Positions 1 to 64,000 of a stretch of 64,000 bases of DNA are shown here, one piece after another. The translations under genes and the position numbers were made by a program. The first letter of the stretch is position 1, and each line of letters opens with the position of its first letter. Below the pieces are notes generated by a model, which ran no database searches, was not told the origin of the DNA, and was given only the letters and a program-made list of their open reading frames with translations. This DNA comes from Thermoactinomycetaceae bacterium (lineage in GTDB: Bacteria; Bacillota; Bacilli; Thermoactinomycetales; Thermoactinomycetaceae), in assembly GCA_025449975.1 (NCBI GenBank), contig JANWIG010000025.1, positions 20,686 to 84,685 on the forward strand, written 5' to 3'.

Positions 1-1138
1 ACAGATGGCTCGATAGCGCTCCTTTTAAGATGGTGCGAGCCAATGGAGCAGTGTCCCATTCAGCGATTTCTCCAGCGAAAGTGACGGTAATTTTTTCAGG
101 CGCTCCGTTTACGATTTGGCCAGCAAACGATCCGAGCTTTTCCGCCAATGTTTGATAAGGTTGTAATTTGCTTTGCAATTCGGCTGGAATCGATGGTAAG
201 TTAACTGCATTTTTAAATGGTTCACCGCGTAAGATATGCAACACTTCTTCAGAAACATCGATGGCGACATTTTCTTGCGCTTCCACCGTTGAAGCTCCTA
301 AGTGAGGAGTAGCGGTCACTTGTGGTAAAGTGAACAAACGATGGTTGCCGGGTGGTTCGGTTTCAAAGACATCGAGCGCTGCGCCAGCCACATGTCCAGA
401 TTGAATCGCCTCATATAGAGCATCTTCATCAATGATTCCACCACGAGCACAATTCAAAATTCGGACACCTGGTTTCATCTGTGCAAAGACATCGCGATTG
501 ATAAGATGACGCGTATCCTTGGTCAGTGGGGTGTGAACGGTAATAAAGTCACCGGTAGCAATCGCTTCTTCAAAGCTTGCTTTTTTAACGCCTAATTTTT
601 TCGCTCTCTCTTCAGAAAGATAGGGATCAAAAGCGATCACGTTCATATGGAACGCTTTGGCCCGCTTCGATAACTCACTGCCAATCCGACCGAGACCAAT
701 AATACTCAATGTTTTTCCTTTTAGTTCTACCCCAACGAATTGTTTTCTTTTCCATTCCCCTTGAATGGTCGAACGGTAAGCTTGGGGAATATTGCGAGCA
801 AGAGCAATCATCATAGCAAAAGTGTGCTCAGCAGTAGAAATGGTATTCCCATCGGGAGCGTTGACGACGATAATCCCTTTTTTTGTTGCTGCGTTAATAT
901 CGATGTTATCTACACCGACGCCGGCCCGACCTACTACTTTAAGCTTTCTCGCTTTTTCTAGCACTTCAGCCGTTACTTTGGTTTGGCTGCGGACGAGCAA
1001 AGCATCGGCATCTTCAATCTCAAGTAGCAATTGCTCGGGCGAAAGATCTGTTTTACGGACCACTTCAACGTCTTCTGCTTGCAGTAACTTTTGAATCCCT
1101 AGATCACTAAGCGGATCAGTAATCAATACTTTATACAT
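1..1138 (-). CDS. serA: D-3-phosphoglycerate dehydrogenase, C-terminus beyond the left edge
   Basis: Catalyses the NAD-dependent oxidation of 3-phosphoglycerate, the first step of serine synthesis in the cytoplasm. Reading the minus strand from ATG at 1138 gives MYKVLITDPLSDLGIQKL, then the family region with VGRAGVGVDNID and the substrate-side NAPDGNT. The Rossmann motif GLGRIG follows at about residue 148, and further on come the conserved NCARGGIIDE and TPHLGAST. About 379 codons are present. The end of the protein, normally an ACT domain, is cut by the window edge. The start overlaps the last 8 nt of the upstream aminotransferase gene, so the two are translationally coupled in one operon read from the T-box leader near 2.3-2.6 kb. 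Confidence 0.95.
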   Translation of the reverse strand, partial: MYKVLITDPLSDLGIQKLLQAEDVEVVRKTDLSPEQLLLEIEDADALLVRSQTKVTAEVLEKARKLKVVGRAGVGVDNIDINAATKKGIIVVNAPDGNTISTAEHTFAMMIALARNIPQAYRSTIQGEWKRKQFVGVELKGKTLSIIGLGRIGSELSKRAKAFHMNVIAFDPYLSEERAKKLGVKKASFEEAIATGDFITVHTPLTKDTRHLINRDVFAQMKPGVRILNCARGGIIDEDALYEAIQSGHVAGAALDVFETEPPGNHRLFTLPQVTATPHLGASTVEAQENVAIDVSEEVLHILRGEPFKNAVNLPSIPAELQSKLQPYQTLAEKLGSFAGQIVNGAPEKITVTFAGEIAEWDTAPLARTILKGALSSHL

Positions 1139-2288
1139 GTTGTGTCCAAACCTCCTGAGCTGCCTTTACTCCTGCCCCTAATTCAACGGGAACATCGATT
1201 TGATTTAAGGCAAATTCAATCGCAGATAGTGTAGTGAGAATGTCCAATGGATCACAATAACCCATGTGACCGATCCGGAAAATTTGTCCTTTGAGATGCT
1301 GTTGGCCTCCAGCGACGACCACATTGATTTGGCTTAACGCTTTGCGCAGATCTTCTACATTCCAGTCTGTATCCTTACAATCGATCGACGTGACGGTAGG
1401 AGAACCATCTTCATCCGAGGTCATCAAGGTAAGACCGAGGGCACGAACTCCTGCACGTGTCATCTCTTTTAAGAGCTCATGGCGACGAATCACATTTTCC
1501 ATTCCTTCTTCTTCAAACAGGCGAAGTACCTCTTGCAAGCCAAAAATCAAGGACAATGCAGGGGTGAATGGAGTTGTGCTTTTGTCCATTTGGTTGCGAT
1601 AGCTGATTAAATCTAAGTAGAAGCGTGGTTGTTCGTTTTGTTCAATCACTTTCCAAGCACGGTCACTTACAGCGACAAACGCCAGCCCAGGTGGGAGCAT
1701 AAACGCTTTTTGCGAGCCCGTAACCAAGATATCGATGCCCCATTCATCCATTTGGCAAGGTACAGCGCCTACGCAGCTGACTCCATCGACGATGATCAGT
1801 GCATCGGAGTGATCACGAACTGCCTTAGCTAAAGCATCAACAGGGTTTAGCACACCTGTAGAAGTTTCACAATAGGTCATGAAAACAGCTTTGGCTTTTG
1901 GATGTTGTTTTAGAAAAGCAGTCAATGTGTCGACATCGCAAGCTTGTCCCCAAGGAATATCGAGACGATGAACGGTGAAGTTGTAGCGATTTAGGATTTT
2001 CGTAAAACGATCACCAAAAACACCGGTAACGACAACGATGGCTTCATCTCCAGGAGAGAGTGTATTGACAACTCCTGCCTCCAGTGCCGATGTACCCGAG
2101 CTCGCTAAAATGAGAGGTTGTTGCTGGGTTCCCAAGACCATTTTTAAGCGATCGCTGCAATCGCGAATCAATTGAGAAGCCGCTTGGCTCCGGTGTCCAA
2201 TCATCGCTTGTTGCATTGCTCTGCCAACACTCGGTGGAATCGGTGTTGGACCTGGAATTCGAAGATGAAATTTTTCAGTAAATGTCAT
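1131..2288 (-). CDS. Class V aminotransferase (alanine-glyoxylate / serine-pyruvate type)
   Basis: A PLP-dependent fold-type I aminotransferase of the serine-pyruvate/alanine-glyoxylate family, 385 aa. It starts MTFTEKFHLRIPGPTPIPPS, where the PGPTPIP motif is typical of the N-terminus. ASSGTSALEA binds the PLP phosphate, and the Schiff-base lysine lies in VTGSQKAFMLPPG. The ATG at 2288 was chosen because AAGGGGGT lies just upstream, although the open frame extends further back through the T-box leader. Directly upstream of and overlapping serA, it probably acts as the 3-phosphohydroxypyruvate or hydroxypyruvate aminotransferase of serine synthesis. The exact substrate is an inference from context. 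Confidence 0.85.
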   Translation of the reverse strand: MTFTEKFHLRIPGPTPIPPSVGRAMQQAMIGHRSQAASQLIRDCSDRLKMVLGTQQQPLILASSGTSALEAGVVNTLSPGDEAIVVVTGVFGDRFTKILNRYNFTVHRLDIPWGQACDVDTLTAFLKQHPKAKAVFMTYCETSTGVLNPVDALAKAVRDHSDALIIVDGVSCVGAVPCQMDEWGIDILVTGSQKAFMLPPGLAFVAVSDRAWKVIEQNEQPRFYLDLISYRNQMDKSTTPFTPALSLIFGLQEVLRLFEEEGMENVIRRHELLKEMTRAGVRALGLTLMTSDEDGSPTVTSIDCKDTDWNVEDLRKALSQINVVVAGGQQHLKGQIFRIGHMGYCDPLDILTTLSAIEFALNQIDVPVELGAGVKAAQEVWTQHV

Positions 2289-2311
2289 GTAGATAACCCC
2301 CTTATGGTAAA

Positions 2312-2367
2312 TAAAAAAACCTTTCATCTTCACATCTTCGCCAAGGAAGAGTGAGGGACGAAAGGTT
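2312..2367 (-). terminator. Regulated terminator of the T-box leader
   Basis: On the minus strand AACCTTTCGTC (from 2367) pairs with GATGAAAGGTT, followed directly by a run of T. Its 5' arm follows directly on the T-box core, so antiterminator and terminator are mutually exclusive. Confidence 0.85.
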
Positions 2368-2575
2368 CGTGGTGCCACCCTCATTTGTTGCTCGCTCACG
2401 CAAAGCAACCTTAATAGGTCGATGACCTGAATGATAACGGTATAACCGGGTTTGCCTACTTCGATTTCAACAAACCGCTCCGGAGTGCTCCACATGGGTC
2501 AACTGCCGATTTTCACCAACCATCGGCTCTCTAGGAGTTTGACACTCATGTTTGGCTCCATCATCACTGTGGCTA
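2312..2575 (-). promoter_or_regulatory. T-box leader, probably serine-specific
   Basis: On the minus strand the invariant T-box core AGGGTGGCACCACG lies at 2381-2368. It is followed by a terminator whose 5' arm overlaps the antiterminator. Upstream are Stem I features, including an AGAGAG..GGTTGGTGAAAA stretch and a Stem I closing pair GAGTG/CACTC. The likely specifier codon, read from the bulge in GTGGAGCACTCC, is AGC (serine, complement of 2487-2489), followed by A. Uncharged tRNA-Ser would stabilise the antiterminator and permit transcription of the aminotransferase and serA. The family assignment is firm, whereas the specifier is an inference supported by the downstream genes. Confidence 0.88.
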
Positions 2576-2591
2576 GTTAAATTTTTTTTTT

Positions 2592-2620
2592 AATTTATCA
2601 AGGGATAATCTGAAAGTCAA
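2592..2620 (-). promoter_or_regulatory. SigmaA-type promoter for the T-box/serA transcript
   Basis: On the minus strand TTGACT at 2620-2615 is followed by a 17-nt spacer and TAAATT at 2597-2592, just upstream of the T-box leader. The rest of the space up to 2850 is AT-rich and holds no gene that I can support. Confidence 0.6.
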
Positions 2621-2851
2621 TAGCAAAATTCCCTTGGAATAAAATAAAACCATGGGTAAATCTAGAAGAAATAAGTTTTTTATGCAGATTACTACGATTT
2701 CTGTAACCTATGTTAACATAAAGATATCTTTTCGGAAAGAGGTAAAATAACAACTAGGTTAAATATATATAAAAGCTTATAAAAACCTCTGAATCAGGAA
2801 GAAAACAGAAACTCTTCGAGTTTTATCAGTTTTTCATAACGGAAATGCTAA

Positions 2852-2888
2852 ATAAAAATACCACACCCCAATCGCGACTAGGGTGTGG
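2852..2888 (-). terminator. Intrinsic terminator of ppa
   Basis: Minus-strand stem CCACACCC / GGGTGTGG with a short loop, followed by TATTTTTATT. It lies immediately after the ppa stop codon. Confidence 0.85.
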
Positions 2889-2896
2889 GAGCAGAA

Positions 2897-3406
2897 TTAG
2901 CTATTTGTTTGATAAAGAGTTTGTTGATAACGCTCAAGGCATTCCTCATAAATTTTTTGAGCGACGTCGACGTCCCTCCACTCTTCGACATTTGTTACTT
3001 TTCTTTCCAAGTCTTTGTATACTCGGAAAAAGTGAGCGATTTCATCAAGAATGTGAGGTGGGACATCAGCCAAGCGTTTCACTTGGTTGAAACGAGGGTC
3101 TTCCACTGGTACGGCAAGCAATTTTTCATCTGGACCTTTATCATCTGACATCATCAATACGCCGACGACCCGGCTGGCAATCACACAACCTGGGAAGGTA
3201 GGGAATGTGGTTAAGACGAGAATGTCTAGAGGATCACCATCATTGGCTAAAGTTCCGTCTAAATAGCCGTACTCGGTTGGGTAATGCATGGGAGAATATA
3301 AGACGCGATCCAAGCGGAAGAATCCTTTTTCTTTGTCATATTCATACTTATTCTGACTGCCTCTTGGGATCTCAATAAATGCATCAACAATCAATTCTTT
3401 ACTCAT
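2897..3406 (-). CDS. ppa: Inorganic pyrophosphatase, family I
   Basis: Hydrolyses pyrophosphate to phosphate in the cytoplasm, pulling biosynthetic reactions forward. The 169-aa protein has the soluble family I pattern: EIPRGSQNKYEYD near the N-terminus, then YPTEYGYLDGTLANDGDPLDIL around residues 43-64, which carries the metal-binding acidic signature DGDPLD. The YPTEYG and DPRF segments are also conserved. Length matches bacterial family I enzymes (about 165-175 aa). It is a monocistronic minus-strand gene with its own terminator. This is not the manganese-dependent family II enzyme of B. subtilis, a genuine difference from that genus. Confidence 0.95.
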   Translation of the reverse strand: MSKELIVDAFIEIPRGSQNKYEYDKEKGFFRLDRVLYSPMHYPTEYGYLDGTLANDGDPLDILVLTTFPTFPGCVIASRVVGVLMMSDDKGPDEKLLAVPVEDPRFNQVKRLADVPPHILDEIAHFFRVYKDLERKVTNVEEWRDVDVAQKIYEECLERYQQTLYQTNS

Positions 3407-3541
3407 TATGATTCCCTCTCTTTCACTATGTAGAAAAGTGATGAATAGTCCACAAGGACATTTTATTCACTTTTGCTACCATGCGCAAACAAAATTTTTG
3501 AAATTAGTGGCGAAAACTGTAAACAATAAGGAAGTGAAGCA

Positions 3542-3874
3542 ATGAGTACCATAGAAATACACCATATTTCAGCACAAGAATTCGCGAAGAAATACCAACT
3601 TGGTGAATTGGAAAAAGAACAATGTTTGGATGTTCGTGAGCCTGAAGAATGGGAAAGATACCATTTGGATCAATGTAACCTCATCCCATTAGGTCATTTA
3701 CCAAATTGTTTAGATAAATTAAAACGCGAAAAGCCGATCTATCTGCTATGTGCTCATGGAGTACGTAGTTGGTATGCTGCGAATTTTTTAATTCGGCAAG
3801 GCTTTTTATTTGTGGTAAATGTTGATGGCGGTTTAGCGGAAGTGAGTCTCTATCTAGATCACGCTAATGAATAG
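3542..3874 (+). CDS. Single-domain rhodanese-like protein
   Basis: A 110-aa protein that is one rhodanese domain. The LDVREPEEWERYHL segment (residues 29-42) is the typical substructure preceding the active loop. The active loop CAHGVRS around residues 73-79 carries the catalytic cysteine and the CxxGxR pattern of sulfurtransferases. Such stand-alone domains move sulfane sulfur or act as thiol carriers, and the specific partner cannot be told. AAGGAAGTGAAGC upstream gives a plausible ribosome site for ATG 3542. It is transcribed alone and divergently from ppa. Confidence 0.85.
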   Translation: MSTIEIHHISAQEFAKKYQLGELEKEQCLDVREPEEWERYHLDQCNLIPLGHLPNCLDKLKREKPIYLLCAHGVRSWYAANFLIRQGFLFVVNVDGGLAEVSLYLDHANE

Positions 3875-4123
3875 GAGTTTGTCATTATAACTCAATCATT
3901 CTACAGTAAAAAAAGGGGAATGTCTAGATAGTTTAGGAAAAAACTTTGTATACAAAAAAATCCCACTTCATTTTAAGGAGGGATCTACCAATATGTGGTT
4001 TTATTTTCATATCTCTTGACAGCTGTGTATGAAAATGATATATGAAGAGTTTATCGAGAAGAGGTAAGAGGACTGCGATGCAATGGGAGAGAGTGAGAAG
4101 TGGTGATCGAAAGCGGAAGCAAA

Positions 4124-4157
4124 CCTCCATTCATCCAATTGGAAAGATGAATGGAGG
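4124..4157 (-). terminator. Hairpin downstream of the ferredoxin gene
   Basis: A perfect 12-bp inverted repeat, CCTCCATTCATC / GATGAATGGAGG, with a 10-nt loop, placed just after the ferredoxin stop on the minus strand. Only a weak T tract (TTTGCTT) follows, so termination is likely but not certain. Confidence 0.55.
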
Positions 4158-4190
4158 AGTCATACAATAAGGGAACTATTGCTCAAAAAA

Positions 4191-4439
<249 letters not shown>

Positions 4440-4521
4440 TTACTTCCACACCTCATTTTAGAACGTTTCTGGTAGAATTGCAAGAAACAATCAGCGGATA
4501 TGCATTAAGGGGAAGAAAAAA

Positions 4522-5085
4522 ATGGATCTAGATCAAAAAAAGGGTTTTTATACGGAAAGACAGCTCTTGATCTCCTTCTATTTTACCCAAGGGATCCTGC
4601 TTTTATTTGCTTTGGGGTTACTTTGGTGGCAAGATCGCCTTCACTGGGATCTCATTATCGATCAGCAACCTTTTTGGTGGATCTTTGGTCTGGGACTAGG
4701 GATTCTGATCGTTGTTATCGAATTTATCCTTATGTATACAGTTCCAACTGAATGGCAAGATGATGGTGGAATCAATCGCCTTTTATTTAAAAATCGTTCA
4801 GTTGGGCATATTTTTATCATAGCGGTGATTTCCAGTTTGGTAGAAGAGCTTCTGTTTCGTGGCGCTATTCAATATTGGTTGGGGATTTGGTGGACAGCTT
4901 TTCTTTTTGTTTTGCTGCATGTTCGCTATTTAAGGCAGTGGCTCCTTGTCCTCATCCTTACACTGATCAGCCTGACATTTGGTTATGTGGTAGAACATAG
5001 TCATGTGCTAACTCCGGTCATTGTGGCTCATTGGATGATCAACTTTTGTGTTGGTTTACATATCCGTTTCTCTCATCAGAAGTAA
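4522..5085 (+). CDS. CPBP-family intramembrane metalloprotease (YpbD-like)
   Basis: A 187-aa polytopic membrane protein with hydrophobic segments near residues 13-30, 48-72, 90-125 and 135-180. The CPBP/Abi motif EELLFRG (around residue 112) supplies the paired glutamates and arginine. The later FVLLHVRYL and HWMINF segments supply the two conserved histidines. Members cleave or modify membrane proteins, and the target is unknown here. The position beside fer and a mecA-like gene matches ypbD. ATG 4522 follows AAGGGGAAG. Confidence 0.85.
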   Translation: MDLDQKKGFYTERQLLISFYFTQGILLLFALGLLWWQDRLHWDLIIDQQPFWWIFGLGLGILIVVIEFILMYTVPTEWQDDGGINRLLFKNRSVGHIFIIAVISSLVEELLFRGAIQYWLGIWWTAFLFVLLHVRYLRQWLLVLILTLISLTFGYVVEHSHVLTPVIVAHWMINFCVGLHIRFSHQK

Positions 5086-5276
5086 AATTTTGTAACACCA
5101 TAATGCACTTTTTTGATTGATGTGATAAAATAAGTATTTATTATATGCTAATGCAATTTAAGCTGTTTTTGTGTATTATTAAATTAGAACAGAATAGGAG
5201 ACCAGACCGCCGTAACCGATTTCTTTTTGACCACATACAATGGAATGTGGAGGTCTCCAGCGAGGGAGGGAAAGCC

Positions 5277-5876
5277 ATGCGTGTCGAGCGTCTAGGTGGA
5301 GATAAAATTAGGTTTTTTTTAACCTTAGATGATCTTTCAGATCGTGGAATTGAGAAGGAAGATATGTGGAGAGATATTCCCAAAGTACAAGAGCTATTTA
5401 ACGAAATGATGGAGCACGCATATGAGGAGCTCGGCTTCGAGATTGCTGGACCTGTTGCGGTGGAAGTACATGATTTGCCAACCCAAGGCATGGTTGTAGT
5501 TGTTACGAGAGGGAGAAGTTTTCGAACAGAAGATGAGTTTGGGCATGACGAAACTTATGAGCTTGAAGTTTTTCCGATGGTCGAGACAGAGCATATCGCT
5601 TTCCGTTTCTCTGACCTAGAACACCTGATTCAGGTAGCGATCCGCATGCATCCTTTTGTCGAACAAGGTGGTCAAGTATATGAATACAATGGGGCTTATT
5701 ACTTAGTTTTAGGGAAAGACTTCCAAACAGACAAATTTGAAGCAGTGATTGCTCTTTTATCTGAGTTTGGAGAAGCTTCGACCGTAACAGATGCTGTTTT
5801 AATGGAGTATGGAAAATGTATTTGGTCTAATCATGCCATCAGGGAAATAAACCAATATTTTGGTTCAAATAAATAG
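5277..5876 (+). CDS. ClpC adaptor protein, MecA/YpbH family
   Basis: A 199-aa adaptor of the MecA family. The N-terminal substrate-binding part begins MRVERLGGDKIRFFLTLDDL, and the C-terminal part (from about residue 105) binds ClpC. Family members deliver regulators and unfolded proteins to ClpCP and activate its hexamer. The neighbour gdh and the YpdA gene match the B. subtilis ypbH (mecB) locus rather than the mecA locus, so the orthologue is probably YpbH. The ATG at 5277 was chosen because GGGAGGG ends 6 nt upstream, although the open frame begins 132 nt earlier. Confidence 0.88.
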   Translation: MRVERLGGDKIRFFLTLDDLSDRGIEKEDMWRDIPKVQELFNEMMEHAYEELGFEIAGPVAVEVHDLPTQGMVVVVTRGRSFRTEDEFGHDETYELEVFPMVETEHIAFRFSDLEHLIQVAIRMHPFVEQGGQVYEYNGAYYLVLGKDFQTDKFEAVIALLSEFGEASTVTDAVLMEYGKCIWSNHAIREINQYFGSNK

Positions 5877-5886
5877 GAAAAGTTAC

Positions 5887-5911
5887 ATCGCGCGAATTGC
5901 GCGATTTTTTT
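5887..5911 (+). terminator. Intrinsic terminator after the MecA-like gene
   Basis: Stem ATCGCGC / GCGCGAT with loop GAATT, followed by seven T. Confidence 0.9.
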
Positions 5912-6282
5912 ATGGACTCGATGCATCCGATGAAAGAATAAAAATGTAATTTTGAGAAAAATGATCATTCATAATGATCCAATAAGACATTTTATAACAG
6001 AAAAAAGAAAAAACAGCAATTATTTAATGAGTTCAATTTCTTAAAAATAAATAAAACAGAAAGGGGTAGATCTGTGGTATGATCATAGTAGGGTAAATTG
6101 CCTCAAGAATTGGCGTATTTCTCTTAAAAAAACAAGATTTGATTATTGGTTGCTTCTATAGTAAATTTGGATATTAACTAGGATATTATGATAAGGGAGT
6201 AGATGTGTTTATCTTATATATCCTCCGTTTTTGAACTACTTGTTAGTTCGACTAGTTTCTATCCGATAATGAGGTGAAAAAG
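5912..6282. other. Intergenic region, 371 nt
   Basis: AT-rich sequence between a terminator and glutamate dehydrogenase. I see no convincing gene or riboswitch. It should contain the gdh promoter, but no -35/-10 pair stands out clearly. Confidence 0.4.
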
Positions 6283-7557
6283 ATGAATCAACAATCCGAT
6301 CACTCGATACATGAACAAGAACATTTGGCTCTGCTCGCTTCAACCCAAGTCGTCATTAAAAAAGCTTTACAAAAACTGGGTTATCCCGAAGCGATGTATG
6401 AATTGTTAAAAGAGCCTTTGCGTATGCTAACCGTTCGCATCCCTGTGCGGATGGATGATGGATCTGTTCGTGTATTCACGGGGTATCGAGCACAACATAA
6501 TGATGCCGTAGGTCCTACTAAAGGCGGAGTTCGTTTTCACCCGAATGTTACGGAACCGGAAGTGATTGCCTTATCGATTTGGATGAGTTTAAAAGCAGGT
6601 ATTGTTGATTTACCTTATGGTGGTGGAAAAGGTGGGATTGTTTGCGATCCACGGACCATGTCTTTCCGTGAATTGGAAGCTCTTTCTCGTGGATATGTGC
6701 GAGCAATTAGCCAAGTTGTCGGACCGGCGAAAGATATTCCAGCACCTGACGTCTTTACCAACTCGCAAATCATGGCTTGGATGATGGATGAATATAGTCG
6801 CATCCGCGAATTTGATTCTCCTGGTTTTATCACAGGTAAACCGCTTGTGCTTGGAGGATCACGTGGGCGAGAAACGGCGACAGCGAAAGGTGTTACCATC
6901 ATGATCCGAGAAGCAGCTAAGAAGAGAGGCATCGACATCGAAGGGGCACGGGTTATCATTCAAGGTTTTGGTAACGCAGGTAGTTTCTTGGCGAAATTTA
7001 TGCACGATGCTGGAGCAAAAGTGATTGCCATTTCAGATGCTTATGGTTCTTTGCATGATCCAGAAGGATTGGACATCCCCCATTTATTGGATCGCCGTGA
7101 TTCGTTTGGAACAATTACGAATCAATTTAAAAATACCATTTCAAATAAAGAAATGTTGGAACTGGATTGTGATATATTGGTTCCCGCTGCCGTTGAGAAC
7201 CAAATCACGAAAGAGAATGCGGATCAGATTAAAGCAGATATTCTGGTAGAAGCAGCCAACGGACCGACCACACTGGAAGCAACGGAAATTTTACATAAAC
7301 GGGGAATCTTGCTTGTACCTGATGTTTTGGCAAGTGCAGGAGGAGTAACCGTTTCTTACTTTGAGTGGGTACAGAATAACCAAGGTTATTATTGGTCCGA
7401 AGAAGAAGTAGAGAAAAAATTGGAAGAAATCATGGTTAATGCGTTTGAAAATGTCTATCAAACGGCTCATTCTCGTCAAGTCGATATGCGATTGGCGGCG
7501 TACATGGTTGGTGTACGGAAAATGGCTGAAGCATCTCGCTTCCGAGGTTGGGTATAG
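6283..7557 (+). CDS. gudB: Glutamate dehydrogenase, RocG/GudB family
   Basis: Oxidative deamination of glutamate to 2-oxoglutarate and ammonia, a hexameric cytoplasmic enzyme. The 424-aa protein has GPTKGGVRFHP and the catalytic-lysine segment PYGGGKGGI in the N-terminal half. The Rossmann motif GFGNAG follows at about residue 225, and the family C-terminus MRLAAYMVGVRKMAEASRFRG closes it. ATG 6283 is preferred over the in-frame GTG 6274 because GAGGTG (6271-6276) then serves as ribosome site at correct spacing. The region around the active site shows no duplication of the kind that inactivates GudB in laboratory B. subtilis. The gudB name rests on synteny with ypbH and ypdA. Confidence 0.93.
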   Translation: MNQQSDHSIHEQEHLALLASTQVVIKKALQKLGYPEAMYELLKEPLRMLTVRIPVRMDDGSVRVFTGYRAQHNDAVGPTKGGVRFHPNVTEPEVIALSIWMSLKAGIVDLPYGGGKGGIVCDPRTMSFRELEALSRGYVRAISQVVGPAKDIPAPDVFTNSQIMAWMMDEYSRIREFDSPGFITGKPLVLGGSRGRETATAKGVTIMIREAAKKRGIDIEGARVIIQGFGNAGSFLAKFMHDAGAKVIAISDAYGSLHDPEGLDIPHLLDRRDSFGTITNQFKNTISNKEMLELDCDILVPAAVENQITKENADQIKADILVEAANGPTTLEATEILHKRGILLVPDVLASAGGVTVSYFEWVQNNQGYYWSEEEVEKKLEEIMVNAFENVYQTAHSRQVDMRLAAYMVGVRKMAEASRFRGWV

Positions 7558-7581
7558 TAAAGTTATAGAGAATGAGAAAGG

Positions 7582-7602
7582 CACCCTCGAAGGGTGTTTT
7601 TC
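7582..7602 (+). terminator. Intrinsic terminator after gdh
   Basis: Stem CACCCT / AGGGTG with loop CGA, followed by TTTTTCTT. Confidence 0.88.
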
Positions 7603-7756
7603 TTATTGTAGAGGCAAATTTTAAATTAACAAAAGAAATCCATTTCGTCTATATTATAGTTAGTATGGAATCAAAAAGGTTTTGACCCATAGTTAGGAAA
7701 AGTATAGAAATTCATAAAAACTCTTTATAAATGAGAGGACATAGAAAGGAGTCACC

Positions 7757-8731
7757 ATGGAGGAAGTTATTATTATTGGAGCAGGTCCATGTGGCATTTC
7801 GGCAGCAATCGAATGTAAAAAACAGGGGATCGAGCCGTTAATTATCGAAAAAGGATGTATTGGGAATTCGATTTATCATTATCCAACCGGTATGACTTTT
7901 TTTAGCTCGCCGGAAAATATTGAAATCGGTGATCTTCCTTTTACAACGATTCAAGACAAGCCCACCCGTTTGGAAGCATTAAAATATTACCAGAAAGTAG
8001 CGAAATGGTATCAGCTTAAGATCCACACATATGAAAAAGTGATCGATCTAAAGAAAGTTCCGGTTGGCTTTCTCGTCGATACCGAAACGCGGGAGGGAAG
8101 GAAAACATATGAAGCTAAACAAGTGATTATTGCTACGGGCTATTATGACAACCCGAATTTAATGGGCGTACCAGGAGAAGAGCTGCCGCATGTGTTTCAT
8201 TACTTTAAAGATGGGTATCCGTATGCAGGACACCCTGTTGTGGTGATCGGGGGACGCAACTCCGCGGTTGATGCTGCTTTGGAACTTCAGCTTGCTGGAG
8301 CAGATGTAACAATGGTTTATCGCCGAGATGCTTTCAGTGATAGTGTGAAATCTTGGGTAAAACCAGTGATTGAAGCAGCCATTGAGAAAAAGCGGATTAA
8401 GATGATTTGGAATGCCGAAGTCGTCGAGATCAAAAACCGCAGCGTCATTGTGGACGTTCATGGAGAGCAAAAGGAAATCCCTGCTGATTTTGTTTTTGCG
8501 ATGACGGGTTATCGTCCCGATCTCTCCTTACTACAGAAAGTGGGAGTAGAGATGGATGCTGAAACACACGTCCCTGTCTGTTCCGATGAGATGGAAACCA
8601 ATGTTTCTGGTTTATATCTTGCCGGTGTTGTGGTAACGGGGAATGACTCAGGTAAAATATTTATTGAAAATGGACGCTTTCATGGTCGCACCATCGCTCA
8701 GGCGATCCGGCAAAAACAAGAACAAAATTAA
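7757..8731 (+). CDS. ypdA: YpdA-family bacillithiol disulfide reductase
   Basis: A 324-aa flavoprotein of the YpdA (Bdr) family, thought to reduce oxidised bacillithiol with NADPH. The FAD Rossmann motif GAGPCGI occurs at residues 8-14, where the cysteine in GPCG is a hallmark of the family. The SIYHYPTGMTFFSS segment follows, with a second nucleotide-binding motif GGRNSA at about residue 166 and a third conserved ATG / MTGYRPD region. AAAGGAG precedes ATG 7757. Adjacent to gdh as in B. subtilis. Confidence 0.92.
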   Translation: MEEVIIIGAGPCGISAAIECKKQGIEPLIIEKGCIGNSIYHYPTGMTFFSSPENIEIGDLPFTTIQDKPTRLEALKYYQKVAKWYQLKIHTYEKVIDLKKVPVGFLVDTETREGRKTYEAKQVIIATGYYDNPNLMGVPGEELPHVFHYFKDGYPYAGHPVVVIGGRNSAVDAALELQLAGADVTMVYRRDAFSDSVKSWVKPVIEAAIEKKRIKMIWNAEVVEIKNRSVIVDVHGEQKEIPADFVFAMTGYRPDLSLLQKVGVEMDAETHVPVCSDEMETNVSGLYLAGVVVTGNDSGKIFIENGRFHGRTIAQAIRQKQEQN

Positions 8732-8737
8732 CCGCAA

Positions 8738-8780
8738 AATCCCTTCTTCGTCTCTCTTGCACGAAGAAGGGATTTTTTTT
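8738..8780. terminator. Bidirectional terminator between ypdA and ansA
   Basis: A 14-bp perfect stem, AATCCCTTCTTCGT / ACGAAGAAGGGATT, with T runs on the plus strand and A runs on the 5' flank, placed between converging genes. Confidence 0.9.
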
Positions 8781-8795
8781 GGAAAAAGTGGGGAC

Positions 8796-9749
8796 TTAAG
8801 CAAAAATCGACGGAAGGTCGGCATCTGGTAGAGCGAGCATCAGTTTGATGCGGGCTTTGGGTCCGCTCAACGTGGAAAAGAGGACCCCCATCTTTTTTAA
8901 TTGTTTTCCGCCACCATCATATGCATAGGTATCTTGAACCACCCCTTTGAGGCAGCGCGAGACGAGGACAACAGGCAGGGAATGCTGAAGAGCTTTTTGA
9001 ATCCCTGCCGACATCTGCGGGGGAAGATTCCCTTGTCCGAAAGCTTCAATCACTATGCCTTGATAGTCTTGCTGAACGATCCAGTCCAACATTCGGTGAT
9101 CGGCTCCAGCTACCGCTTTAATCAAAGCAACTGAACGGGTGGGCATCCGGAGCGGAAGAAAATGCTCGCGAGTGATCTGCCGATAAAAACAAACTTTCTC
9201 TCTGGTCAAATAACCGACCGGTCCGGAGGCAGGAGATTGAAAAGCATCCAGACTGCTTGTATCGATTTTGGTCACATCGCGTGCGGTATGGATCTCATCC
9301 TGAAAGACAACCAAAGTGCCATAGCCCCGGGCTTGGGCGGAGGCTGCCACCCGAATCGCCTGAACCAAATTGTACGGTCCATCAGCGCCCAACTCGTTTT
9401 GGCTACGCATCGCTCCGGTCAGTACGACCGGTTTATCAGACGAAATCACCAGATCCAAAAAATAAGCGGTTTCCTCCAATGTATCCGTTCCATGCGTAAT
9501 CACCACCCCATCCACGGTGGGCTGATCGAGCAACTCTTTTACCCGCTCGGCGATCCGGTACATCTCTTTGGGAGTGATGTGTGGACTGGGAAGTTGAAAC
9601 AACGATTCCATGGTAATTTCTGCATAATTTTGGAGCAGCGATTGCAGAGAAAAGAGAGAATTCGCCTCCTGAAAGTTTACTCCGCGATTCTCTTGATCTT
9701 CCTTCATCGCAATCGTTCCACCAGTAGTTAGAACGGCAATACGCTTCAT
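8796..9749 (-). CDS. ansA: L-asparaginase
   Basis: Hydrolyses asparagine to aspartate and ammonia. The 317-aa protein has both catalytic signatures: TTGGTIAM at residues 8-15 with the nucleophilic threonine, and THGTDTLEET around residue 85 with the second threonine and aspartate. GAMRSQNELGADGPYNL is also characteristic. No signal peptide is present, so it is cytoplasmic. Minus strand, convergent with ypdA and sharing its terminator. ATG at 9749 follows a GGAGG-type site on that strand. The gene name follows the type I/cytoplasmic naming of B. subtilis and is less certain than the function. Confidence 0.92.
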   Translation of the reverse strand: MKRIAVLTTGGTIAMKEDQENRGVNFQEANSLFSLQSLLQNYAEITMESLFQLPSPHITPKEMYRIAERVKELLDQPTVDGVVITHGTDTLEETAYFLDLVISSDKPVVLTGAMRSQNELGADGPYNLVQAIRVAASAQARGYGTLVVFQDEIHTARDVTKIDTSSLDAFQSPASGPVGYLTREKVCFYRQITREHFLPLRMPTRSVALIKAVAGADHRMLDWIVQQDYQGIVIEAFGQGNLPPQMSAGIQKALQHSLPVVLVSRCLKGVVQDTYAYDGGGKQLKKMGVLFSTLSGPKARIKLMLALPDADLPSIFA

Positions 9750-9937
9750 AGCAAAAATCCCTCCTTCCTATCCTCCTCATTTTTAGCGGTTCCTTCTTTT
9801 TTCAGCGAGTCTTCAACCCGCAAGTACTCACATGATAACGAAAAAGAAAGAGCCTGTCACGAAGCTTACTCCAATCGCGATCGGATTTGTTGTATGAAGC
9901 AAGATGGGTTCAGTAAATAATAAGGACGAATCAAGAG

Positions 9938-10117
9938 ATGGGCGGTGAGAAAGTGAGAGAAAACAAACGATTAATGGTTTCAATCCGATGTCTAAACTGT
10001 GGAGAACGTTTTTTTCTCAAAGGTCGAGTGAAAAATGGAAGAGTGGAAACCGGATTTAAGCGGTGTCTATGCGATAATGAAACCAACTTTGAGATCCGGA
10101 ATGAGCCTTCTTTATAA
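9938..10117 (+). CDS. Small cysteine-containing protein, unrecognised
   Basis: An ORF of 59 codons beginning MGGEKVRENKRLMVSIRC. It contains CLNCGERF (residues 18-25) and a later CLCDNE, giving a CxxC plus CxC pattern that could bind zinc like a ribbon fold. AAGGAC lies upstream of the ATG, and a GTG at 9953 behind GGTGAG is an alternative start. It ends before the YpeB gene with an untranslated stretch between. I do not recognise the family. The ordered cysteines and absence of a competing frame support its being real. Confidence 0.5.
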   Translation: MGGEKVRENKRLMVSIRCLNCGERFFLKGRVKNGRVETGFKRCLCDNETNFEIRNEPSL

Positions 10118-10300
10118 ATAACCTCGCAAGAATCGCCAAATGATCCTGATGCCTCTTTAGATCATCTTCAATCGCATCCACGATCGGCTGGCTGAATAAT
10201 TTACCAACGCGCCGCAAAAACTACGCAAAAATAAAAGTAAGAATCGTTGCTCCCGCACCCGAACCACAACTTTTTTGTCATCGAAGGAGGGAAATCGGTT

Positions 10301-11647
10301 ATGTATCGGACAGTAGCCTCTGTATTGTTTCCACTATTGCTGGTTGGTTTGATTGGTACTGGAATCTGGGGTTATCGAGAACATCAAGAAAAAAATGCGA
10401 TCCTGATCAAAGCAGAGAATCAATACCAACGTGCCTTTCATGATTTGAACGATCATATGGATAAACTACAAAGCGAAATGGGGAAAGTTTTAGCCCTCAA
10501 CTCCCAAAAACAATTAGCGGAGAGTATGAATAACATCTGGCGTCTAGCCTTTGCAGCACAGGAAGATATCGGACAACTCCCCTTATCCTTGATGCCATTT
10601 GATAAAGCGGAAAAGTTTTTAGGGAATATCGGCTCGTTTGCCCACCAAGTCGGCGTTCGCGATTTAAAGGAAAAACCCTTAACGGATCAAGAATGGAAAA
10701 ATATGCGTACCCTCTATACAAGAGCCAACGAGATCCAACGGGATCTTTCCAAGTTGCAAGAAAAAGTTTTAAACGAACAACTGCGGTGGATGGATGTCGA
10801 ACTCGCACTGGCGTCGGAAGACAAAAAGATGGATAATGCCATTATAGATGGCTTTCAGCAAGTAAACAAAATGGTCGAACAATATCCGGAAGTGGATCTA
10901 GGGCCCAATATCTCCAATATGGAAGTGCATAAGCGCGAGAAATTTCGCCACTTGACAGGAAAAGATATTTCCCTTGAAGAAGCAAAACAAAAAGTGGCTG
11001 ATACTTTTGGCGTGCAATCCACCAAAAAAATGAAAGCGACTCTCAATGGAAAAGGCGGAGACTACCAAACGATCAGCGTCACTTATCCGAAAGCGGAGGG
11101 AGAAGTCTATACCGATTTGACGAAAAAAGGTGGTCATCTTGTTTTTATGATCTATGATCGTCCTGTCAAAACGGCAAAACTCAACTTGACACAAGCAGAA
11201 GAAAAAGCGCGCCACTTCCTCGAAAAAATCGGATACAAGGACATGGTCACCATTTCTTATGATGAAGTAGGGCAAATGTTTGTCTTTAACTTTGTCCATC
11301 AACATGACGATATCTATTTCTATCCGGAAAAGGTTGCTGTCAAAGTAGCACGCGACAACGGAGAGATCGTCGCTTTGCAGGCCGATGAATATCTCTTTAA
11401 TAAAATTACTCCTGTCGTAAAAAAACCAAATTTAACTGAAGAGGAAGCCCGCAAAAAAGTCAGCTCCAAATTAAGCGTGCAAAAGGTCAACCTAGCATAT
11501 ATCTATGGGCACACAGGAAAACCGGTTCTTTGCTATGAGTTTTTAGGAACCTTAGACAAGGAACAATATCGCGTCTTTATCAATGCTGTGGATGGCGGAG
11601 AAGAGAAGGTAGAAAAAATCAAAAAGGCTGATGCAGATCGCGTTTAA
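10301..11647 (+). CDS. ypeB: Germination protein YpeB
   Basis: A 448-aa spore protein needed for stable deposition of the cortex-lytic enzyme SleB in the spore. It has an N-terminal membrane anchor (residues 4-23, with VASVLFPLLLVGLIGTGIWG) and a long alpha-helical region. Three PepSY-like repeats follow toward the C-terminus, recognisable from the repeated ISLEEAKQKV, LTQAEEKARHFL and LTEEEARKKV starts. ATG 10301 was chosen for the GGAGGGA site 8 nt upstream, although the frame is open further back. In Bacillus the partner sleB lies immediately upstream, but no sleB is present here. Confidence 0.93.
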   Translation: MYRTVASVLFPLLLVGLIGTGIWGYREHQEKNAILIKAENQYQRAFHDLNDHMDKLQSEMGKVLALNSQKQLAESMNNIWRLAFAAQEDIGQLPLSLMPFDKAEKFLGNIGSFAHQVGVRDLKEKPLTDQEWKNMRTLYTRANEIQRDLSKLQEKVLNEQLRWMDVELALASEDKKMDNAIIDGFQQVNKMVEQYPEVDLGPNISNMEVHKREKFRHLTGKDISLEEAKQKVADTFGVQSTKKMKATLNGKGGDYQTISVTYPKAEGEVYTDLTKKGGHLVFMIYDRPVKTAKLNLTQAEEKARHFLEKIGYKDMVTISYDEVGQMFVFNFVHQHDDIYFYPEKVAVKVARDNGEIVALQADEYLFNKITPVVKKPNLTEEEARKKVSSKLSVQKVNLAYIYGHTGKPVLCYEFLGTLDKEQYRVFINAVDGGEEKVEKIKKADADRV

Positions 11648-12021
11648 CCACGATGCTTTTAAAAAATGATGACCTGTTTTCAGTAAGCAAAGCGATGACA
11701 GGTCATCCTGGTAATAAGTGGATTAGGTTAGATGTGTATGATTAGAAATGAACATTTTCGCGAAACATGATTAAATCATACCAATGAACTAGTTACAAAA
11801 ACCCTGAAAAATGCTAGGATAAAAGATAGTTTTCATTGCAAATATGAATTTTTTATGTTATTCTTAAAACAAGTTAAAATTTAATATGGGGGTCTTTATT
11901 CCTAGATTTTCTCTTTATTTTAAAAAGAGATACATACAGTGGTATGCTAACAATAGGTCGAGGTTTTCGATATAGGATTGTATTTTGGTAAAAATTTGAT
12001 TACACAGTCCAAACATCATCG
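11648..12021. other. Intergenic region between ypeB and cmk
   Basis: Contains a 9-bp inverted repeat ATGACCTGT (11669-11677) / ACAGGTCAT (11698-11706) without a T tract, perhaps ending the ypeB transcript, and a candidate promoter at 11836-11864. No gene is visible. Confidence 0.5.
11836..11864 (+). promoter_or_regulatory. Candidate promoter for cmk
   Basis: TTGCAA at 11836-11841, a 17-nt spacer, then TATTCT at 11859-11864. Each box matches the consensus at 4 of 6 positions. Confidence 0.4.
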
Positions 12022-12050
12022 AGCAGGTGTCGACCTGCTTATTCTTTTTT
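12022..12050 (+). terminator. Terminator-like hairpin in the cmk leader
   Basis: Stem AGCAGGT / ACCTGCT with loop GTCG, followed by TATTCTTTTTTTATC, ending 27 nt before the cmk start. It could be an attenuator, or simply end upstream transcription. Confidence 0.6.
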
Positions 12051-12077
12051 TATCCCGCATTTGGGGAGGATTTGTTG

Positions 12078-12746
12078 GTGAGCAGATTTTCAGTAGCGAT
12101 TGATGGTCCTGCGGGAGCAGGCAAAAGCACGGTAGCCAGATTAGTGGCAAAACGATTAGGAATTACTTATGTTGACACCGGTGCGATGTACCGAGCCATT
12201 GCGTGGCGTGCCTTGCAAGAAAAAATCGATCTTTCCCAAGAAGAGCAGATCGCAGCTTTGGCCAAATCAACACAATTTACTCTAGAGGATGAAGGAATTC
12301 GTGTCAATGGAGTATGGCTGAAAGAAGAGATTCGCACTTCAGAGGTTTCACAGTTGGCATCCATGATCGCTAGCATGGCAGCTGTACGGAAAGTTCTTGT
12401 GCAAAAACAACAGGAGATTGCGGCGAACCAAGGGGTTGTCATGGACGGACGAGATATTGGGACGCAAGTATTGCCTAATGCCAATCTGAAAGTGTTTCTC
12501 ACTGCTTCGATCGAAGAAAGAGCCAGACGCCGTTACCTGGAAATGAATGCCAAAGGGATTCGTGTCGATCGAGAAAAACTGATTGAGGAGATTCGTCAAC
12601 GCGATGAGAGGGATCAAAATCGTCAACATGCCCCATTGCGTCAAGCACCAGATGCAATCTTGGTAGATACAACCCATTTAACCTTAAATGAAGTTGTCGA
12701 AAAGATTTTGGAACTTTGTCGCACCAAAGTGGGCAAAACAGAGTAA
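12078..12746 (+). CDS. cmk: Cytidylate kinase
   Basis: Phosphorylates CMP and dCMP using ATP. The 222-aa protein begins (V)SRFSVAIDGPAGAGKSTVA, with the P-loop GPAGAGKST at about residues 10-18. DTGAMYRA for the nucleotide base and MDGRDIGTQVLPNA in the NMP-binding region follow. The late RDERDQNR segment is the lid with the arginines typical of CMP kinases. GTG 12078 was picked because GGGGAGGA ends 7 nt upstream. It leads the cmk-rpsA pair, as in B. subtilis. Confidence 0.95.
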   Translation: MSRFSVAIDGPAGAGKSTVARLVAKRLGITYVDTGAMYRAIAWRALQEKIDLSQEEQIAALAKSTQFTLEDEGIRVNGVWLKEEIRTSEVSQLASMIASMAAVRKVLVQKQQEIAANQGVVMDGRDIGTQVLPNANLKVFLTASIEERARRRYLEMNAKGIRVDREKLIEEIRQRDERDQNRQHAPLRQAPDAILVDTTHLTLNEVVEKILELCRTKVGKTE

Positions 12747-12889
12747 GATGTGATGAGAAGCGGGCAGCTGAATCGCCCGCTCTACCATTGAGGGAATTTG
12801 ATCAACTGAGCCGGATTTTCCCGTGATCGGTTTGATCTTTAAAATAAACTATATGAAAGTCTTTGTAGGTAAATGAGGAGGGCATTGGT

Positions 12890-14053
12890 ATGTCAGAACA
12901 AGTCAAATCTGAAATGGCTGAGGCTGTAGCATTCCAAATAGGTGATGTTGTACAAGGAAAGGTAGTAAAAGTAGAAAGAAACCAAGCATTGATTGATCTA
13001 GGAAGCAAAGTGGATGCTATTCTTCCGATTTCCGAAATTTCTGCCCTACATGTAGAGCAAGTATCTGATGAACTAAGTGTAGGGGATGAATTTCCTGTTA
13101 AAGTGCTTCGTATTGAAGACGAAGGCGATAAATTGATTGTCTCCAAAAAAGCAGTCATTGCTGAAAAAGCGTGGAAAGAATTGCAAGAAAAACTGGAAAC
13201 GGGAGAAACGTTGCAAGCGACCGTTGCTGAAATCGTCAAAGGCGGACTGGTCGTTAATGTAGGAGTGCGTGGATTTATTCCTGCTTCTCATGTTGAGCGT
13301 CACTTTGTTGAGGATTTTAGCGACTATAAAGGGAAGGAACTCACCCTAAAAGTTGTGGAATTAGATCCTGAAAAGAACAAATTGATCTTATCCCGCAAAT
13401 TGGTCCTGGAAGAGGAAGAAAAGAAAAGAAGAGAAGAACGACTAGCAGAAATTGAAGTCGGCCAAATTTTAGAAGGAACCGTTCAACGGATCACTGATTT
13501 TGGAGCTTTTGTGGATATCGGTGGCATCGATGGTTTGGTTCATGTTTCCGAACTCGCTTGGCATCGGGTGGAGCATCCAGCGGACGTATTAGCCAAAGAC
13601 GATGAAGTGAAAGTAAAAGTGCTTAAAGTAGACCGTGAGGCGGAGCGAATCAGCTTAAGTATTAAAGAAACACAACCTGGTCCATGGCAACTGGTGGCAG
13701 ATCATATTAAAACAGGAGATGTGGTCACAGGTGTCGTCAAACGGTTGGTTTCTTTTGGGGCTTTTGTAGAAGTTTATCCTAGTGTAGAAGGTTTGGTCCA
13801 TATTTCGCAAATTTCCCGTCGTCATATCGCCACCCCGCAAGAAGTTTTAGAAGAAGGGCAAGAAGTAAAAGTAAAAGTATTGGATATGCAGCTGGATCAA
13901 AAGCGAATCAGCCTGAGCATGAAAGAAGTGGAACCTGAAGAAGAGAAGCCCAAAGCAGAGAAAGTGGAAGAACAGCCGGCACCTACTACCACCAATACGG
14001 GTTTAAGCGTCACCTTGGGTGATATGTATCCTGAGCTACGTAACTTGAAATAG
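12890..14053 (+). CDS. rpsA: 30S ribosomal protein S1 homologue, four S1 domains
   Basis: A 387-aa RNA-binding protein with four S1 repeats, at about residues 18-86, 104-170, 190-260 and 276-346. The repeats carry signatures such as [31 protein letters not shown] and [17 protein letters not shown]. Low-GC Gram-positive versions (YpfD) have four S1 domains rather than the six of E. coli S1. A charged, proline-rich linker ([18 protein letters not shown]) precedes the end. GGAGG precedes ATG 12890. It follows cmk. Confidence 0.92.
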
Positions 14054-14205
14054 AAATCCATTTGTAATTTGAATTAATGGGCGATCAGCACTTATATCCA
14101 TCCCTTTCTTATACGCCAGCCAAAATATGGCTGGTTTTTATTGTTATAAAAAGAACGGAAACTCTCATACTAGAACAAAAAAGTCGCCGAGGGGAGGGTT
14201 TCTGT

Positions 14206-14820
14206 TTGAGTCCAGGTATATGGTCCATTTATTCTATCTTAGTACTGATCATCTTGGTTTGTACGGGCTGGCTTTCCGATCTAAGCAAACAATTGAAGAT
14301 TACTCGGTCACAGCTGATCGGAGGATTATGTTTGGTCTTTTTATGTCACTTTCTCCCAACAGTAGACCTATCTCCTTCTTATGAGCTCACACCAGGGATC
14401 ATCGGAATCATTGGCATTAGTCTTCTACTAATGGATCTCGTCAATCGCTCGCGAATGATAGTTATCTATATCAAGATTGTTTTCTTGGGTACTGGTTTAT
14501 TTGTCTTTCATGAACTCGCTCATGTTCAAACCGACTGGACCGATCTATCCTTTCGAATGGTTGTGATCAGTGCGGTTACGTTGTTGCCAGTCTTTCGTTT
14601 CAAGCAATTTCATGAGCAATTGCTAATGCAACTAGGGAGTCTACTCTATTTACATTTCTTGATTTTAGCTGTGTATGCCGATATGCTTGCTCCACTGCCC
14701 ATTGGACAAAAAACCTTTTTAGATACGTGTTGGCTTAGCATCGGTTATCTTTTGACCATTCACTATGGCCTGAAGAGCTTTTTTGGTTGGCGGAAAATGC
14801 AAACAAATGGAAATCGTTAG
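14206..14820 (+). CDS. YphA-like polytopic membrane protein
   Basis: A 204-aa protein with six or seven hydrophobic helices, starting MSPGIWSIYSILVLIILVCT if initiated at TTG 14206. The TTG is chosen because GGGGAGGG (14191-14198) lies 7 nt upstream and the hydrophobic sequence begins there. No catalytic motif is visible. The place between rpsA and der is that of yphA in B. subtilis, a membrane protein of unknown function, and identity to that family is inferred from place, size and topology only. Confidence 0.7.
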   Translation: MSPGIWSIYSILVLIILVCTGWLSDLSKQLKITRSQLIGGLCLVFLCHFLPTVDLSPSYELTPGIIGIIGISLLLMDLVNRSRMIVIYIKIVFLGTGLFVFHELAHVQTDWTDLSFRMVVISAVTLLPVFRFKQFHEQLLMQLGSLLYLHFLILAVYADMLAPLPIGQKTFLDTCWLSIGYLLTIHYGLKSFFGWRKMQTNGNR

Positions 14821-14928
14821 CATCACAATCCCTTTAATCCAAGGTTGCCTTGCAAGAAAAATCGGGATAAGATTAAGAATGTCATCCATCACAATTGGCT
14901 GATAGATTGTTTGTGAGAAAGGAAAAAA

Positions 14929-16254
14929 ATGATGAGCTTACCTGTAGTTGCGATTGTTGGACGACCCAATGTTGGAAAGTCTACTTTGTTTAATCGGTTG
15001 TCCGGGGAGCGAATTGCGATTGTAGAAGATCAACCGGGAATTACCCGTGATCGAATTTATTCCAAAAGCGACTGGAATGGTCGTGAGTTTCATTTAATTG
15101 ATACCGGTGGACTCGATTTTGATGAAAATGATGAAATACTTAGGCATATACAGAGTCAAGTTGAATTGGCATTAGCTGAGGCAGATGTGATTCTGTTTAT
15201 CACAAATGGGCGTGAAGGAGTGACTCCGGGAGATGAAGAAGTGGCTCAGTTGCTCCATCGGACCAAAAAGCCGGTGATCGTTGCTGTAAACAAGGTAGAT
15301 GATCCCAAGCATGCCAATGAAACATATGATTTTTATCGTCTCGGCTTTGGTGATGTCGTTGGAATTTCATCCATCCATGGAACAGGAACGGGAGATCTGT
15401 TGGATATTCTCGTCAGTTATTTTCCTGATCACAAGGATGAAGAGTTTGATGAGGATACGATTCGTGTCTCTTTAATCGGTCGTCCCAATGTGGGAAAGTC
15501 ATCGCTGGTCAATGCTATCTTAGGTGAGGAACGCGTGATCGTAAGTCCCATCGCTGGGACAACCCGTGATGCGATTGACACACCTTTTGAACATGAAGGG
15601 CAATCCTTTGTATTGGTGGATACAGCTGGTTTACGTAAACGTGGGAAAGTGTATGAATCGGTAGAAAAATATAGTGTGATTCGGGCTTTAAAGTCCATTG
15701 AACGTTCAGATGTTTGCTTAATTGTCCTCGATGCCGAGCGGGGAATAGCGGAACAGGACAAGCGGATTGCTGGCTATGCCCACGAAGCAGGCTGTGCTTC
15801 GATCTTTTTAGTGAACAAATGGGATGCGATTGAAAAAGATGATAAAACGATGAAACGTTTTCAAGATAAAATACGGCAAGAATTTCAATTTATGCCCTAT
15901 GCGCCGATCCTATTTGTTTCAGCTAAAACCAAACAGCGCATAGCAAAGATTTTACCGATGGTGTTGGAAGTGGCTGAACAGCATGCGATGCGCATTCCTA
16001 CTTCCGTTCTAAACCAAGTCTTGCGTGAGGCAATCGCTACCACTCCGCCACCGTCAGAAAAAGGAAAACGGTTCCGCATTTCCTATGTGACGCAAGTATC
16101 TGTCAAGCCTCCCACTTTACTGTTATTTGTCAATGATCCTGAACTGGCCCACTTTAGTTATCTACGGTACATAGAGAATCAGTTGCGAGCAGCTTTCCAA
16201 TTTTATGGTACACCTGTTCGTATTCGTTTGCGTAAAAAGAATAAGTTAAAATAA
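14929..16254 (+). CDS. der: Ribosome biogenesis GTPase Der (EngA)
   Basis: A 441-aa tandem GTPase needed for 50S subunit assembly. The first G domain has GRPNVGKST at about residues 11-19 with the switch DTGGLD and NKVD. The second repeats GRPNVGKSS near 184 with [10 protein letters not shown] and NKWD. The C-terminal KH-like domain (from about 350) includes [14 protein letters not shown] and ends in a basic tail ([10 protein letters not shown]). Length matches the family. A GAAAGG-type site precedes ATG 14929, and the adjacent ATG 14932 is an equal alternative. Confidence 0.96.
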
Positions 16255-16272
16255 TAAGGAGAGGGAAGACGG

Positions 16273-16860
16273 ATGTTTTCAGCTTGGATTTTGCCGATCG
16301 TCCTTTCCTATCTGGTTGGATCGATCAGTTTTAGTTTTGTGATGGGGAAACTATTGAAAGGAATTGATATTCGTGATCACGGCAGTGGAAATGCCGGAGC
16401 TACCAATACCCTCCGCGTTTTAGGAAAGGGTCCAGCTATTCTCGTTCTGTTATTGGATGCTGTAAAGGGAATGGCTGCTGTCGGAATCGGTTACCTTTTT
16501 GCTCCTGAGCAGGAAGCGGTCTGGATGTCTAGCGGGTTGGCGGCAATTATCGGGCATAACTGGCCGATCTTTCATCGCTTTCGTGGAGGAAAGGGAATCG
16601 CGACAACCATTGGGGTCACTGCGGTTCTCGTTTTTCCAGCCGGAGTGTTAGCCGGAGTTATTGCGATCTTATTTATTTTTTTGACGCGATATGTTTCACT
16701 TGGATCGTTACTCTATACAGCTGGCTTACCGATAACCATTTGGTTAGTTGGCTATCCAAGTTCATTTTTTTGGCTTAGTTTGGTTATTACACTCCTAGCA
16801 GTTATTCGCCATAAAAATAATATACACAATTTATTTAAAGGAACAGAACGCAAGATATAG
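16273..16860 (+). CDS. plsY: Glycerol-3-phosphate acyltransferase PlsY
   Basis: Transfers an acyl group from acyl phosphate to glycerol-3-phosphate at the membrane, starting phospholipid synthesis. The 195-aa protein has about five membrane helices and the three family motifs: YLVGSISFSFVMGK, then GSGNAGATNTLR, and later GHNWPIFHRFRGGKGIAT. GGAGAGGGA precedes ATG 16273, 18 nt after der. It is directly followed by gpsA, which makes its substrate, so the pair forms a coherent phospholipid unit. Confidence 0.95.
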   Translation: MFSAWILPIVLSYLVGSISFSFVMGKLLKGIDIRDHGSGNAGATNTLRVLGKGPAILVLLLDAVKGMAAVGIGYLFAPEQEAVWMSSGLAAIIGHNWPIFHRFRGGKGIATTIGVTAVLVFPAGVLAGVIAILFIFLTRYVSLGSLLYTAGLPITIWLVGYPSSFFWLSLVITLLAVIRHKNNIHNLFKGTERKI

Positions 16861-16876
16861 GATGAAGGAGCGAAGG

Positions 16877-17902
16877 ATGAGAAAAAAATTTGCCGTTTTG
16901 GGTGCAGGAAGTTGGGGAACAGCTTTAGCTACGGTCTTGGTTGAAAACGGTCACCATGTGACTCTCTGGGCACGGCGTGACGAATTAGCGCAAGAGATTA
17001 ATCGACGACATACCAATGAGAAATATTTACCAGGAGTCCGCTTGCCAGAAAAATTGCAAGCAACCTCTTCCCTTTCGCAAGCGTTATTTGGAAAAGATGT
17101 GATTCTCTTTGTTGTCCCATCTCATTCGATGCGATCCGTCGCACAAAAAGCGAAAAAGTGGATTGATGACCAAGCTCTTGTGATCCACGCGACCAAGGGC
17201 TTTGAAGAGGTTACAGCCAAACGGATGTCTGTAGTATTAAAAGAAGAGCTGCCATCGTCTCTGAGTGACCGGATTGCCGTCTTATCTGGTCCCAGTCATG
17301 CCGAAGAAGTGGCTCGTCGATGCCCGACAACGGTTGTGATTGCGGCAGAGAACCAAGAAGTTGCTGAGCTATGTCAAACCTTTTTTATGAATCGTTATTT
17401 TCGCGTTTATACCAATTCCGATATGATCGGAGTGGAAGTAGGTGGCGCGTTAAAAAATATTATTGCGTTAGCAGCAGGCTTGAGCGACGGATTAGGAATA
17501 GGAGATAATGCGAAAGCGGCTTTAATTACGAGAGGACTCGCCGAAATGGCTCGTCTCGGAACGGTGATGGGAGCCAAACCCCTTACCTTTGTGGGACTGG
17601 CTGGTGTAGGGGATCTGGTCGTCACCTGTACCAGCAAACATAGTCGCAATTGGCGAGCGGGCTATATGATTGGACAAGGAAAAAAACTACAAGAGGTATT
17701 GGCTGAGATGAAGATGGTTGTCGAAGGGGTAAAAACAACCATTATGGCCTATAGTTTAACGATGAGTTATCAAGTAGAAATGCCCATTACCGAACAGTTA
17801 TACGATGTCTTGATGAATGATAAATCGCCTCATCAGGCTGTCGAGGATTTAATGCGGCGCGGGCGAACAAGTGAGTGGGAAGAAATCATTCGTTCTTGGT
17901 AA
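16877..17902 (+). CDS. gpsA: NAD(P)-dependent glycerol-3-phosphate dehydrogenase
   Basis: Reduces dihydroxyacetone phosphate to glycerol-3-phosphate, the substrate for PlsY upstream. The 341-aa protein opens MRKKFAVLGAGSWGTALATV with the Rossmann motif GAGSWG. The family's catalytic-lysine region GVEVGGALKNIIALAAGL and the VVEGVKTT segment follow, and the C-terminal MPITEQLYDVL pattern closes it. ATG 16877 is preferred to ATG 16862, since GAAGGAG lies between them at correct spacing. Confidence 0.95.
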   Translation: MRKKFAVLGAGSWGTALATVLVENGHHVTLWARRDELAQEINRRHTNEKYLPGVRLPEKLQATSSLSQALFGKDVILFVVPSHSMRSVAQKAKKWIDDQALVIHATKGFEEVTAKRMSVVLKEELPSSLSDRIAVLSGPSHAEEVARRCPTTVVIAAENQEVAELCQTFFMNRYFRVYTNSDMIGVEVGGALKNIIALAAGLSDGLGIGDNAKAALITRGLAEMARLGTVMGAKPLTFVGLAGVGDLVVTCTSKHSRNWRAGYMIGQGKKLQEVLAEMKMVVEGVKTTIMAYSLTMSYQVEMPITEQLYDVLMNDKSPHQAVEDLMRRGRTSEWEEIIRSW

Positions 17903-17928
17903 TTCGTATCGAATTGGGCTTTTTTTTT
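17901..17928 (+). terminator. Intrinsic terminator after gpsA
   Basis: Stem AATTCG / CGAATT with loop TAT, then GGGC and nine T. Confidence 0.8.
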
Positions 17929-18049
17929 GTTACATGGCAGCTTCATATTACATATTTTATATTAGTTTGAACCATGATCCATAAACTTGAGCACGGAAAG
18001 AAGATTGGGACAGGGACTCAGTGTTCGATGGTGGTTAATAGGTGAAAGG

Positions 18050-18091
18050 TAATAGTAATACGAGGGTAATGCCTGGAAGGCACTACCCTCG
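18050..18091 (-). terminator. Terminator of the 171-aa minus-strand gene
   Basis: Minus-strand stem CGAGGGTAGTGCC / GGCATTACCCTCG (one G-U pair), then TATTACTATT. The upstream gene's stop codon lies in its 5' arm. Confidence 0.65.
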
Positions 18092-18598
18092 TTTTCTTGT
18101 TGGAGAAGTCTGTTGTTGAAATAACATTTTGAGCATCCCTTGCAACAGTGGAGATTGAAGCAGCGAAAAGATTTGTTTGATATCGAGCTGTTCAAAAAGG
18201 GAAGAAGGGGCTTTTGGAGTGGGATTGTTATTGAGAGGATGTGGGGGTAAAGGGAGAAACGGAGAAGATGGGCTGGAAGGATTAGGTGGTTTGGGTGTGA
18301 AAAGCGAAAGAAGTGGATTGCTTGGATTTGTTTTACGTAGCGTATTCACTCGCTGGAATATTTCAAACATTTGATATGTTGTATTTAATATCGATTCCAG
18401 TTTAGCTAACGATTTACTCACATCTTGGATCGTAGAGCGGAAAGTCATAAAATGGCTTAATACTTTGGCTAAGTTTTGAGAGGATAAAGGAGTCACGATC
18501 GGTTCAGGGTGTTGAATGAGTCGCGGGGCTTGAGTAGAACGAGTAGGGATCCGTCTTCTCCTTCTTCTGTGAGGAATGTTTCGTTTGTTTCTCTTCAC
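18083..18598 (-). CDS. Hypothetical basic, proline-rich protein
   Basis: A 171-aa protein with three parts. A strongly basic N-terminus carries a run of arginines around residues 11-16. A middle helical region (about 40-90) includes VSKSLAKLESILNTTYQMF. A Pro/Ser/Asn-rich stretch (95-135) precedes a hydrophobic helical end, LDIKQIFSLLQSPLLQGML. It starts at GTG with a weak ribosome site and stops inside a good terminator hairpin, which favours a real gene. Low-complexity spore-associated proteins can look like this, but I do not recognise a family. Confidence 0.55.
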   Translation of the reverse strand: MKRNKRNIPHRRRRRRIPTRSTQAPRLIQHPEPIVTPLSSQNLAKVLSHFMTFRSTIQDVSKSLAKLESILNTTYQMFEIFQRVNTLRKTNPSNPLLSLFTPKPPNPSSPSSPFLPLPPHPLNNNPTPKAPSSLFEQLDIKQIFSLLQSPLLQGMLKMLFQQQTSPTRKRG

Positions 18599-18871
18599 TT
18601 TTGTTTTCTACTACTCAAAACAAAGACAACCGGTGATTAGCATGGACTTCTATTTATAGTACAATCAGACTGTGAGCGATTGAATCCTTCAATTATTGTA
18701 TGAATGTATCTTTTCCGGATGTCCATGTCTGGAATAGTAGTATTCACCTCCAATCAGGCTGCTGTCTATGTATCTTATGCAACAAGCAAATGCTAGAAGC
18801 AGGCAGATGTCCTGATGATTGGTAGGCTATAGTGGATTTGCTATACTATGTATTGGGAAGGTGGTGCAAAA

Positions 18872-19033
18872 TTGGGCGATTTTATGTTAATTATCATGTT
18901 ATTGGTTATCATCAATTTGCTGGTAACGATTGCTCGAATCCAAAAGAGGAAATGGCTGCGTTATCTTCTGATTGCCGTTGCAGTCATCCTTGTTTTCCCA
19001 GCTATTTTTGTCGGATTAAGGGTGATCTTTTAG
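18872..19033 (+). CDS. Small membrane protein at the yphE position
   Basis: About 53 aa, almost entirely hydrophobic, with two helices separated by the basic turn ARIQKRKWLRY. TTG 18872 is favoured since GGGAAGGTGG ends 8 nt upstream. ATG 18848, which would add eight polar residues, is the alternative. It sits 19 nt before the lipoprotein gene, in the place that yphE holds in B. subtilis between gpsA and yphF. Assignment to that family is only positional. Confidence 0.6.
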   Translation: MGDFMLIIMLLVIINLLVTIARIQKRKWLRYLLIAVAVILVFPAIFVGLRVIF

Positions 19034-19052
19034 AAGGGAGATCGAAAGTAGG

Positions 19053-19763
19053 ATGAAGAAAGCGCGATGGGGTCTTATTTTTTTTATTGTCATCCTGTTA
19101 GTAGCTGGTTGCGGCTATCCTCAGGAAAAAAGGCAGCAGTTGGATCAATTGCCGGAACATGTTTTAAGGGTGCAAACTGCTGTTGATTTATATAAAAAGC
19201 AGAAAAATGAACTACCTTATCGTTATCGTGACGATGAAATCATGCTGACAAGTAAATACATAGTCGATTTTGACGCCTTGCAGGGGCACTTATCGTCGAC
19301 CCCACCAACCGCTTACGAGCAGGGGGGGAATTATCTATATGTCTTAGTCGATGTGGAGAAGGATCCGACTGTCAAATTATTGGATTTACGAACCAATGAA
19401 ACGGTGCGGTCGGTTCAGCAGCAAGTACAATTTTATTACCAAGAATATAAAAAATGGCCGACGAAAGAAAAAGTAACTTCGGATTATTGGAAGATCGATT
19501 ACCAAAAATTGCGAAGCGATCCCGTTACTCTCCAAAGTCCCTATGGTTCACAAGCGAAGTTGGAACTATTACTTGATCAGCAAGGACGCGTTTTTATCGA
19601 CTATCGCAGCGAAGCGATGCGGCTGATTCAACAAGCGCAAGAAAAGCCGACATCAGAGGAAGATTTACGCCTTTGGTTAGCGAAACAATCTCATTTTGTT
19701 CCAGCTTTTTCGCCACCAATGTCTTATGAAAAAAATGAACCGGTTTTAAAGCAGATGAAATAA
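19053..19763 (+). CDS. YphF-like lipoprotein
   Basis: A 236-aa exported protein with a lipoprotein signal: basic start MKKARWG, hydrophobic core LIFFIVILLVAG and lipobox VAGC, with the lipidated cysteine at about residue 21. The mature part is charged and has two similar sub-regions, VDLYKKQKNELPYRYRDDE and VQFYYQEYKKWPTKEKVTSD, suggesting an internal repeat. It is in the position of yphF just before spoIVA. Function unknown. Confidence 0.8.
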   Translation: MKKARWGLIFFIVILLVAGCGYPQEKRQQLDQLPEHVLRVQTAVDLYKKQKNELPYRYRDDEIMLTSKYIVDFDALQGHLSSTPPTAYEQGGNYLYVLVDVEKDPTVKLLDLRTNETVRSVQQQVQFYYQEYKKWPTKEKVTSDYWKIDYQKLRSDPVTLQSPYGSQAKLELLLDQQGRVFIDYRSEAMRLIQQAQEKPTSEEDLRLWLAKQSHFVPAFSPPMSYEKNEPVLKQMK

Positions 19764-19765
19764 AA

Positions 19766-19798
19766 AAAAGACTCCTCAAGAAGAGGAGTCTTTTTTAA
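19766..19798 (+). terminator. Intrinsic terminator after the lipoprotein gene
   Basis: Stem AAAAGACTCCTC / GAGGAGTCTTTT followed by further T. The flanking A run makes it usable in both directions. Confidence 0.88.
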
Positions 19799-20048
19799 TT
19801 GGTTGATTTGTTGGTCCAGCGACCGGACGGTTTGGAAGAGGAGTTCATTGCTTTCGTGGACGTAAAGTGACGGATCAGGCGAAGATCCATTGGAGTTGGT
19901 TTCCACTTTTATCATAAAGGAAAATTTTTAACGAATTGTAATCATTGTATGTTTTTTTTATTAGGATTAAGCCCTTTGAGTCAGCTGGAACATAATGCAT
20001 CTATCTGGTTCATATGTTAAGGAATAGATCGATGAAAGGATGAACACC

Positions 20049-20174
20049 ATGAATAGTTTACTATTCCATCTCATTGTGATCCCAGGGATTTTTATATTGG
20101 GACGTTTATCTGGATCTGTTAAAGTGGCGACGATACGCGTCAAATCACGAAAAACGAGTTCTTTAGAAAGATAG
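20049..20174 (+). CDS. Possible 41-aa membrane peptide
   Basis: Short ORF MNSLLFHLIVIPGIFILGRL followed by a basic tail (SVKVATIRVKSRKTSSLER). A hydrophobic N-terminal helix and positive C-terminus, with GAAAGGA upstream, resemble small membrane proteins found near spore genes. It lies alone between the lipoprotein gene and spoIVA. Weakly supported. Confidence 0.35.
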   Translation: MNSLLFHLIVIPGIFILGRLSGSVKVATIRVKSRKTSSLER

Positions 20175-20203
20175 TTTTCTTCTGTTTTTTTCTGTAGAAA
20201 GAA

Positions 20204-20231
20204 TCATAATAGGCATGCCAACTCATATATT
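20204..20231 (+). promoter_or_regulatory. Candidate sigmaE-type promoter for spoIVA
   Basis: TCATAAT at 20204-20210 and CATATATT at 20224-20231, 13 nt apart, resemble mother-cell sigmaE promoters (-10 close to CATACANT). spoIVA is known to belong to that regulon in B. subtilis. Confidence 0.45.
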
Positions 20232-20322
20232 AATAGTGTCTTGGGAAAGAGAACCGGAGGGAGGGGATGGCCTTCGCACCGGCGACACAGTTAGATGGAA
20301 GAGATGCTAAGGAGGGTAACAT

Positions 20323-21801
20323 GTGGAAAAAGTAGATATCTTGAAAGATATTGCCGAACGGACTGGAGGAGACATTTACTTAGGTGTGGTCGGTGCGGTG
20401 CGCACCGGAAAATCAACATTTATTAAACGTTTTATGGAACAAGTGGTAATCCCAAATATTCGTGATGAAGCCGAACGGATACGTGCTACAGACGAGCTTC
20501 CACAAAGTGGCGCAGGAAAGACGATCACGACCATCGAACCCAAATTTGTTCCAAATCAAGCAGTCAATCTCCAGGTCGATGAAGGACTAGATGTGAACAT
20601 GCGCCTTGTCGATTGCGTTGGATATGCGATTGATGGCGCGAAAGGCTATGAAGATGAAAATGGACCGCGCATGATCAACACCCCTTGGTTTGATGAACCG
20701 ATTCCATTTCAGGAAGCAGCAGAAGTAGGAACCAGGAAAGTGATTCAAGATCATTCCACGATCGGGATCGTCGTATCGACAGATGGTTCCATTACCGATA
20801 TCCCGCGTTCTTCTTATGAGGAAATAGAGGAGCGAGTCATCAATGAGCTAAAAGAACTGGGGAAACCGTTTATCTTATTGTTAAATAGCACAAACCCCTA
20901 TGGTGAACAAGCTCAAGCTTTACGAGGAGAGTTGGCAGAAAAGTATGATATCCCAGTCATTGCGCTCAGCGTAGCAACGATGGGAGAAGACGAGATTCTC
21001 GGAGTGATGCGTGAAGCATTATTTGAATTCCCCGTTCATGAAGTCAATGTGAACTTGCCCAGCTGGGTAATGGTATTAAATGAGGATCATTGGCTACGTC
21101 GGGAGTTCGAAAGCGCTGTTCGCGAAACCGTTCAAGATATTAAACGGCTTCGTGATGTGGATCGGGTAGTCAGTCAATTTTTACAATTTGACTTTATCGA
21201 ACATGCTGCTTTATCTGGAATGGACATGGGACACGGAGTAGCGGAGATCGATCTCATGGCTCCAGACGAGCTCTATGATCAGATTCTAACCGAAGTCGTC
21301 GGTGTCGAAATCAAAGGAAAAGACCATCTTCTTGAGCTTATGCAAGATTTTGCGATCGCCAAGCGAGAATATGATAAAGTAGCGGATGCTTTAAAAATGG
21401 TGCGTACTACTGGCTATGGCGTCGCTGCTCCATCGGTTGAAGAAATGACCTTGGATGAACCGGAGCTAATCAAACAAGGACCGCGCTTTGGCGTTCGCCT
21501 AAAAGCAACGGCTCCATCGATCCATATGGTACGAGTCAACGTGCAATCCGAATTTGCTCCGATCATCGGATCGGAACGGCAAAGTGAAGAACTTGTTAAC
21601 TACTTAATGAAAGACTTTGAAAATGATCCACTGCGCATCTGGGAATCGGACATTTTTGGTCGTTCCCTCAACTCCATCGTTCGCGAAGGAATTCAAGCCA
21701 AACTCTCCATGATGCCAGAGAATGCCCGCTTTAAACTACAGGAAACTCTCGAACGAATTATTAACGAAGGCTCTGGAGGTCTCATTGCTATTATTTTATA
21801 A
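20323..21801 (+). CDS. spoIVA: Stage IV sporulation protein A, coat morphogenetic ATPase
   Basis: A 492-aa ATPase that polymerises on the forespore surface as the base layer of the spore coat. The start (V)EKVDILKDIAERTGGDIYL matches the family. The Walker A motif GAVRTGKST lies at about residues 24-32, and the sensor/switch region VDCVGYAIDGAKGYEDE follows. The C-terminal EGSGGLIAIIL resembles the conserved end that contacts SpoVM and the membrane. The start is GTG 20323 with GGAGGG 6 nt upstream. The ATG two bases earlier is out of frame and stops after four codons. Confidence 0.97.
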   Translation: MEKVDILKDIAERTGGDIYLGVVGAVRTGKSTFIKRFMEQVVIPNIRDEAERIRATDELPQSGAGKTITTIEPKFVPNQAVNLQVDEGLDVNMRLVDCVGYAIDGAKGYEDENGPRMINTPWFDEPIPFQEAAEVGTRKVIQDHSTIGIVVSTDGSITDIPRSSYEEIEERVINELKELGKPFILLLNSTNPYGEQAQALRGELAEKYDIPVIALSVATMGEDEILGVMREALFEFPVHEVNVNLPSWVMVLNEDHWLRREFESAVRETVQDIKRLRDVDRVVSQFLQFDFIEHAALSGMDMGHGVAEIDLMAPDELYDQILTEVVGVEIKGKDHLLELMQDFAIAKREYDKVADALKMVRTTGYGVAAPSVEEMTLDEPELIKQGPRFGVRLKATAPSIHMVRVNVQSEFAPIIGSERQSEELVNYLMKDFENDPLRIWESDIFGRSLNSIVREGIQAKLSMMPENARFKLQETLERIINEGSGGLIAIIL

Positions 21802-21808
21802 CTCTATC

Positions 21809-21844
21809 AAAAAGCCCTCTCCCTAGCAGGATGGGGCTTTTTTC
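21809..21844 (+). terminator. Intrinsic terminator after spoIVA
   Basis: AAAAAGCCC pairs with GGGCTTTTTT across a 15-nt loop. Confidence 0.82.
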
Positions 21845-22022
21845 TCGATCTTGCAGAAAACCCCATTTGAAAGCCTACGGTTTGCATCGTGGGATGAAAG
21901 ACGGCGTCGCTCGGTAAACCCTTTATCGGATGGCTCCATGGTGAAAACCGTGTGAAGTGTCAATAATAGTAGGGAAAACTGTCTATTTTTTTTAACTAGG
22001 GAAGAAATACGTAATAATTCCC

Positions 22023-22051
22023 TTGAACTCTTCCTATGTCTGTATTACTAT
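22023..22051 (+). promoter_or_regulatory. Candidate promoter of hbs
   Basis: TTGAAC at 22023-22028, a 17-nt spacer, and TACTAT at 22046-22051, 86 nt before the hbs start. Boxes match at 4 of 6 positions each. Confidence 0.5.
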
Positions 22052-22137
22052 ATCTTTGTTCCCACGAAACCCTGCTGTAACGCGCTTCTTTGCCGGAACA
22101 GAAAAGGGAAAGTGGATTTTGTACAGGAGGTGCTGTC

Positions 22138-22281
22138 ATGAACAAAACAGATCTAATCAATAAAGTAGCTAAAGCAACCGGCAAGTCCAAAAAGGATGCC
22201 ACACTAGCAGTAGAAGCAGTCTTTGGAGCAATCACTGAAGCTTTGCGTGATGGGAACAAAGTACAATTAATCGGGTTCGGC
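22138..22281 (+). CDS. hbs: hbs exon 1 (codons 1-48)
   Basis: The helical dimerisation half of HU up to Gly48 (IGFG). The exon ends with ATCGGG TTCGGC, which serve as the intron-binding sequences IBS2 and IBS1 of intron 1. Confidence 0.93.
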
Positions 22282-25200
22282 GTGCGCCCGTAAGGCTTTT
22301 GTAGAAATGCCGAAAGGCTAGGAGAAAAGCTGCTCCTATTACCACTGACCTCATCTCGGACCGAAAGGAAAGAGGGAGTGTAGCATGGTCAGAAAGGCAT
22401 AAGTCAACTTCGCTGCCAAAGTTGCGACTGAATGCCGAGGTAAGGACAAACAGATAAGGTGAAGGCTTGGATTAGCTTGAAGCTCAGCACTGGTGGGATA
22501 AACCGATCCCCCTTATCGTTGGCAGTATTTAGATAAGGTCTGCGAAAGCTCCTTGGAAGGAGATTGTAGTTGCCTCATTGCCGAAGGGGTGGCTATCAGC
22601 TTTGAAACCGCAGAACCATCTCCAATGGAGAATTGTGTGCGAACGAGACACCTAAGTCTGTTTATCGTTCTACAAAAAGCTAAACGGGGATTACCTAAGT
22701 GGAATTTTCCATATGGTAACGGAGTTCCCATAGTAGTCCGCGCTAGGGAAAGCCTAGTACATGGCGAAGGGGAACAGCTGCTAATGGCTTGAAAGTACCG
22801 AGGGGGTATCGAATGATGCAAAAGCCCGAGGAACTGCTCAAGATACTATCTACGAATACAGTTCGAAACGATGGAAAGTGGAGGCATAAAGACCTTTATC
22901 GCCAACTTTACAACCCCGCGCTCTATCAGCTGGCTCGTCCAAAGTGGGGTTACCCAAAGATCGATCCGAACCGCTTATCAGCAATCATCTCACAACTGAT
23001 CGCAGAACTTAGAAACGAACAATATCAGCCGCAGCCCGCTAAACAACGTTCCTTTTCGGAGCGCTTTGCTCCTGTGATGATCGCTGATCAACTATTGCAA
23101 CTGGCGATCAAACGGATCTTAGAAAGCATTTATGACCCGCTCTTCTCTGAAGATAGCCATGGAGCCCGTTCCGGAAGAAACTGTCATACAGCCCTGTTAC
23201 ATATCCGAAAACAATCGCGAGGCAAGATCTGGTGGATCACCGGTGAGCTAAACCCATCGATCCAGTCTTTCAATCATCATCTTCTCATTCAGCTGTTACA
23301 AAAGAAAATTAGAGATGATCGGTTTCTTCGCTTAATCCGGAAATTTTTAAACGCGGGATTCCTTGAAGAATGGCACTCACCGTCTCCCTTGACCGGTCGC
23401 CTCCAAGGCGGTCTACTCAGTCCCATTCTTCTCAATATCTATCTTCATGAGCTGGATCAATGGATCTTCGCTCAGGCGCGGGAGAATCGACAAGCGTATA
23501 GCCGTTATTTGGATACTTGGATCATCGGATTTAAGGGTTCAAAAAAAGAGGCGATACAATTTCAGAAAACACTAAATCAATATTTACATGAGCAACTACA
23601 GCTGAACGTGACCGATGAGATGAAATTATACCATGGTAAAAAAGGGGTTCCCTTTCTCGGTTATCAGCTTGCGTATGCCAAATCCCCAACCAATCATGCT
23701 TCAGAGGGACCTATCTATCAACTATGGATGCCGAAACGCAAAGAGTTTGAATTTATCTTAGAATATGGTTTGGGCAAACTGGAAGCGGGTCAGTGGAAAG
23801 CACTTGCTGTCAAAAAGCTTTTTATGCAGGATGATCAGACGATTATCAACTGGTATAATGCTACTTTCCGTCGGTTGTATGACCATTATCAATTGGCAAC
23901 CAATGTATCGCGGTTGCGCTCGGCTCGGTGGATTTGGAAATTGAGTTGGGGTAAAACCATGGCGAATAAATATCGGACACAAAAAGCAAAGATCTTTGCA
24001 AAATATCGGATCGGCAAACGGATCGGCGTGAAGCATCAAGGGATGATTACCTACCTGTTTGATGAATCCTTGCGAAAGCAAAGCGATGCTTACTAGCGTG
24101 TTTCGCGATGCAATTGAAGTCAGTTTGTCGCCTTTCGTTATGCCACGGTCCACTCTTCATCTTCATTGTTTTCATAGATAGTAGAAGATTGGCAGCGGAG
24201 AGCCGTATACGCTGAAAGGTGTACGTACGGTTCGGAGGGAAGAGCATGGAAACCTGCTTACGCTCGGCAAGGCGCTGTGTTCTTACCCTACAACTTTGAA
24301 GTACGTGAACGTGCAGAAAGAAAAGGGCGTAATCCACAAACTGTGCGCGCTGATCAGCTGCTTGTCTAACCTCAAAAAGGGAAGCAGCTCGTCCAATTAG
24401 AAAAGTGGCATAAGGCACCACATGATCCGGTAGATGATCATAGGTTGCTCTTCTTACCCTGTAGGGAAACCGATCAGGGGACCATAGCATGAAGAGAAAG
24501 CTCCAAGTTAAACGAACTCACCGTTTACGACTGAGGAGCGAAACCAAGTTGACATGAGGATAAAAGCCAGACTGCTTGAAGGATAACTCGACGGCTTTGG
24601 ATTGGCAGATGGGTTACGTGAGGAATATTCCCATCTCCTGCTAAGGTTTCTGTACCAGTTTGACAGAAATCATCTACCTAAGAGCAGGCGAGCGTTCGAT
24701 CGGAACGAAACGAGTGGAAGTCCTATCCGACAGTCAACAGGCCTAGTCTAATTGGGCAACGGCGGATCACCTAAGTTAGCCAGACGATTTTAAAGTTGGC
24801 TAATAGGGTGACGGAGTCTTCATAGTAGTCCGAGGTAGGGAAAGCCTACTACATGGCGAAGGAAGACAGTTTGGGAAGTACAAAACAAGTCCAGAGGGAG
24901 CGTGTGAGACGCTATGAGGAACTTTGAAACTGTTTTGTACAACTTAGCCAAGCAGGCGAAAAACAGGGAGTATCGATTTGAAAGACTGATTCGCCTTCTC
25001 TACAATCCAGACTTTTATCGCAAAGCATCTCGTTGGACTAGCTCCATGCAGAAAATAGATTATGCCGAGCTTGTCCCCTTGATTGAAGCGCTAAAAAGCG
25101 AAAGCTATGCATCGGATCCCAAAGAAATCGATCCAATCAAGGATCAACTGGTACAAGAAGCGATCCGAATCATCTTGGAGACCATTTATGAACCGATCTT

Positions 25201-26595
25201 TAGCAAGCACTCGCACGGATTTCGGCGAGCGAGAAGCTGTCATACCGCTCTTCAGGAGATTGATGCGCTGTTCACTGGAACCAAGTGGTGGATCAAAGGC
25301 GATCTGCAAGAGGCTTTGTCGCATCTTTCACATCATCGTTTGCTTCAAATCTTGCAGAAGCGGATCAAGGATCAAAAATTTCTCAGACTGCTTTCAAAAC
25401 TACTCTTCCGGGGAGTCCATACTGACTGGAAGGATGGGAAGCGCTTCTCGGGAGTGCGTTTAGGAGGCATTCTCAGTCCGATTCTGTCCAACATCTATTT
25501 GCACGAACTGGATCAGTTTGTAACCGACTTATCTCGCCAAAAAGGAGAGCGTTTTCCGAAAATCCGTTATGTGCGTTATGCCGATCAATTTTTGCTTGGG
25601 ATCGTCGGGACCAAAAGCGATGCCGAGCGGCTCAGCCAGGAAATCGCTCATTGGCTGAAGGATGAATTGAGAATCGAGCCTTGTGACCTGGCGCTCCAAT
25701 GGATTCATCATTCGCAGGCGATTCGATTCCTCGGATATGAGATCCAAGTGCGGGCGGATGGCAAAATGCGTTTTTCTATGCCGAAAGAAACGAGCATCCA
25801 ATGGCTCCGTGAAAATCAAATGATTGCGTTTCAAAAGGATGGGAGATGGAAACCGGTAGCGAAAGATGCCTGGGTTCATTTGCCTGATCCGGATCTCCTC
25901 AACCGTTATAATCGGCTGCTGACGCGAATCCATCACCATTTTTCACTGGCTGACAATCTCTATCGGCAGATGAGCACCATAAAGTATGCGATGGAGTACA
26001 GTTGTCTTTGTACCCTTGCCAAAAAACATAAAAGTTCGGTCAGGGCGTTAAGAAAGAAACTAAGCCGCGGAAAAGAGTGGGGGATCAAGCAGTGGACAGC
26101 CGAAGGGGAAAAATGGATCAGCATCTCTTATGTACCCGATGCAAAGAAAAGGATGAAATCAGTTTGATCCTGTCCAATCGATGAGTATGCAACTCGCAGC
26201 GATTGGAGAAAAAGTTGTTTACTTTGCTGTGAAGTCGGAATAACAACGGGGGTTTCATACTCATCATGTAGACAAACATGTTAATTAGAAAGTAATACCG
26301 AGACTTCCTGTTGAGAGCGATTTTTAGGCTTGGCTAAGGGAGTACCAAACGGAGAGCCGGATGCATGGAGACATGCTTGTCCGGTTCGGAGGGGGAAACC
26401 AGGAATCCGGTTGATCACATAACGATCGGCGCTTGGTTTCTACCCTACGGTGCGGAAATTACGATTGCAGCAACCAGAGTCCCTGCATTTAAACCAGGTA
26501 AACAGTTAAAGGAAGAAGTGAATAAAGGAGCTGCTGCTCTAAAAGCAAAGAAAAACGAAAAAGAAGAGGCAGCTAAAAAAGATTCGACTAAGTAA
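22138..26595 (+). CDS. hbs: DNA-binding protein HU, split into three exons by two group II introns
   Basis: HU is the histone-like dimer that bends and packs bacterial DNA. Joining 22138-22281, 24292-24342 and 26449-26595 gives a 113-aa protein colinear with B. subtilis HBsu. Codons 1-48 start MNKTDLINKVAKATGKSKKD and end VQLIGFG. Codons 49-65 read NFEVRERAERKGRNPQT. Codons 66-113 start GAEITIAATRVPAFKPGK. The DNA-clamping arm is therefore assembled only after both introns are removed. Both junctions fall exactly between codons. AGGAGG precedes ATG 22138. The C-terminus runs about 20 residues past the usual end as a Lys/Glu/Ala-rich tail. Without splicing, translation stops at 22293 after a 51-residue fragment. 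Confidence 0.93.
22813..24096 (+). CDS. Group II intron-encoded protein 1, RT-defective maturase
   Basis: A 427-aa LtrA-like protein. The reverse transcriptase blocks are recognisable: SHGARSGRNCHTALLHI at about 115-131 (usually HGFRPGRSCHTAL), GRLQGGLLSPILLNIYLHEL from 195, and LGYQLAYA near 283. The thumb/maturase X domain is at about 343-419 (IINWYNATFRRLYDHYQLA, then KYRIGKRIG). The active site is damaged: YADD is replaced by YLDT (232-235), and the motif A GDI is TGEL with the aspartate changed to glutamate. No DNA-binding or HNH endonuclease domain follows. ATG 22813 follows AGGGGGT. It probably only assists splicing of its intron. Confidence 0.9.
   Translation: MMQKPEELLKILSTNTVRNDGKWRHKDLYRQLYNPALYQLARPKWGYPKIDPNRLSAIISQLIAELRNEQYQPQPAKQRSFSERFAPVMIADQLLQLAIKRILESIYDPLFSEDSHGARSGRNCHTALLHIRKQSRGKIWWITGELNPSIQSFNHHLLIQLLQKKIRDDRFLRLIRKFLNAGFLEEWHSPSPLTGRLQGGLLSPILLNIYLHELDQWIFAQARENRQAYSRYLDTWIIGFKGSKKEAIQFQKTLNQYLHEQLQLNVTDEMKLYHGKKGVPFLGYQLAYAKSPTNHASEGPIYQLWMPKRKEFEFILEYGLGKLEAGQWKALAVKKLFMQDDQTIINWYNATFRRLYDHYQLATNVSRLRSARWIWKLSWGKTMANKYRTQKAKIFAKYRIGKRIGVKHQGMITYLFDESLRKQSDAY
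24200..24233 (+). ncRNA. Domain V of group II intron 1
   Basis: A 34-nt hairpin starting GAGCCGTATAC and ending ACGGTTC, with a GAAA tetraloop and the catalytic AGC triad in GAGCCG. Arms GAGCCGT and ACGGTTC pair with one G-U. Confidence 0.93.
24292..24342 (+). CDS. hbs: hbs exon 2, 51-nt micro-exon (codons 49-65)
   Basis: Encodes NFEVRERAERKGRNPQT, the beta-strand leading into the DNA-binding arm and the most conserved part of HU. Its last 12 bases, AATCCA CAAACT, are IBS2 and IBS1 for intron 2. Confidence 0.93.
24914..26167 (+). CDS. Group II intron-encoded protein 2, RT-defective maturase
   Basis: A 417-aa relative of the first intron protein. The RT2 block SKHSHGFRRARSCHTAL (about 97-113) and GGILSPILSNIYLHELDQF (184-202) are well kept. 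Motif A retains the aspartate (KGDLQEALSH, 128-137) but lacks the usual CFD. The YADD box reads YADQ (222-225), losing the second aspartate. A thumb/X domain follows (LLNRYNRLLTRIHHHFSLADN, about 328-348). There is no C-terminal endonuclease. ATG 24914 is preceded by GAGGGAG. The likely role is maturase for intron 2. Whether the two proteins act on each other's introns is unknown. Confidence 0.9.
   Translation: MRNFETVLYNLAKQAKNREYRFERLIRLLYNPDFYRKASRWTSSMQKIDYAELVPLIEALKSESYASDPKEIDPIKDQLVQEAIRIILETIYEPIFSKHSHGFRRARSCHTALQEIDALFTGTKWWIKGDLQEALSHLSHHRLLQILQKRIKDQKFLRLLSKLLFRGVHTDWKDGKRFSGVRLGGILSPILSNIYLHELDQFVTDLSRQKGERFPKIRYVRYADQFLLGIVGTKSDAERLSQEIAHWLKDELRIEPCDLALQWIHHSQAIRFLGYEIQVRADGKMRFSMPKETSIQWLRENQMIAFQKDGRWKPVAKDAWVHLPDPDLLNRYNRLLTRIHHHFSLADNLYRQMSTIKYAMEYSCLCTLAKKHKSSVRALRKKLSRGKEWGIKQWTAEGEKWISISYVPDAKKRMKSV
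26354..26387 (+). ncRNA. Domain V of group II intron 2
   Basis: A 34-nt hairpin starting GAGCCGGATGC and ending TCCGGTTC, with a GAGA tetraloop and the AGC triad. It differs from intron 1's domain V by compensating changes in the upper stem. Confidence 0.93.
26449..26595 (+). CDS. hbs: hbs exon 3 (codons 66-113)
   Basis: Starts GAEITIAATRVPAFKPGKQL, the second half of the DNA-binding arm with the intercalating proline region and the C-terminal helix. It then continues into a charged tail (KAKKNEKEEAAKKDSTK) absent from most HU proteins. It has no plausible start codon or ribosome site of its own for HU. Confidence 0.92.
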   Translation, partial: GAEITIAATRVPAFKPGKQLKEEVNKGAAALKAKKNEKEEAAKKDSTK

Positions 26596-26607
26596 TGATG
26601 TTTGTTT

Positions 26608-26638
26608 GAAAAGGTCCTTCGCGGGCCTTTTCTTTTTG
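26608..26638 (+). terminator. Intrinsic terminator of hbs
   Basis: Stem GAAAAGGTCC / GGGCCTTTTC with loop TTCG-C, then TTTTT. Confidence 0.88.
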
Positions 26639-26660
26639 TTTTTCGATTGGTTCCAAGAAT

Positions 26661-26670
26661 ATGGTATAAT
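26661..26670 (+). promoter_or_regulatory. Candidate extended -10 promoter of folE
   Basis: TATAAT at 26665-26670 preceded by TGG in the extended -10 position. No strong -35 is seen. Confidence 0.5.
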
Positions 26671-26780
26671 TGAGCCAGCTGTTTGAAAATATCTGTTTAG
26701 AAAACCATCATCTGTAGGAAAGGTTATGCTAAACAGTCAAATAGGTAGGTAAGTTGCAGAAGTGGATGGAGGAATTAATC

Positions 26781-27347
26781 ATGCCAGTGGACCATCAAAA
26801 AATTGAGACGGCTGTTCGAATGATTTTGGAAGCCATCGGAGAAGATCCCGACCGCGAGGGATTGTTGGATACGCCGAAGCGTGTCGCGCGGATGTATGAA
26901 GAGATTTTTGCCGGACTCAAGCAGAATCCGGAAGATTTTTTTTCGGTTATTTTTAGTGAAGATCACGAAGAGCTTGTGCTGGTAAAGGATATTCCGTTTT
27001 TCTCTACCTGTGAACATCATTTGGTTCCTTTTTTCGGCAAAGCGCATATCGGTTATATCCCGCGAGGAGGTCGTGTCGTCGGACTCTCGAAGCTGGCCCG
27101 GGCGGTGGAGGCAGTGGCGAGACGTCCCCAATTGCAGGAGCGGATCACCGCTGAGATCGCCGATTCGATCACGAAAAAGCTGGATCCGCATGGTGTGATC
27201 GTCGTGATCGAAGCGGAACATATGTGTATGACCATGCGCGGGGTAAAAAAACCAGGTTCAAAAACGATTACTTCGGCGGTAAGAGGCGTATTGGCAGAAG
27301 ATGCTTCCTCACGTGCGGAAGCGCTTAGTTTAATTGGCTTAAAATAA
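26781..27347 (+). CDS. folE: GTP cyclohydrolase I
   Basis: Converts GTP to dihydroneopterin triphosphate, the first step of folate synthesis. The 188-aa protein has [19 protein letters not shown] (zinc ligands Cys and His), [18 protein letters not shown] and [17 protein letters not shown] with the second zinc cysteine. These are the full signatures of the FolE type I family. ATG 26781 is chosen because GGAGG lies about 8 nt upstream. The earlier in-frame ATG lacks such a site. In B. subtilis this gene is mtrA and is cotranscribed with mtrB, whereas here a tRNA unit separates the two. Confidence 0.96.
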
Positions 27348-27474
27348 GCACTCGATGATCCGTTTTGGGGCTTGGCGTGGAGGATCCCGTAAAAGGAACC
27401 GGCTGCAATCGATCGGACGAAGCCGGTTTCTTTGGCAAGCCCATTGGTGATTCGCAAAGTGGTGGAAAAAACTC

Positions 27475-27503
27475 TTGACACGCCAAAGAAGCTGTTATAT
27501 AGT
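27475..27503 (+). promoter_or_regulatory. Strong promoter of tRNA-Pro
   Basis: TTGACA at 27475-27480 (perfect), a 17-nt spacer, and TATAGT at 27498-27503 (5 of 6), 30 nt before the tRNA. Confidence 0.88.
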
Positions 27504-27533
27504 AAAAATCGATCGATTTTTTCAAGAGATTGA

Positions 27534-27610
27534 CGGGCTATGGCGCAGCTTGGTAGCGCGCTTGCATGGGGCGCAAGAGGTCGTCAGTTCAAATCTGGCT
27601 AGCCCGACCA
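27534..27610 (+). tRNA. tRNA-Pro, anticodon GGG
   Basis: A 77-nt cloverleaf. The acceptor stem CGGGCTA / TAGCCCG is perfect, with discriminator A and encoded CCA. The D stem is GCGC / GCGC. The anticodon stem CTTGC / GCAAG encloses loop ATGGGGC, placing GGG at positions 34-36. The T arm is GTCAG-TTCAAAT-CTGGC with one wobble pair. It decodes CCC/CCU proline codons. Confidence 0.95.
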
Positions 27611-27624
27611 AAACGCAAGTTTGA

Positions 27625-27668
27625 AAAGAGTGACTTAGTAGCCACGCTACTAAGTCACTCTTTCTTTT
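27625..27668 (+). terminator. Intrinsic terminator of the tRNA transcript
   Basis: A 17-bp perfect stem (27625-27641 with 27647-27663), 5-nt loop, then CTTTT. A monocistronic tRNA unit. Confidence 0.9.
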
Positions 27669-27764
27669 CTAAGAAAGAACCCCTAAATCCCAAGCAGATT
27701 CCCCCTTACACTGGAAAGCTATTTCATGATAAACTGAAACAGGCAAATAAAAGGAGGTGAAGTC

Positions 27765-27986
27765 ATGAGAGAGCATAGCGATTATATCGTGATTAAAGCG
27801 TTGGAGAATGGCGTAAAAGTGATTGGGTTAACCAGAGGGAAAGATACCCGTTTTCACCACTCGGAAAAGCTCGATCGTGGAGAAATCATGGTTGCCCAAT
27901 TTACTGAATTTACCTCGGCCATCAAGGTCCGTGGAAAAGCTGTTTTATATACCCCATATGGGACGATTGAATCCGAGTCATCATAA
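27765..27986 (+). CDS. mtrB: Tryptophan RNA-binding attenuation protein (TRAP)
   Basis: A 73-aa subunit of the 11-membered TRAP ring. When loaded with tryptophan it wraps GAG/UAG-repeat RNA and forces termination in the trp leader. [20 protein letters not shown] and the RNA-contacting [14 protein letters not shown] follow the B. subtilis MtrB sequence closely, including the Lys/Lys/Arg residues that contact the triplets. AAGGAGGTGAAG precedes ATG 27765. A fitting target with exactly eleven regular triplets lies in this window at 46501-46554. Confidence 0.97.
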
Positions 27987-28052
27987 TCTCCCTTGTCATC
28001 TTTTCTGTCTAAAAAAATAAAATGAAGACAGAAAGGTGAAAGGGACGATGAA

Positions 28053-28535
28053 ATGAAAGCTTTTGTCAGACCATTGATGGCTACCGTACTTTTATCTGTA
28101 TTTCTAGCAGCCTTGCTTTCCTTTATTCCGCCACTGATGCAGCAGGATGAAGAGGGGGATGTCGCTGTTTTTCAACCGTATGCTTCGACACTGACCGAGC
28201 AAAATCTGGTCGATTTTATGTTGCATCTCATGCTTACGTCAACGATTCGGCGAGTGGATCTGCAAGAGGATCGATTGATAATTGAGCTTTTTCAGGCTGA
28301 CCAAAGGAAAGAAGACCATCTCTATCGGGACTGTTTTTTGCTCTTGAAAGGTTCATTGGTCAGCATGAAGAATATCAATGAAGTGAAGTTGATCACCCAG
28401 TTAGCAAAACAGCCTAAAGTGGAAATAACTGGGAGACCTGCACATTTAAAATTGGATCCGAAAATGGAGAAGAGCCCAGATCATTCTTATCGCCCCTATT
28501 TAAAGGCGATGTTTGAGTGGAAAGAGCAAAAATGA
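28053..28535 (+). CDS. Unrecognised membrane-anchored protein
   Basis: A 160-aa protein with an N-terminal hydrophobic segment (residues 8-28, LMATVLLSVFLAALLSFIP). An outward-facing domain follows, with a mix of helix and strand such as VDLQEDRLIIELFQ and EVKLITQLAKQPKVEITGR. No lipobox or catalytic motif is visible. GTGAAAGGGACGATGAA precedes the start. It stands between mtrB and the heptaprenyl/menaquinone genes, a spot that has no protein of this kind in B. subtilis. Confidence 0.6.
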   Translation: MKAFVRPLMATVLLSVFLAALLSFIPPLMQQDEEGDVAVFQPYASTLTEQNLVDFMLHLMLTSTIRRVDLQEDRLIIELFQADQRKEDHLYRDCFLLLKGSLVSMKNINEVKLITQLAKQPKVEITGRPAHLKLDPKMEKSPDHSYRPYLKAMFEWKEQK

Positions 28536-28757
28536 AGCTTTACTTCTCCTACCGTAAATTTCCATTTATGTGTGCAGGGATGAACCGGTAGAGATTTTGT
28601 GTTATACTGTTGGGTAGTAGCAAGTTGGAAAGGTATTGTATAATAGCAAAAATATTCAAATGATCAACTTAGGTAGAGATAGAAAAGTTGATTAATGTGA
28701 AAATAGTTTAAACTATTTTCAAACAATCTAGAGTTGTCATACGTGGGGGGCGCTTGA

Positions 28758-29489
28758 ATGACGTCCATACATAAGGAAATCAACAGAAGCTGTCAACAAA
28801 TTAGAGAATTAGCACATGAGCCATACTTAGACAAAATCATTGGAAAACCACAGGTTCCTGTTTTTTTTGTGCAATTATTACATTTTTTAATGGAATCATA
28901 TGGCTTACCAAGAGAACGAGTACATGTTTTTAGTGTGGCGACCACACTTTTAAAAATGGGATTGGATCTTCATGATCGCGTGACGGAAGATAAAGAAGTG
29001 AATGTAAAAAAAATGCGGGAAAGACAGTTATTTGTTTTGGCTGGCGATTATTATAGTAGCCTATTTTACCGGTTTCTTGCCACCAATCATGAATTAGAAG
29101 GCATCGATTGTCTTGCTCAAGCGACCAGTCGAATCAATGAAGTAAAGATGCAACGTCATTTTGCCGAGGGGAAAGAGAATGATTTAAAGTATCGACATTT
29201 GATCGAGAGTAAATTATTAACGGCGCTAGCCGATTTTTTTCATGTTGTCGGAGATTTAAATCAACTATGGCGTCAGCTTCTGTCCTCCTTAACGCTTCTT
29301 CACCTGTTGAAAAATCATTATGCTGATCAGTTAAATGGTCCGTTGTTGCAAGAGTTTGAGAATGGCTGTAAGAAGGCGCGTGAAGCGGCATTGCGGTTGC
29401 CTAGCGGAGAAGTAAAAAATCTATTACTCGAGCGGATCAATCAGTGGTCGATGAAAATGGGCGACTTTTCGTTGGTAAAGGGAGGATGA
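28758..29489 (+). CDS. hepS: Heptaprenyl diphosphate synthase component I
   Basis: The non-catalytic small subunit (243 aa) of the two-component heptaprenyl diphosphate synthase that makes the menaquinone side chain. The LMESYGLPRERVHVFSVATT, LLKMGLDLHDRV and LFVLAGDYYSSLFYRFLA segments match the HepPP_syn_1 family of Bacillus (GerCA). It leads a cluster whose last member is hepT, the catalytic subunit, as expected. TGGGGGGCG precedes ATG 28758. Confidence 0.9.
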   Translation: MTSIHKEINRSCQQIRELAHEPYLDKIIGKPQVPVFFVQLLHFLMESYGLPRERVHVFSVATTLLKMGLDLHDRVTEDKEVNVKKMRERQLFVLAGDYYSSLFYRFLATNHELEGIDCLAQATSRINEVKMQRHFAEGKENDLKYRHLIESKLLTALADFFHVVGDLNQLWRQLLSSLTLLHLLKNHYADQLNGPLLQEFENGCKKAREAALRLPSGEVKNLLLERINQWSMKMGDFSLVKGG

Positions 29490-29496
29490 ACCTCAC

Positions 29497-30213
29497 TTGG
29501 ATAAACAGGAGAAAACACGCTTTGTACATCAAGTCTTTGAAAGCGTTGCGAAAGATTATGATCGAATGAATACACTACTGAGTTTCCGCAGGCATAAAGC
29601 TTGGAGAAAATTTGCGATGCGTAAAATGAACGTCCAAGTTGGAGATACTGCACTGGATGTCTGTTGTGGCACTTGTGATTGGGCGCTTTCGTTGTCGGAG
29701 GCGTCACAGACGGGGAAAATTGTCGGATTGGATTTTAGTGCCAATATGTTAGAAGTCGGTCGTCGCAAGATCACCGAAGCAGGGTTGGCGCAAAGGATTG
29801 AATTGGTTCAAGGGGATGCGATGCGATTGCCGTTTCCGGATCATACATTTGATCATGCTACGATCGGCTTTGCGCTAAGGAATGTTCCGGATCTCGTTCA
29901 AGTGTTAGCTGAAATGAAACGAGTGGTAAAACCAGGTGGTCAAGTGGTTTCACTCGAGCTATCCAAACCCACGATGCCCGTTTTTCGTCAACTCTACTAT
30001 TTTTATTTTGAAAAATTATTACCTGGACTTGGTAAATTATTTGCTAATCGTTATGAACAATATCAATGGTTGCCACAATCTTTGGTTCAGTTTCCTGGCT
30101 ATCAGGAGTTAGCGCGAATCATGAAAGAGGATGTCGGTCTAGAAAAAGTAGAGGTTTATCCACTGACTGGTGGAATTACTGCCCTTCACATTGGACGAAA
30201 ACCGCTGGAATAA
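29497..30213 (+). CDS. menG: Demethylmenaquinone methyltransferase
   Basis: Methylates demethylmenaquinone with SAM, the last step in menaquinone synthesis. 238 aa. The start (L)DKQEKTRFVHQVFESVAKD YDRMN is the UbiE/MenG N-terminus, followed by the SAM-binding LDVCCGTCDWAL and VGLDFSANMLEVG. GFALRNVPD and LELSKPTMPVFRQLYYFYF then follow, all family signatures. It starts at TTG 29497 behind GGGAGGA, only 7 nt after hepS. The same gene serves the Men and futalosine routes. Confidence 0.95.
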   Translation: MDKQEKTRFVHQVFESVAKDYDRMNTLLSFRRHKAWRKFAMRKMNVQVGDTALDVCCGTCDWALSLSEASQTGKIVGLDFSANMLEVGRRKITEAGLAQRIELVQGDAMRLPFPDHTFDHATIGFALRNVPDLVQVLAEMKRVVKPGGQVVSLELSKPTMPVFRQLYYFYFEKLLPGLGKLFANRYEQYQWLPQSLVQFPGYQELARIMKEDVGLEKVEVYPLTGGITALHIGRKPLE

Positions 30214-30229
30214 ACAAAGGAAGATGGGT

Positions 30230-31099
30230 ATGAGTGTTTTAAAGAAGATTCGCTTGATTTTAGATATGATAAAATTTGAACATACCATTTTTGCTCTTCC
30301 CTTTGCCTACTTAGGAGCTGTATTAGGCAGTTTAGAAGTAAATGGCCACTTGCCAACTTGGAGCCAAATTGGTTGGGTTACACTCGCGATGGTCGGCGCG
30401 CGAAGTGCGGCAATGGCTTTAAATCGAATCATCGATCGACATATCGATGCCAAAAACCCGCGAACCAAGCAGCGACATATTCCCGCAGGTGCCGTGAGCG
30501 TGACATTTGCCTGGGGATTTGTAATTGTCTCTTTTATTGTTCTGTTTTATGCTGCAGCGCAATTAAACACTTTATCCGTTCAATTGTTGCCCATTGCTGT
30601 CTTTTTTCTCGTTTTTTATTCTTATACCAAACGGTTCACTTGGGCCTGTCACTTTGTCTTGGGGATTACGACCGCATTGGGACCCTTAGGTGGTTGGGTA
30701 GCGACGACGGGACAGATCGATCTGATGTCTTTGCTTTTATTTGCGACCGTTGCTCTGTGGATCGGCGGTTTTGATGTCATCTATGCCTGTCAAGATGCCG
30801 ATTATGATCGGAAAGAAGGCTTATATTCGATTCCTGCCTGTTTTGGGATTAAGCGAGCGCTAACCATCTCTTCTTGGATGCATGTAGGAACGGCGCTCGG
30901 TCTGCTCGGTCTGTTTGTCCTAGCAGATCTGCATCTTTGGTATGGACTCGGTGTACTGATCGCGATCGGTATTTTGATCTATGAACATCGGATCGTGTCA
31001 GCAGATGACTTATCGCGCCTCAACACCGCTTTTTTTACCATGAATGGAGTATTAAGTGTGATTATTTTTATATTTACTTTAGTGGATGTGTTATTATGA
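30230..31099 (+). CDS. UbiA-family prenyltransferase, probably MqnP
   Basis: A 289-aa polytopic membrane enzyme that attaches a polyprenyl chain to an aromatic acid. The first Asp-rich motif is ALNRIIDRHIDAKNPRTKQR (around residues 64-83), and the second is CQDADYDRKEGLYSIP. About eight hydrophobic helices are present. The context of mqnA, ubiX and menG points to the 6-amino/1,4-naphthoate prenyltransferase of the futalosine pathway rather than ubiquinone synthesis, which Bacillales lack. ATG 30230 is preferred for AAAGGAAG 6-7 nt upstream. Confidence 0.88.
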   Translation: MSVLKKIRLILDMIKFEHTIFALPFAYLGAVLGSLEVNGHLPTWSQIGWVTLAMVGARSAAMALNRIIDRHIDAKNPRTKQRHIPAGAVSVTFAWGFVIVSFIVLFYAAAQLNTLSVQLLPIAVFFLVFYSYTKRFTWACHFVLGITTALGPLGGWVATTGQIDLMSLLLFATVALWIGGFDVIYACQDADYDRKEGLYSIPACFGIKRALTISSWMHVGTALGLLGLFVLADLHLWYGLGVLIAIGILIYEHRIVSADDLSRLNTAFFTMNGVLSVIIFIFTLVDVLL

Positions 31100-31713
31100 G
31101 TCGTAAGCGTTGGACGGTAGCGATGAGTGGTGCCAGTGGGGCCCCCTATGCTCTGTGTTTATTGGAAGAGTTATTACGTCGTGGCGATCAGGTTCATTTG
31201 TTAATCACCGAAGCCGGCTGGCGCGTCTTAAAAGAAGAGCATCAGTGGCCGACGCATGAGAGGGAAAAGCTATTTCAACGCCGTTATAAAAATCTACCCG
31301 GGGAGCTGATCTATCATCCGCTCAATGATATCGGTGCTTCGATCGCCTCCGGTTCATATCCGATAGATGGAATGATTGTGATTCCTTGCACAATGAGTAC
31401 AGTTGCGAAGATTGCTTACGGGATGTCTTCCAATTTATTGGAGCGGGCGGCAGATGTCATGATTAAAGAGCGACGCCCTTTGGTCCTTGTTCCCCGAGAG
31501 ACACCGCTAAGCGCCATTCATCTGGAGAATATGTTGAAATTAGCGAAGTTGGGCGTGACCGTTTTACCAGCGATGCCTGCTTTCTATACGCAGCCAACAC
31601 AAATCGACGAGATGGTTCAATTTATTGCGGGCAAAGTATTGGATGTACTGGGTTTACCACATCAACTTTATCCTAGATGGGGGATCAATCATGAGACCAA
31701 TTCGCATCGGTGA
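31096..31713 (+). CDS. ubiX: UbiX-type flavin prenyltransferase
   Basis: Makes prenylated FMN for UbiD-type decarboxylases. The 205-aa protein has the flavin-binding start VAMSGASGAPYALCLLEELL, then GSYPIDGMIVIPCTMSTVAKIA and RRPLVLVPRETPLSAIHLENM, all hallmarks of UbiX/Pad1. It overlaps the UbiA-like gene by 4 nt and the mqnA gene by 23 nt, so the cluster is tightly coupled. No ubiD lies in the window, and the partner decarboxylase must be elsewhere. Confidence 0.93.
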   Translation: MSRKRWTVAMSGASGAPYALCLLEELLRRGDQVHLLITEAGWRVLKEEHQWPTHEREKLFQRRYKNLPGELIYHPLNDIGASIASGSYPIDGMIVIPCTMSTVAKIAYGMSSNLLERAADVMIKERRPLVLVPRETPLSAIHLENMLKLAKLGVTVLPAMPAFYTQPTQIDEMVQFIAGKVLDVLGLPHQLYPRWGINHETNSHR

Positions 31714-32533
31714 AATCTCCTATTCAAATGTCTGGCCTGTTTCTTACTTTTTTGATCCGACCGGATTAAATGTGGAACTCATTCCTCAAGTGCCTAGTTT
31801 ATTAAACCGCGGAATGAAAAAAGGTGAAATCGATTTAGGGCCGATCTCCTCCTTTGCCTATGGGGAAGCCTATCCGAACTATCTCTTGTTACCCCATTTA
31901 TCTGTAAGTGCTACCGGGGCAGTGGGCTCAATTTTTTTATTTACCAAGGGGAAGAGCCTCAGTGAGTTGGATGGTGCGAAAATTGCTCTGACCAATACCT
32001 CAGCGACGTCGGTTCATCTCTTGCGCATTCTTTTAGAACGTTTTGAGCGAGTTCGTCCTTTGTATATCACCATGGCACCCGATTTAAAACAGATGTTACG
32101 CCGAGCGGACGCAGCGATGGTCATTGGAGATGATGCGATTCGTGCCTCATGGTCCGATCAAGGATATCGCGCGTTTGACTTGGGAGAAGAATGGTATTTG
32201 CGGACAGGCTTATCGATGACTTTTGCTGTTTGGGCGATTCGCAAGGAGATTGTAGAATATCGTTGGTCTGAAATAGAAAAAATCTACGATCGTTTTATTG
32301 AATCGAAAGAGAAAAGTCGACAAAATTTGCTCCCCGTGATTCAGCATGCCATGAATAAGTTAGGTGGCACAGAAGCATTTTGGCAAAAGTATTTTTGGGG
32401 TTTGTCTCATGATTTAGGAGAAAAAGAGATTGCCGGTCTTCAGACTTATTACCGATATGCGGCGGAGTTAGGCTTTTTAAAGGAAGGAATTAAAGTGGAT
32501 CCGCTTGATAAAATAGTTAGTATGAACACATAG
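31691..32533 (+). CDS. mqnA: Chorismate dehydratase MqnA (futalosine pathway)
   Basis: Removes water from chorismate to give 3-enolpyruvoylbenzoate, the entry to futalosine-dependent menaquinone synthesis. 280 aa. The start MRPIRIGEISYSNVWPVSYF carries the family motif G.I.Y.N..P. The ligand-site GEIDLGPISSFAYG and later LTNTSATSVHLLRILL also fit this periplasmic-binding-protein-like fold. ATG 31691 is selected for GGGGGAT upstream and because the conserved sequence starts there. It draws chorismate from the aro genes at 43.8-46 kb. Confidence 0.93.
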   Translation: MRPIRIGEISYSNVWPVSYFFDPTGLNVELIPQVPSLLNRGMKKGEIDLGPISSFAYGEAYPNYLLLPHLSVSATGAVGSIFLFTKGKSLSELDGAKIALTNTSATSVHLLRILLERFERVRPLYITMAPDLKQMLRRADAAMVIGDDAIRASWSDQGYRAFDLGEEWYLRTGLSMTFAVWAIRKEIVEYRWSEIEKIYDRFIESKEKSRQNLLPVIQHAMNKLGGTEAFWQKYFWGLSHDLGEKEIAGLQTYYRYAAELGFLKEGIKVDPLDKIVSMNT

Positions 32534-32548
32534 GTTTAGGTGAAGCAG

Positions 32549-33523
32549 ATGAATTTGCATGATATTTATCAAGATTTACAAAATGAGCTTCAATTGATTG
32601 AAAAAGAGCTTGCGCGAACCGTCTACTCGTCGGTAGATCAGCTGGAGGCTTCTTCCCTCCATCTATTAACAGCGGGTGGAAAACGGATGCGCCCCATCTT
32701 TGTGTTATTGGCTGGTCACTTTGGTCCATCTTATGATGCATCCAAGTTACGTAAATTAGCCGTAGCTCTGGAACTGATTCACATGGCTACTTTGGTGCAT
32801 GATGATGTGATTGATGATGCGAATTTACGAAGAGGAAGACAGACCGTTCGCGCAGAGTGGAATAATCAAGTGGCGATGTTTACGGGAGATTATATTTTAG
32901 CCCAAGGTTTGCAAGTGATGAGTCAGTTTAAAAATCCCAAAGTTCATCAGATCTTGGCAACGGCGATCAAAGAGATGGTCTTAGGAGAGATTGAGCAGAT
33001 TTGTGACCTATATAGCGATAAACTTACCTTGCGCAGCTATTTGCATCGCATTAAACGAAAGACGGCCTTTTTGATTGCGATTAGTTGCCAGCTGGCGGCT
33101 TTGGTTAGTGGGGCTAGCGCCGAGGTTGTTTATCGCTGCTACTTATATGGCTATTATGTGGGGATGGCTTTTCAAATGACCGATGATATTCTCGATTTTA
33201 AAGGAACCGAAGATGTATTAGGAAAGCCAGCTGGAAGTGACTTGCGTCAAGGCAATGTGACCTTGCCCGTGATTTATGCCTTGCGTCACGAATCAGAGGA
33301 AAATAAACAAAAATTAATGAACTATTTGCTTAGTCAAGGGACTGAAGGAGATTTAGAGGAGATATTGGAGATTATACGTAAGTCCGGTGGAATCGACTAT
33401 ACGGTGCAGTTATCGGAACGGTATTTGGAGAAAGCGTTGCAAATGTTGAATAAACTTCCAAACACACATGTAAAGGAATCCTTCCAATTGATTAGTGATT
33501 TTGTGGTTCGTCGCTCTTATTAA
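32549..33523 (+). CDS. hepT: Heptaprenyl diphosphate synthase component II
   Basis: The catalytic trans-prenyl synthase subunit (324 aa). It has the first Asp-rich motif HDDVIDDANLRRG (around residues 88-100) and the second MTDDILDFKGT (around 213). GGKRMRPIF binds the isopentenyl diphosphate. With hepS it makes the C35 side chain. ATG 32549 uses AGGTGA upstream, and an in-frame GTG lies 9 nt earlier. Confidence 0.95.
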   Translation: MNLHDIYQDLQNELQLIEKELARTVYSSVDQLEASSLHLLTAGGKRMRPIFVLLAGHFGPSYDASKLRKLAVALELIHMATLVHDDVIDDANLRRGRQTVRAEWNNQVAMFTGDYILAQGLQVMSQFKNPKVHQILATAIKEMVLGEIEQICDLYSDKLTLRSYLHRIKRKTAFLIAISCQLAALVSGASAEVVYRCYLYGYYVGMAFQMTDDILDFKGTEDVLGKPAGSDLRQGNVTLPVIYALRHESEENKQKLMNYLLSQGTEGDLEEILEIIRKSGGIDYTVQLSERYLEKALQMLNKLPNTHVKESFQLISDFVVRRSY

Positions 33524-33527
33524 AGTA

Positions 33528-33569
33528 AGAACCGGTTGTTGGGCTTAGACCGGTTCTCAGGGCTTTTTT
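33528..33569 (+). terminator. Intrinsic terminator of the menaquinone cluster
   Basis: Stem AGAACCGGT / ACCGGTTCT with a 12-nt loop, then CAGGGC and six T. Confidence 0.85.
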
Positions 33570-33662
33570 CAACGGAAAAAGTTGCTTTCTTATTCACTTC
33601 TTGTTAAAATTTGTGATGATTTCTGATACATAGCTGATGGATGAAAATTGGGAGGACTTTCT

Positions 33663-34106
33663 ATGGAACAGACATTTATTATGGTCAAGCCTGATGGCGT
33701 ACAACGCGGTTTAATTGGTGAAATTGTTGCTCGTTTTGAAAAGAAAGGATATCAATTGGTCGGTGCAAAACTGATGCAAGTCTCTCGGGAATTAGCAGAA
33801 CAGCATTATGCTGAACATAGAGAAAAGCCTTTTTTTGGTGAGTTGGTAGAGTTTATCACTTCTTCTCCGGTTTTTGCCATGGTCTGGCAAGGAGCGGGTG
33901 TGATCGCTACGGCTCGGCAAATGATGGGGAAAACCAATCCGAGCGATGCACTGCCAGGAACGATTCGGGGAGACTATGGGGTGAGCTTGGGCATGAACAT
34001 TATCCATGGCTCCGATTCTCCAGCGAGTGCAGAGCGGGAGATCGCTCTCTGGTTCTCTAAAGATGAATTGTTAAACTATGAAAAAGCGATCAACCGTTGG
34101 GTCTAA
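33663..34106 (+). CDS. ndk: Nucleoside diphosphate kinase
   Basis: Balances nucleoside triphosphates by phosphate transfer through a histidine. The 147-aa protein begins [20 protein letters not shown] and contains [17 protein letters not shown], where the histidine in NIIHGSD is the phosphorylated residue. PGTIRGDYG is also conserved. ATG 33663 is selected for GGGAGGA at 33650-33656. Place after hepT matches B. subtilis. Confidence 0.96.
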
Positions 34107-34113
34107 AAAAACC

Positions 34114-34142
34114 TTGACGGGTGATTCAAAGCGGAGTATACT
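34114..34142 (+). promoter_or_regulatory. Promoter of the methionine operon
   Basis: TTGACG at 34114-34119, 17-nt spacer, TATACT at 34137-34142, 47 nt upstream of the riboswitch. Confidence 0.85.
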
Positions 34143-34188
34143 TAAAAAGTAATCTAGGAATAATAAAAATTTGATATTTAAATAGGAT

Positions 34189-34304
34189 TCTCTTATCCAG
34201 AGTGGCGGAGGGACTGGCCCAATGAAGCCCGGCAACCTTTGATATCTTTCTAGATATTGATTGGTGCTAATTCCAGCAGGATTTTATTCCTGGAAGATAA
34301 GAGA
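34189..34304 (+). promoter_or_regulatory. SAM-I riboswitch (S-box) aptamer
   Basis: Contains the S-box core CAGAGTGGCGGAGGGACTGG and CCCAATGAAGCCCGGCAACC at 34198-34237. P1 is formed by TCTCTTATC (34189-34197) and GATAAGAGA (34296-34304). The sequence TCTCTTATC recurs exactly at 34331-34339 in the terminator loop and 5' arm, so GATAAGAGA can pair with either copy. With SAM it closes P1 and the terminator forms. Without SAM it pairs downstream and transcription continues into metI. Confidence 0.96.
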
Positions 34305-34324
34305 GGAAGATGACTCTGAAAATG

Positions 34325-34358
34325 ACCTCTTCTCTTATCTGTGAGAAGAGGTTTTTTA
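34325..34358 (+). terminator. Riboswitch-controlled terminator
   Basis: Stem ACCTCTTCTC / GAGAAGAGGT followed by TTTTTT. Its 5' arm overlaps the second copy of the P1 sequence. Confidence 0.93.
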
Positions 34359-34384
34359 TATTTTGAAAAGGGAGGGCACAGCTG

Positions 34385-35548
34385 GTGAGAATCGAAACAC
34401 ATTTAGCACAAATCGGAACAAAAAAAGAACCCAAAACAGGAGCCATTAATTTCCCAGTCTACTTTGCCACCGCTTATGAACATATTGGAGGGGTAAGCAC
34501 GGGTTTTGATTATACGCGGACAGCCAATCCCACTCGACAAGTTTTGGAGCAAAGCATTGCTGCTCTCGAAGAAGGGGATGCTGGATTTGCTTGTAGTTCG
34601 GGAATGGCGGCGATTCAAACCGTCATGGGGCTGTTCTCCCAAGGAGATCACCTCATTGTTTCCTTGGATCTATATGGTGGCACCTATCGCTTGTTTGAAC
34701 AGGTGCTCTCCCGTTACGGATTAACTTTTTCTTGGGTTGATTTGCGGGATCTTTCCCAAGTGGAACAAGCGATTCAGCCCAATACCAAGGCGATTTTTAT
34801 TGAAACCTTGACCAATCCGTTGATTCAAGTGATCAACTTAGAAGAGATTTGTCAACTGGCGAAACGGCAGCAATTGTTGACGATCGTGGATAATACTTTT
34901 ATGACTCCCTATCTGCAACAACCGATCAAATGGGGTGCAGATATTGTGCTTCATAGTGCGACCAAATATTTAGGTGGGCACAATGATGTATTGGCCGGAC
35001 TGATCGTCAGCAAAGGAGAAGAATTATCTGAGCGGATCGGCTTTTTACACAATTCGATCGGGGCGACCTTGGCTCCATTGGATGCCTGGCTGCTGATGAG
35101 AGGGATGAAGACATTGGCCTTGCGGATGAATCAACATCTTGCCAATGCTCGGGAATTAGCGCTTTTTCTCAATCAGCATCCATTGGTCGAGAAAGTATTT
35201 TATCCCTCATTTGATCCAGAGGGTCGTCAGATTTTAACGAAACAAGCTCGAGGATTTAGTGGCATTTTCTCCTTTCGACTAAAGGATGAAAACTTGGTTC
35301 GTCCGTTTTTAGAGCATTTAGAAGTGATTTCTTTTGCTGAAAGCTTAGGTGGCGTAGAAAGTTTAATTACTCATCCTGCTACGCAGACACATGCCGACAT
35401 GCCGGATGAGTTATGCCAGAAGATCGGAATATGCGGCCGATTAGTGCGTATTTCCGTTGGAATCGAACATATTGAAGACCTACAACAAGATATAGCACAA
35501 GCATTGAAAAAAGCAGACCAGATCATCCGTAGGAGTGGGTTATCGTGA
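34385..35548 (+). CDS. metI: Cystathionine gamma-synthase / O-acetylhomoserine sulfhydrylase (MetI type)
   Basis: A PLP enzyme joining acetylhomoserine with cysteine (or sulfide). 387 aa of the Cys/Met metabolism family: FDYTRTANPTRQVLEQSIA, ACSSGMAAIQTV, and SATKYLGGHNDVLAG with the PLP lysine at about residue 196. FAESLGGVESLITHPA follows near the end. The start is GTG 34385 behind GGGAGGGC. It is the first gene after the SAM riboswitch and overlaps the next gene by 4 nt, as in the B. subtilis metIC pair, which decides between MetI and other paralogues. Confidence 0.9.
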   Translation: MRIETHLAQIGTKKEPKTGAINFPVYFATAYEHIGGVSTGFDYTRTANPTRQVLEQSIAALEEGDAGFACSSGMAAIQTVMGLFSQGDHLIVSLDLYGGTYRLFEQVLSRYGLTFSWVDLRDLSQVEQAIQPNTKAIFIETLTNPLIQVINLEEICQLAKRQQLLTIVDNTFMTPYLQQPIKWGADIVLHSATKYLGGHNDVLAGLIVSKGEELSERIGFLHNSIGATLAPLDAWLLMRGMKTLALRMNQHLANARELALFLNQHPLVEKVFYPSFDPEGRQILTKQARGFSGIFSFRLKDENLVRPFLEHLEVISFAESLGGVESLITHPATQTHADMPDELCQKIGICGRLVRISVGIEHIEDLQQDIAQALKKADQIIRRSGLS

Positions 35549-36714
35549 AAAAAGAGACCATCGCTTTACACAATGGCAATGAAATCGATCCATATACAGG
35601 AGCAGCCAGTATTCCGATCTATCAAGCATCCACATACCATCAATTTTCGTTGGAACATCCCAATCAGTTTGATTATGCGCGATCCGGAAACCCTACGCGC
35701 GAAGCGTTGGAAAATGCGATCGCGAAGCTAGAAGGTGGCTGTCGTGGTTTTGCATTTGCTTCGGGTATGGCAGCCATCTCGACCACTTTCTTGTTGTTTT
35801 CCCATAACGATCATCTGATTGTATCCAAAGATGTCTATGGTGGAACATATCGACTGCTCACTCAGGTGTTGACTCGGTTAGGGATTGAGGTCACCTTTGT
35901 CGATACAACCGATCTGCAGGCGGTCGAAGCGGCGATTCGCCCCAATACCAAAGGAATCTACATCGAAACACCTTCCAATCCATTACTAAAAGTGAGTAAT
36001 TTGTCTTTATTGGCTGAGCTTGCCAAAGCATACCAATTGCTGACCATTGTGGATAATACCTTTTTAACACCGTATTATCAGCAACCGCTTAAATTGGGAA
36101 TCGATGTCGTGGTGCATAGTGCGACCAAGTTTATCGGGGGACATAGCGATGTGGTAGCTGGTTTGGTTGTGGTCAAAGAGGATGAAATTGCCGAAAAAAT
36201 ATCCTTTCTTCAAAACTCATTTGGTGCTATTTTAGGTGTACAGGATTCTTGGTTGATTTTGCGAGGGTTAAAAACTTTACCCGTTCGGATGAAAAATTCA
36301 AGTAAGAGTGCCAAAGTGATCGCTGATTGGCTGGAGCAGCATCCGGCAGTTCAGCGTGTTTATTATACAGGCTTAGAATCGCATGAAGGACACAAATTGC
36401 AAGCGGAGCAAGCGAGTGGACATGGAGCGGTCCTCTCCTTCGATGTCGGGAGCGAAGAGAAAGCCAAACAGATTCTAAATCGTGTTCGCTTACCGTTGGT
36501 AGCGGTTAGCCTAGGAGCGGTAGAGAGTATCTTATCTTATCCGGCGATGATGTCTCATGCCTCGATGCCGCGAGAGGTTCGTCTGCAATATGGGATTTCC
36601 GATGGTCTATTGCGCCTGTCTGTCGGTTTGGAAGATGTGGAGGATCTGATTGCCGATCTTGAACAAGCTCTAAGCGTAAAATCGTTGCTTGTCACTTCAG
36701 AGGGAAGACGGTAA
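35545..36714 (+). CDS. metC: Cystathionine beta-lyase (MetC type)
   Basis: Splits cystathionine to homocysteine. 389 aa, a paralogue of the preceding gene: FDYARSGNPTREALENAIAK, AFASGMAAISTT, and HSATKFIGGHSDVVAGLVV with the PLP lysine at about residue 194. AVSLGAVESILSYPAMMSHA follows near the end. It starts inside the end of metI (ATGA-type overlap), implying coupling. Sequence alone does not firmly separate beta-lyase from gamma-lyase activity, so operon position is used. Confidence 0.88.
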   Translation: MKKETIALHNGNEIDPYTGAASIPIYQASTYHQFSLEHPNQFDYARSGNPTREALENAIAKLEGGCRGFAFASGMAAISTTFLLFSHNDHLIVSKDVYGGTYRLLTQVLTRLGIEVTFVDTTDLQAVEAAIRPNTKGIYIETPSNPLLKVSNLSLLAELAKAYQLLTIVDNTFLTPYYQQPLKLGIDVVVHSATKFIGGHSDVVAGLVVVKEDEIAEKISFLQNSFGAILGVQDSWLILRGLKTLPVRMKNSSKSAKVIADWLEQHPAVQRVYYTGLESHEGHKLQAEQASGHGAVLSFDVGSEEKAKQILNRVRLPLVAVSLGAVESILSYPAMMSHASMPREVRLQYGISDGLLRLSVGLEDVEDLIADLEQALSVKSLLVTSEGRR

Positions 36715-36821
36715 GAGAGAGGCGATTGTCGCTGAGACCTCATTGCGAAAAGCCCTTACTTTTTAGTGGTCCGTTGGAGAAGGTGAATTAAAAAAGCAGA
36801 GTAAGTGAAAGAGGTGATGGC

Positions 36822-37940
36822 ATGAACGTATCAGTCAAGCAGAAAACGGAGCAAAAGTTCTTTCAGCTTCAAGATTTTGAGCTGGATAGTGGTGAGATCT
36901 TGCAAGGAGCCGTTTTAGCGTATGAAACATTTGGAACATTAAACAAAGAGAAAGACAATGCGATCCTCATCTGTCATGCTCTAACAGGTGATACGCATGC
37001 TGGTAATAGTGAGAAGCATCTTGGTTGGTGGTATGGGCTGATTGGGGAGGATAAAGCGTTAGATACATCCAAATATTTTCTCATCTGTGCCAACGTGATC
37101 GGTGGATGTTATGGTTCCACCGGACCGAGCTCACCACATCCGGTTGATGGGAAACCCTATGCATTACGTTTTCCTGTTGTCACCATTCGCGATATGGTTA
37201 AAGCGCAATACCAATTGGTAAAAAGCTTTGGAATTGAGCGCTTATTCTCTGTGATCGGCGGATCCATGGGCGGTATGCAAGTGTTTGAATGGGCGGTCTC
37301 CTATCCGGAAATGGTAAAAAGTTATATTCCGATCGCTTCCAACATTCGCGCCTCCGCGCTGGGAATTGCTTGGAACAATGTGATGAGACAAGCGATTATG
37401 AATGATCCCGAGTGGTGTGAAGGAGAGTATTATGGTCGCACATTCCCCGTCAATGGGCTGAACCTCGCCCGGCGTGTAGGGATGATTACCTATCGGAGTT
37501 TTGAATTGTATGAACAGCGGTTTGGACAGGAGATCAATGTACAAACCAGTCCCTATCATTTAAGTTCAGAATATGAAGTGGAAAGATATTTAAGTTATCA
37601 AGGGCGCAAATTTGTGAATCGCTTTGATGCAAATAGTTACCTTTATCTGATCAAGGCGATGGATCTGCATAATATTGCCAACGGATATGGCAGTGAAATG
37701 GAAGCTTTAAAGCGGATGACTTCGGAAGGATTATTGATCGGGATTAGCTCAGATGCTTTATTTCCACCGCAGGAAATGAGTATCGTTGCTGAACAGTTGC
37801 AATTGATTGGTAATCCCGCCAGTTACTATGAAATGGAAAGCATTCATGGTCATGATGCATTTCTCATTGAATTTGATGAGTTAAATCAAGTGATCAGTGA
37901 GTTTTTAGCAAGAATAAGAATTGAAAAAGACAATGAGTGA
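36822..37940 (+). CDS. metX: Homoserine O-acetyltransferase
   Basis: Activates homoserine with acetyl-CoA for cystathionine synthesis. The 372-aa alpha/beta hydrolase shows HALTGDTHAG around the oxyanion region and the nucleophile elbow GGSMGGMQVFEWA at about residue 146. The catalytic aspartate is around SSDALFPP, and the histidine is in IHGHDAFLIE. RBS GAAAGAGGTGATGGC precedes ATG 36822. This enzyme, unlike MetA, is the alpha/beta-hydrolase form, and its product feeds MetI encoded upstream. Confidence 0.95.
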   Translation: MNVSVKQKTEQKFFQLQDFELDSGEILQGAVLAYETFGTLNKEKDNAILICHALTGDTHAGNSEKHLGWWYGLIGEDKALDTSKYFLICANVIGGCYGSTGPSSPHPVDGKPYALRFPVVTIRDMVKAQYQLVKSFGIERLFSVIGGSMGGMQVFEWAVSYPEMVKSYIPIASNIRASALGIAWNNVMRQAIMNDPEWCEGEYYGRTFPVNGLNLARRVGMITYRSFELYEQRFGQEINVQTSPYHLSSEYEVERYLSYQGRKFVNRFDANSYLYLIKAMDLHNIANGYGSEMEALKRMTSEGLLIGISSDALFPPQEMSIVAEQLQLIGNPASYYEMESIHGHDAFLIEFDELNQVISEFLARIRIEKDNE

Positions 37941-37945
37941 TCGAG

Positions 37946-37997
37946 CAGGAGTGCGGCTAGCTGATCTAGCCAAGAAGCATTCCTGTCGTTCTGTTTT
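37946..37997 (+). terminator. Long hairpin between metX and metH
   Basis: CAGGAGTGC / GCATTCCTG (one G-U pair) flanking an inner stem GGCTAG / CTAGCC, followed by TCGTTCTGTTTTT. It may attenuate or end transcription after metX. Confidence 0.5.
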
Positions 37998-38072
37998 TAG
38001 CATGATCTCCACATATATAGATGGGAATTGTATTCTTTAGCAATAAAGCCTAAATATAAAGGAATGAAACCA

Positions 38073-41000
38073 ATGTTGAAAAAACCGATTGTCGAACGTA
38101 TGAAAGAAAAAATCCTCATCATCGATGGAGCGATGGGAACGATGTTGCAGCAAGCCAATCTCACAGAAGAAGACTTTGGCGGTGTGGAGTACGATGGCTG
38201 TAATGAGTATCTCTCGATAACGCGTCCCGATTTAATTCGTCAGATTCATGATGCTTATTTTAAGGCCGGGGCGGATGTTGTGGAAACCAATACGTTTGGA
38301 GCGACTCCGATTGTCTTGGCGGAATATGGACTGGAAGAACAAACAGAAGAGATCAATTTGGCTGCCGCACGCTGTGCAGTCGAAGTCTGTCAAAAATGGA
38401 GCACACCCGAATGGCCGCGCTATGTGGCTGGCGCAATGGGTCCAACGACGAAGACATTGTCCGTAACCGGTGGGGTGACCTTTGAACAGTTGGTCGAATC
38501 CTATTATCGCCAAGCGAAAGCCCTGGTACAAGGTGGGGTCGACCTCCTGCTGCTAGAGACTTCGCAAGATACATTAAATGTGAAAGCAGCCAGTATTGGG
38601 ATTCGGCAAGCATTTGCCGAGCTTGGAAGAGAGCTACCGCTGATGATTTCGGGGACGATTGAGCCGATGGGAACGATGTTGGCCGGTCAAGGAATCGAAG
38701 CATTCTATTTGTCGATTGAGCATTTAAATCCCATTTCGATTGGTCTGAACTGTGCGACAGGACCGGAGTTTATGCGCGATCATATCCGAACCTTATCGGG
38801 TTTGGCGCGTTGTGCCGTCAGTTGTTATCCCAATGCGGGTTTACCGGATGAAGATGGCAACTATTTGGAAACGCCTGAAGCGCTTGCCCGCAAGTTGGAG
38901 GAGTTTGCGGATGCGGGCTGGCTAAACATGGTTGGGGGCTGTTGTGGAACTAGGCCAGAGCATATTCAAGCATTGGCACAGGTGATGAAAGGAAAGCCAC
39001 CACGTCGTCCGCTTTCCCATCATCCAGCCGCTGTTTCGGGAATTGAGCCTGTTTATTTAGAAGAAGATAATCGGCCGCTCTTGGTGGGAGAGCGAACCAA
39101 TGTGATTGGCTCGCGCAAGTTTCGCCGGCTGATTGCCGAAGGGAAATATGAGGAAGCTTCCGAGATTGCCCGTCGACAGGTAAAAGGCGGCGCGCAAATT
39201 ATCGATGTTTGTCTGGCTGATCCGGATCGCGATGAGCTAAAAGATATGGAGGCTTTTTTGTCCTATGTTACCAAGAAAGTAAAAGTGCCGTTAATGATCG
39301 ATTCCACGGATCCCCAGGTGATCGAGCGAGCTTTACAATTCTCCCAAGGGAAAGCGATTATCAATTCGATCAACTTGGAAGATGGGGAAGAGCGTTTTCA
39401 AGAAGTGGTTCCCTTGATTCATCGCTATGGTGCCGCGGTGGTTGTCGGGACGATTGAAGAATCCGGAATGGCGGTGACGAGGGAGAGAAAATTAGCGGTC
39501 GCCAAGCGCTCCTATGATCTGTTGGTTCACAAATACGGTCTTTCTCCTCAAGATATTATTTTTGATCCGCTTGTTTTACCGGTGGGAACGGGAGATGAAC
39601 AATATATCGGTTCGGCTTTAGAGACCGTGGAAGGAATTCGCCTCATTAAAGAAACGTTCCCAGCATCTGCGACTGTTTTGGGAATTTCCAATGTCTCATT
39701 TGGACTCCCTGCCGCTGGCCGGGAAGTGCTCAATGCGGTCTTTCTTTATGAATGCTCAAGGGCAGGACTCGATTACGCGCTGGTGAATACAGAGAAGTTG
39801 GAACGTTATGCTTCGATTCCGGAAGAAGAGCGGCGTTTGGCTGAAGAGTTGTTATTTGAAACGACATTGGAAAATTACGAAGAGGTATTAAGTCGTTTTA
39901 CAGCCTTCTATCGAACGAAAAAAGTAGAGAAAAAACAACCGTTGAGCAATTTGTCGTTGGAAGAACGGTTGGCTCGCTATGTGATTGAAGGAAGTAAAGA
40001 TGGGTTATACAGCGATTTGGATGCTGCATTAAAGAAATATGCACCGCTCGATATTATCAATGGTCCCCTGATGGCAGGGATGGATGAGGTTGGACGGCTG
40101 TTTAATCAAAACCAACTGATTGTCGCCGAAGTCTTGCAAAGTGCGGAAGTGATGAAAGCATCGGTCGCTTATCTGGAACCACATATGGATAAGACGGAGA
40201 CGAGCAGCAAAGGCAGAGTGATTCTCGCTACGGTTAAAGGAGATGTCCATGACATTGGTAAGAATCTGGTTGAAATTATTTTAGCGAACAACGGTTATGA
40301 AATTATCAATCTGGGGATCAAAGTGCCACCCGAAACGATTATTGAGGCTGTTCGCCGTGAGCAGCCGGATCTGATTGGTCTTTCTGGGTTATTGGTTAAA
40401 TCGGCCCAGCAGATGGTATTAACGGCGCAGGACCTCAAAGCAGCTGGAATCGATCTACCCATTCTCGTGGGAGGAGCGGCGTTAACGCGGAAATTTACTG
40501 AGACGAGGATTGCTCCTGTCTATGATGGAATGGTGCTTTATGCCAAAGATGCGATGAACGGACTGGAATTGGCCAATCAGCTTGTGAATGAAGAGGGTTA
40601 TCAAGCGCTTAAAGCCGAGCAGAAAGAACGGTTAGCCAAGGCGCAGCAAACGAAGACCATTGCCCCCATCACCCATCGTCCGGCGGTGCGTAGCCCAATT
40701 GACCGAAATGTTCCGGTACTCACTCCACCTGATCTCGATCGCCATGTATTCCGTGATGTCCCACTTAGCCATCTCCGCCCTTATTTAAATGAACAGATGG
40801 TATTGGGTAAACACTTGGGGATCAAAGGGAAAGTAGAAGAGCTAATCAAAAACAAAGATCCGAAAACGATCGAATTAAAGGAAAAAGTAGATCAGTTGTT
40901 AGAGATGTTGGAGCGTGATCAATTGTTAACTCCACGGGGAATGTATCAGTTTTTCCCCGCGCAAGCCGAGGGAGATCGTATTTTCATCTATGATCCGCAA

Positions 41001-41513
41001 GACTTGAATCATGTACGGGAAGAATTTATCTTTCCACGCCAAAGTAAACCGCCCCATCTATGTTTAGCGGATTTTCTCCGCCCGCGTTCTTCTGGCGAGA
41101 TCGATTATGTCGGCTTCTTAGCTGTAACAGCAGGGATTGGCGTAAGAGAGCTATCTGAGCAATGGAAAGAGAGCGGGGAATATCTCTTGTCCCATATGCT
41201 GCAAGTGGTTGCCCTGGAGCTCGCTGAAGCCTTTGCGGAACGGCTTCATCAAGTGATGCGCGACCAATGGGGTTTCCCTGATCCACTGGAAATGACGATG
41301 AAAGAGCGGTTTGCCGCGCGTTATCGGGGGATCCGCGTCTCATTTGGTTACCCAGCATGTCCCGACTTGGAGGATCAGAAAAAGTTATTTCGCTTATTAA
41401 ATCCAGAAGAAATTGGGATTCAATTGACCGAGGGCTGTATGATGGAGCCGGAAGCCTCTGTGACCGCGATGGTTTTCTCCCATCCTGAAGCCCGCTATTT
41501 TAATGCCGTCTAG
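38073..41513 (+). CDS. metH: Cobalamin-dependent methionine synthase
   Basis: Transfers a methyl group from methyltetrahydrofolate to homocysteine via B12. The 1146-aa protein has all four modules. The homocysteine domain (1-310) has zinc cysteines in NCATG and GGCCGT. The folate domain (about 330-610) has GERTNVIGSRKF. The cobalamin domain (about 630-860) has the B12-ligating histidine in DVHDIGKN. The reactivation domain (about 900-1146) has RYRGIRVSFGYPACPDLEDQ. ATG 38073 is chosen for AAAGGA upstream and agreement with the family start. No cobalamin riboswitch is visible ahead of it. Confidence 0.96.
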   Translation: MLKKPIVERMKEKILIIDGAMGTMLQQANLTEEDFGGVEYDGCNEYLSITRPDLIRQIHDAYFKAGADVVETNTFGATPIVLAEYGLEEQTEEINLAAARCAVEVCQKWSTPEWPRYVAGAMGPTTKTLSVTGGVTFEQLVESYYRQAKALVQGGVDLLLLETSQDTLNVKAASIGIRQAFAELGRELPLMISGTIEPMGTMLAGQGIEAFYLSIEHLNPISIGLNCATGPEFMRDHIRTLSGLARCAVSCYPNAGLPDEDGNYLETPEALARKLEEFADAGWLNMVGGCCGTRPEHIQALAQVMKGKPPRRPLSHHPAAVSGIEPVYLEEDNRPLLVGERTNVIGSRKFRRLIAEGKYEEASEIARRQVKGGAQIIDVCLADPDRDELKDMEAFLSYVTKKVKVPLMIDSTDPQVIERALQFSQGKAIINSINLEDGEERFQEVVPLIHRYGAAVVVGTIEESGMAVTRERKLAVAKRSYDLLVHKYGLSPQDIIFDPLVLPVGTGDEQYIGSALETVEGIRLIKETFPASATVLGISNVSFGLPAAGREVLNAVFLYECSRAGLDYALVNTEKLERYASIPEEERRLAEELLFETTLENYEEVLSRFTAFYRTKKVEKKQPLSNLSLEERLARYVIEGSKDGLYSDLDAALKKYAPLDIINGPLMAGMDEVGRLFNQNQLIVAEVLQSAEVMKASVAYLEPHMDKTETSSKGRVILATVKGDVHDIGKNLVEIILANNGYEIINLGIKVPPETIIEAVRREQPDLIGLSGLLVKSAQQMVLTAQDLKAAGIDLPILVGGAALTRKFTETRIAPVYDGMVLYAKDAMNGLELANQLVNEEGYQALKAEQKERLAKAQQTKTIAPITHRPAVRSPIDRNVPVLTPPDLDRHVFRDVPLSHLRPYLNEQMVLGKHLGIKGKVEELIKNKDPKTIELKEKVDQLLEMLERDQLLTPRGMYQFFPAQAEGDRIFIYDPQDLNHVREEFIFPRQSKPPHLCLADFLRPRSSGEIDYVGFLAVTAGIGVRELSEQWKESGEYLLSHMLQVVALELAEAFAERLHQVMRDQWGFPDPLEMTMKERFAARYRGIRVSFGYPACPDLEDQKKLFRLLNPEEIGIQLTEGCMMEPEASVTAMVFSHPEARYFNAV

Positions 41514-41781
41514 GAGTGAGAGAGATAAAGTTGGTAATAAGTTTGCGAATCAAGAGAGTGTATGGAAAGGGGGGAATCCGTTAACGAAAAACGAACCAGT
41601 CGATATATAGAAGTGGAAGAGATGTCATCATCGAGCAAAACCGTAAGTTGCACGGGAAGCGATGCCTGTGGAGTGTTTAGATCCAGTCGGTACTAGCGAG
41701 TAAGCGGAGAGATCGGACACGATGAAGCAGGAAAAAACAAAACACTGCTCGAGTTTTATCTGTTTTTCGTTACGGAGAAAT

Positions 41782-43638
41782 GTGAAAAAGAGAACATTAC
41801 GGGAACATCTCGCCGATTCCCTTTTAGTTGGCGACGGGGCGATGGCCACTTATATGTATCAACAGGGTGTATCGATTGGGCAGTGTGTCGAAGAGCTGGT
41901 GCTTACCAATCCGCGCTTTGTCAGTCAGGTTCATCAAGCCTATTACCAAGCGGGTGCGCGTCTGATTGAAACCAACACCTATGGTGCCAACCGCGACCGC
42001 TTGGCACGTTATGGTTTGGATAGCAAAATCATTCGTTTAAATCGAGAAGCAGTCAAAATAGCCCGTGAAAGTGTGGGCGATGATGCGTATGTCGTTGGCT
42101 CGATCGGTTCCGTCCGCGCTGGACGTGTACAAGAGATCGATCCGGAAACCTATCGCGATATTTATGAAGAGCAAGCGACTGCTCTCTTGCATGCCGATGT
42201 GGATGGCATTATTTTAGAGACGTTTTTGGACTTATCGGAAGCGTTGATCGCTGTACAGACGATTCGTTCGCTGACTGATCGCCCGCTGTTTGCCCAGCTG
42301 TCGACATTGGAGGTAGGACGCACGCGCGATGCTTTTACATTGACCGAAGCTTTTGCCAAGCTGGCTGCTGCAGGAGCCGATGGTGTGGGCATCAATTGTC
42401 GATTGGGTCCGGTGGAGATTTTGCGCAGCTTGGAAAATAGCGTGATTCCGGAGCAATTGATTATTTCCGCTTTTCCCAATGCGGGTCGGTTGGGTATGGA
42501 TGATGGCGAAATGCAATACAAATCAGACCCCGCTTACTTTGCCGAAACAGCCCACTTGCTGGTGGAGCAGGGGGTCCGTTTGATCGGAGGATGCTGTGGA
42601 ACGACACCTGCCCATATTGAACAAATCGCTCAGGCTTTGGCGGGAAAGAAACCTGTTCCACGCCGAAATCCGGAACCGAAATTGATTGAAGTAACGGTTT
42701 TGGAACCCAAAACTGAACGAACCCAACCCAATGTGTTGGAACGAGTCAAACAGGGGCGCACAGTGATTTGTGAGTTGGATCCACCCAGAGATTTGGATAT
42801 TCGCCACTTTTTAAATGGAGCCCATCGGCTGGCAAAAGCGGGTGTGGATTGGGTGACTCTTGCCGATAATTCATTGGCGACGGCAAGGATGAGTAATCTC
42901 GCTCTTGGAGCGATCTTAAAGAAGCAGTTGGGAGTCGAACCTCTGCTGCATATCACTTGTCGGGATCGGAATTTATTGGGGCAACAATCTCATCTCATGG
43001 GGCTTCACGCTTTGGGAATCGATCAGATTCTGGTCATTACCGGCGATCCGACGCGAATGGGCGATTTGCCTGGGGCTAGCTCCGTCTATGATGTGACGTC
43101 TTTTGAACTGATTCGGATGGTGAAACAGCTCAATCAGGGAATCTCCTTTTCCGGAAAACGATTGAAGCAAAAAGCCCATTTTGTTGTGGGAACGGCGTTT
43201 AACCCCCATGTTGCCAAAATCGAGGCGGCTGTTAAGAGGTTGCGTAAAAAGATTGAAGCAGGGGCCGACTTTGTGATGACCCAGCCGATTTACGATGAAC
43301 AGGGAATTTTAAATTTATATGAAGCGACGAAAGATCTCGATATTCCGATTTTTGTGGGCATCATGCCGCTAACAGGTTACCGCAATGCGATGTTTTTGCA
43401 CAATGAAGTTCCTGGAATCAAAATTTCAAAATCCGTCTTAGAACGGATGGAAGCATGTCCGGATCGTGAAGCAGGGCGCAGAGAAGGAGTACAGATTGCC
43501 AAAGAGTTACTCGATGTAGCAATGGAAAAATTCGCTGGTATTTACCTTATTACACCATTTTCGCTTTGGAAGATGACGGAAGAACTGGCCATCTATATTC
43601 GCGAAAAAGATCAACAAAAGGTGGCGGTCAAAGCATAA
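41782..43638 (+). CDS. yitJ: Homocysteine S-methyltransferase / methylenetetrahydrofolate reductase fusion (YitJ type)
   Basis: A 618-aa two-domain protein. The N-terminal homocysteine-binding domain (1-300) has LVGDGAMATYMYQ and zinc cysteines in GINCRLG and GGCCGTTPAH. The C-terminal flavin domain (about 325-610) is a methylenetetrahydrofolate reductase with VTLADNSLATAR, LLHITCRDRN and DFVMTQPIYD. It would make methyltetrahydrofolate for MetH. GTG 41782 behind ACGGAGA is the probable start, since conserved sequence begins there. The in-frame ATG 41722 would add a 20-residue non-conserved extension. Confidence 0.93.
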   Translation: MKKRTLREHLADSLLVGDGAMATYMYQQGVSIGQCVEELVLTNPRFVSQVHQAYYQAGARLIETNTYGANRDRLARYGLDSKIIRLNREAVKIARESVGDDAYVVGSIGSVRAGRVQEIDPETYRDIYEEQATALLHADVDGIILETFLDLSEALIAVQTIRSLTDRPLFAQLSTLEVGRTRDAFTLTEAFAKLAAAGADGVGINCRLGPVEILRSLENSVIPEQLIISAFPNAGRLGMDDGEMQYKSDPAYFAETAHLLVEQGVRLIGGCCGTTPAHIEQIAQALAGKKPVPRRNPEPKLIEVTVLEPKTERTQPNVLERVKQGRTVICELDPPRDLDIRHFLNGAHRLAKAGVDWVTLADNSLATARMSNLALGAILKKQLGVEPLLHITCRDRNLLGQQSHLMGLHALGIDQILVITGDPTRMGDLPGASSVYDVTSFELIRMVKQLNQGISFSGKRLKQKAHFVVGTAFNPHVAKIEAAVKRLRKKIEAGADFVMTQPIYDEQGILNLYEATKDLDIPIFVGIMPLTGYRNAMFLHNEVPGIKISKSVLERMEACPDREAGRREGVQIAKELLDVAMEKFAGIYLITPFSLWKMTEELAIYIREKDQQKVAVKA

Positions 43639-43779
43639 GGGAAGAGCGGGGTTCGCATGAATTATGTAACATCCATTGCAATTTAGTGCTTTGCAATAGT
43701 AAATTATATAGTATGGTATTTAGCAAAGCTGAAAGGCTTAAAAAATTTGATTTTTTGATTGTTAGAGGAGTCGAATAGA

Positions 43780-44940
43780 ATGAGATATTTAACCGCAGGT
43801 GAATCGCACGGACCCCAACTTACCGTGATAATTGAAGGATTGCCTAGTCAGCTTCCTTTTTCAAAAGAAAAAATTGATTGGCAGTTGGCACGTAGACAGA
43901 AAGGATATGGACGTGGGCGACGGATGCAGATTGAGACGGATCAAGTGCAAATTTTATCTGGTGTCCGCTTTGGAAAAACCACCGCTGCTCCCGTTACCTT
44001 GGTGATTGAAAACAAGGATTGGAAGCATTGGCAAAAAATTATGGCGACAGAGCCGCTACTAGAAGAGGCAGAAAAGCGGCGAATTTCCAGACCGCGTCCC
44101 GGCCATGCTGATTTAAATGGAGCGATTAAGTATAATCATCGGGATATTCGCGATGTGTTAGAACGCTCCAGCGCCCGGGAAACAGCAGCCAGAGTGGCTG
44201 CTGGTGCAGTGGCCCGCCTCATTTTAGAAGAATGCGGGATCACGATTGCCGGACATGTTGTGTCGATTGGCGAAGTGGAGGCACAGCCGGTTGCTTTATC
44301 GATCGAGGAAATGATCGATCGTTCCGAACAATCCCCTGTTCGTTGTCTCGATCCGGAAGCAGAAAAAAAGATGATGGCGTTGATCGACCAAGCGAAAAAA
44401 GAAGGAGACTCTTTAGGAGGCATTGTGGAAGTGATCGTCACTGGGGTCCCTCTCGGCTTAGGCAGCCATGTACATTGGGATCGCAAATTGGATGCGAAGA
44501 TTGCTCAAGCGATCGTCAGCATCAATGCCTTTAAAGGAGTAGAGTTTGGGCTCGGCTTTGAGGCCGGTCGCCGCAAGGGCTCCGAAGTGCATGATGAGAT
44601 TGTTTGGTCCAAAGAGAAGGGATTTGGTCGCGCGACCAATCGTTTAGGCGGTTTTGAAGGTGGGATGACAACGGGAGAGCCGATCGTGGTTCGCGGTGTG
44701 ATGAAGCCCATTCCGACATTGTATAAGCCGCTCATGAGTGTCGATATCGATAGCAAAGAGGTCTTTGCAGCGAGCATCGAACGTTCCGATAGCTGTGCGG
44801 TACCAGCCGCAAGTGTGGTGGCCGAAAATGTGGTCGCTTGGGAGATCGCACAATCTTTATTGGAAAAGTTCCCTGCAGACACCATCGATGAGTTAAAAGA
44901 GCAAGTGACACGATATCGTGAACAGGTGTTGAGGTTTTAA
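43780..44940 (+). CDS. aroC: Chorismate synthase
   Basis: Converts EPSP to chorismate using reduced FMN. The 386-aa protein starts [20 protein letters not shown] and has [44 protein letters not shown], split here by position around residues 107-140, is the main signature. [12 protein letters not shown] follows. ATG 43780 is chosen for AGAGGAG upstream. It heads the aromatic supraoperon and is called aroF in B. subtilis. Confidence 0.96.
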
Positions 44941-44942
44941 CG

Positions 44943-46040
44943 ATGAAAAAATTAACAGTTTCTCTCGAGCATTGTTCGTATCCCATTTATATTGGCACGG
45001 ATCTTCTGGCAAAGTTGCCCGTCTACTTACAGGAAGCAGGAATTACGCCACAGCAGAAGTTGATGGTGATCTCGGATTCCAATGTCGCTCCTTTATATTG
45101 TTCACCTATTTTGGAAGCATTGCGCCAAGCCGGTTACCAAGTAGGGATCGAAGTGGTTCCTGCTGGAGAAGCGAGTAAAAACCTCAATCAATTGGAAAAA
45201 TTGATTGGATCTTGTCTCCAATTTGGTCTCGATCGTCAAGGAGTGATCTTGGCCTTGGGTGGAGGGGTAATCGGTGATTTAGCCGGTTTTGTCGCCGCCT
45301 CTTATATGAGAGGGATTCGTTTTGTCCAGATTCCGACGACCTTATTGGCTCATGATAGCAGTGTGGGCGGAAAAGTGGGCGTCAATCATGCATTGGGTAA
45401 AAATGTGATTGGTGCTTTTCATCAACCGGCGCTTGTCCTCTATGATGTAGGGACGTTGGCGACTTTGCCCAAACGAGAGCTGATCTCTGGTTTTGCCGAA
45501 GTGATTAAGCATGGATTGATTTGGGATCAAGCGTTTGTCGATTGGTTAGCGAAAGAGGCTACCGACTTGCTCGCCCTTCATCCGGAAAAGTTGGCAGAAG
45601 CAATCTATCACGGTTGTCAGGTGAAGGTGGGAGTAGTATCACAAGATGAACGCGAGTCTGGCATTCGGGCGATTTTAAATTATGGACATACGATTGGTCA
45701 TGCTTTGGAAGCAGTCTCCGGTTATTCTTATTACACACATGGAGAAGCGGTCGCTATTGGAATCGCTGGAGCGGTTCAACTCAGTTGCAATCGTTTTGGA
45801 CTGGATCAGGAAATCGTGCGTGTTACCACTGAGCTGTTAGCCTCGTTTGGACTGCCGACCACTTATGAAGCTGGACGCTTTACCGAACAGGCCCTGCTCG
45901 AAGCGATGAAACGGGATAAAAAGGTAAAGAACGATCAGTACACTTTTGTCTTGACGAGAAAGCTGGGGCAGGTCGAAGTGGTTAGAGGAATTGATGAAAA
46001 TGAGATCCGTGATGTATTACGAGGATTGGAAGGAAGATGA
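44943..46040 (+). CDS. aroB: 3-dehydroquinate synthase
   Basis: Cyclises DAHP to 3-dehydroquinate. The 365-aa NAD-dependent metalloenzyme shows ALGGGVIGDLAGFVAASYMRG, split around residues 101-122, then QIPTTLLAHDSSVGGKVGVN and GFAEVIKHGLIWD. NYGHTIGHALE follows with metal-binding histidines. It begins 2 nt after aroC and overlaps aroH by 4 nt. Confidence 0.96.
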   Translation: MKKLTVSLEHCSYPIYIGTDLLAKLPVYLQEAGITPQQKLMVISDSNVAPLYCSPILEALRQAGYQVGIEVVPAGEASKNLNQLEKLIGSCLQFGLDRQGVILALGGGVIGDLAGFVAASYMRGIRFVQIPTTLLAHDSSVGGKVGVNHALGKNVIGAFHQPALVLYDVGTLATLPKRELISGFAEVIKHGLIWDQAFVDWLAKEATDLLALHPEKLAEAIYHGCQVKVGVVSQDERESGIRAILNYGHTIGHALEAVSGYSYYTHGEAVAIGIAGAVQLSCNRFGLDQEIVRVTTELLASFGLPTTYEAGRFTEQALLEAMKRDKKVKNDQYTFVLTRKLGQVEVVRGIDENEIRDVLRGLEGR

Positions 46041-46414
46041 GAATGGCAGTGAGAGGAATTCGTGGAGCAACAACCGTACCGAGAAACGATCCAAAGGAGA
46101 TAAATTCTGCCGTCAGAGAGTTAATTTTTGCGATTGTTCAAGAAAATGAGTTGAATCCAGAAGATATTGCGGCGATTACCATTACATCTACGCCAGATTT
46201 AAATGCCAGTTTTCCCGCAGCAGCCATTCGAACGCTTCCCCAATGGGAATTGGTTCCGATTATCGGAGCGGTCGAATTGGATGTGCCTGGTGGATTGCCA
46301 CGATGTATCCGTCTGTTGATCTTGGTAAATACGGATCGCCCTCTTTCCGAGATTCAGCATGTCTATCTTCATGGTGCAGCCGCGTTACGTCCGGACTTAT
46401 CGGCAAAAAAATAG
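46037..46414 (+). CDS. aroH: Chorismate mutase, AroH type
   Basis: Rearranges chorismate to prephenate. The 125-aa trimer-forming enzyme has the start AVRGIRGATTVPRNDPKEI with the active-site Arg7 region, then ITSTPDLNASFPAAAIR and GLPRCIRLLI. HVYLHGAAALRPDLS closes it, the monofunctional fold of B. subtilis AroH rather than the helical AroQ type. Two in-frame ATGs (46037, 46043) are both usable behind GGAAGG. It is the last gene before the trp promoter. Confidence 0.95.
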   Translation: MRMAVRGIRGATTVPRNDPKEINSAVRELIFAIVQENELNPEDIAAITITSTPDLNASFPAAAIRTLPQWELVPIIGAVELDVPGGLPRCIRLLILVNTDRPLSEIQHVYLHGAAALRPDLSAKK

Positions 46415-46418
46415 AGCA

Positions 46419-46448
46419 TTGACACATGATGATCGCTTCAGTTATATT
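46419..46448 (+). promoter_or_regulatory. Promoter of the trp operon
   Basis: TTGACA at 46419-46424 (perfect), 18-nt spacer, TATATT at 46443-46448 (5 of 6), 52 nt before the TRAP site. Confidence 0.85.
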
Positions 46449-46500
46449 TTTGATAAGTTCTTTTTTAGTGTATAGGTTGAAAAATGATCTTTTTAAAATT

Positions 46501-46554
46501 GAGCAGAGCAGAGTTGAGAATGAGTAGAGTAGAGTCTAGAGGAGCAGAGCAGAG
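46501..46554 (+). promoter_or_regulatory. TRAP-binding site, 11 GAG/TAG triplets
   Basis: Triplets start at 46501, 46506, 46511, 46516, 46522, 46527, 46532, 46537, 46542, 46547 and 46552. All are GAG except TAG at 46537. Spacing is 2 nt, with a single 3-nt gap before the fifth triplet. Eleven regular triplets match the eleven subunits of TRAP, whose gene mtrB is in this window. A further TAG at 46560 is off-register. Confidence 0.95.
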
Positions 46555-46571
46555 GCGAATAGTGTCTATAC

Positions 46572-46601
46572 AGCCAAAGCTACCCCTAGCTTTGGCTTTT
46601 T
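46572..46601 (+). terminator. trp leader attenuator
   Basis: Perfect 11-bp stem AGCCAAAGCTA / TAGCTTTGGCT with loop CCCC, then TTTT. It lies just after the TRAP array and 100 nt before trpE. I could not identify a clear competing antiterminator by eye. Confidence 0.9.
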
Positions 46602-46702
46602 GCGTATAAAATATACGATGTTCCCCTTTTTTTCCTCTTTTAGAGAAAAAACCTTTCTCTACCTCCTGCTTTCATTCTCCTCCGCTTAGGCAAAGGAGGC
46701 TT

Positions 46703-48262
46703 ATGATGATCTATCCCCTACTGACTGAGGCAGAACAGCTGAGGCAACAGTATCCGATGATTCCAATCTGTAAAACCGTTCTCGATGATACGGAAACACC
46801 GATTTCCCTCTTTTTGCGTTTTCCTAAAGCAAAGTATTCGTTTTTATTTGAAAGTGTTGAAGGAGAACAAAAGTTAGCGCGCTATTCGTTTATGGGTGCT
46901 CATCCCTTTCGCATCATCAAAGGGCGCGAAGGGGAATATACCCTGACCGAAGGTAAGAAGAGTCAACGCTTGCGGTTGGACGATCCGCTTTCTGTGATTG
47001 AGGCCAATCTAAAAGAGTTTCAAACGCCTTGTTATCCGGATTTACCTCCTTTTTTGGGGGGAGCCGTCGGATACTTAGGCTATGAAATCGTTCGGCAATT
47101 TGAACCCGTCTTAGCGAAACCGCTCAAAGGGGGCGGTACAGGCGCGTACGATGTCCATTTGATGTTTTATGATCGTCTGCTTGTATACGATCATTTTAAG
47201 CGGCAGATTTTATTGGTGCAAAATATCCCAGCAGGGGAGAAAAACGATCCTTCGTTTGCCAAGAGGTATGAACAGGCTGTGCAAGGACTGGAAGCATGGT
47301 ATCAGGAGTTAAAAGAGGCGAGCTATCACGTTCCTCCCTTGTTGCCGATTACCGACGAGGAAGTTCCATTGAAGCGTGCTCAATCCAATGTCAGCAAAGA
47401 GCGATATATGGAGATGGTCCGCCAAGCGCAAGAATATATCAAAGCGGGCGATATTTTCCAAGTCGTCCCTTCGCAGAGATGGACATGGAAAGATGCGCCG
47501 TCACCGATGAATGTGTATCGCGTTCTTAGGCAGCTCAATCCATCCCCCTATATGTATTACCTCGAATTGGATGGGGAGACGATCGTCGGGACCTCGCCCG
47601 AATTATTGGTGCAAGTCAATAATGGATTGATTCATACTCGGCCGATCGCCGGTTCACGACCGCGAGGAAAGAATGCCGCAGAAGACGAAGCGTTGATCCA
47701 GGACTTGCTAAAAGATGAAAAAGAGATTGCCGAACATGTCATGTTGGTCGATTTAGGACGAAACGATGTGGGGCGTGTCGCGGAATACGGAACCGTGCGC
47801 GTGACCGAGCAGATGGTGATCGAAAAATACTCGCATATGATGCATTTGGTCTCCCATGTCGTTGGGAAATTGCGCTCCGAATGTTCGCCGCTAGAAGCGA
47901 TCAAAGCTTGTTTCCCCGCAGGAACCGTCTCTGGAGCGCCGAAAATCCGAGCGATGGAGATCATTGCCGAGCTGGAGCCGGAACCGCGTGGGATTTATGC
48001 AGGAGCGATCGGTTACTTAAGCTTTGATGGCAATATCGATACCTGTATTGCGATTCGGACGATTTATTTTCGGGATGGAGTCGCTTATATCCAAGCTGGA
48101 GGTGGAGTGGTAGCGGATTCGATTCCGGAAAATGAGTATATGGAGTCCGTCAATAAGGCGAAAGCGATGTTAAAGGCCCTTGATCTAGCTGAGAAAATCG
48201 AACAACAGGGGAGGAATCGGGATGATTCGAGAACAGTTATCCAAGGTGCTGGAACGGAATGA
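46703..48262 (+). CDS. trpE: Anthranilate synthase component I
   Basis: Makes anthranilate from chorismate. The 519-aa protein has the feedback-site start (LLTEAEQLRQQYPMIPI and SFLFESVEG with the LLES-like element). The chorismate-binding core has DIFQVVPSQRW, RPIAGSRPRG, LVDLGRNDVGRV and TVSGAPKIRAME. RBS AAAGGAGG precedes ATG 46703. Its glutaminase partner trpG is not in this operon, as in B. subtilis, where a shared pabA supplies it. Confidence 0.96.
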   Translation: MMIYPLLTEAEQLRQQYPMIPICKTVLDDTETPISLFLRFPKAKYSFLFESVEGEQKLARYSFMGAHPFRIIKGREGEYTLTEGKKSQRLRLDDPLSVIEANLKEFQTPCYPDLPPFLGGAVGYLGYEIVRQFEPVLAKPLKGGGTGAYDVHLMFYDRLLVYDHFKRQILLVQNIPAGEKNDPSFAKRYEQAVQGLEAWYQELKEASYHVPPLLPITDEEVPLKRAQSNVSKERYMEMVRQAQEYIKAGDIFQVVPSQRWTWKDAPSPMNVYRVLRQLNPSPYMYYLELDGETIVGTSPELLVQVNNGLIHTRPIAGSRPRGKNAAEDEALIQDLLKDEKEIAEHVMLVDLGRNDVGRVAEYGTVRVTEQMVIEKYSHMMHLVSHVVGKLRSECSPLEAIKACFPAGTVSGAPKIRAMEIIAELEPEPRGIYAGAIGYLSFDGNIDTCIAIRTIYFRDGVAYIQAGGGVVADSIPENEYMESVNKAKAMLKALDLAEKIEQQGRNRDDSRTVIQGAGTE

Positions 48263-49262
48263 TCTAACACAAAGCGAAGCGTATGCTTTAATGGATCAGA
48301 TGATGAAAGGAAATTTGGGCTCAGCGCAAATAGCTGCCTTGCTGACCGCGTTAAAGATGAAAGGGGAAACGATTGAGGAGATCGCTGGATTTGTCAAAGG
48401 AATGAGAGAGCATGCGAATACGTTGCCCGAAATGCTCCCACATACGGTCGATACCTGTGGGACGGGGGGAGATGGCAAGTCGACTTTCAATATTTCCACA
48501 GCTGCCTCGTTTGTTGCTGCCGCGGCGGGGGCGAAGGTCGCGAAGCATGGGAATCGGTCTGTTTCCAGCAAAAGCGGTAGTGCCGATGTGTTGGAACAAT
48601 TGGGAGCCAATATTTATCTGTCGACCGCTGAAGCCTATGATCTGCTTGTAAAAACCGGTTTTTGTTTCTTATTTGCTCCGCTGTTTCACGAATCGATGCG
48701 CCATGTGATGCCTGTTCGCAAAGAGCTTGGCTTCCGTACTTGTTTTAACTTGCTGGGACCGCTCGTCAATCCTTTCCAAGTGAAACATCAACTGATTGGT
48801 GTCTATGATCGGGCATTGACTGAAACGGTCGCCAATGTATTGGCGACGCTCGGAAGTGAGCGCGTCATGGTGGTGGCTGGCTTAGATGGATTGGATGAAC
48901 TGACTTTATCCGCTCCGACACGGATCAGTGAATTAAAAGATGGGAAAGTAACCACCTACGAACTCATGCCGGAAGATGTGGGATTACAGACAAAGCCCCA
49001 GGCTCAGATCCATACGCGCAATGCTGAAGAGAGTGCAGCGTTGATTCAGCGCATCTTCGAAGGGGAACAAAATGATGCTCGGGATATCGTTGTGCTCAAT
49101 GCTGGAGCCGTCTTATACATCGCAGGCATCTCTGCCAATTTAAAGGAAGCGGTGGCGCTCGCTGCCGAGACGATTGATCGTGGATTAGCGAAACAAAAAT
49201 TAGAGGAAGTGGTTCACTTCTCGTGGGAGGGTAAAAATGCACATTCTCGAGCGGATCGTTAA
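48222..49262 (+). CDS. trpD: Anthranilate phosphoribosyltransferase
   Basis: Adds phosphoribose to anthranilate. The 346-aa protein has DTCGTGGDGKSTFNIST for PRPP, KHGNRSVSSKSGSADVLE, and the anthranilate-site region RHVMPVRKELGFRTCFNLLG. ATG 48222 has GGGGAGGA 6 nt upstream, which places the start 41 nt inside trpE. Confidence 0.96.
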   Translation: MIREQLSKVLERNDLTQSEAYALMDQMMKGNLGSAQIAALLTALKMKGETIEEIAGFVKGMREHANTLPEMLPHTVDTCGTGGDGKSTFNISTAASFVAAAAGAKVAKHGNRSVSSKSGSADVLEQLGANIYLSTAEAYDLLVKTGFCFLFAPLFHESMRHVMPVRKELGFRTCFNLLGPLVNPFQVKHQLIGVYDRALTETVANVLATLGSERVMVVAGLDGLDELTLSAPTRISELKDGKVTTYELMPEDVGLQTKPQAQIHTRNAEESAALIQRIFEGEQNDARDIVVLNAGAVLYIAGISANLKEAVALAAETIDRGLAKQKLEEVVHFSWEGKNAHSRADR

Positions 49263-50028
49263 GGTAAAAGAACAAGAAGTGTCTAAGCTTTCGTATACGA
49301 CTGCCGATTGGGAGGAAGCTTTAAAGCGGCCGCCTGGTCGTTCGCTGGCTCAGGCGCTCACGGCGGAGAAAAGTCTTTCGATAATTGCGGAAGTAAAACC
49401 GGCCTCTCCCGTTCGGGGAGTGATTCGTCAGCAGATTGAACCAGCGGCGATTGCCAAAGGATATGAACGGGCGGGAGCGAAGGCGATTTCGGTTTTGACC
49501 GATGTTTCGTTCTTTCAAGCGAAGCACGAAAATTTGCCGGAAGTGAAACAGGTTGTCCAAGTTCCGGTTCTTCGAAAAGATTTTATTATCGATCCCAAGC
49601 AAATCATTGAGAGCAAACTGTTGGGGGCGGATGCCATTTTGTTGATTGCCACCATCTTAACGGCAGAGCAGTTAAAAACATTTACGGAGATTGCCCATGA
49701 GCTTTCGATGGAAGTGTTGGTGGAAATCTATGATGAATCCGAGTTAGAGCGAGCCCTCGCTTGTCAGGGAGATGTGTTGGGTATCAACAACCGCAACCTG
49801 ACTGATTTTACGGTCGATCTCGGTCATACCGAGCGGGTTTTTCAACAGATCGATGCTTCGCTTCCGATCATCAGCGAGAGCGGAATTTTATCGATCGAAG
49901 ACGCAAAAAAAGTGGCGAAAATCGGCGTGGACGGTGTTTTAATCGGCGAGTATTTTATGCGGCAAGCTGATCCGGAAGCGGCTGTTCGCCAGATGATTGG
50001 TGAGTTAAATGACGCAGACCAAGATTAA
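49237..50028 (+). CDS. trpC: Indole-3-glycerol phosphate synthase
   Basis: Closes the indole ring. The 263-aa TIM barrel starts MHILERIVKVKEQEVSKL and has IIAEVKPASPVRG with the catalytic lysine. It also has SVLTDVSFFQ, PVLRKDFIID, LGINNRNL and ISESGI. Starts inside the end of trpD behind GGGAGGG. Confidence 0.96.
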   Translation: MHILERIVKVKEQEVSKLSYTTADWEEALKRPPGRSLAQALTAEKSLSIIAEVKPASPVRGVIRQQIEPAAIAKGYERAGAKAISVLTDVSFFQAKHENLPEVKQVVQVPVLRKDFIIDPKQIIESKLLGADAILLIATILTAEQLKTFTEIAHELSMEVLVEIYDESELERALACQGDVLGINNRNLTDFTVDLGHTERVFQQIDASLPIISESGILSIEDAKKVAKIGVDGVLIGEYFMRQADPEAAVRQMIGELNDADQD

Positions 50029-50653
50029 ATTGTGCGGTTTTAAAACGATCGACGATGTACGAGCGGCAAGTCAATTGCCCATTGATGCGATCGGTTTTAT
50101 TCTCGTTCCTGGTCGGAAGCGGACGGTTTCTGCGAAATCGCTGCCAGCGTTAGTGGAGAGCGTTCCAGCGGCGGTCGATTCGGTAGGGGTATTTTTAAAT
50201 CCGACCCAACAGGAAGTAAGTCGCTGGTTGGAGCAGGCTCCTCTGACCGCGATTCAACTTCATGGAAATGAGTCCCCAGATTTATGTGCATGGATCAAAG
50301 AGCGTTATTCGGTGAAAGTGATCAAAACGTTTCATCCGACTCAGCACCCCGATGTCCAGCAGATGAGGGAGTATCGTTCCGTCATCGATCTCGCTTTGTT
50401 GGATCATGCGCGTGGGGGAACGGGAACCAGTTATAATTGGCGGATGATTCCTCCCTATCAAGCGATCTTTCGCGACATGGGCTTGCCGCTATGGATTGCT
50501 GGCGGTTTAACACCGGAGAATGTGGAAGAGCTGATCGAGCTGACAGAACCAGACGGTATCGATGTGTCAAGTGGAATTGAACAGGATGGAAAAAAAGACG
50601 TGCTAAAAATGAAAACATTGGTGAAAAGAGTGAAAAAAGATGGGTACAAGTAG
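50009..50653 (+). CDS. trpF: Phosphoribosylanthranilate isomerase
   Basis: Amadori rearrangement step of tryptophan synthesis. The 214-aa TIM barrel has the catalytic cysteine in [12 protein letters not shown] (residues 6-17), [22 protein letters not shown], and the aspartate region [26 protein letters not shown] and [15 protein letters not shown] follow. It overlaps trpC by 20 nt. Confidence 0.95.
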
Positions 50654-51830
50654 TCGTCGTTTTGGGGTATATGGTGGTCAATTTGTCGGGGAGACCTTGA
50701 TGAACGCCCTAGTCGAATTGGAAAGTGAATTTGCGAAGGCACAGAACAGTCCGAGCTTTGCTGAGGAACTGCATCAGCTTTATCGGGAGTACTCGGGACG
50801 ACCTACGCCTTTGACATATGCAAAACGGCTCACCGAATATCTCGGTGGACCGAAAATTTATTTAAAGCGTGAGGATTTAAATCATACAGGCGCTCACAAA
50901 ATTAACAACGCCTTGGGACAGGCTTTGTTGGCGAAACGAATGGGGAAGAGCAAACTGATCGCCGAGACAGGAGCGGGTCAGCATGGTGTTGCGACGGCGA
51001 CAGTTGCCGCCTTGCTCGACATGGAATGTGAAGTCTATATGGGGGCTGAAGATGTAAAGCGCCAGGAGCTAAATGTATTCCGGATGGAGCTGCTCGGGGC
51101 GAAAGTGATTTCCGTTCATTCGGGTACCAAGACGTTAAAAGATGCCACCAATGAAGCGTTGCGGCAATGGGCAGCCCAAGTGGAGCATGCCTTCTATTTA
51201 ATCGGTTCAGCTCTCGGTCCCTACCCTTATCCGCAAATGGTGAAATACTTCCAACGCGTGATCGGCGATGAGACCAAGGAGCAAATCCTTGAAAAAGAAG
51301 GACGATTGCCGGATGATGTGGTGGCCTGCATTGGTGGAGGAAGCAATGCGATTGGGATGTTTGCCGCTTTCTTGGATCATCCCGAAGTCCGTCTACATGG
51401 AATGGAGGCGGCTGGAGCAGGGGTGGATACCAAAGAACATGCGGCCACGTTAACGCTGGGCAGACCAGGTGTTTTGCATGGTTCTTATACCTATTTGCTT
51501 CAAGATGAATATGGTCAGATCTTACCCGCTCATTCCATTTCCGCCGGCTTGGATTACCCGGGAGTCGGACCGGAGCATTCCTTTTTAAAAGATACAGGCC
51601 GGGTTCGCTATGCGGCGATTACCGATCGCGAAGCTTTGGAAGCAGTCTCGCTGTTGTGCCGTTATGAAGGTATTTTACCTGCACTGGAGTCGGCTCATGC
51701 GGTAAGTGGTGCCCTAAAATTGGCGAAAGAACGTTCAAAGGATGAGATTCTGGTGATCTGCTTATCCGGACGTGGTGATAAAGATGTGGAATCGATCCGC
51801 AAACATATGGGAAAGGAGAAACAGAAATGA
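50640..51830 (+). CDS. trpB: Tryptophan synthase beta chain
   Basis: Joins indole and serine with PLP. The 396-aa TrpB1-type protein has [20 protein letters not shown] with the PLP lysine at about residue 86, and [18 protein letters not shown]. The phosphate loop is [10 protein letters not shown], and the C-terminus has [11 protein letters not shown]. It starts within the last codons of trpF. The ribosome site is weak, so coupling to trpF is likely. Confidence 0.96.
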
Positions 51831-52621
51831 GTCGACTAGCACTGGCATTTGAACAACCGGCACCGCGTTTGATCCCCTTTATTATGACAGGGGATCCATC
51901 GATCGAGGTGACAGAAGAACTGATTATCGAAATGGAGCAAGCAGGAGTTGCGGCGATCGAATTGGGAGTCCCTTTCTCGGATCCATCCGCTGATGGTCCG
52001 GTGATTCAAGCAGCGGGCGAACGAGCGTTAAGCCAACAGGTTACCTGTCATGATGTGCTTCAATTGGGACGGCGAGTACGCGAGCGCGGTTGTCAAACAC
52101 CGCTGATCTTGTTTTCTTATTTAAATCCATTGCTTCAGTATGGAATGGAAAAGCTCTTTCAAGAGGCAAGCGAAGCGGGATTTGATGGCGTGATTATCCC
52201 CGATCTTCCCTTTGAGGAAAGCAGCCCGTTTCGTTCCTTGAGCAGTCGCTATCAGCTTCCCTTGATCTCTTTTGTCGCGCCAACTTCACGGAAGAGAATG
52301 CAAAAAATCGGGGAGGAAGCGGAAGGCTTTTTGTATTGTATTTCGTCGCTTGGAACAACTGGTACACGTCAGGAGTTTGCCGATCGAATCGAGCCCTTTT
52401 TGCAGGAAGTAAAACGATATAGTCGTGTTCCAACAGCGATCGGTTTTGGGATCTCCGAGCCGAAGCATGTCAGGTATTTTTCGGAGTGGGTGGATGCCGT
52501 GATCGTGGGAAGTGCGCTGGTTCAAAAAATCGCTGAGCGAAAAGAAAGGTTGATACAAAAAAATTCTCGTCAGCAAGCCCTTGGAGAAATAATAGCGTTT
52601 GTCAAGGAGCTAAGAAAATAG
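51827..52621 (+). CDS. trpA: Tryptophan synthase alpha chain
   Basis: Releases indole from indole-3-glycerol phosphate and channels it to TrpB. The 264-aa TIM barrel has [19 protein letters not shown] with the catalytic glutamate, [12 protein letters not shown] with the catalytic aspartate, and [18 protein letters not shown] is the loop 6 region, slightly changed from the usual GVTG. It overlaps trpB by 4 nt behind GGAGAAACAGAA. Confidence 0.95.
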
Positions 52622-52658
52622 TAAGATTATAGATAAAAAATGGGAAGGAAAATGAGTC

Positions 52659-53741
52659 ATGAGAGTGAAAGCATCCATTCAGGGGATTGAAGTGTATCAA
52701 CCAGGAAAATCATTAAAAGATGTAAAAGCAGAATTAGGATTGGAAGAAGTGATTAAGCTTTCATCCAATGAAAATCCATATGGCTGTTCGCCACGCGTTT
52801 TTCCGGCATTGATGGAGTTAAAAGACCAATTTCATTATTACCCTGATGGTGCTGCCCAAGATTTAAAGGCCAAATTAGCTGAACATTTGGAAGTAGATGA
52901 GCGACGGCTGATTTTGGGAAATGGTTCCGATGAAGTCATCCAAATCATTTGTCGGACGATATTGGAACCAGGTGCGGAATCAGTGATGGCTGATCTTACT
53001 TTTTCACGATATGAAGCAGGTGTCATGATTGAAGGAGCGACTCCGGTCAAAGTTCCGATGAAAGAGGGAACGCATGATCTAGAGGCGATGTTGGCGGCGA
53101 TTACCGAGAAGACACGCGTCGTCTGGGTCTGTAACCCCAATAACCCGACGGGGACGATGGTTGGACAAGAAGAGCTGGAGCGTTTTCTCGATCAGGTACC
53201 TGACCATGTTTTCGTCGTTCTGGATGAGGCTTATTATGAATATGTGACCGATCCGTCTTATCCGGACTCCTTATCTTTATTGGATTATAATCCACAGATC
53301 ATCGTTTTACGTACCTTCTCGAAAATTTATGGGTTGGCTTCCTTCCGTGTGGGTTATGGGATTGCTCATCCCGATCTGATTCAAGAATTTGAGCGAGTAC
53401 GTGAACCTTTTAACGTAAATAGTTTGGCTCAACAGGCAGCGATCGCAGCATTGGAAGATCAGGAGTTTATCGCCTATTGCCGTCGGCAAAATCGTCGTGG
53501 TATTGAGAAGATTACCAGCAAGTTGGACGAGCTGGGTCTTAAATATTTCCCAGCGCATGGAAACTTTATTATGTTTGACGCTCAGCTTCCTGCAGACGTG
53601 GTCTTTCAATTTTTATTAAGAAAAGGAATTATCGTTCGGACCAGAATAGGTGGACCTACCTATGTACGGGTCACCGTGGGAACGGATGAGCAAAATGAGC
53701 GATTGCTCGAAGCGCTGACCGAAATGAAACGAGGCTTGTAG
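52659..53741 (+). CDS. hisC: Histidinol-phosphate aminotransferase
   Basis: A 360-aa class I/II PLP aminotransferase serving histidine and, by overlap, aromatic amino acid synthesis. It has KLSSNENPYGCSPRV, the WVCNPNNPTGTMV motif, VLDEAYYEY, and RTFSKIYGLASFRVGYG with the PLP lysine around residue 221. The position between trpA and tyrA is typical of the Bacillus aro supraoperon, where HisC also transaminates phenylpyruvate and hydroxyphenylpyruvate. Confidence 0.95.
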   Translation: MRVKASIQGIEVYQPGKSLKDVKAELGLEEVIKLSSNENPYGCSPRVFPALMELKDQFHYYPDGAAQDLKAKLAEHLEVDERRLILGNGSDEVIQIICRTILEPGAESVMADLTFSRYEAGVMIEGATPVKVPMKEGTHDLEAMLAAITEKTRVVWVCNPNNPTGTMVGQEELERFLDQVPDHVFVVLDEAYYEYVTDPSYPDSLSLLDYNPQIIVLRTFSKIYGLASFRVGYGIAHPDLIQEFERVREPFNVNSLAQQAAIAALEDQEFIAYCRRQNRRGIEKITSKLDELGLKYFPAHGNFIMFDAQLPADVVFQFLLRKGIIVRTRIGGPTYVRVTVGTDEQNERLLEALTEMKRGL

Positions 53742-53744
53742 GAA

Positions 53745-54881
53745 ATGGCAAAGACAGTAGCTATTTTGGGAATCGGTTTGATTGGTGGCTCTTTGGCACT
53801 TAGTTTTAAGGAGCGAACCAATCTAAAAGTAATCGGCTTTGATCGAAATAAGGAAAATTTAGCGTTTGCCCAAGCTGCAGGAGCGCTGGATGCGGGATAT
53901 ACGACGCTTTTACCTGCTGTTCAAGATGCGGATTATGTTTTGATTGCCTTACCTGTGGATAAGATTAAACAGGTGATTCATCATCTTTGCGAGCTCCCCC
54001 TCAAACCGGGGGTGATCATTTCGGATGTAGGCAGTACCAAAGCAGAAATCGTCGCCGAAGGGCGGAAGCTGATGAGATCCGATGTGACCTTTATCGGAGG
54101 ACATCCGATGGCAGGTTCCCATCGATCCGGTTTTCGTGCTGCCCATTCTCTGTTGTTTGAGAATGCTTTTTATGTGCTTACACCGGATCATTCGATCGCA
54201 AAGGAAAAAGTACGGGAGCTGAAGCAGGTTTTAACGGAAGCGACCAAAGCCCAAGTGGTTTTGATGGATCCGTTGGAACATGATCGTGTGGTTGGAGCGA
54301 TCAGCCATCTTCCCCATATTATTGCCTCCGGATTGGTTTACCAAGTAGGCATTTACAATGAACAGAATCAGTGGTTTCATCAACTGGCAGCAGGTGGCTT
54401 TCGCGATTTAACGCGGATTGCTTCCAGTCATCCGATTATGTGGCGAGATATTTTGCTGAGCAATCGAAAAGAGCTGACTCGCTTGTTGGATGATTGGATT
54501 GCCCAAATGAAGGAGTTTCAAACAGCTATTCTCGAAGAGGATGCGCCGAAGATCGAGCATTTGTTTGAGCGAGCTCGTCAGTTGCGCGATCAGCTCCCTG
54601 ATCGCAAACAGGGAATGATTGCTCGGCTGTATCAATGTTACTTAGATATTCCAGACCGTCCCGGGGCGATTGCCACCATCTCTACCTACTTGGCGGAGGA
54701 AAAGATTAACTTAAGCAATATCGGAGTTTTGGAAAATCGGGAGGATGCCCCCGGTCTGTTGCAGCTTTCCTTTCGACAAGAGGAAGATTATCGTCGGGCA
54801 GTTGATTGTCTGCGCCGTCGGGGTTATGCTGTTTTTACCAATGAAGAAAAAGCGGAGAAAGAAGAGATTACTGTCCGCTAA
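53745..54881 (+). CDS. tyrA: Prephenate dehydrogenase with ACT domain
   Basis: Oxidatively decarboxylates prephenate to hydroxyphenylpyruvate. The 378-aa protein has the NAD motif GIGLIGGSLALSF (residues 9-21), SDVGSTKAEIV, the catalytic-histidine region GGHPMAGSHRSG and HDRVVGAISHLPH. The last 80 residues, starting at about YLDIPDRPGAIATISTYLAE, form an ACT domain for tyrosine feedback. It starts 3 nt after hisC. Confidence 0.95.
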   Translation: MAKTVAILGIGLIGGSLALSFKERTNLKVIGFDRNKENLAFAQAAGALDAGYTTLLPAVQDADYVLIALPVDKIKQVIHHLCELPLKPGVIISDVGSTKAEIVAEGRKLMRSDVTFIGGHPMAGSHRSGFRAAHSLLFENAFYVLTPDHSIAKEKVRELKQVLTEATKAQVVLMDPLEHDRVVGAISHLPHIIASGLVYQVGIYNEQNQWFHQLAAGGFRDLTRIASSHPIMWRDILLSNRKELTRLLDDWIAQMKEFQTAILEEDAPKIEHLFERARQLRDQLPDRKQGMIARLYQCYLDIPDRPGAIATISTYLAEEKINLSNIGVLENREDAPGLLQLSFRQEEDYRRAVDCLRRRGYAVFTNEEKAEKEEITVR

Positions 54882-54923
54882 CAAGAGCCGTACGAGGGAG
54901 AAATTTCCTCGGTGCGGTTCTTG
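54882..54923 (+). terminator. Long hairpin after tyrA
   Basis: CAAGAGCCGTACGAGG pairs with CCTCGGTGCGGTTCTTG with wobble pairs and one bulge. No clean T tract follows, so its terminating power is uncertain, but it marks the end of the aromatic operon. Confidence 0.55.
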
Positions 54924-55127
54924 CTCCACAAAAAAGTGGGAAATATTTAAAAAAAAGGCTTTTGCCTGCCAATAGCTTAACAGAATTAAATATTATTTAA
55001 TTTTATTAAAAAGGGAAAAATCACCTTGTTATAAGGGATATATTATATTAAGCGAATCGAGTAGCTTGATAAGAAGATGAATGGGGAGAATGTGGTTTTC
55101 TTATATTAGAAAATTACAAGGATTCCA

Positions 55128-55157
55128 TTGACGAGGTTTCGTTTTTATTATTATAAT
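55128..55157 (+). promoter_or_regulatory. Strong promoter with terminator 50 nt downstream
   Basis: TTGACG at 55128-55133, 18-nt spacer, TATAAT at 55152-55157 (perfect). Transcripts would begin near 55164. The rest of 54924-55127 is AT-rich and shows no gene. Confidence 0.75.
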
Positions 55158-55205
55158 AATGAATACAGTATGCTTTCTCTCCACTCCTGTTCGTTAGCCT
55201 TGTGG

Positions 55206-55242
55206 ACCGTTTTTCGTTTTATGGAAACGGTTCTTTTTTTTT
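55206..55242 (+). terminator. Terminator in the leader of the 167-aa membrane protein gene
   Basis: Stem ACCGTTT / AAACGGT with a 12-nt loop, then TCTTTTTTTT, upstream of ATG 55283. Together with the promoter it defines a possible 75-80 nt transcript. Confidence 0.8.
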
Positions 55243-55282
55243 GCCTCGATTCATACCCTCTGTTAAGGGGGTTGTCTAATCC

Positions 55283-55786
55283 ATGATAAAGCAAAATTAT
55301 CTTCGGCTGGGATGTGAAGCGATTTTTGTCTTAAAAGCGATTATCATCCTAAAAAGTTGGATTTTCCCTTTCTTTATATCCATTTGGTTTCCAATCGATG
55401 ATTTATCCAGTCAGATGATCCATTGGACCGTCCTCATGGTCGGAGTGGTGATCTGTTTTCTTTACTTGGGATTGGGATCTTTATCCAAATTTGGTTATGA
55501 TTTGACTACTTGGGATGCTTTTTGTTTTTTTCTTTTCTTTCATTTACCCTTTTTTCTCCCTTTTTCCTTTATGCAGGAAGCCAAAGAGATCTGGCTTCGT
55601 TTATTTGGTGATTTCCTCTCCTTGTTTTTGGCGCAAGTACCGTTTTCCATTTCTCCGAATGGAATCGTTTTTTTCTATTTCTTACTGTTTTTTTTAGGAA
55701 GAAAAATTCAAGTACTGGAGCAATCAGCAGAGCGGGTGGAAAAAGAGGCGAGGCGAACTTTCCAGACCTCGACGGGTTCCTCCTAA
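55283..55786 (+). CDS. Unrecognised membrane protein
   Basis: A 167-aa protein rich in Phe, Leu and Ile with about four membrane helices (roughly residues 15-35, 48-68, 76-95 and 108-142). A short charged tail, EQSAERVEKEARRTFQTSTGSS, could be cytoplasmic. AAGGGGG lies 11 nt before ATG 55283. No motif allows a functional call. It lies where aroA (EPSP synthase) and ypiA stand in B. subtilis. Confidence 0.6.
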   Translation: MIKQNYLRLGCEAIFVLKAIIILKSWIFPFFISIWFPIDDLSSQMIHWTVLMVGVVICFLYLGLGSLSKFGYDLTTWDAFCFFLFFHLPFFLPFSFMQEAKEIWLRLFGDFLSLFLAQVPFSISPNGIVFFYFLLFFLGRKIQVLEQSAERVEKEARRTFQTSTGSS

Positions 55787-55879
55787 TTCCCTAGGAACAG
55801 TTGCTGTTTATAGGTCTATCTTCACAATGGGATGTCCAAAATAAGAATGTAGGAACTGATTGCGAAGGGAAGATAGACG

Positions 55880-57013
55880 ATGAGAACGGTCGACTGGCTT
55901 ACTTATACCGGAATTGAACATTTGAAGAAGCTCAATCAATTTTATGGTTGTGAAATGGAAAATCAGCACTCCAAACATGAATTGATTTGTTCCTTGTTAA
56001 GGCAGATGGGACAAAAGAAGACAATCAAAAAAATGATGGAGCAATTGTCTCCAGCGGAGCATCGCTTTTTGCAGTTGCTTGTCTTGGACCACAGTCCTGC
56101 TTTTAGCATGGAAGAGCTACTGGTTAAGGCGCGCGCTGCGCAAAAAAATGAGGAAGAGCAGCCGCGTACATATGTAGTAAATGCCATAAAGAAAGGCTGG
56201 CTATTTCCAGGCTACTCTTTGCAAACACAAAATTTATATCATGTTCCTTCGGATTTAAGAGAGCAGATCATCGCTCTTCTCCGTGAACCATATAAAAAAT
56301 TTCAAGCTCCACAGCCTTCCGTTTTTCGCGATGAAGGTTTTCAAATGGTATATGACTTGCACCATTTTTTGGATTTTTTGTCTCGTGAGATCGTTCGTCT
56401 CACCAATGATGGAGCGATTTATAAGCAGCAACAACGTCAGTTGTTTCAAAATTTCTTTATTCAGGAAAAACCGCTTCAATCCAAAGGACCCCGCTTTGGC
56501 TTCGGAAGACGTTATCATCTCTATCCTGACCGCTTTTCTCTTATATATGATTATGGCTTTTATCAAGAATATTTTATTGAGCAAGATGGATATATATGTT
56601 TATCTGAATCCGGTTTCGGGAAAATAAATAAAACCATCGATGAAATTGAAGCTAAGAACTTGTATCGTTTCTGGATTCGTCTTTATCGCAAGCCCATTAA
56701 CCATCTACCGATCATCATTCGTTGGATTGGTCTTCTTGCTCATCCTGGTTGGTTTCCACTAGATGAATTGTATAATGTTGTCAAGTCGTGGCTGTCACCG
56801 TTTTATTATGAAACGGAGGAATCACTCTATCGCAAAGTGTTGCAGATGTTGTGTCACTTGGGAGTGATCCGCCTAGGAAGTGAAGCAGGGCGAAGTTTTG
56901 TCTCTTTAACAAAGACAGGTGTGAAATGGATGCTTGGTGTTTCGGTGTTTCGTGAACAGGCGATCGAAGACGAGTTCATCCAACTTTCGACAGAAAGAAA
57001 AAATCGCTTTTAA
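55880..57013 (+). CDS. Unrecognised 377-aa protein, possibly winged-helix helicase-associated type
   Basis: Soluble protein. Residues 1-110 are helical with an LSPAEHRFLQLLVLD segment followed by a region ending VNAIKKGWLF, reminiscent of winged-helix domains in helicase-associated (XPB/Ssl2-like N-terminal) proteins. The middle (150-240) is rich in aromatic and basic residues. The C-terminal 120 residues have WFPLDELYNVVKSWLSPFYY then LGVIRLGSEAGRSFVSLTK, again wHTH-like. No ATPase motif is present. The likeness is only a visual impression. GAAGGGAAG precedes ATG 55880. Confidence 0.6.
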   Translation: MRTVDWLTYTGIEHLKKLNQFYGCEMENQHSKHELICSLLRQMGQKKTIKKMMEQLSPAEHRFLQLLVLDHSPAFSMEELLVKARAAQKNEEEQPRTYVVNAIKKGWLFPGYSLQTQNLYHVPSDLREQIIALLREPYKKFQAPQPSVFRDEGFQMVYDLHHFLDFLSREIVRLTNDGAIYKQQQRQLFQNFFIQEKPLQSKGPRFGFGRRYHLYPDRFSLIYDYGFYQEYFIEQDGYICLSESGFGKINKTIDEIEAKNLYRFWIRLYRKPINHLPIIIRWIGLLAHPGWFPLDELYNVVKSWLSPFYYETEESLYRKVLQMLCHLGVIRLGSEAGRSFVSLTKTGVKWMLGVSVFREQAIEDEFIQLSTERKNRF

Positions 57014-57150
57014 TGGAGGATCTCATAGGGCAATTGTCGAATTAATATATACGTAGATAATATTTTTTAAGTTTAATATCTATTTTTATCTGCGTATGAA
57101 TAAAATCTTTTTGGGGAGAATGAAAGGTATTTTGAGGTGAGACGGGGCAA

Positions 57151-57699
57151 ATGGGCGGCATTACCGTTTCCGAAAAGAAAGAATTTATTCATTGGTTTTT
57201 AAAGAATTATGAGCTTCAGAAGAAAGGCACTGCGTTTCTTCTTCGATACTTATCCTCTGATAATGAACTGCTAAGAAGGGTCCATTTTGTAGACAATGTC
57301 CGTTCTTTAGGGAGATCGTTGATTATTTCCACAAAGTGTTCAGATATGCCACCTTTTCGTTTTATTAAAAATAAACAGGTCGAGTCGGATGTAGAGACTG
57401 CTTTCTTTGATATTAAATTTTCTCCAAATGAAGATATTTACATTGGGCTATATTTTAAAGATAGAAATTCATGCCCGGAATATGCCGCGGTATTGGAGGG
57501 GAATCCCATGGAAAAACAGGACTTAGTTCAGGACAAATTGCTAGGTCTCTTTGCGGAGATACTTCTGGACCAGGCGGTACTTGAGTTTCAACGAAAACAA
57601 CTTTATCGTCAGATCGATGAGGCGCTAGAAACCGGAGATAAAGAGGTATTCATGGAGTTAAGCGAAAAATGGTTAAAGATACTAGATGCAAAAAAATAA
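57151..57699 (+). CDS. ypiB: YpiB/ReoY family protein (UPF0302)
   Basis: A 182-aa protein matching B. subtilis YpiB. The start VSEKKEFIHWFLKNYELQKK is followed by VHFVDNVRSLGRSLIISTKC, PPFRFIKNKQVESDVETAFF and AAVLEGNPMEKQD. The C-terminal LLDQAVLEFQRKQLYRQIDE and ALETGDKEVFMELSEKW complete the pattern. In Listeria the homologue ReoY helps ClpCP control MurA turnover. That role is plausible here, and a ClpC adaptor gene is also in this window. GACGGGG precedes ATG 57151. Confidence 0.88.
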   Translation: MGGITVSEKKEFIHWFLKNYELQKKGTAFLLRYLSSDNELLRRVHFVDNVRSLGRSLIISTKCSDMPPFRFIKNKQVESDVETAFFDIKFSPNEDIYIGLYFKDRNSCPEYAAVLEGNPMEKQDLVQDKLLGLFAEILLDQAVLEFQRKQLYRQIDEALETGDKEVFMELSEKWLKILDAKK

Positions 57700-57714
57700 A
57701 TAAGGTATAATAGT

Positions 57715-57738
57715 TTCGGCTGATGCCGAGTTTTTTTT
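57715..57738 (+). terminator. Terminator between ypiB and ypiF
   Basis: Stem TCGGC / GCCGA with loop TGAT, then G and eight T, directly before the ypiF start region. A TATAAT at 57706-57711 lies just upstream. Confidence 0.75.
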
Positions 57739-57759
57739 GTGAAGAATAGGATGAGGCAA

Positions 57760-58227
57760 ATGATTTTGACGGAGATCAAATCTTCAGACTGGCAGCAGTT
57801 TGCGGCCTATATTGATACTTTATGTTTACCAATCTATTCTTTTGACTTAAAAGATAAGAATGTTAACCAACAACAAGCAAATGCCATTGAGAAGGTGACA
57901 AGGCGACTGGAGCAACGTTTAAAAGGCCGGCTACTGCTTTTGCCAGCGATCCCTTTTTCAGGCCAAAATCCAGACATTTTTTTATCTTATTTAGTAGAAG
58001 TAGTCAAAGAGTTGTCTGAGTCTTCTTTTCATTATCTACTGCTCGTCCTTGACGAGAAACAGAAGGAAGTGGTCGAGTCGTTGCCTGAGTTTGCAAATTT
58101 ACAAGTATTGACACATATTGTTAAGCCAATCGCTGCATTGGGGAAAGAAACAGAAGAAAACAGTATAGAGCAGGAAATATTGGATTTATATAATAAAACG
58201 CTTAATATCTGGCAAACTAATAAGTAA
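57760..58227 (+). CDS. ypiF: YpiF-like protein (DUF2487)
   Basis: About 155 aa, soluble. It begins MILTEIKSSDWQQFAAYIDT and continues DTLCLPIYSFDL and RLEQRLKGRLLLLPAIPFSG, in the manner of the DUF2487 family placed between ypiB and qcrA in B. subtilis. Function unknown. Three in-frame starts exist (GTG 57739, ATG 57751, ATG 57760). The last has GATGAGG upstream and is marginally favoured. Confidence 0.75.
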   Translation: MILTEIKSSDWQQFAAYIDTLCLPIYSFDLKDKNVNQQQANAIEKVTRRLEQRLKGRLLLLPAIPFSGQNPDIFLSYLVEVVKELSESSFHYLLLVLDEKQKEVVESLPEFANLQVLTHIVKPIAALGKETEENSIEQEILDLYNKTLNIWQTNK

Positions 58228-58275
58228 ATGTATATCATGTCAAAATATTGTTGGTATATAGTCACATGTATTTTC

Positions 58276-58305
58276 TTGACTTTCATGTAAGAGTTTCGCT
58301 ATTAT
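58276..58305 (+). promoter_or_regulatory. Promoter of qcrABC
   Basis: TTGACT at 58276-58281, 18-nt spacer, TATTAT at 58300-58305. About 100 nt of leader follows. Confidence 0.7.
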
Positions 58306-58412
58306 GAAAGATGTCCTGGTAAGAGGTTTGCATTGAATTTATCTATTGATGTTCTAGCAAGGTTCCGATTATATAAGTGTACGGTTTCCTTAATAAGGGA
58401 GGTAGGAAGGTA

Positions 58413-58919
58413 GTGAGTAAAAAAGTTTCCCGCCGTAAATTTTTAACCTATATGCTTGGTGGGACAGCCGGTTTTTTAGGAGCAGGCTTACTCTTCCCAA
58501 TGGTACGCTTTGCCGTTGACCCTGTATTGAAAAAGGGAGGCAAAGTGGAATTCGTAGATGTTAACTTGCCGGTTAGCGAAATTACCGAAACTCCTCGAGC
58601 AGTTGAGTTTAAGATCTTTCGGAAGGATGGTTGGTACCAATCCGAAGATGGCGAAACCATGACTGCTTGGGTAATGAAGGATCCGCGACAAGAACTAGGC
58701 ATTGTGGCTTTCTCACCAATTTGTAAACATCTCGGATGTACTGTTGACTGGGAAAGTAATCCTCAGTTTAAAAACGAGTTTTTCTGTCCTTGTCACTTTG
58801 GTCGTTATACCAAAGATGGTATCAATGTCCCTGGAACACCGCCAACAGCACCATTAGACAAATATGAGTTACAAGTAAAAGATGGAAGACTATTGATTGG
58901 ACCGATTGCGCAAGCATAA
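58413..58919 (+). CDS. qcrA: Menaquinol:cytochrome c reductase, Rieske iron-sulfur subunit
   Basis: A 168-aa membrane-anchored Rieske protein. It carries a twin-arginine type start (VSRRKFLTYMLGGTAGF) and an anchor helix to about residue 36. The cluster-binding boxes are CKHLGC and CPCHFGRY, giving two Cys and two His ligands. It passes electrons from menaquinol to cytochrome c. GTG 58413 is used with GGAAGG upstream. Precedes qcrB by 27 nt. Confidence 0.95.
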   Translation: MSKKVSRRKFLTYMLGGTAGFLGAGLLFPMVRFAVDPVLKKGGKVEFVDVNLPVSEITETPRAVEFKIFRKDGWYQSEDGETMTAWVMKDPRQELGIVAFSPICKHLGCTVDWESNPQFKNEFFCPCHFGRYTKDGINVPGTPPTAPLDKYELQVKDGRLLIGPIAQA

Positions 58920-58946
58920 TAAAGCAGCGACTGGAGGTGGATTGCA

Positions 58947-59618
58947 ATGCTGCGCGCCATATACGATTGGGTCGATGAAAGGCTGGATATTACACCGATT
59001 TGGCGTGATGTCGCAGACCATGAAGTACCTGAACACGTCAACCCAGCTCACCATTTCTCGGCATTCATCTACTGCTTTGGTGGACTGACCTTTTTCGTCG
59101 TCGTGATTCAGATCTTGTCAGGGATGTTTTTAGCTCTTTATTATGTGCCTGACATTGTGAATGCTCACGCAAGTGTAAACTACTTACAGAATGAGTTGGC
59201 AATGGGAGCGATTGTACGTGGTATGCATCACTGGGGAGCCAGTGTGGCGATTGTCATGCTATTTTTGCATACTCTAAGGGTGTTCTTTACTGGATCATAT
59301 AAACATCCGCGTGAGTTTAACTGGGTGATTGGGATCTTAATATTTGCAGTGATGGTTGGATTAGGATTTACTGGATATCTACTTCCTTGGGATAATAAAG
59401 CTTATTTTGCTACCAAAGTAGGTGTAGAGATTGCTGCAGCTGTTCCTTGGATTGGTCCGTACATTGCTGCCTTCCTGCAAGGTGGGGATATCGTTGGAGC
59501 AGTAACACTTGAGCGCTTCTTCGCGTTGCATGTGTTCTTCCTTCCAGCATTACTCTTTATTTTACTAGCTGTACACTTTATCTTAATTCGTCGTCAAGGA
59601 ATTTCTGGTCCACTATAA
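58947..59618 (+). CDS. qcrB: Menaquinol:cytochrome c reductase, cytochrome b6 subunit
   Basis: The 223-aa cytochrome b6 with four membrane helices and the haem-ligating histidines in MHHWGASVAIVMLFLHTLRV and LHVFFLPALLFILLAVHFIL. The split b6/subunit IV form is as in B. subtilis. GGAGGTGG precedes ATG 58947. Confidence 0.96.
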   Translation: MLRAIYDWVDERLDITPIWRDVADHEVPEHVNPAHHFSAFIYCFGGLTFFVVVIQILSGMFLALYYVPDIVNAHASVNYLQNELAMGAIVRGMHHWGASVAIVMLFLHTLRVFFTGSYKHPREFNWVIGILIFAVMVGLGFTGYLLPWDNKAYFATKVGVEIAAAVPWIGPYIAAFLQGGDIVGAVTLERFFALHVFFLPALLFILLAVHFILIRRQGISGPL

Positions 59619-59643
59619 GGTCTACGCGTGAGGAGGGATCCAC

Positions 59644-60438
59644 ATGGCTCATAATCCAGAGGGAAACCAAAAACAAGTCCACTACGTGGGGGACTCGCGC
59701 GTTCGTGCAGACCGACCAAAAAGGTATGCTCCGGACTATTCCGAGTTTCCTGGAAAAACAGAGGCATTTATACCTGATTTTCTTTTAAAAGAGTGGATGG
59801 TTGCAGTTGTTTTCCTAGTTGGTTTTATGACATTGGTATTTAGTGAAATGCCACCGCTTGGAGAAAAGGCAGATCCGACAAATACGAGCTTTTTACCCGT
59901 TCCAGACTGGTATTTCCTGTTTGTGTATCAGTTATTGAAATACAAATGGGCATCGGGTCCATATGTTTTGATTGGTATCGTCGTTTTACCTGGTATCGCT
60001 GCAGCCGCTTTATTGCTAGCTCCTTGGCTAGATTCTGGTAAAGAACGTCGTCCACATAAACGTCCTGCAACGATCGGGATCATGTTAACTACACTGGTTA
60101 TGATTGTTGCCTTGACTTGGCAAGCTGAAGCAGAGCATCAGGAGCAGTTGATTTCGTCTCCAGTCCGTAAACCGAAATCCACCGAAATTGTCGACCCAAA
60201 TAGTAAGGCCTATCAGCTGTATAAAGAGAGTGCCTGTATCAAGTGTCACGGTGAGAAATTGGAAGGTTTAAACGGTCCGCACTTGCTTGGTATTGGTACT
60301 AAACAAGGCATGTCGAAAGAAGAAATGATTCGCATTATGGATGAAGGTCGCGGAGCAATGCCAGCTGGTATGTTCCAAGGTTCCGATGCGGATAAAGAAC
60401 TATTAGCTGAGTGGCTTATGAAACAAAAACAGAAATAG
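59644..60438 (+). CDS. qcrC: Menaquinol:cytochrome c reductase, subunit IV / cytochrome c fusion
   Basis: A 264-aa protein with a subunit IV-like N-terminal part. It has three membrane helices, with PDWYFLFVYQLLKYKWASGP matching the conserved PEWY-type quinol-site region as PDWY. A C-terminal cytochrome c domain follows from about residue 185, with the haem motif CIKCH and a later AMPAGM methionine. This fusion is characteristic of Bacillales. GAGGAGGGATCC precedes ATG 59644. Confidence 0.95.
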   Translation: MAHNPEGNQKQVHYVGDSRVRADRPKRYAPDYSEFPGKTEAFIPDFLLKEWMVAVVFLVGFMTLVFSEMPPLGEKADPTNTSFLPVPDWYFLFVYQLLKYKWASGPYVLIGIVVLPGIAAAALLLAPWLDSGKERRPHKRPATIGIMLTTLVMIVALTWQAEAEHQEQLISSPVRKPKSTEIVDPNSKAYQLYKESACIKCHGEKLEGLNGPHLLGIGTKQGMSKEEMIRIMDEGRGAMPAGMFQGSDADKELLAEWLMKQKQK

Positions 60439-60454
60439 TATATACTTAAGTATA

Positions 60455-60484
60455 GGTCTGGTTGAGTTCAACCAGGCCTTTATT
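60455..60484 (+). terminator. Intrinsic terminator after qcrC
   Basis: Stem GGTCTGGTTGA / TCAACCAGGCC (one G-U pair) with a 2-nt loop core, then TTTATTT. Confidence 0.85.
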
Positions 60485-60507
60485 TGACTGAAAGAGTGGG
60501 GATGAGG

Positions 60508-61125
60508 ATGGAAGTTTGGCGAACTTGGTCCTTTTTTTTAACGCAGCGATGGTGCTTGTGGGTTTTATTTATCATTAATTTTTTGGGAACGATTTATGGG
60601 TACTATTGGTATAAAAATCAGTTAGCGGTTACGCCTTCACATTTTCTTGTTTTTGTGCCGGATAGTCCCACGGCGTCTTTGGCGTTCACAGTGGTTTTAT
60701 TGTTATTGTTGATAGGGAAAAAAATTCCTTTGATTGAAGCTTTTGCCGCAATTACGCTGTTTAAGTATGGGATTTGGGCGGTTGTGATGATTATTTGGGG
60801 AGGAATCGTCGACGCGCAGCCTTTTTTTGAGGCTCTGGTTTGGCAGCATTGGATGCTGATTGCTTCCCATTTGGGGATGGCTGCACAGGCCCTTCTGTTT
60901 GTTCATACATATTCTTTTGGTTGGAAAGAGATTGGCTTGGTTGCCGCTTGGACCTTGTTAAATGATACATTGGATTATGTTTACGATATTCATCCGTGGT
61001 TGCATCCAAGGGTAGATGCGATGTGGCCAGCAGTAGCGGTGTTTACAGTTGGGTTGAGTTTGATCAGTATTTCACTATTTGCCTTTTTGGCGTGGAAAAA
61101 GGAAATCGAGGATGTTCATTTCTAG
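60508..61125 (+). CDS. ypjA: YpjA-like membrane protein (DUF1405)
   Basis: A 205-aa protein with five or six helices. The N-terminal WCLWVLFIINFLGTIYGYYW and KNQLAVTPSHFLVFVPDSPT, then WQHWMLIASHLGMAAQALLF and LNDTLDYVYDIHPWLHP, fit the DUF1405 family that follows qcrC in B. subtilis. Function unknown. ATG 60508 is favoured behind GGGGATGAGG, with ATG 60502 and an upstream TTG as alternatives. Confidence 0.82.
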   Translation: MEVWRTWSFFLTQRWCLWVLFIINFLGTIYGYYWYKNQLAVTPSHFLVFVPDSPTASLAFTVVLLLLLIGKKIPLIEAFAAITLFKYGIWAVVMIIWGGIVDAQPFFEALVWQHWMLIASHLGMAAQALLFVHTYSFGWKEIGLVAAWTLLNDTLDYVYDIHPWLHPRVDAMWPAVAVFTVGLSLISISLFAFLAWKKEIEDVHF

Positions 61126-61301
61126 CTTCTTGTCGGGGCGGAGGCAGGTACTCATCCCTTCCCAGCTGAGTGCTTCTCCTTCAACATGTCCACCTCTTTT
61201 TGTGTTCATTTTTCTGTTATTATATTAGCTTTTTCTATATTTTACATAATTAATATATTAAAATAAAAATATACCTTTATGGATAGAAAGGCGGAGGGTG
61301 A

Positions 61302-62705
61302 ATGAAGGTGTTGGTAGAGATCAAGCAGATTTTGCCAGAGGAGCGGATTTTGTGTAGTGTGGCAGATCGTTCGGCTTACAGTTATGATGCCTCTTTTGGC
61401 GAGTATATGCCGGATATGGTTGTTCAGCCACGGACGGCTTTGGAGATCAGTAAGTTGGTTCAATTGGCCAACCGTCATCGTCTCCCTGTTTACCCACGAG
61501 GGTCAGCGACTTCATTGAGTGGAGGTCCGTTACCGGTATATGGGGGAATGGTGCTTGATCTTGCGCAGATGAAGGACAAGTGTGAGATCGATCGTGAAAA
61601 TATGTTGGCGATTGTCTCACCAGGCGTAACGACCGGTGAAATTCATCGCAAAGCGGAGGAATATGGGTTGTTTTATCCACCGGATCCGAGTAGTTCCCAT
61701 GTTTGTACGATCGGGGGCAATCTGTTGGAGAACTCCAGTGGACCGCGCGGTTTAAAGTATGGGACCACAAAGGAGTATGTGATTGGACTAGAGGTGGTGA
61801 CTCCGACCGGCGAGATTGTGAGAACGGGAGGAAAGACGGTAAAAAATGTAACGGGATATGATCTGACACGGCTGATTGTTGGTTCAGAGGGGACATTGGC
61901 CATTGTGACGGAGGCGATTTTGCGGTTGATCCCTAAGCCGCCGGCACGGAAGACGTTGATTGCGACATTTGAAGAGTTTGTTGCTTCAGGAATGGCGATT
62001 ACCAATATTCTTGCGCAAGGGATTTTACCTGTTGCGATGGAGATGATGGATCAACAGTGTATTCGGGCAGTTGAGAATTTCCAACCAATTGGGTTGCCGA
62101 CGGATGTAGCAGCGATGATTATTATTGAAGTGGATGGACATCCTTTGGCTGTGGAAGAGGAGATCATGCGCTGTGCGGAGATGTGTAAGCAAGCCGGAGC
62201 CAGTCATGTCCAAGTAGCCCAAAATGAGGAAGAGCGCACGAAGATTTGGCAAGCGCGAAAAAATGTTTCTCCCGCTTTGGCGCAGGTCGGACCAACGAAA
62301 ATTTCTGAAGATGCGACGGTTCCACGCAATCAGATCCCCGCGATGATGAAGCGCTTAAGAGAGATCGGGGAGAAATATCAACTCAACTTGTTTGTCTTTG
62401 GTCATGCGGGCGATGGAAATTTGCATCCGGTGATTATCACGGATCGACAAAATCAGGCGGAAATGAAGCGAGTGGAGGATGCCGTCAGTGAAATTTTTGA
62501 AGCCGCTGTGTTATTGGGAGGAACGTTATCCGGTGAACATGGGATCGGTACGATGAAATCACCGTATATGGAGATGGAGCTTGGGACTGTTGGAGTTCAG
62601 CTGATGAAAAAAATCAAAGAAGCATGGGATCCAAATGGGATTTTGAATCCGGGGAAAATCTTCCCGCGTCCAGGACAGACCAAGGTGGTGTTGACCGATG
62701 AGTGA
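61302..62705 (+). CDS. glcD: Glycolate oxidase FAD-binding subunit
   Basis: A 467-aa FAD-linked oxidase. The FAD-binding PCMH-type domain (about 40-215) has PVYPRGSATSLSGG and PPDPSSSHVCTIGGNLLENS. The C-terminal oxidase domain ends FGHAGDGNLHPVI, GTLSGEHGIGTMK and DPNGILNPGKIFP. It oxidises glycolate or a similar 2-hydroxy acid and hands electrons to the iron-sulfur partner downstream. GCGGAGGG precedes ATG 61302. The stop overlaps the glcF start. Confidence 0.92.
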   Translation: MKVLVEIKQILPEERILCSVADRSAYSYDASFGEYMPDMVVQPRTALEISKLVQLANRHRLPVYPRGSATSLSGGPLPVYGGMVLDLAQMKDKCEIDRENMLAIVSPGVTTGEIHRKAEEYGLFYPPDPSSSHVCTIGGNLLENSSGPRGLKYGTTKEYVIGLEVVTPTGEIVRTGGKTVKNVTGYDLTRLIVGSEGTLAIVTEAILRLIPKPPARKTLIATFEEFVASGMAITNILAQGILPVAMEMMDQQCIRAVENFQPIGLPTDVAAMIIIEVDGHPLAVEEEIMRCAEMCKQAGASHVQVAQNEEERTKIWQARKNVSPALAQVGPTKISEDATVPRNQIPAMMKRLREIGEKYQLNLFVFGHAGDGNLHPVIITDRQNQAEMKRVEDAVSEIFEAAVLLGGTLSGEHGIGTMKSPYMEMELGTVGVQLMKKIKEAWDPNGILNPGKIFPRPGQTKVVLTDE

Positions 62706-64000
62706 GGCGACGGTCAACCGGTTGCGGAAGATGACTTATCAAGAGGCGAATCGCTGTATACAATGCGGTTACTGTTTGCCGGTTTGTCCTACCTATACGT
62801 CGATGAAGAAAGAATCGGCTTCACCGCGGGGACGAATTTATCTCGTTAAATTGGCAGCAGAAGGCAAGATTGATCTCAAACGAGATTTGGCGGAAGCGAT
62901 CGATTTGTGTCTAGGATGTCGTGCTTGTGAAACGGTTTGCCCAGTCGATGTTTCCTATGGTCATATTTTGGAGAATGCCAAGGAGGCGATTGTGACCGCG
63001 GAAGCGCAGGAGAAGCAGAGTGAAAAAGAAAAGATCAAGTCGTACGCTTTAAAAAAGTTGTTTCCCTCTCCATCACGGATGCGCCGCATGGGAAGTCTAG
63101 TCAATTGGTATCAGCGGTCCGGATTGCAAAAGGGGATACAAAAAATCAAGCTATTAGATAAAATTTCTCCTTCCTTAGCCCAATTGGAAAGGGCATTACC
63201 TCATCCGCCAAAGGAACGGAGAAAGTACGATTGGGGTGAGTTGATCCCCGCCCGCGGGAAAACGAAGGCGCGCGTCGCTTTTTTTACAGGCTGTATTACG
63301 GATGCGCTCCTTTTTCAGACCAACTGGCGAACGATTGAGCTACTATCGCTTATCGGTTGCGAGGTGGTCATTCCCAATCAACAAACCTGTTGCGGTGCGT
63401 TGCATGCCCATCAAGGCTTTCGGCGTGAGGCAAAAGAGTTGGCGAAAAAGAATCTCCAGAGCTTTGCGAAGAGCGGGGCAGATTATTATGTGAACAATGC
63501 AGGCGGCTGTGGAGCGATGCTCCGAGAATACGATCAGCTGTTGGCGGAAGAGGCGGATTGGCAAGAACAGGCGAAGCAATTTAGCGCTAAGGTTCGCGAT
63601 ATCAGTGAGTTGCTGGTGGAATTTGGACCGCTTCCGTATCAAAAAGAGTGGCGAGGAGTGGTTACGTACCAAGATTCTTGTCATTTGCGCAATGTGCAAA
63701 AAGTAGTTGATGCGCCGCGTCAATTGCTTCAGTCACTTCCTGGAGCGACTTATGTCGAGTTGCCGAGTAGCGATCAATGTTGTGGATCAGGGGGAATTTA
63801 TAATCTGCTCCATTTCGAAGAGTCGATGAAAATTCTTGATGCTAAAATGGAAGAGATCAAGCGTGTTAAGGCGACAACGATTGTGACGACCAATCCGGGA
63901 TGTTATCTTCAGATGCGTTTGGGTGTCGAAAGAAGTGGAGCTGATCATCAGATCCAAACGTATCATCTTGTTGATCTTCTTTATGAGGTCTCTCGTTCCA
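62698..64000 (+). CDS. glcF: Glycolate oxidase iron-sulfur subunit, C-terminus beyond the right edge
   Basis: Begins at ATG 62698, 8 nt inside glcD, as MSEATVNRLRKMTYQEANRC, and stays open for 434 codons to the window end. Two [4Fe-4S] motifs, CIQCGYCLPVCP (about residues 20-31) and CLGCRACETVCPVD (about 71-84), are followed by two CCG domains (TCCGALHAHQG and QCCGSGGIYNL). The partner motifs are GGCGAM and NPGCYLQM. It transfers electrons from GlcD to the respiratory chain. Confidence 0.92.
   Translation, partial: MSEATVNRLRKMTYQEANRCIQCGYCLPVCPTYTSMKKESASPRGRIYLVKLAAEGKIDLKRDLAEAIDLCLGCRACETVCPVDVSYGHILENAKEAIVTAEAQEKQSEKEKIKSYALKKLFPSPSRMRRMGSLVNWYQRSGLQKGIQKIKLLDKISPSLAQLERALPHPPKERRKYDWGELIPARGKTKARVAFFTGCITDALLFQTNWRTIELLSLIGCEVVIPNQQTCCGALHAHQGFRREAKELAKKNLQSFAKSGADYYVNNAGGCGAMLREYDQLLAEEADWQEQAKQFSAKVRDISELLVEFGPLPYQKEWRGVVTYQDSCHLRNVQKVVDAPRQLLQSLPGATYVELPSSDQCCGSGGIYNLLHFEESMKILDAKMEEIKRVKATTIVTTNPGCYLQMRLGVERSGADHQIQTYHLVDLLYEVSRS

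Follow-up and report, generated by a model that had tools for sequence, protein, structure and literature searches.

Group II introns in housekeeping genes are already known in the Bacillota, as Chee and Takami reportedly described one in 2005 in the recA gene of Geobacillus kaustophilus. LtrA, the protein of the Ll.LtrB intron, is an active RT with an endonuclease. According to the available text of a 2015 review (PMC4424553), bacterial group II introns are mainly mobile DNAs that lie mostly outside housekeeping genes. In the same text, ORF-less introns are rare in bacteria, and so are degenerate intron proteins, the sole example known as of 2015 being O.i.I2 in radC of Oceanobacillus iheyensis, whose protein lacks YADD and is presumed to be a maturase; an endonuclease domain is also missing from some mobile group II classes. 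The review further covers the trnK intron of chloroplasts, which resides in an essential gene and whose protein MatK has lost RT motifs, kept domain X, and likely serves an ORF-less relative in trans. The accessible part of a 2018 paper (PMC6003770), which names a relaxase gene as the host of Ll.LtrB, proposes that introns are rare in essential genes because their presence lowers host-gene expression, and speculates that exceptions reflect a low need for expression, only a mild reduction, or regulation.

The window, the whole stretch of 64,000 nucleotides analyzed here, contains an HU gene (hbs) whose three exons are set apart by two introns of group II, 2010 and 2106 nt long. The genome (G000) resembles G. 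kaustophilus in that its recA also contains a group II intron. Unlike in that species, HU is a host here, with two introns in one gene and one in its paralogue, and intron proteins are altered in their RT residues. A literature search found no paper on group II introns in Thermoactinomyces or Thermoactinomycetaceae, and no report of an HU or parA intron among the best-matching titles, subscription papers being mostly outside its reach. The features of the locus are as follows.

22138..22281, + strand: exon 1 of hbs, codons 1–48, with IBS2 ATCGG at 22270–22274 and IBS1 TTCGGC at 22276–22281
22282..24291, + strand: group II intron 1 of hbs, 2010 nt, phase 0, GTGCG...ACCCTAC
22503..22507, + strand: candidate EBS2 of intron 1, CCGAT, pairing with IBS2 ATCGG
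22580..22585, + strand: EBS1 of intron 1, GCCGAA, pairing with IBS1 at 6 of 6 positions; delta contact between T at 22579 and A at 24292
22813..24096, + strand: intron 1 protein (start codon at 22813 chosen by hand), RT fold, YADD replaced by YLDT, motif-A Asp by Glu, RT1 motif absent, domain X present
24198..24291, + strand: domains V–VI of intron 1, Rfam RF00029, 64.1 bits
24292..24342, + strand: exon 2 of hbs, codons 49–65, with IBS2 AATCC at 24331–24335 and IBS1 CAAACT at 24337–24342
24343..26448, + strand: group II intron 2 of hbs, 2106 nt, phase 0, GTGCG...ACCCTAC
24599..24603, + strand: candidate EBS2 of intron 2, GGATT, pairing with IBS2 AATCC
24657..24662, + strand: EBS1 of intron 2, AGTTTG, pairing 6/6 with IBS1 CAAACT; delta C at 24656 pairs with G at 26449
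24914..26167, + strand: intron 2 protein, YADQ in place of YADD, motif-A Asp retained, RT1 motif deleted, domain X present
26352..26448, + strand: domains V–VI of intron 2, Rfam RF00029, 59.5 bits
26449..26595, + strand: exon 3 of hbs, codons 66–113 and stop
26608..26632, + strand: intrinsic-terminator-like hairpin 3′ of hbs, consensus match only

The preliminary description of the locus had listed the three gene pieces, the two gaps, the GTGCG starts and the ACCCTAC ends, and a re-reading of the sequence gave the same in every point. The codon-exact joins it proposed are likewise borne out: the joined exons encode an intact 113-residue HU that matches Pfam Bac_DNA_binding (PF00216) with 120.4 bits over residues 1–90, covering profile positions 1–90 of 90. 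Its assignment of both insertions to group II agrees with the RF00029 scores listed above, the gathering score of this Rfam group II intron model being 40, and with the complete EBS1–IBS1 pairing in each. Read without splicing, hbs reaches a stop after 51 codons, that is, 48 HU codons followed by VRP. The exons display omega values of 0.07, 0.08, and 0.13 against three of five hbs genes, at dS of 1.4–2.7, which is near saturation; the remaining two comparisons are saturated. A promoter search at hbs yielded no candidate better than chance. The gene is preceded by spoIVA (20323–21801) and followed by folE/mtrA (26754–27347) and more genes of the usual Bacillus-type neighborhood, as named from their translations. 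Elsewhere, the window holds a T-box leader (2351–2573, − strand), a tRNA gene (27534–27607, + strand), and a SAM riboswitch (34190–34303, + strand).

Both introns begin with GTGCG and end in AC, in agreement with the group II rule (GUGYG at the 5′ end, AY at the 3′ end). EBS1 and IBS1 form 123 of 126 pairs over 21 introns (3 HU and 18 parA). This score was reached in none of 20,000 exon shuffles with fixed sites, a test biased towards the data as the sites had been picked for best pairing; in the fairer control with re-chosen sites it was reached in none of 500 shuffles (mean 113.5, maximum 121). When introns of mutS, nrd, and one transglycosylase gene are added, 172 of 174 pairs form over 29 introns (0/20,000 permutations), L106 being excluded as its 3′ end was not located. 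The delta–delta′ pair is present in 26 of the 29 (0/20,000 permutations); the failures are L102 and the two introns L117 and L120, whose sites differ from those of the 21-intron test. Between hbs intron 1 (IBS1/EBS1 TTCGGC/GCCGAA) and the intron of the second HU gene (TTTGGT/ACCAAA), the pairing shows a double compensatory difference.

Domains V–VI also show covariation. In 18 introns, 96.1% of cells are paired and 14 pairs are double-changed, a level seen in none of 500 shuffles, while slid-structure controls pair 32–48% (alignment A3). An unpaired A at −7 is invariant in the predicted consensus of the 18 introns, and the bulged A is expected 7–8 nt from the 3′ end. For the 5′ parts of 12 introns, a consensus fold with 134 pairs is predicted, and at least one double change occurs in 93 of these; in the uncontrolled alignment behind it (A4), hbs intron 2 is displaced at its 5′ end. 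On these sequence features, both hbs introns are predicted to splice out and to restore the HU mRNA.

The two intron proteins match only RVT_1 and Intron_maturas2 in Pfam. The latter (PF01348), which represents domain X, scores 38.3 and 63.1 bits against a cut-off of 20.8, and no Pfam model of an endonuclease domain matched either protein. Compared with the intact relative P0123 (611 residues, with an HNH-like end by manual reading), the RT catalytic triad formed by the motif-A Asp and YADD is incomplete in both. The intron 1 protein has Glu and YLDT, and the intron 2 protein has Asp and YADQ, leaving two of the three catalytic Asp, namely the motif-A residue and the first Asp of YADD. Both proteins are predicted to be inactive as RTs. 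When the intron 1 protein is modeled with AlphaFold2, the mean pLDDT is 85.8, and no 10-residue block between 311 and 430 falls below 91. The PDB entry that matches this model best is an intron–LtrA complex (TM-score 0.83 by query). Ll.LtrB/LtrA is also the nearest solved structure by sequence (1.2e-51; PDB 5g2x, 8h2h). Unlike LtrA, the hbs intron proteins lack the full set of catalytic residues and a matched endonuclease.

Two JGI proteins are close relatives. P0122 is identical to the intron 1 protein at 351 of 427 positions and likewise has YLDT; P0002 is identical to the intron 2 protein at 318 of 416 positions and likewise has YADQ. Neither contains a stop, so that the frames are still open at 18–24% divergence. 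A neutral simulation to 80% and 76% identity predicts 6.2 and 6.5 stops, with stop-free runs in 2/400 and 0/400 cases; it takes no account of frameshifts or codon bias, nor of the point that stop-bearing frames would hardly be listed as one full-length protein. Each of the two proteins is assigned to a contig 37,438 bases long, and we infer that this relative, known as protein only, also has a split hbs. In a tree of 61 proteins, the two hbs intron proteins fall in different lineages, beside the intact relatives P0123 and P0003–P0007, suggesting that they likely arrived separately. Both are fast-evolving, with branches of 0.73 and 0.85 above each pair.

The genome assembly comprises 2.52 Mb in 70 contigs and is 97.7% complete. 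The preliminary description saw no second complete hbs copy in the window. This view stands in so far as no intact HU gene was found in the assembly, where the HU search gave five matches that are all pieces of two split genes. It does not stand as regards the gene number, as a second HU gene exists outside the window and is itself split. This gene, HU-2 (C1:94944-96056), is the only other HU gene found. It is interrupted at the same codon boundary as the intron 1 site of hbs and, when read through its intron, also gives VRP and a stop after 48 HU codons. The intron is 840 nt long and has no intron-type protein ORF. Its alignment with intron 1 gives 72% identity across 554 nt and 79% across 101 nt.

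Five group II introns were found in the genome with RF00029, two in hbs and one each in HU-2, parA, and recA, from 150 of the 155 first-look candidates scored; introns whose domain V is unusual would escape this count. The parA intron (L013:831-2710, contig C26) holds a 431-residue ORF whose product has Lys at the motif-A Asp and WGEE at YADD. The recA intron (L015:1446-2354, − strand, contig C38) is 909 nt long and has no intron-protein ORF; its joined exons encode a RecA-type protein in a stop-free frame. No protein related to the recA intron was found in the genome, and outside the genome only 54–60 nt around domain V matched, in 3 of 41 genomes. Intron proteins were counted by combining an RVT_1 search, which matched only the two hbs intron proteins, with a separate search for relatives, which added the parA intron protein missed by RVT_1. 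The full RT catalytic set is absent from all three, and neither search of the assembly turned up an intact group II RT.

The preliminary description had proposed a survey of hbs in related genomes. In the other 41 of the 42 genomes of the order that were analyzed, the HU matches listed (E up to 1e-20) are uninterrupted, all of them spanning residue 1 to at least residue 90. The description had correctly recognized two introns in hbs, but had missed the lost RT residues, the other core-gene introns, and the order-wide pattern in parA and mutS. The parA gene is cut in its P-loop, between NQKGGVG and KTTT, in up to 20 of the 42 genomes, the ParA match starting at residues 14–16 in 20 and at 1–2 in 22. 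The 5′ and 3′ splice sites could both be read at 18 of the 19 loci examined, a set without G010; the nineteenth, L125, lies near a contig end. In three families of the order the P-loop intron sits at precisely the same position, and most of its proteins are RT-altered. Outside the order, introns at this KTTT boundary encode YADD in Dictyobacter (L135, L136) and in a MAG of the Heliobacteriaceae (L164), and YEDQ in Heliorestis (L167), with both sides read only in L136 and L167. G010, a 2.5-Mb genome of the same family as the window genome, displays an extreme intron load, with at least 113 domain V matches among 129 scored of 351 candidates.

The mutS gene is cut between RLGDFYEMF and F in seven genomes (L094, L098, L100, L101, L104, L106, L111); the site in G015 was read on the 5′ side only, and the L111 intron ends in CACC rather than AY at the assumed boundary. 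The mutS intron of G020 is 797 nt long, and no intron protein was found in it. In G020, a ribonucleotide-reductase-like gene (L099; name assigned by hand) also holds a related intron, whose protein is RT-altered.

At least one catalytic Asp is lost in 26 of 28 core-gene intron proteins (19 parA, 6 mutS, 1 nrd, 2 hbs), a set made up of the loci examined with hbs, parA, mutS, or nrd as host. Further copies (four near-identical matches in G015) and L107, L115, L116, L126, and L128–L132, with other or unread hosts, lie outside the set. YADD is kept in three of the 28, with L108 given different letters at this motif by two alignments, and all three catalytic Asp are kept in two (L105, L106). O.i.I2, also a bacterial group II intron with a YADD-less, presumed maturase protein, is the lone bacterial example in the available text of PMC4424553, in contrast to three such proteins in one genome and 26 of 28 in the order here.

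The RT-altered parA intron proteins give dN/dS of 0.29, 0.25, 0.20, 0.30, and 0.31 in five close pairs, of which the three among L112, L113, and L117 are not independent; the saturated pairs L096–L097 and L013–L097 were not used. Exon 2 of parA gives dN/dS of 0.02–0.07. The dS values of the intron proteins (0.06–0.44) are close to those of exon 2 (0.05–0.41), which fits joint descent. Among 11 parA-type proteins, 20 of 52 invariant columns lie within residues 425–477, the domain X stretch. The collection scan used the 11-sequence parA set A2, set A1 (23 proteins) being too divergent, and possibly omitted the window genome's own records.

The reading we favor, with a probability of roughly 0.8, is that the hbs introns, whose proteins belong to two lineages, are predicted to splice and are likely immobile, given that RT catalytic residues are missing from these proteins, which retain domain X. 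Two mobile introns with RT and endonuclease would have entered hbs in an ancestor of the lineage. The intron 1 type may also have reached the same site of HU-2 and then lost its ORF, and would therefore now likely be served in trans by the intron 1 protein. In a gene indispensable to the cell, RT and endonuclease functions would decay while splicing was kept by selection, which would leave each hbs intron protein a maturase only. From their sequences, the proteins are best read as maturase-only and MatK-like, with a predicted maturase role. The resemblance to trnK/MatK extends to location in an essential gene, loss of RT motifs, retention of domain X, and likely trans service to an ORF-less relative; unlike trnK/MatK, the hbs introns lie in a bacterial chromosome, between protein-gene exons, and belong to independent lineages, and the trans action is our inference.

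It is unlikely that the hbs introns self-splice as ribozymes, their proteins being leftovers in decay or serving the host in some other way. The fast evolution of the proteins and the ORF-less recA intron would suit this, the latter suggesting that maturase dependence may not be general, and the ORF-less bacterial intron C.te.I1 is reported as self-splicing in the available text of PMC4424553. However, leftovers would be expected to have gathered about six stops over the 18–24% divergence from the JGI relatives, and the clustering of invariant columns in domain X and the dN/dS of 0.20–0.31 in the parA relatives also argue against decay. Continued mobility, whether by altered RTs that still work or by an intact RT supplied in trans, is very improbable. 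The intron 1 type does occupy the homologous site in both HU genes, two of three catalytic Asp persist in the intron 2 protein, and the order has related proteins with all catalytic Asp (L105, L106, L107, L115). Against this, the intron 1 protein is altered in motif-A Asp, YADD, and RT1 and the intron 2 protein in YADD and RT1, the endonuclease domain is unmatched in both, and an intact group II RT was not found in the assembly.

HU genes are dispensable in some bacteria, so hbs might be a dead, unspliced gene in a cell that manages without this HU. This is hardly credible: the exons are intact and conserved, the exon–intron pairings covary, and, with HU-2 split at the same site, a dead hbs would leave the cell without any HU found. 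Splicing efficiency of the HU introns might instead act as a regulatory switch responding to temperature or growth phase, which we consider quite unlikely. Related introns in both HU genes would be in keeping with it, but sequence evidence is lacking and HU is normally abundant. That abundance makes the HU genes a sharp test among the explanations of essential-gene introns in the accessible part of PMC6003770, one of which is the speculation that rare introns of this kind are regulatory.

Under the favored reading of two immobile introns with maturase-only proteins, the two hbs introns likely persist only through continued, predicted splicing, as introns do in chloroplasts and mitochondria. 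All five introns found in this one genome have core genes as hosts, HU genes in three cases, with no intact RT found, a departure from the reviewed norm. On balance, it is somewhat more likely than not that group II introns in this bacterial order have turned, more than once, to a way of life like that in organelles, at fixed core-gene sites (parA P-loop, mutS, hbs, HU-2, recA, nrd), inherited with the gene, with RT and endonuclease lost, served by maturases in cis or in trans, and in some cases reduced to bare ribozymes. If this is true, the order would offer, in living bacteria, a parallel to the path by which retroelements become host-dependent introns, and related named strains would make that path testable in bacteria.
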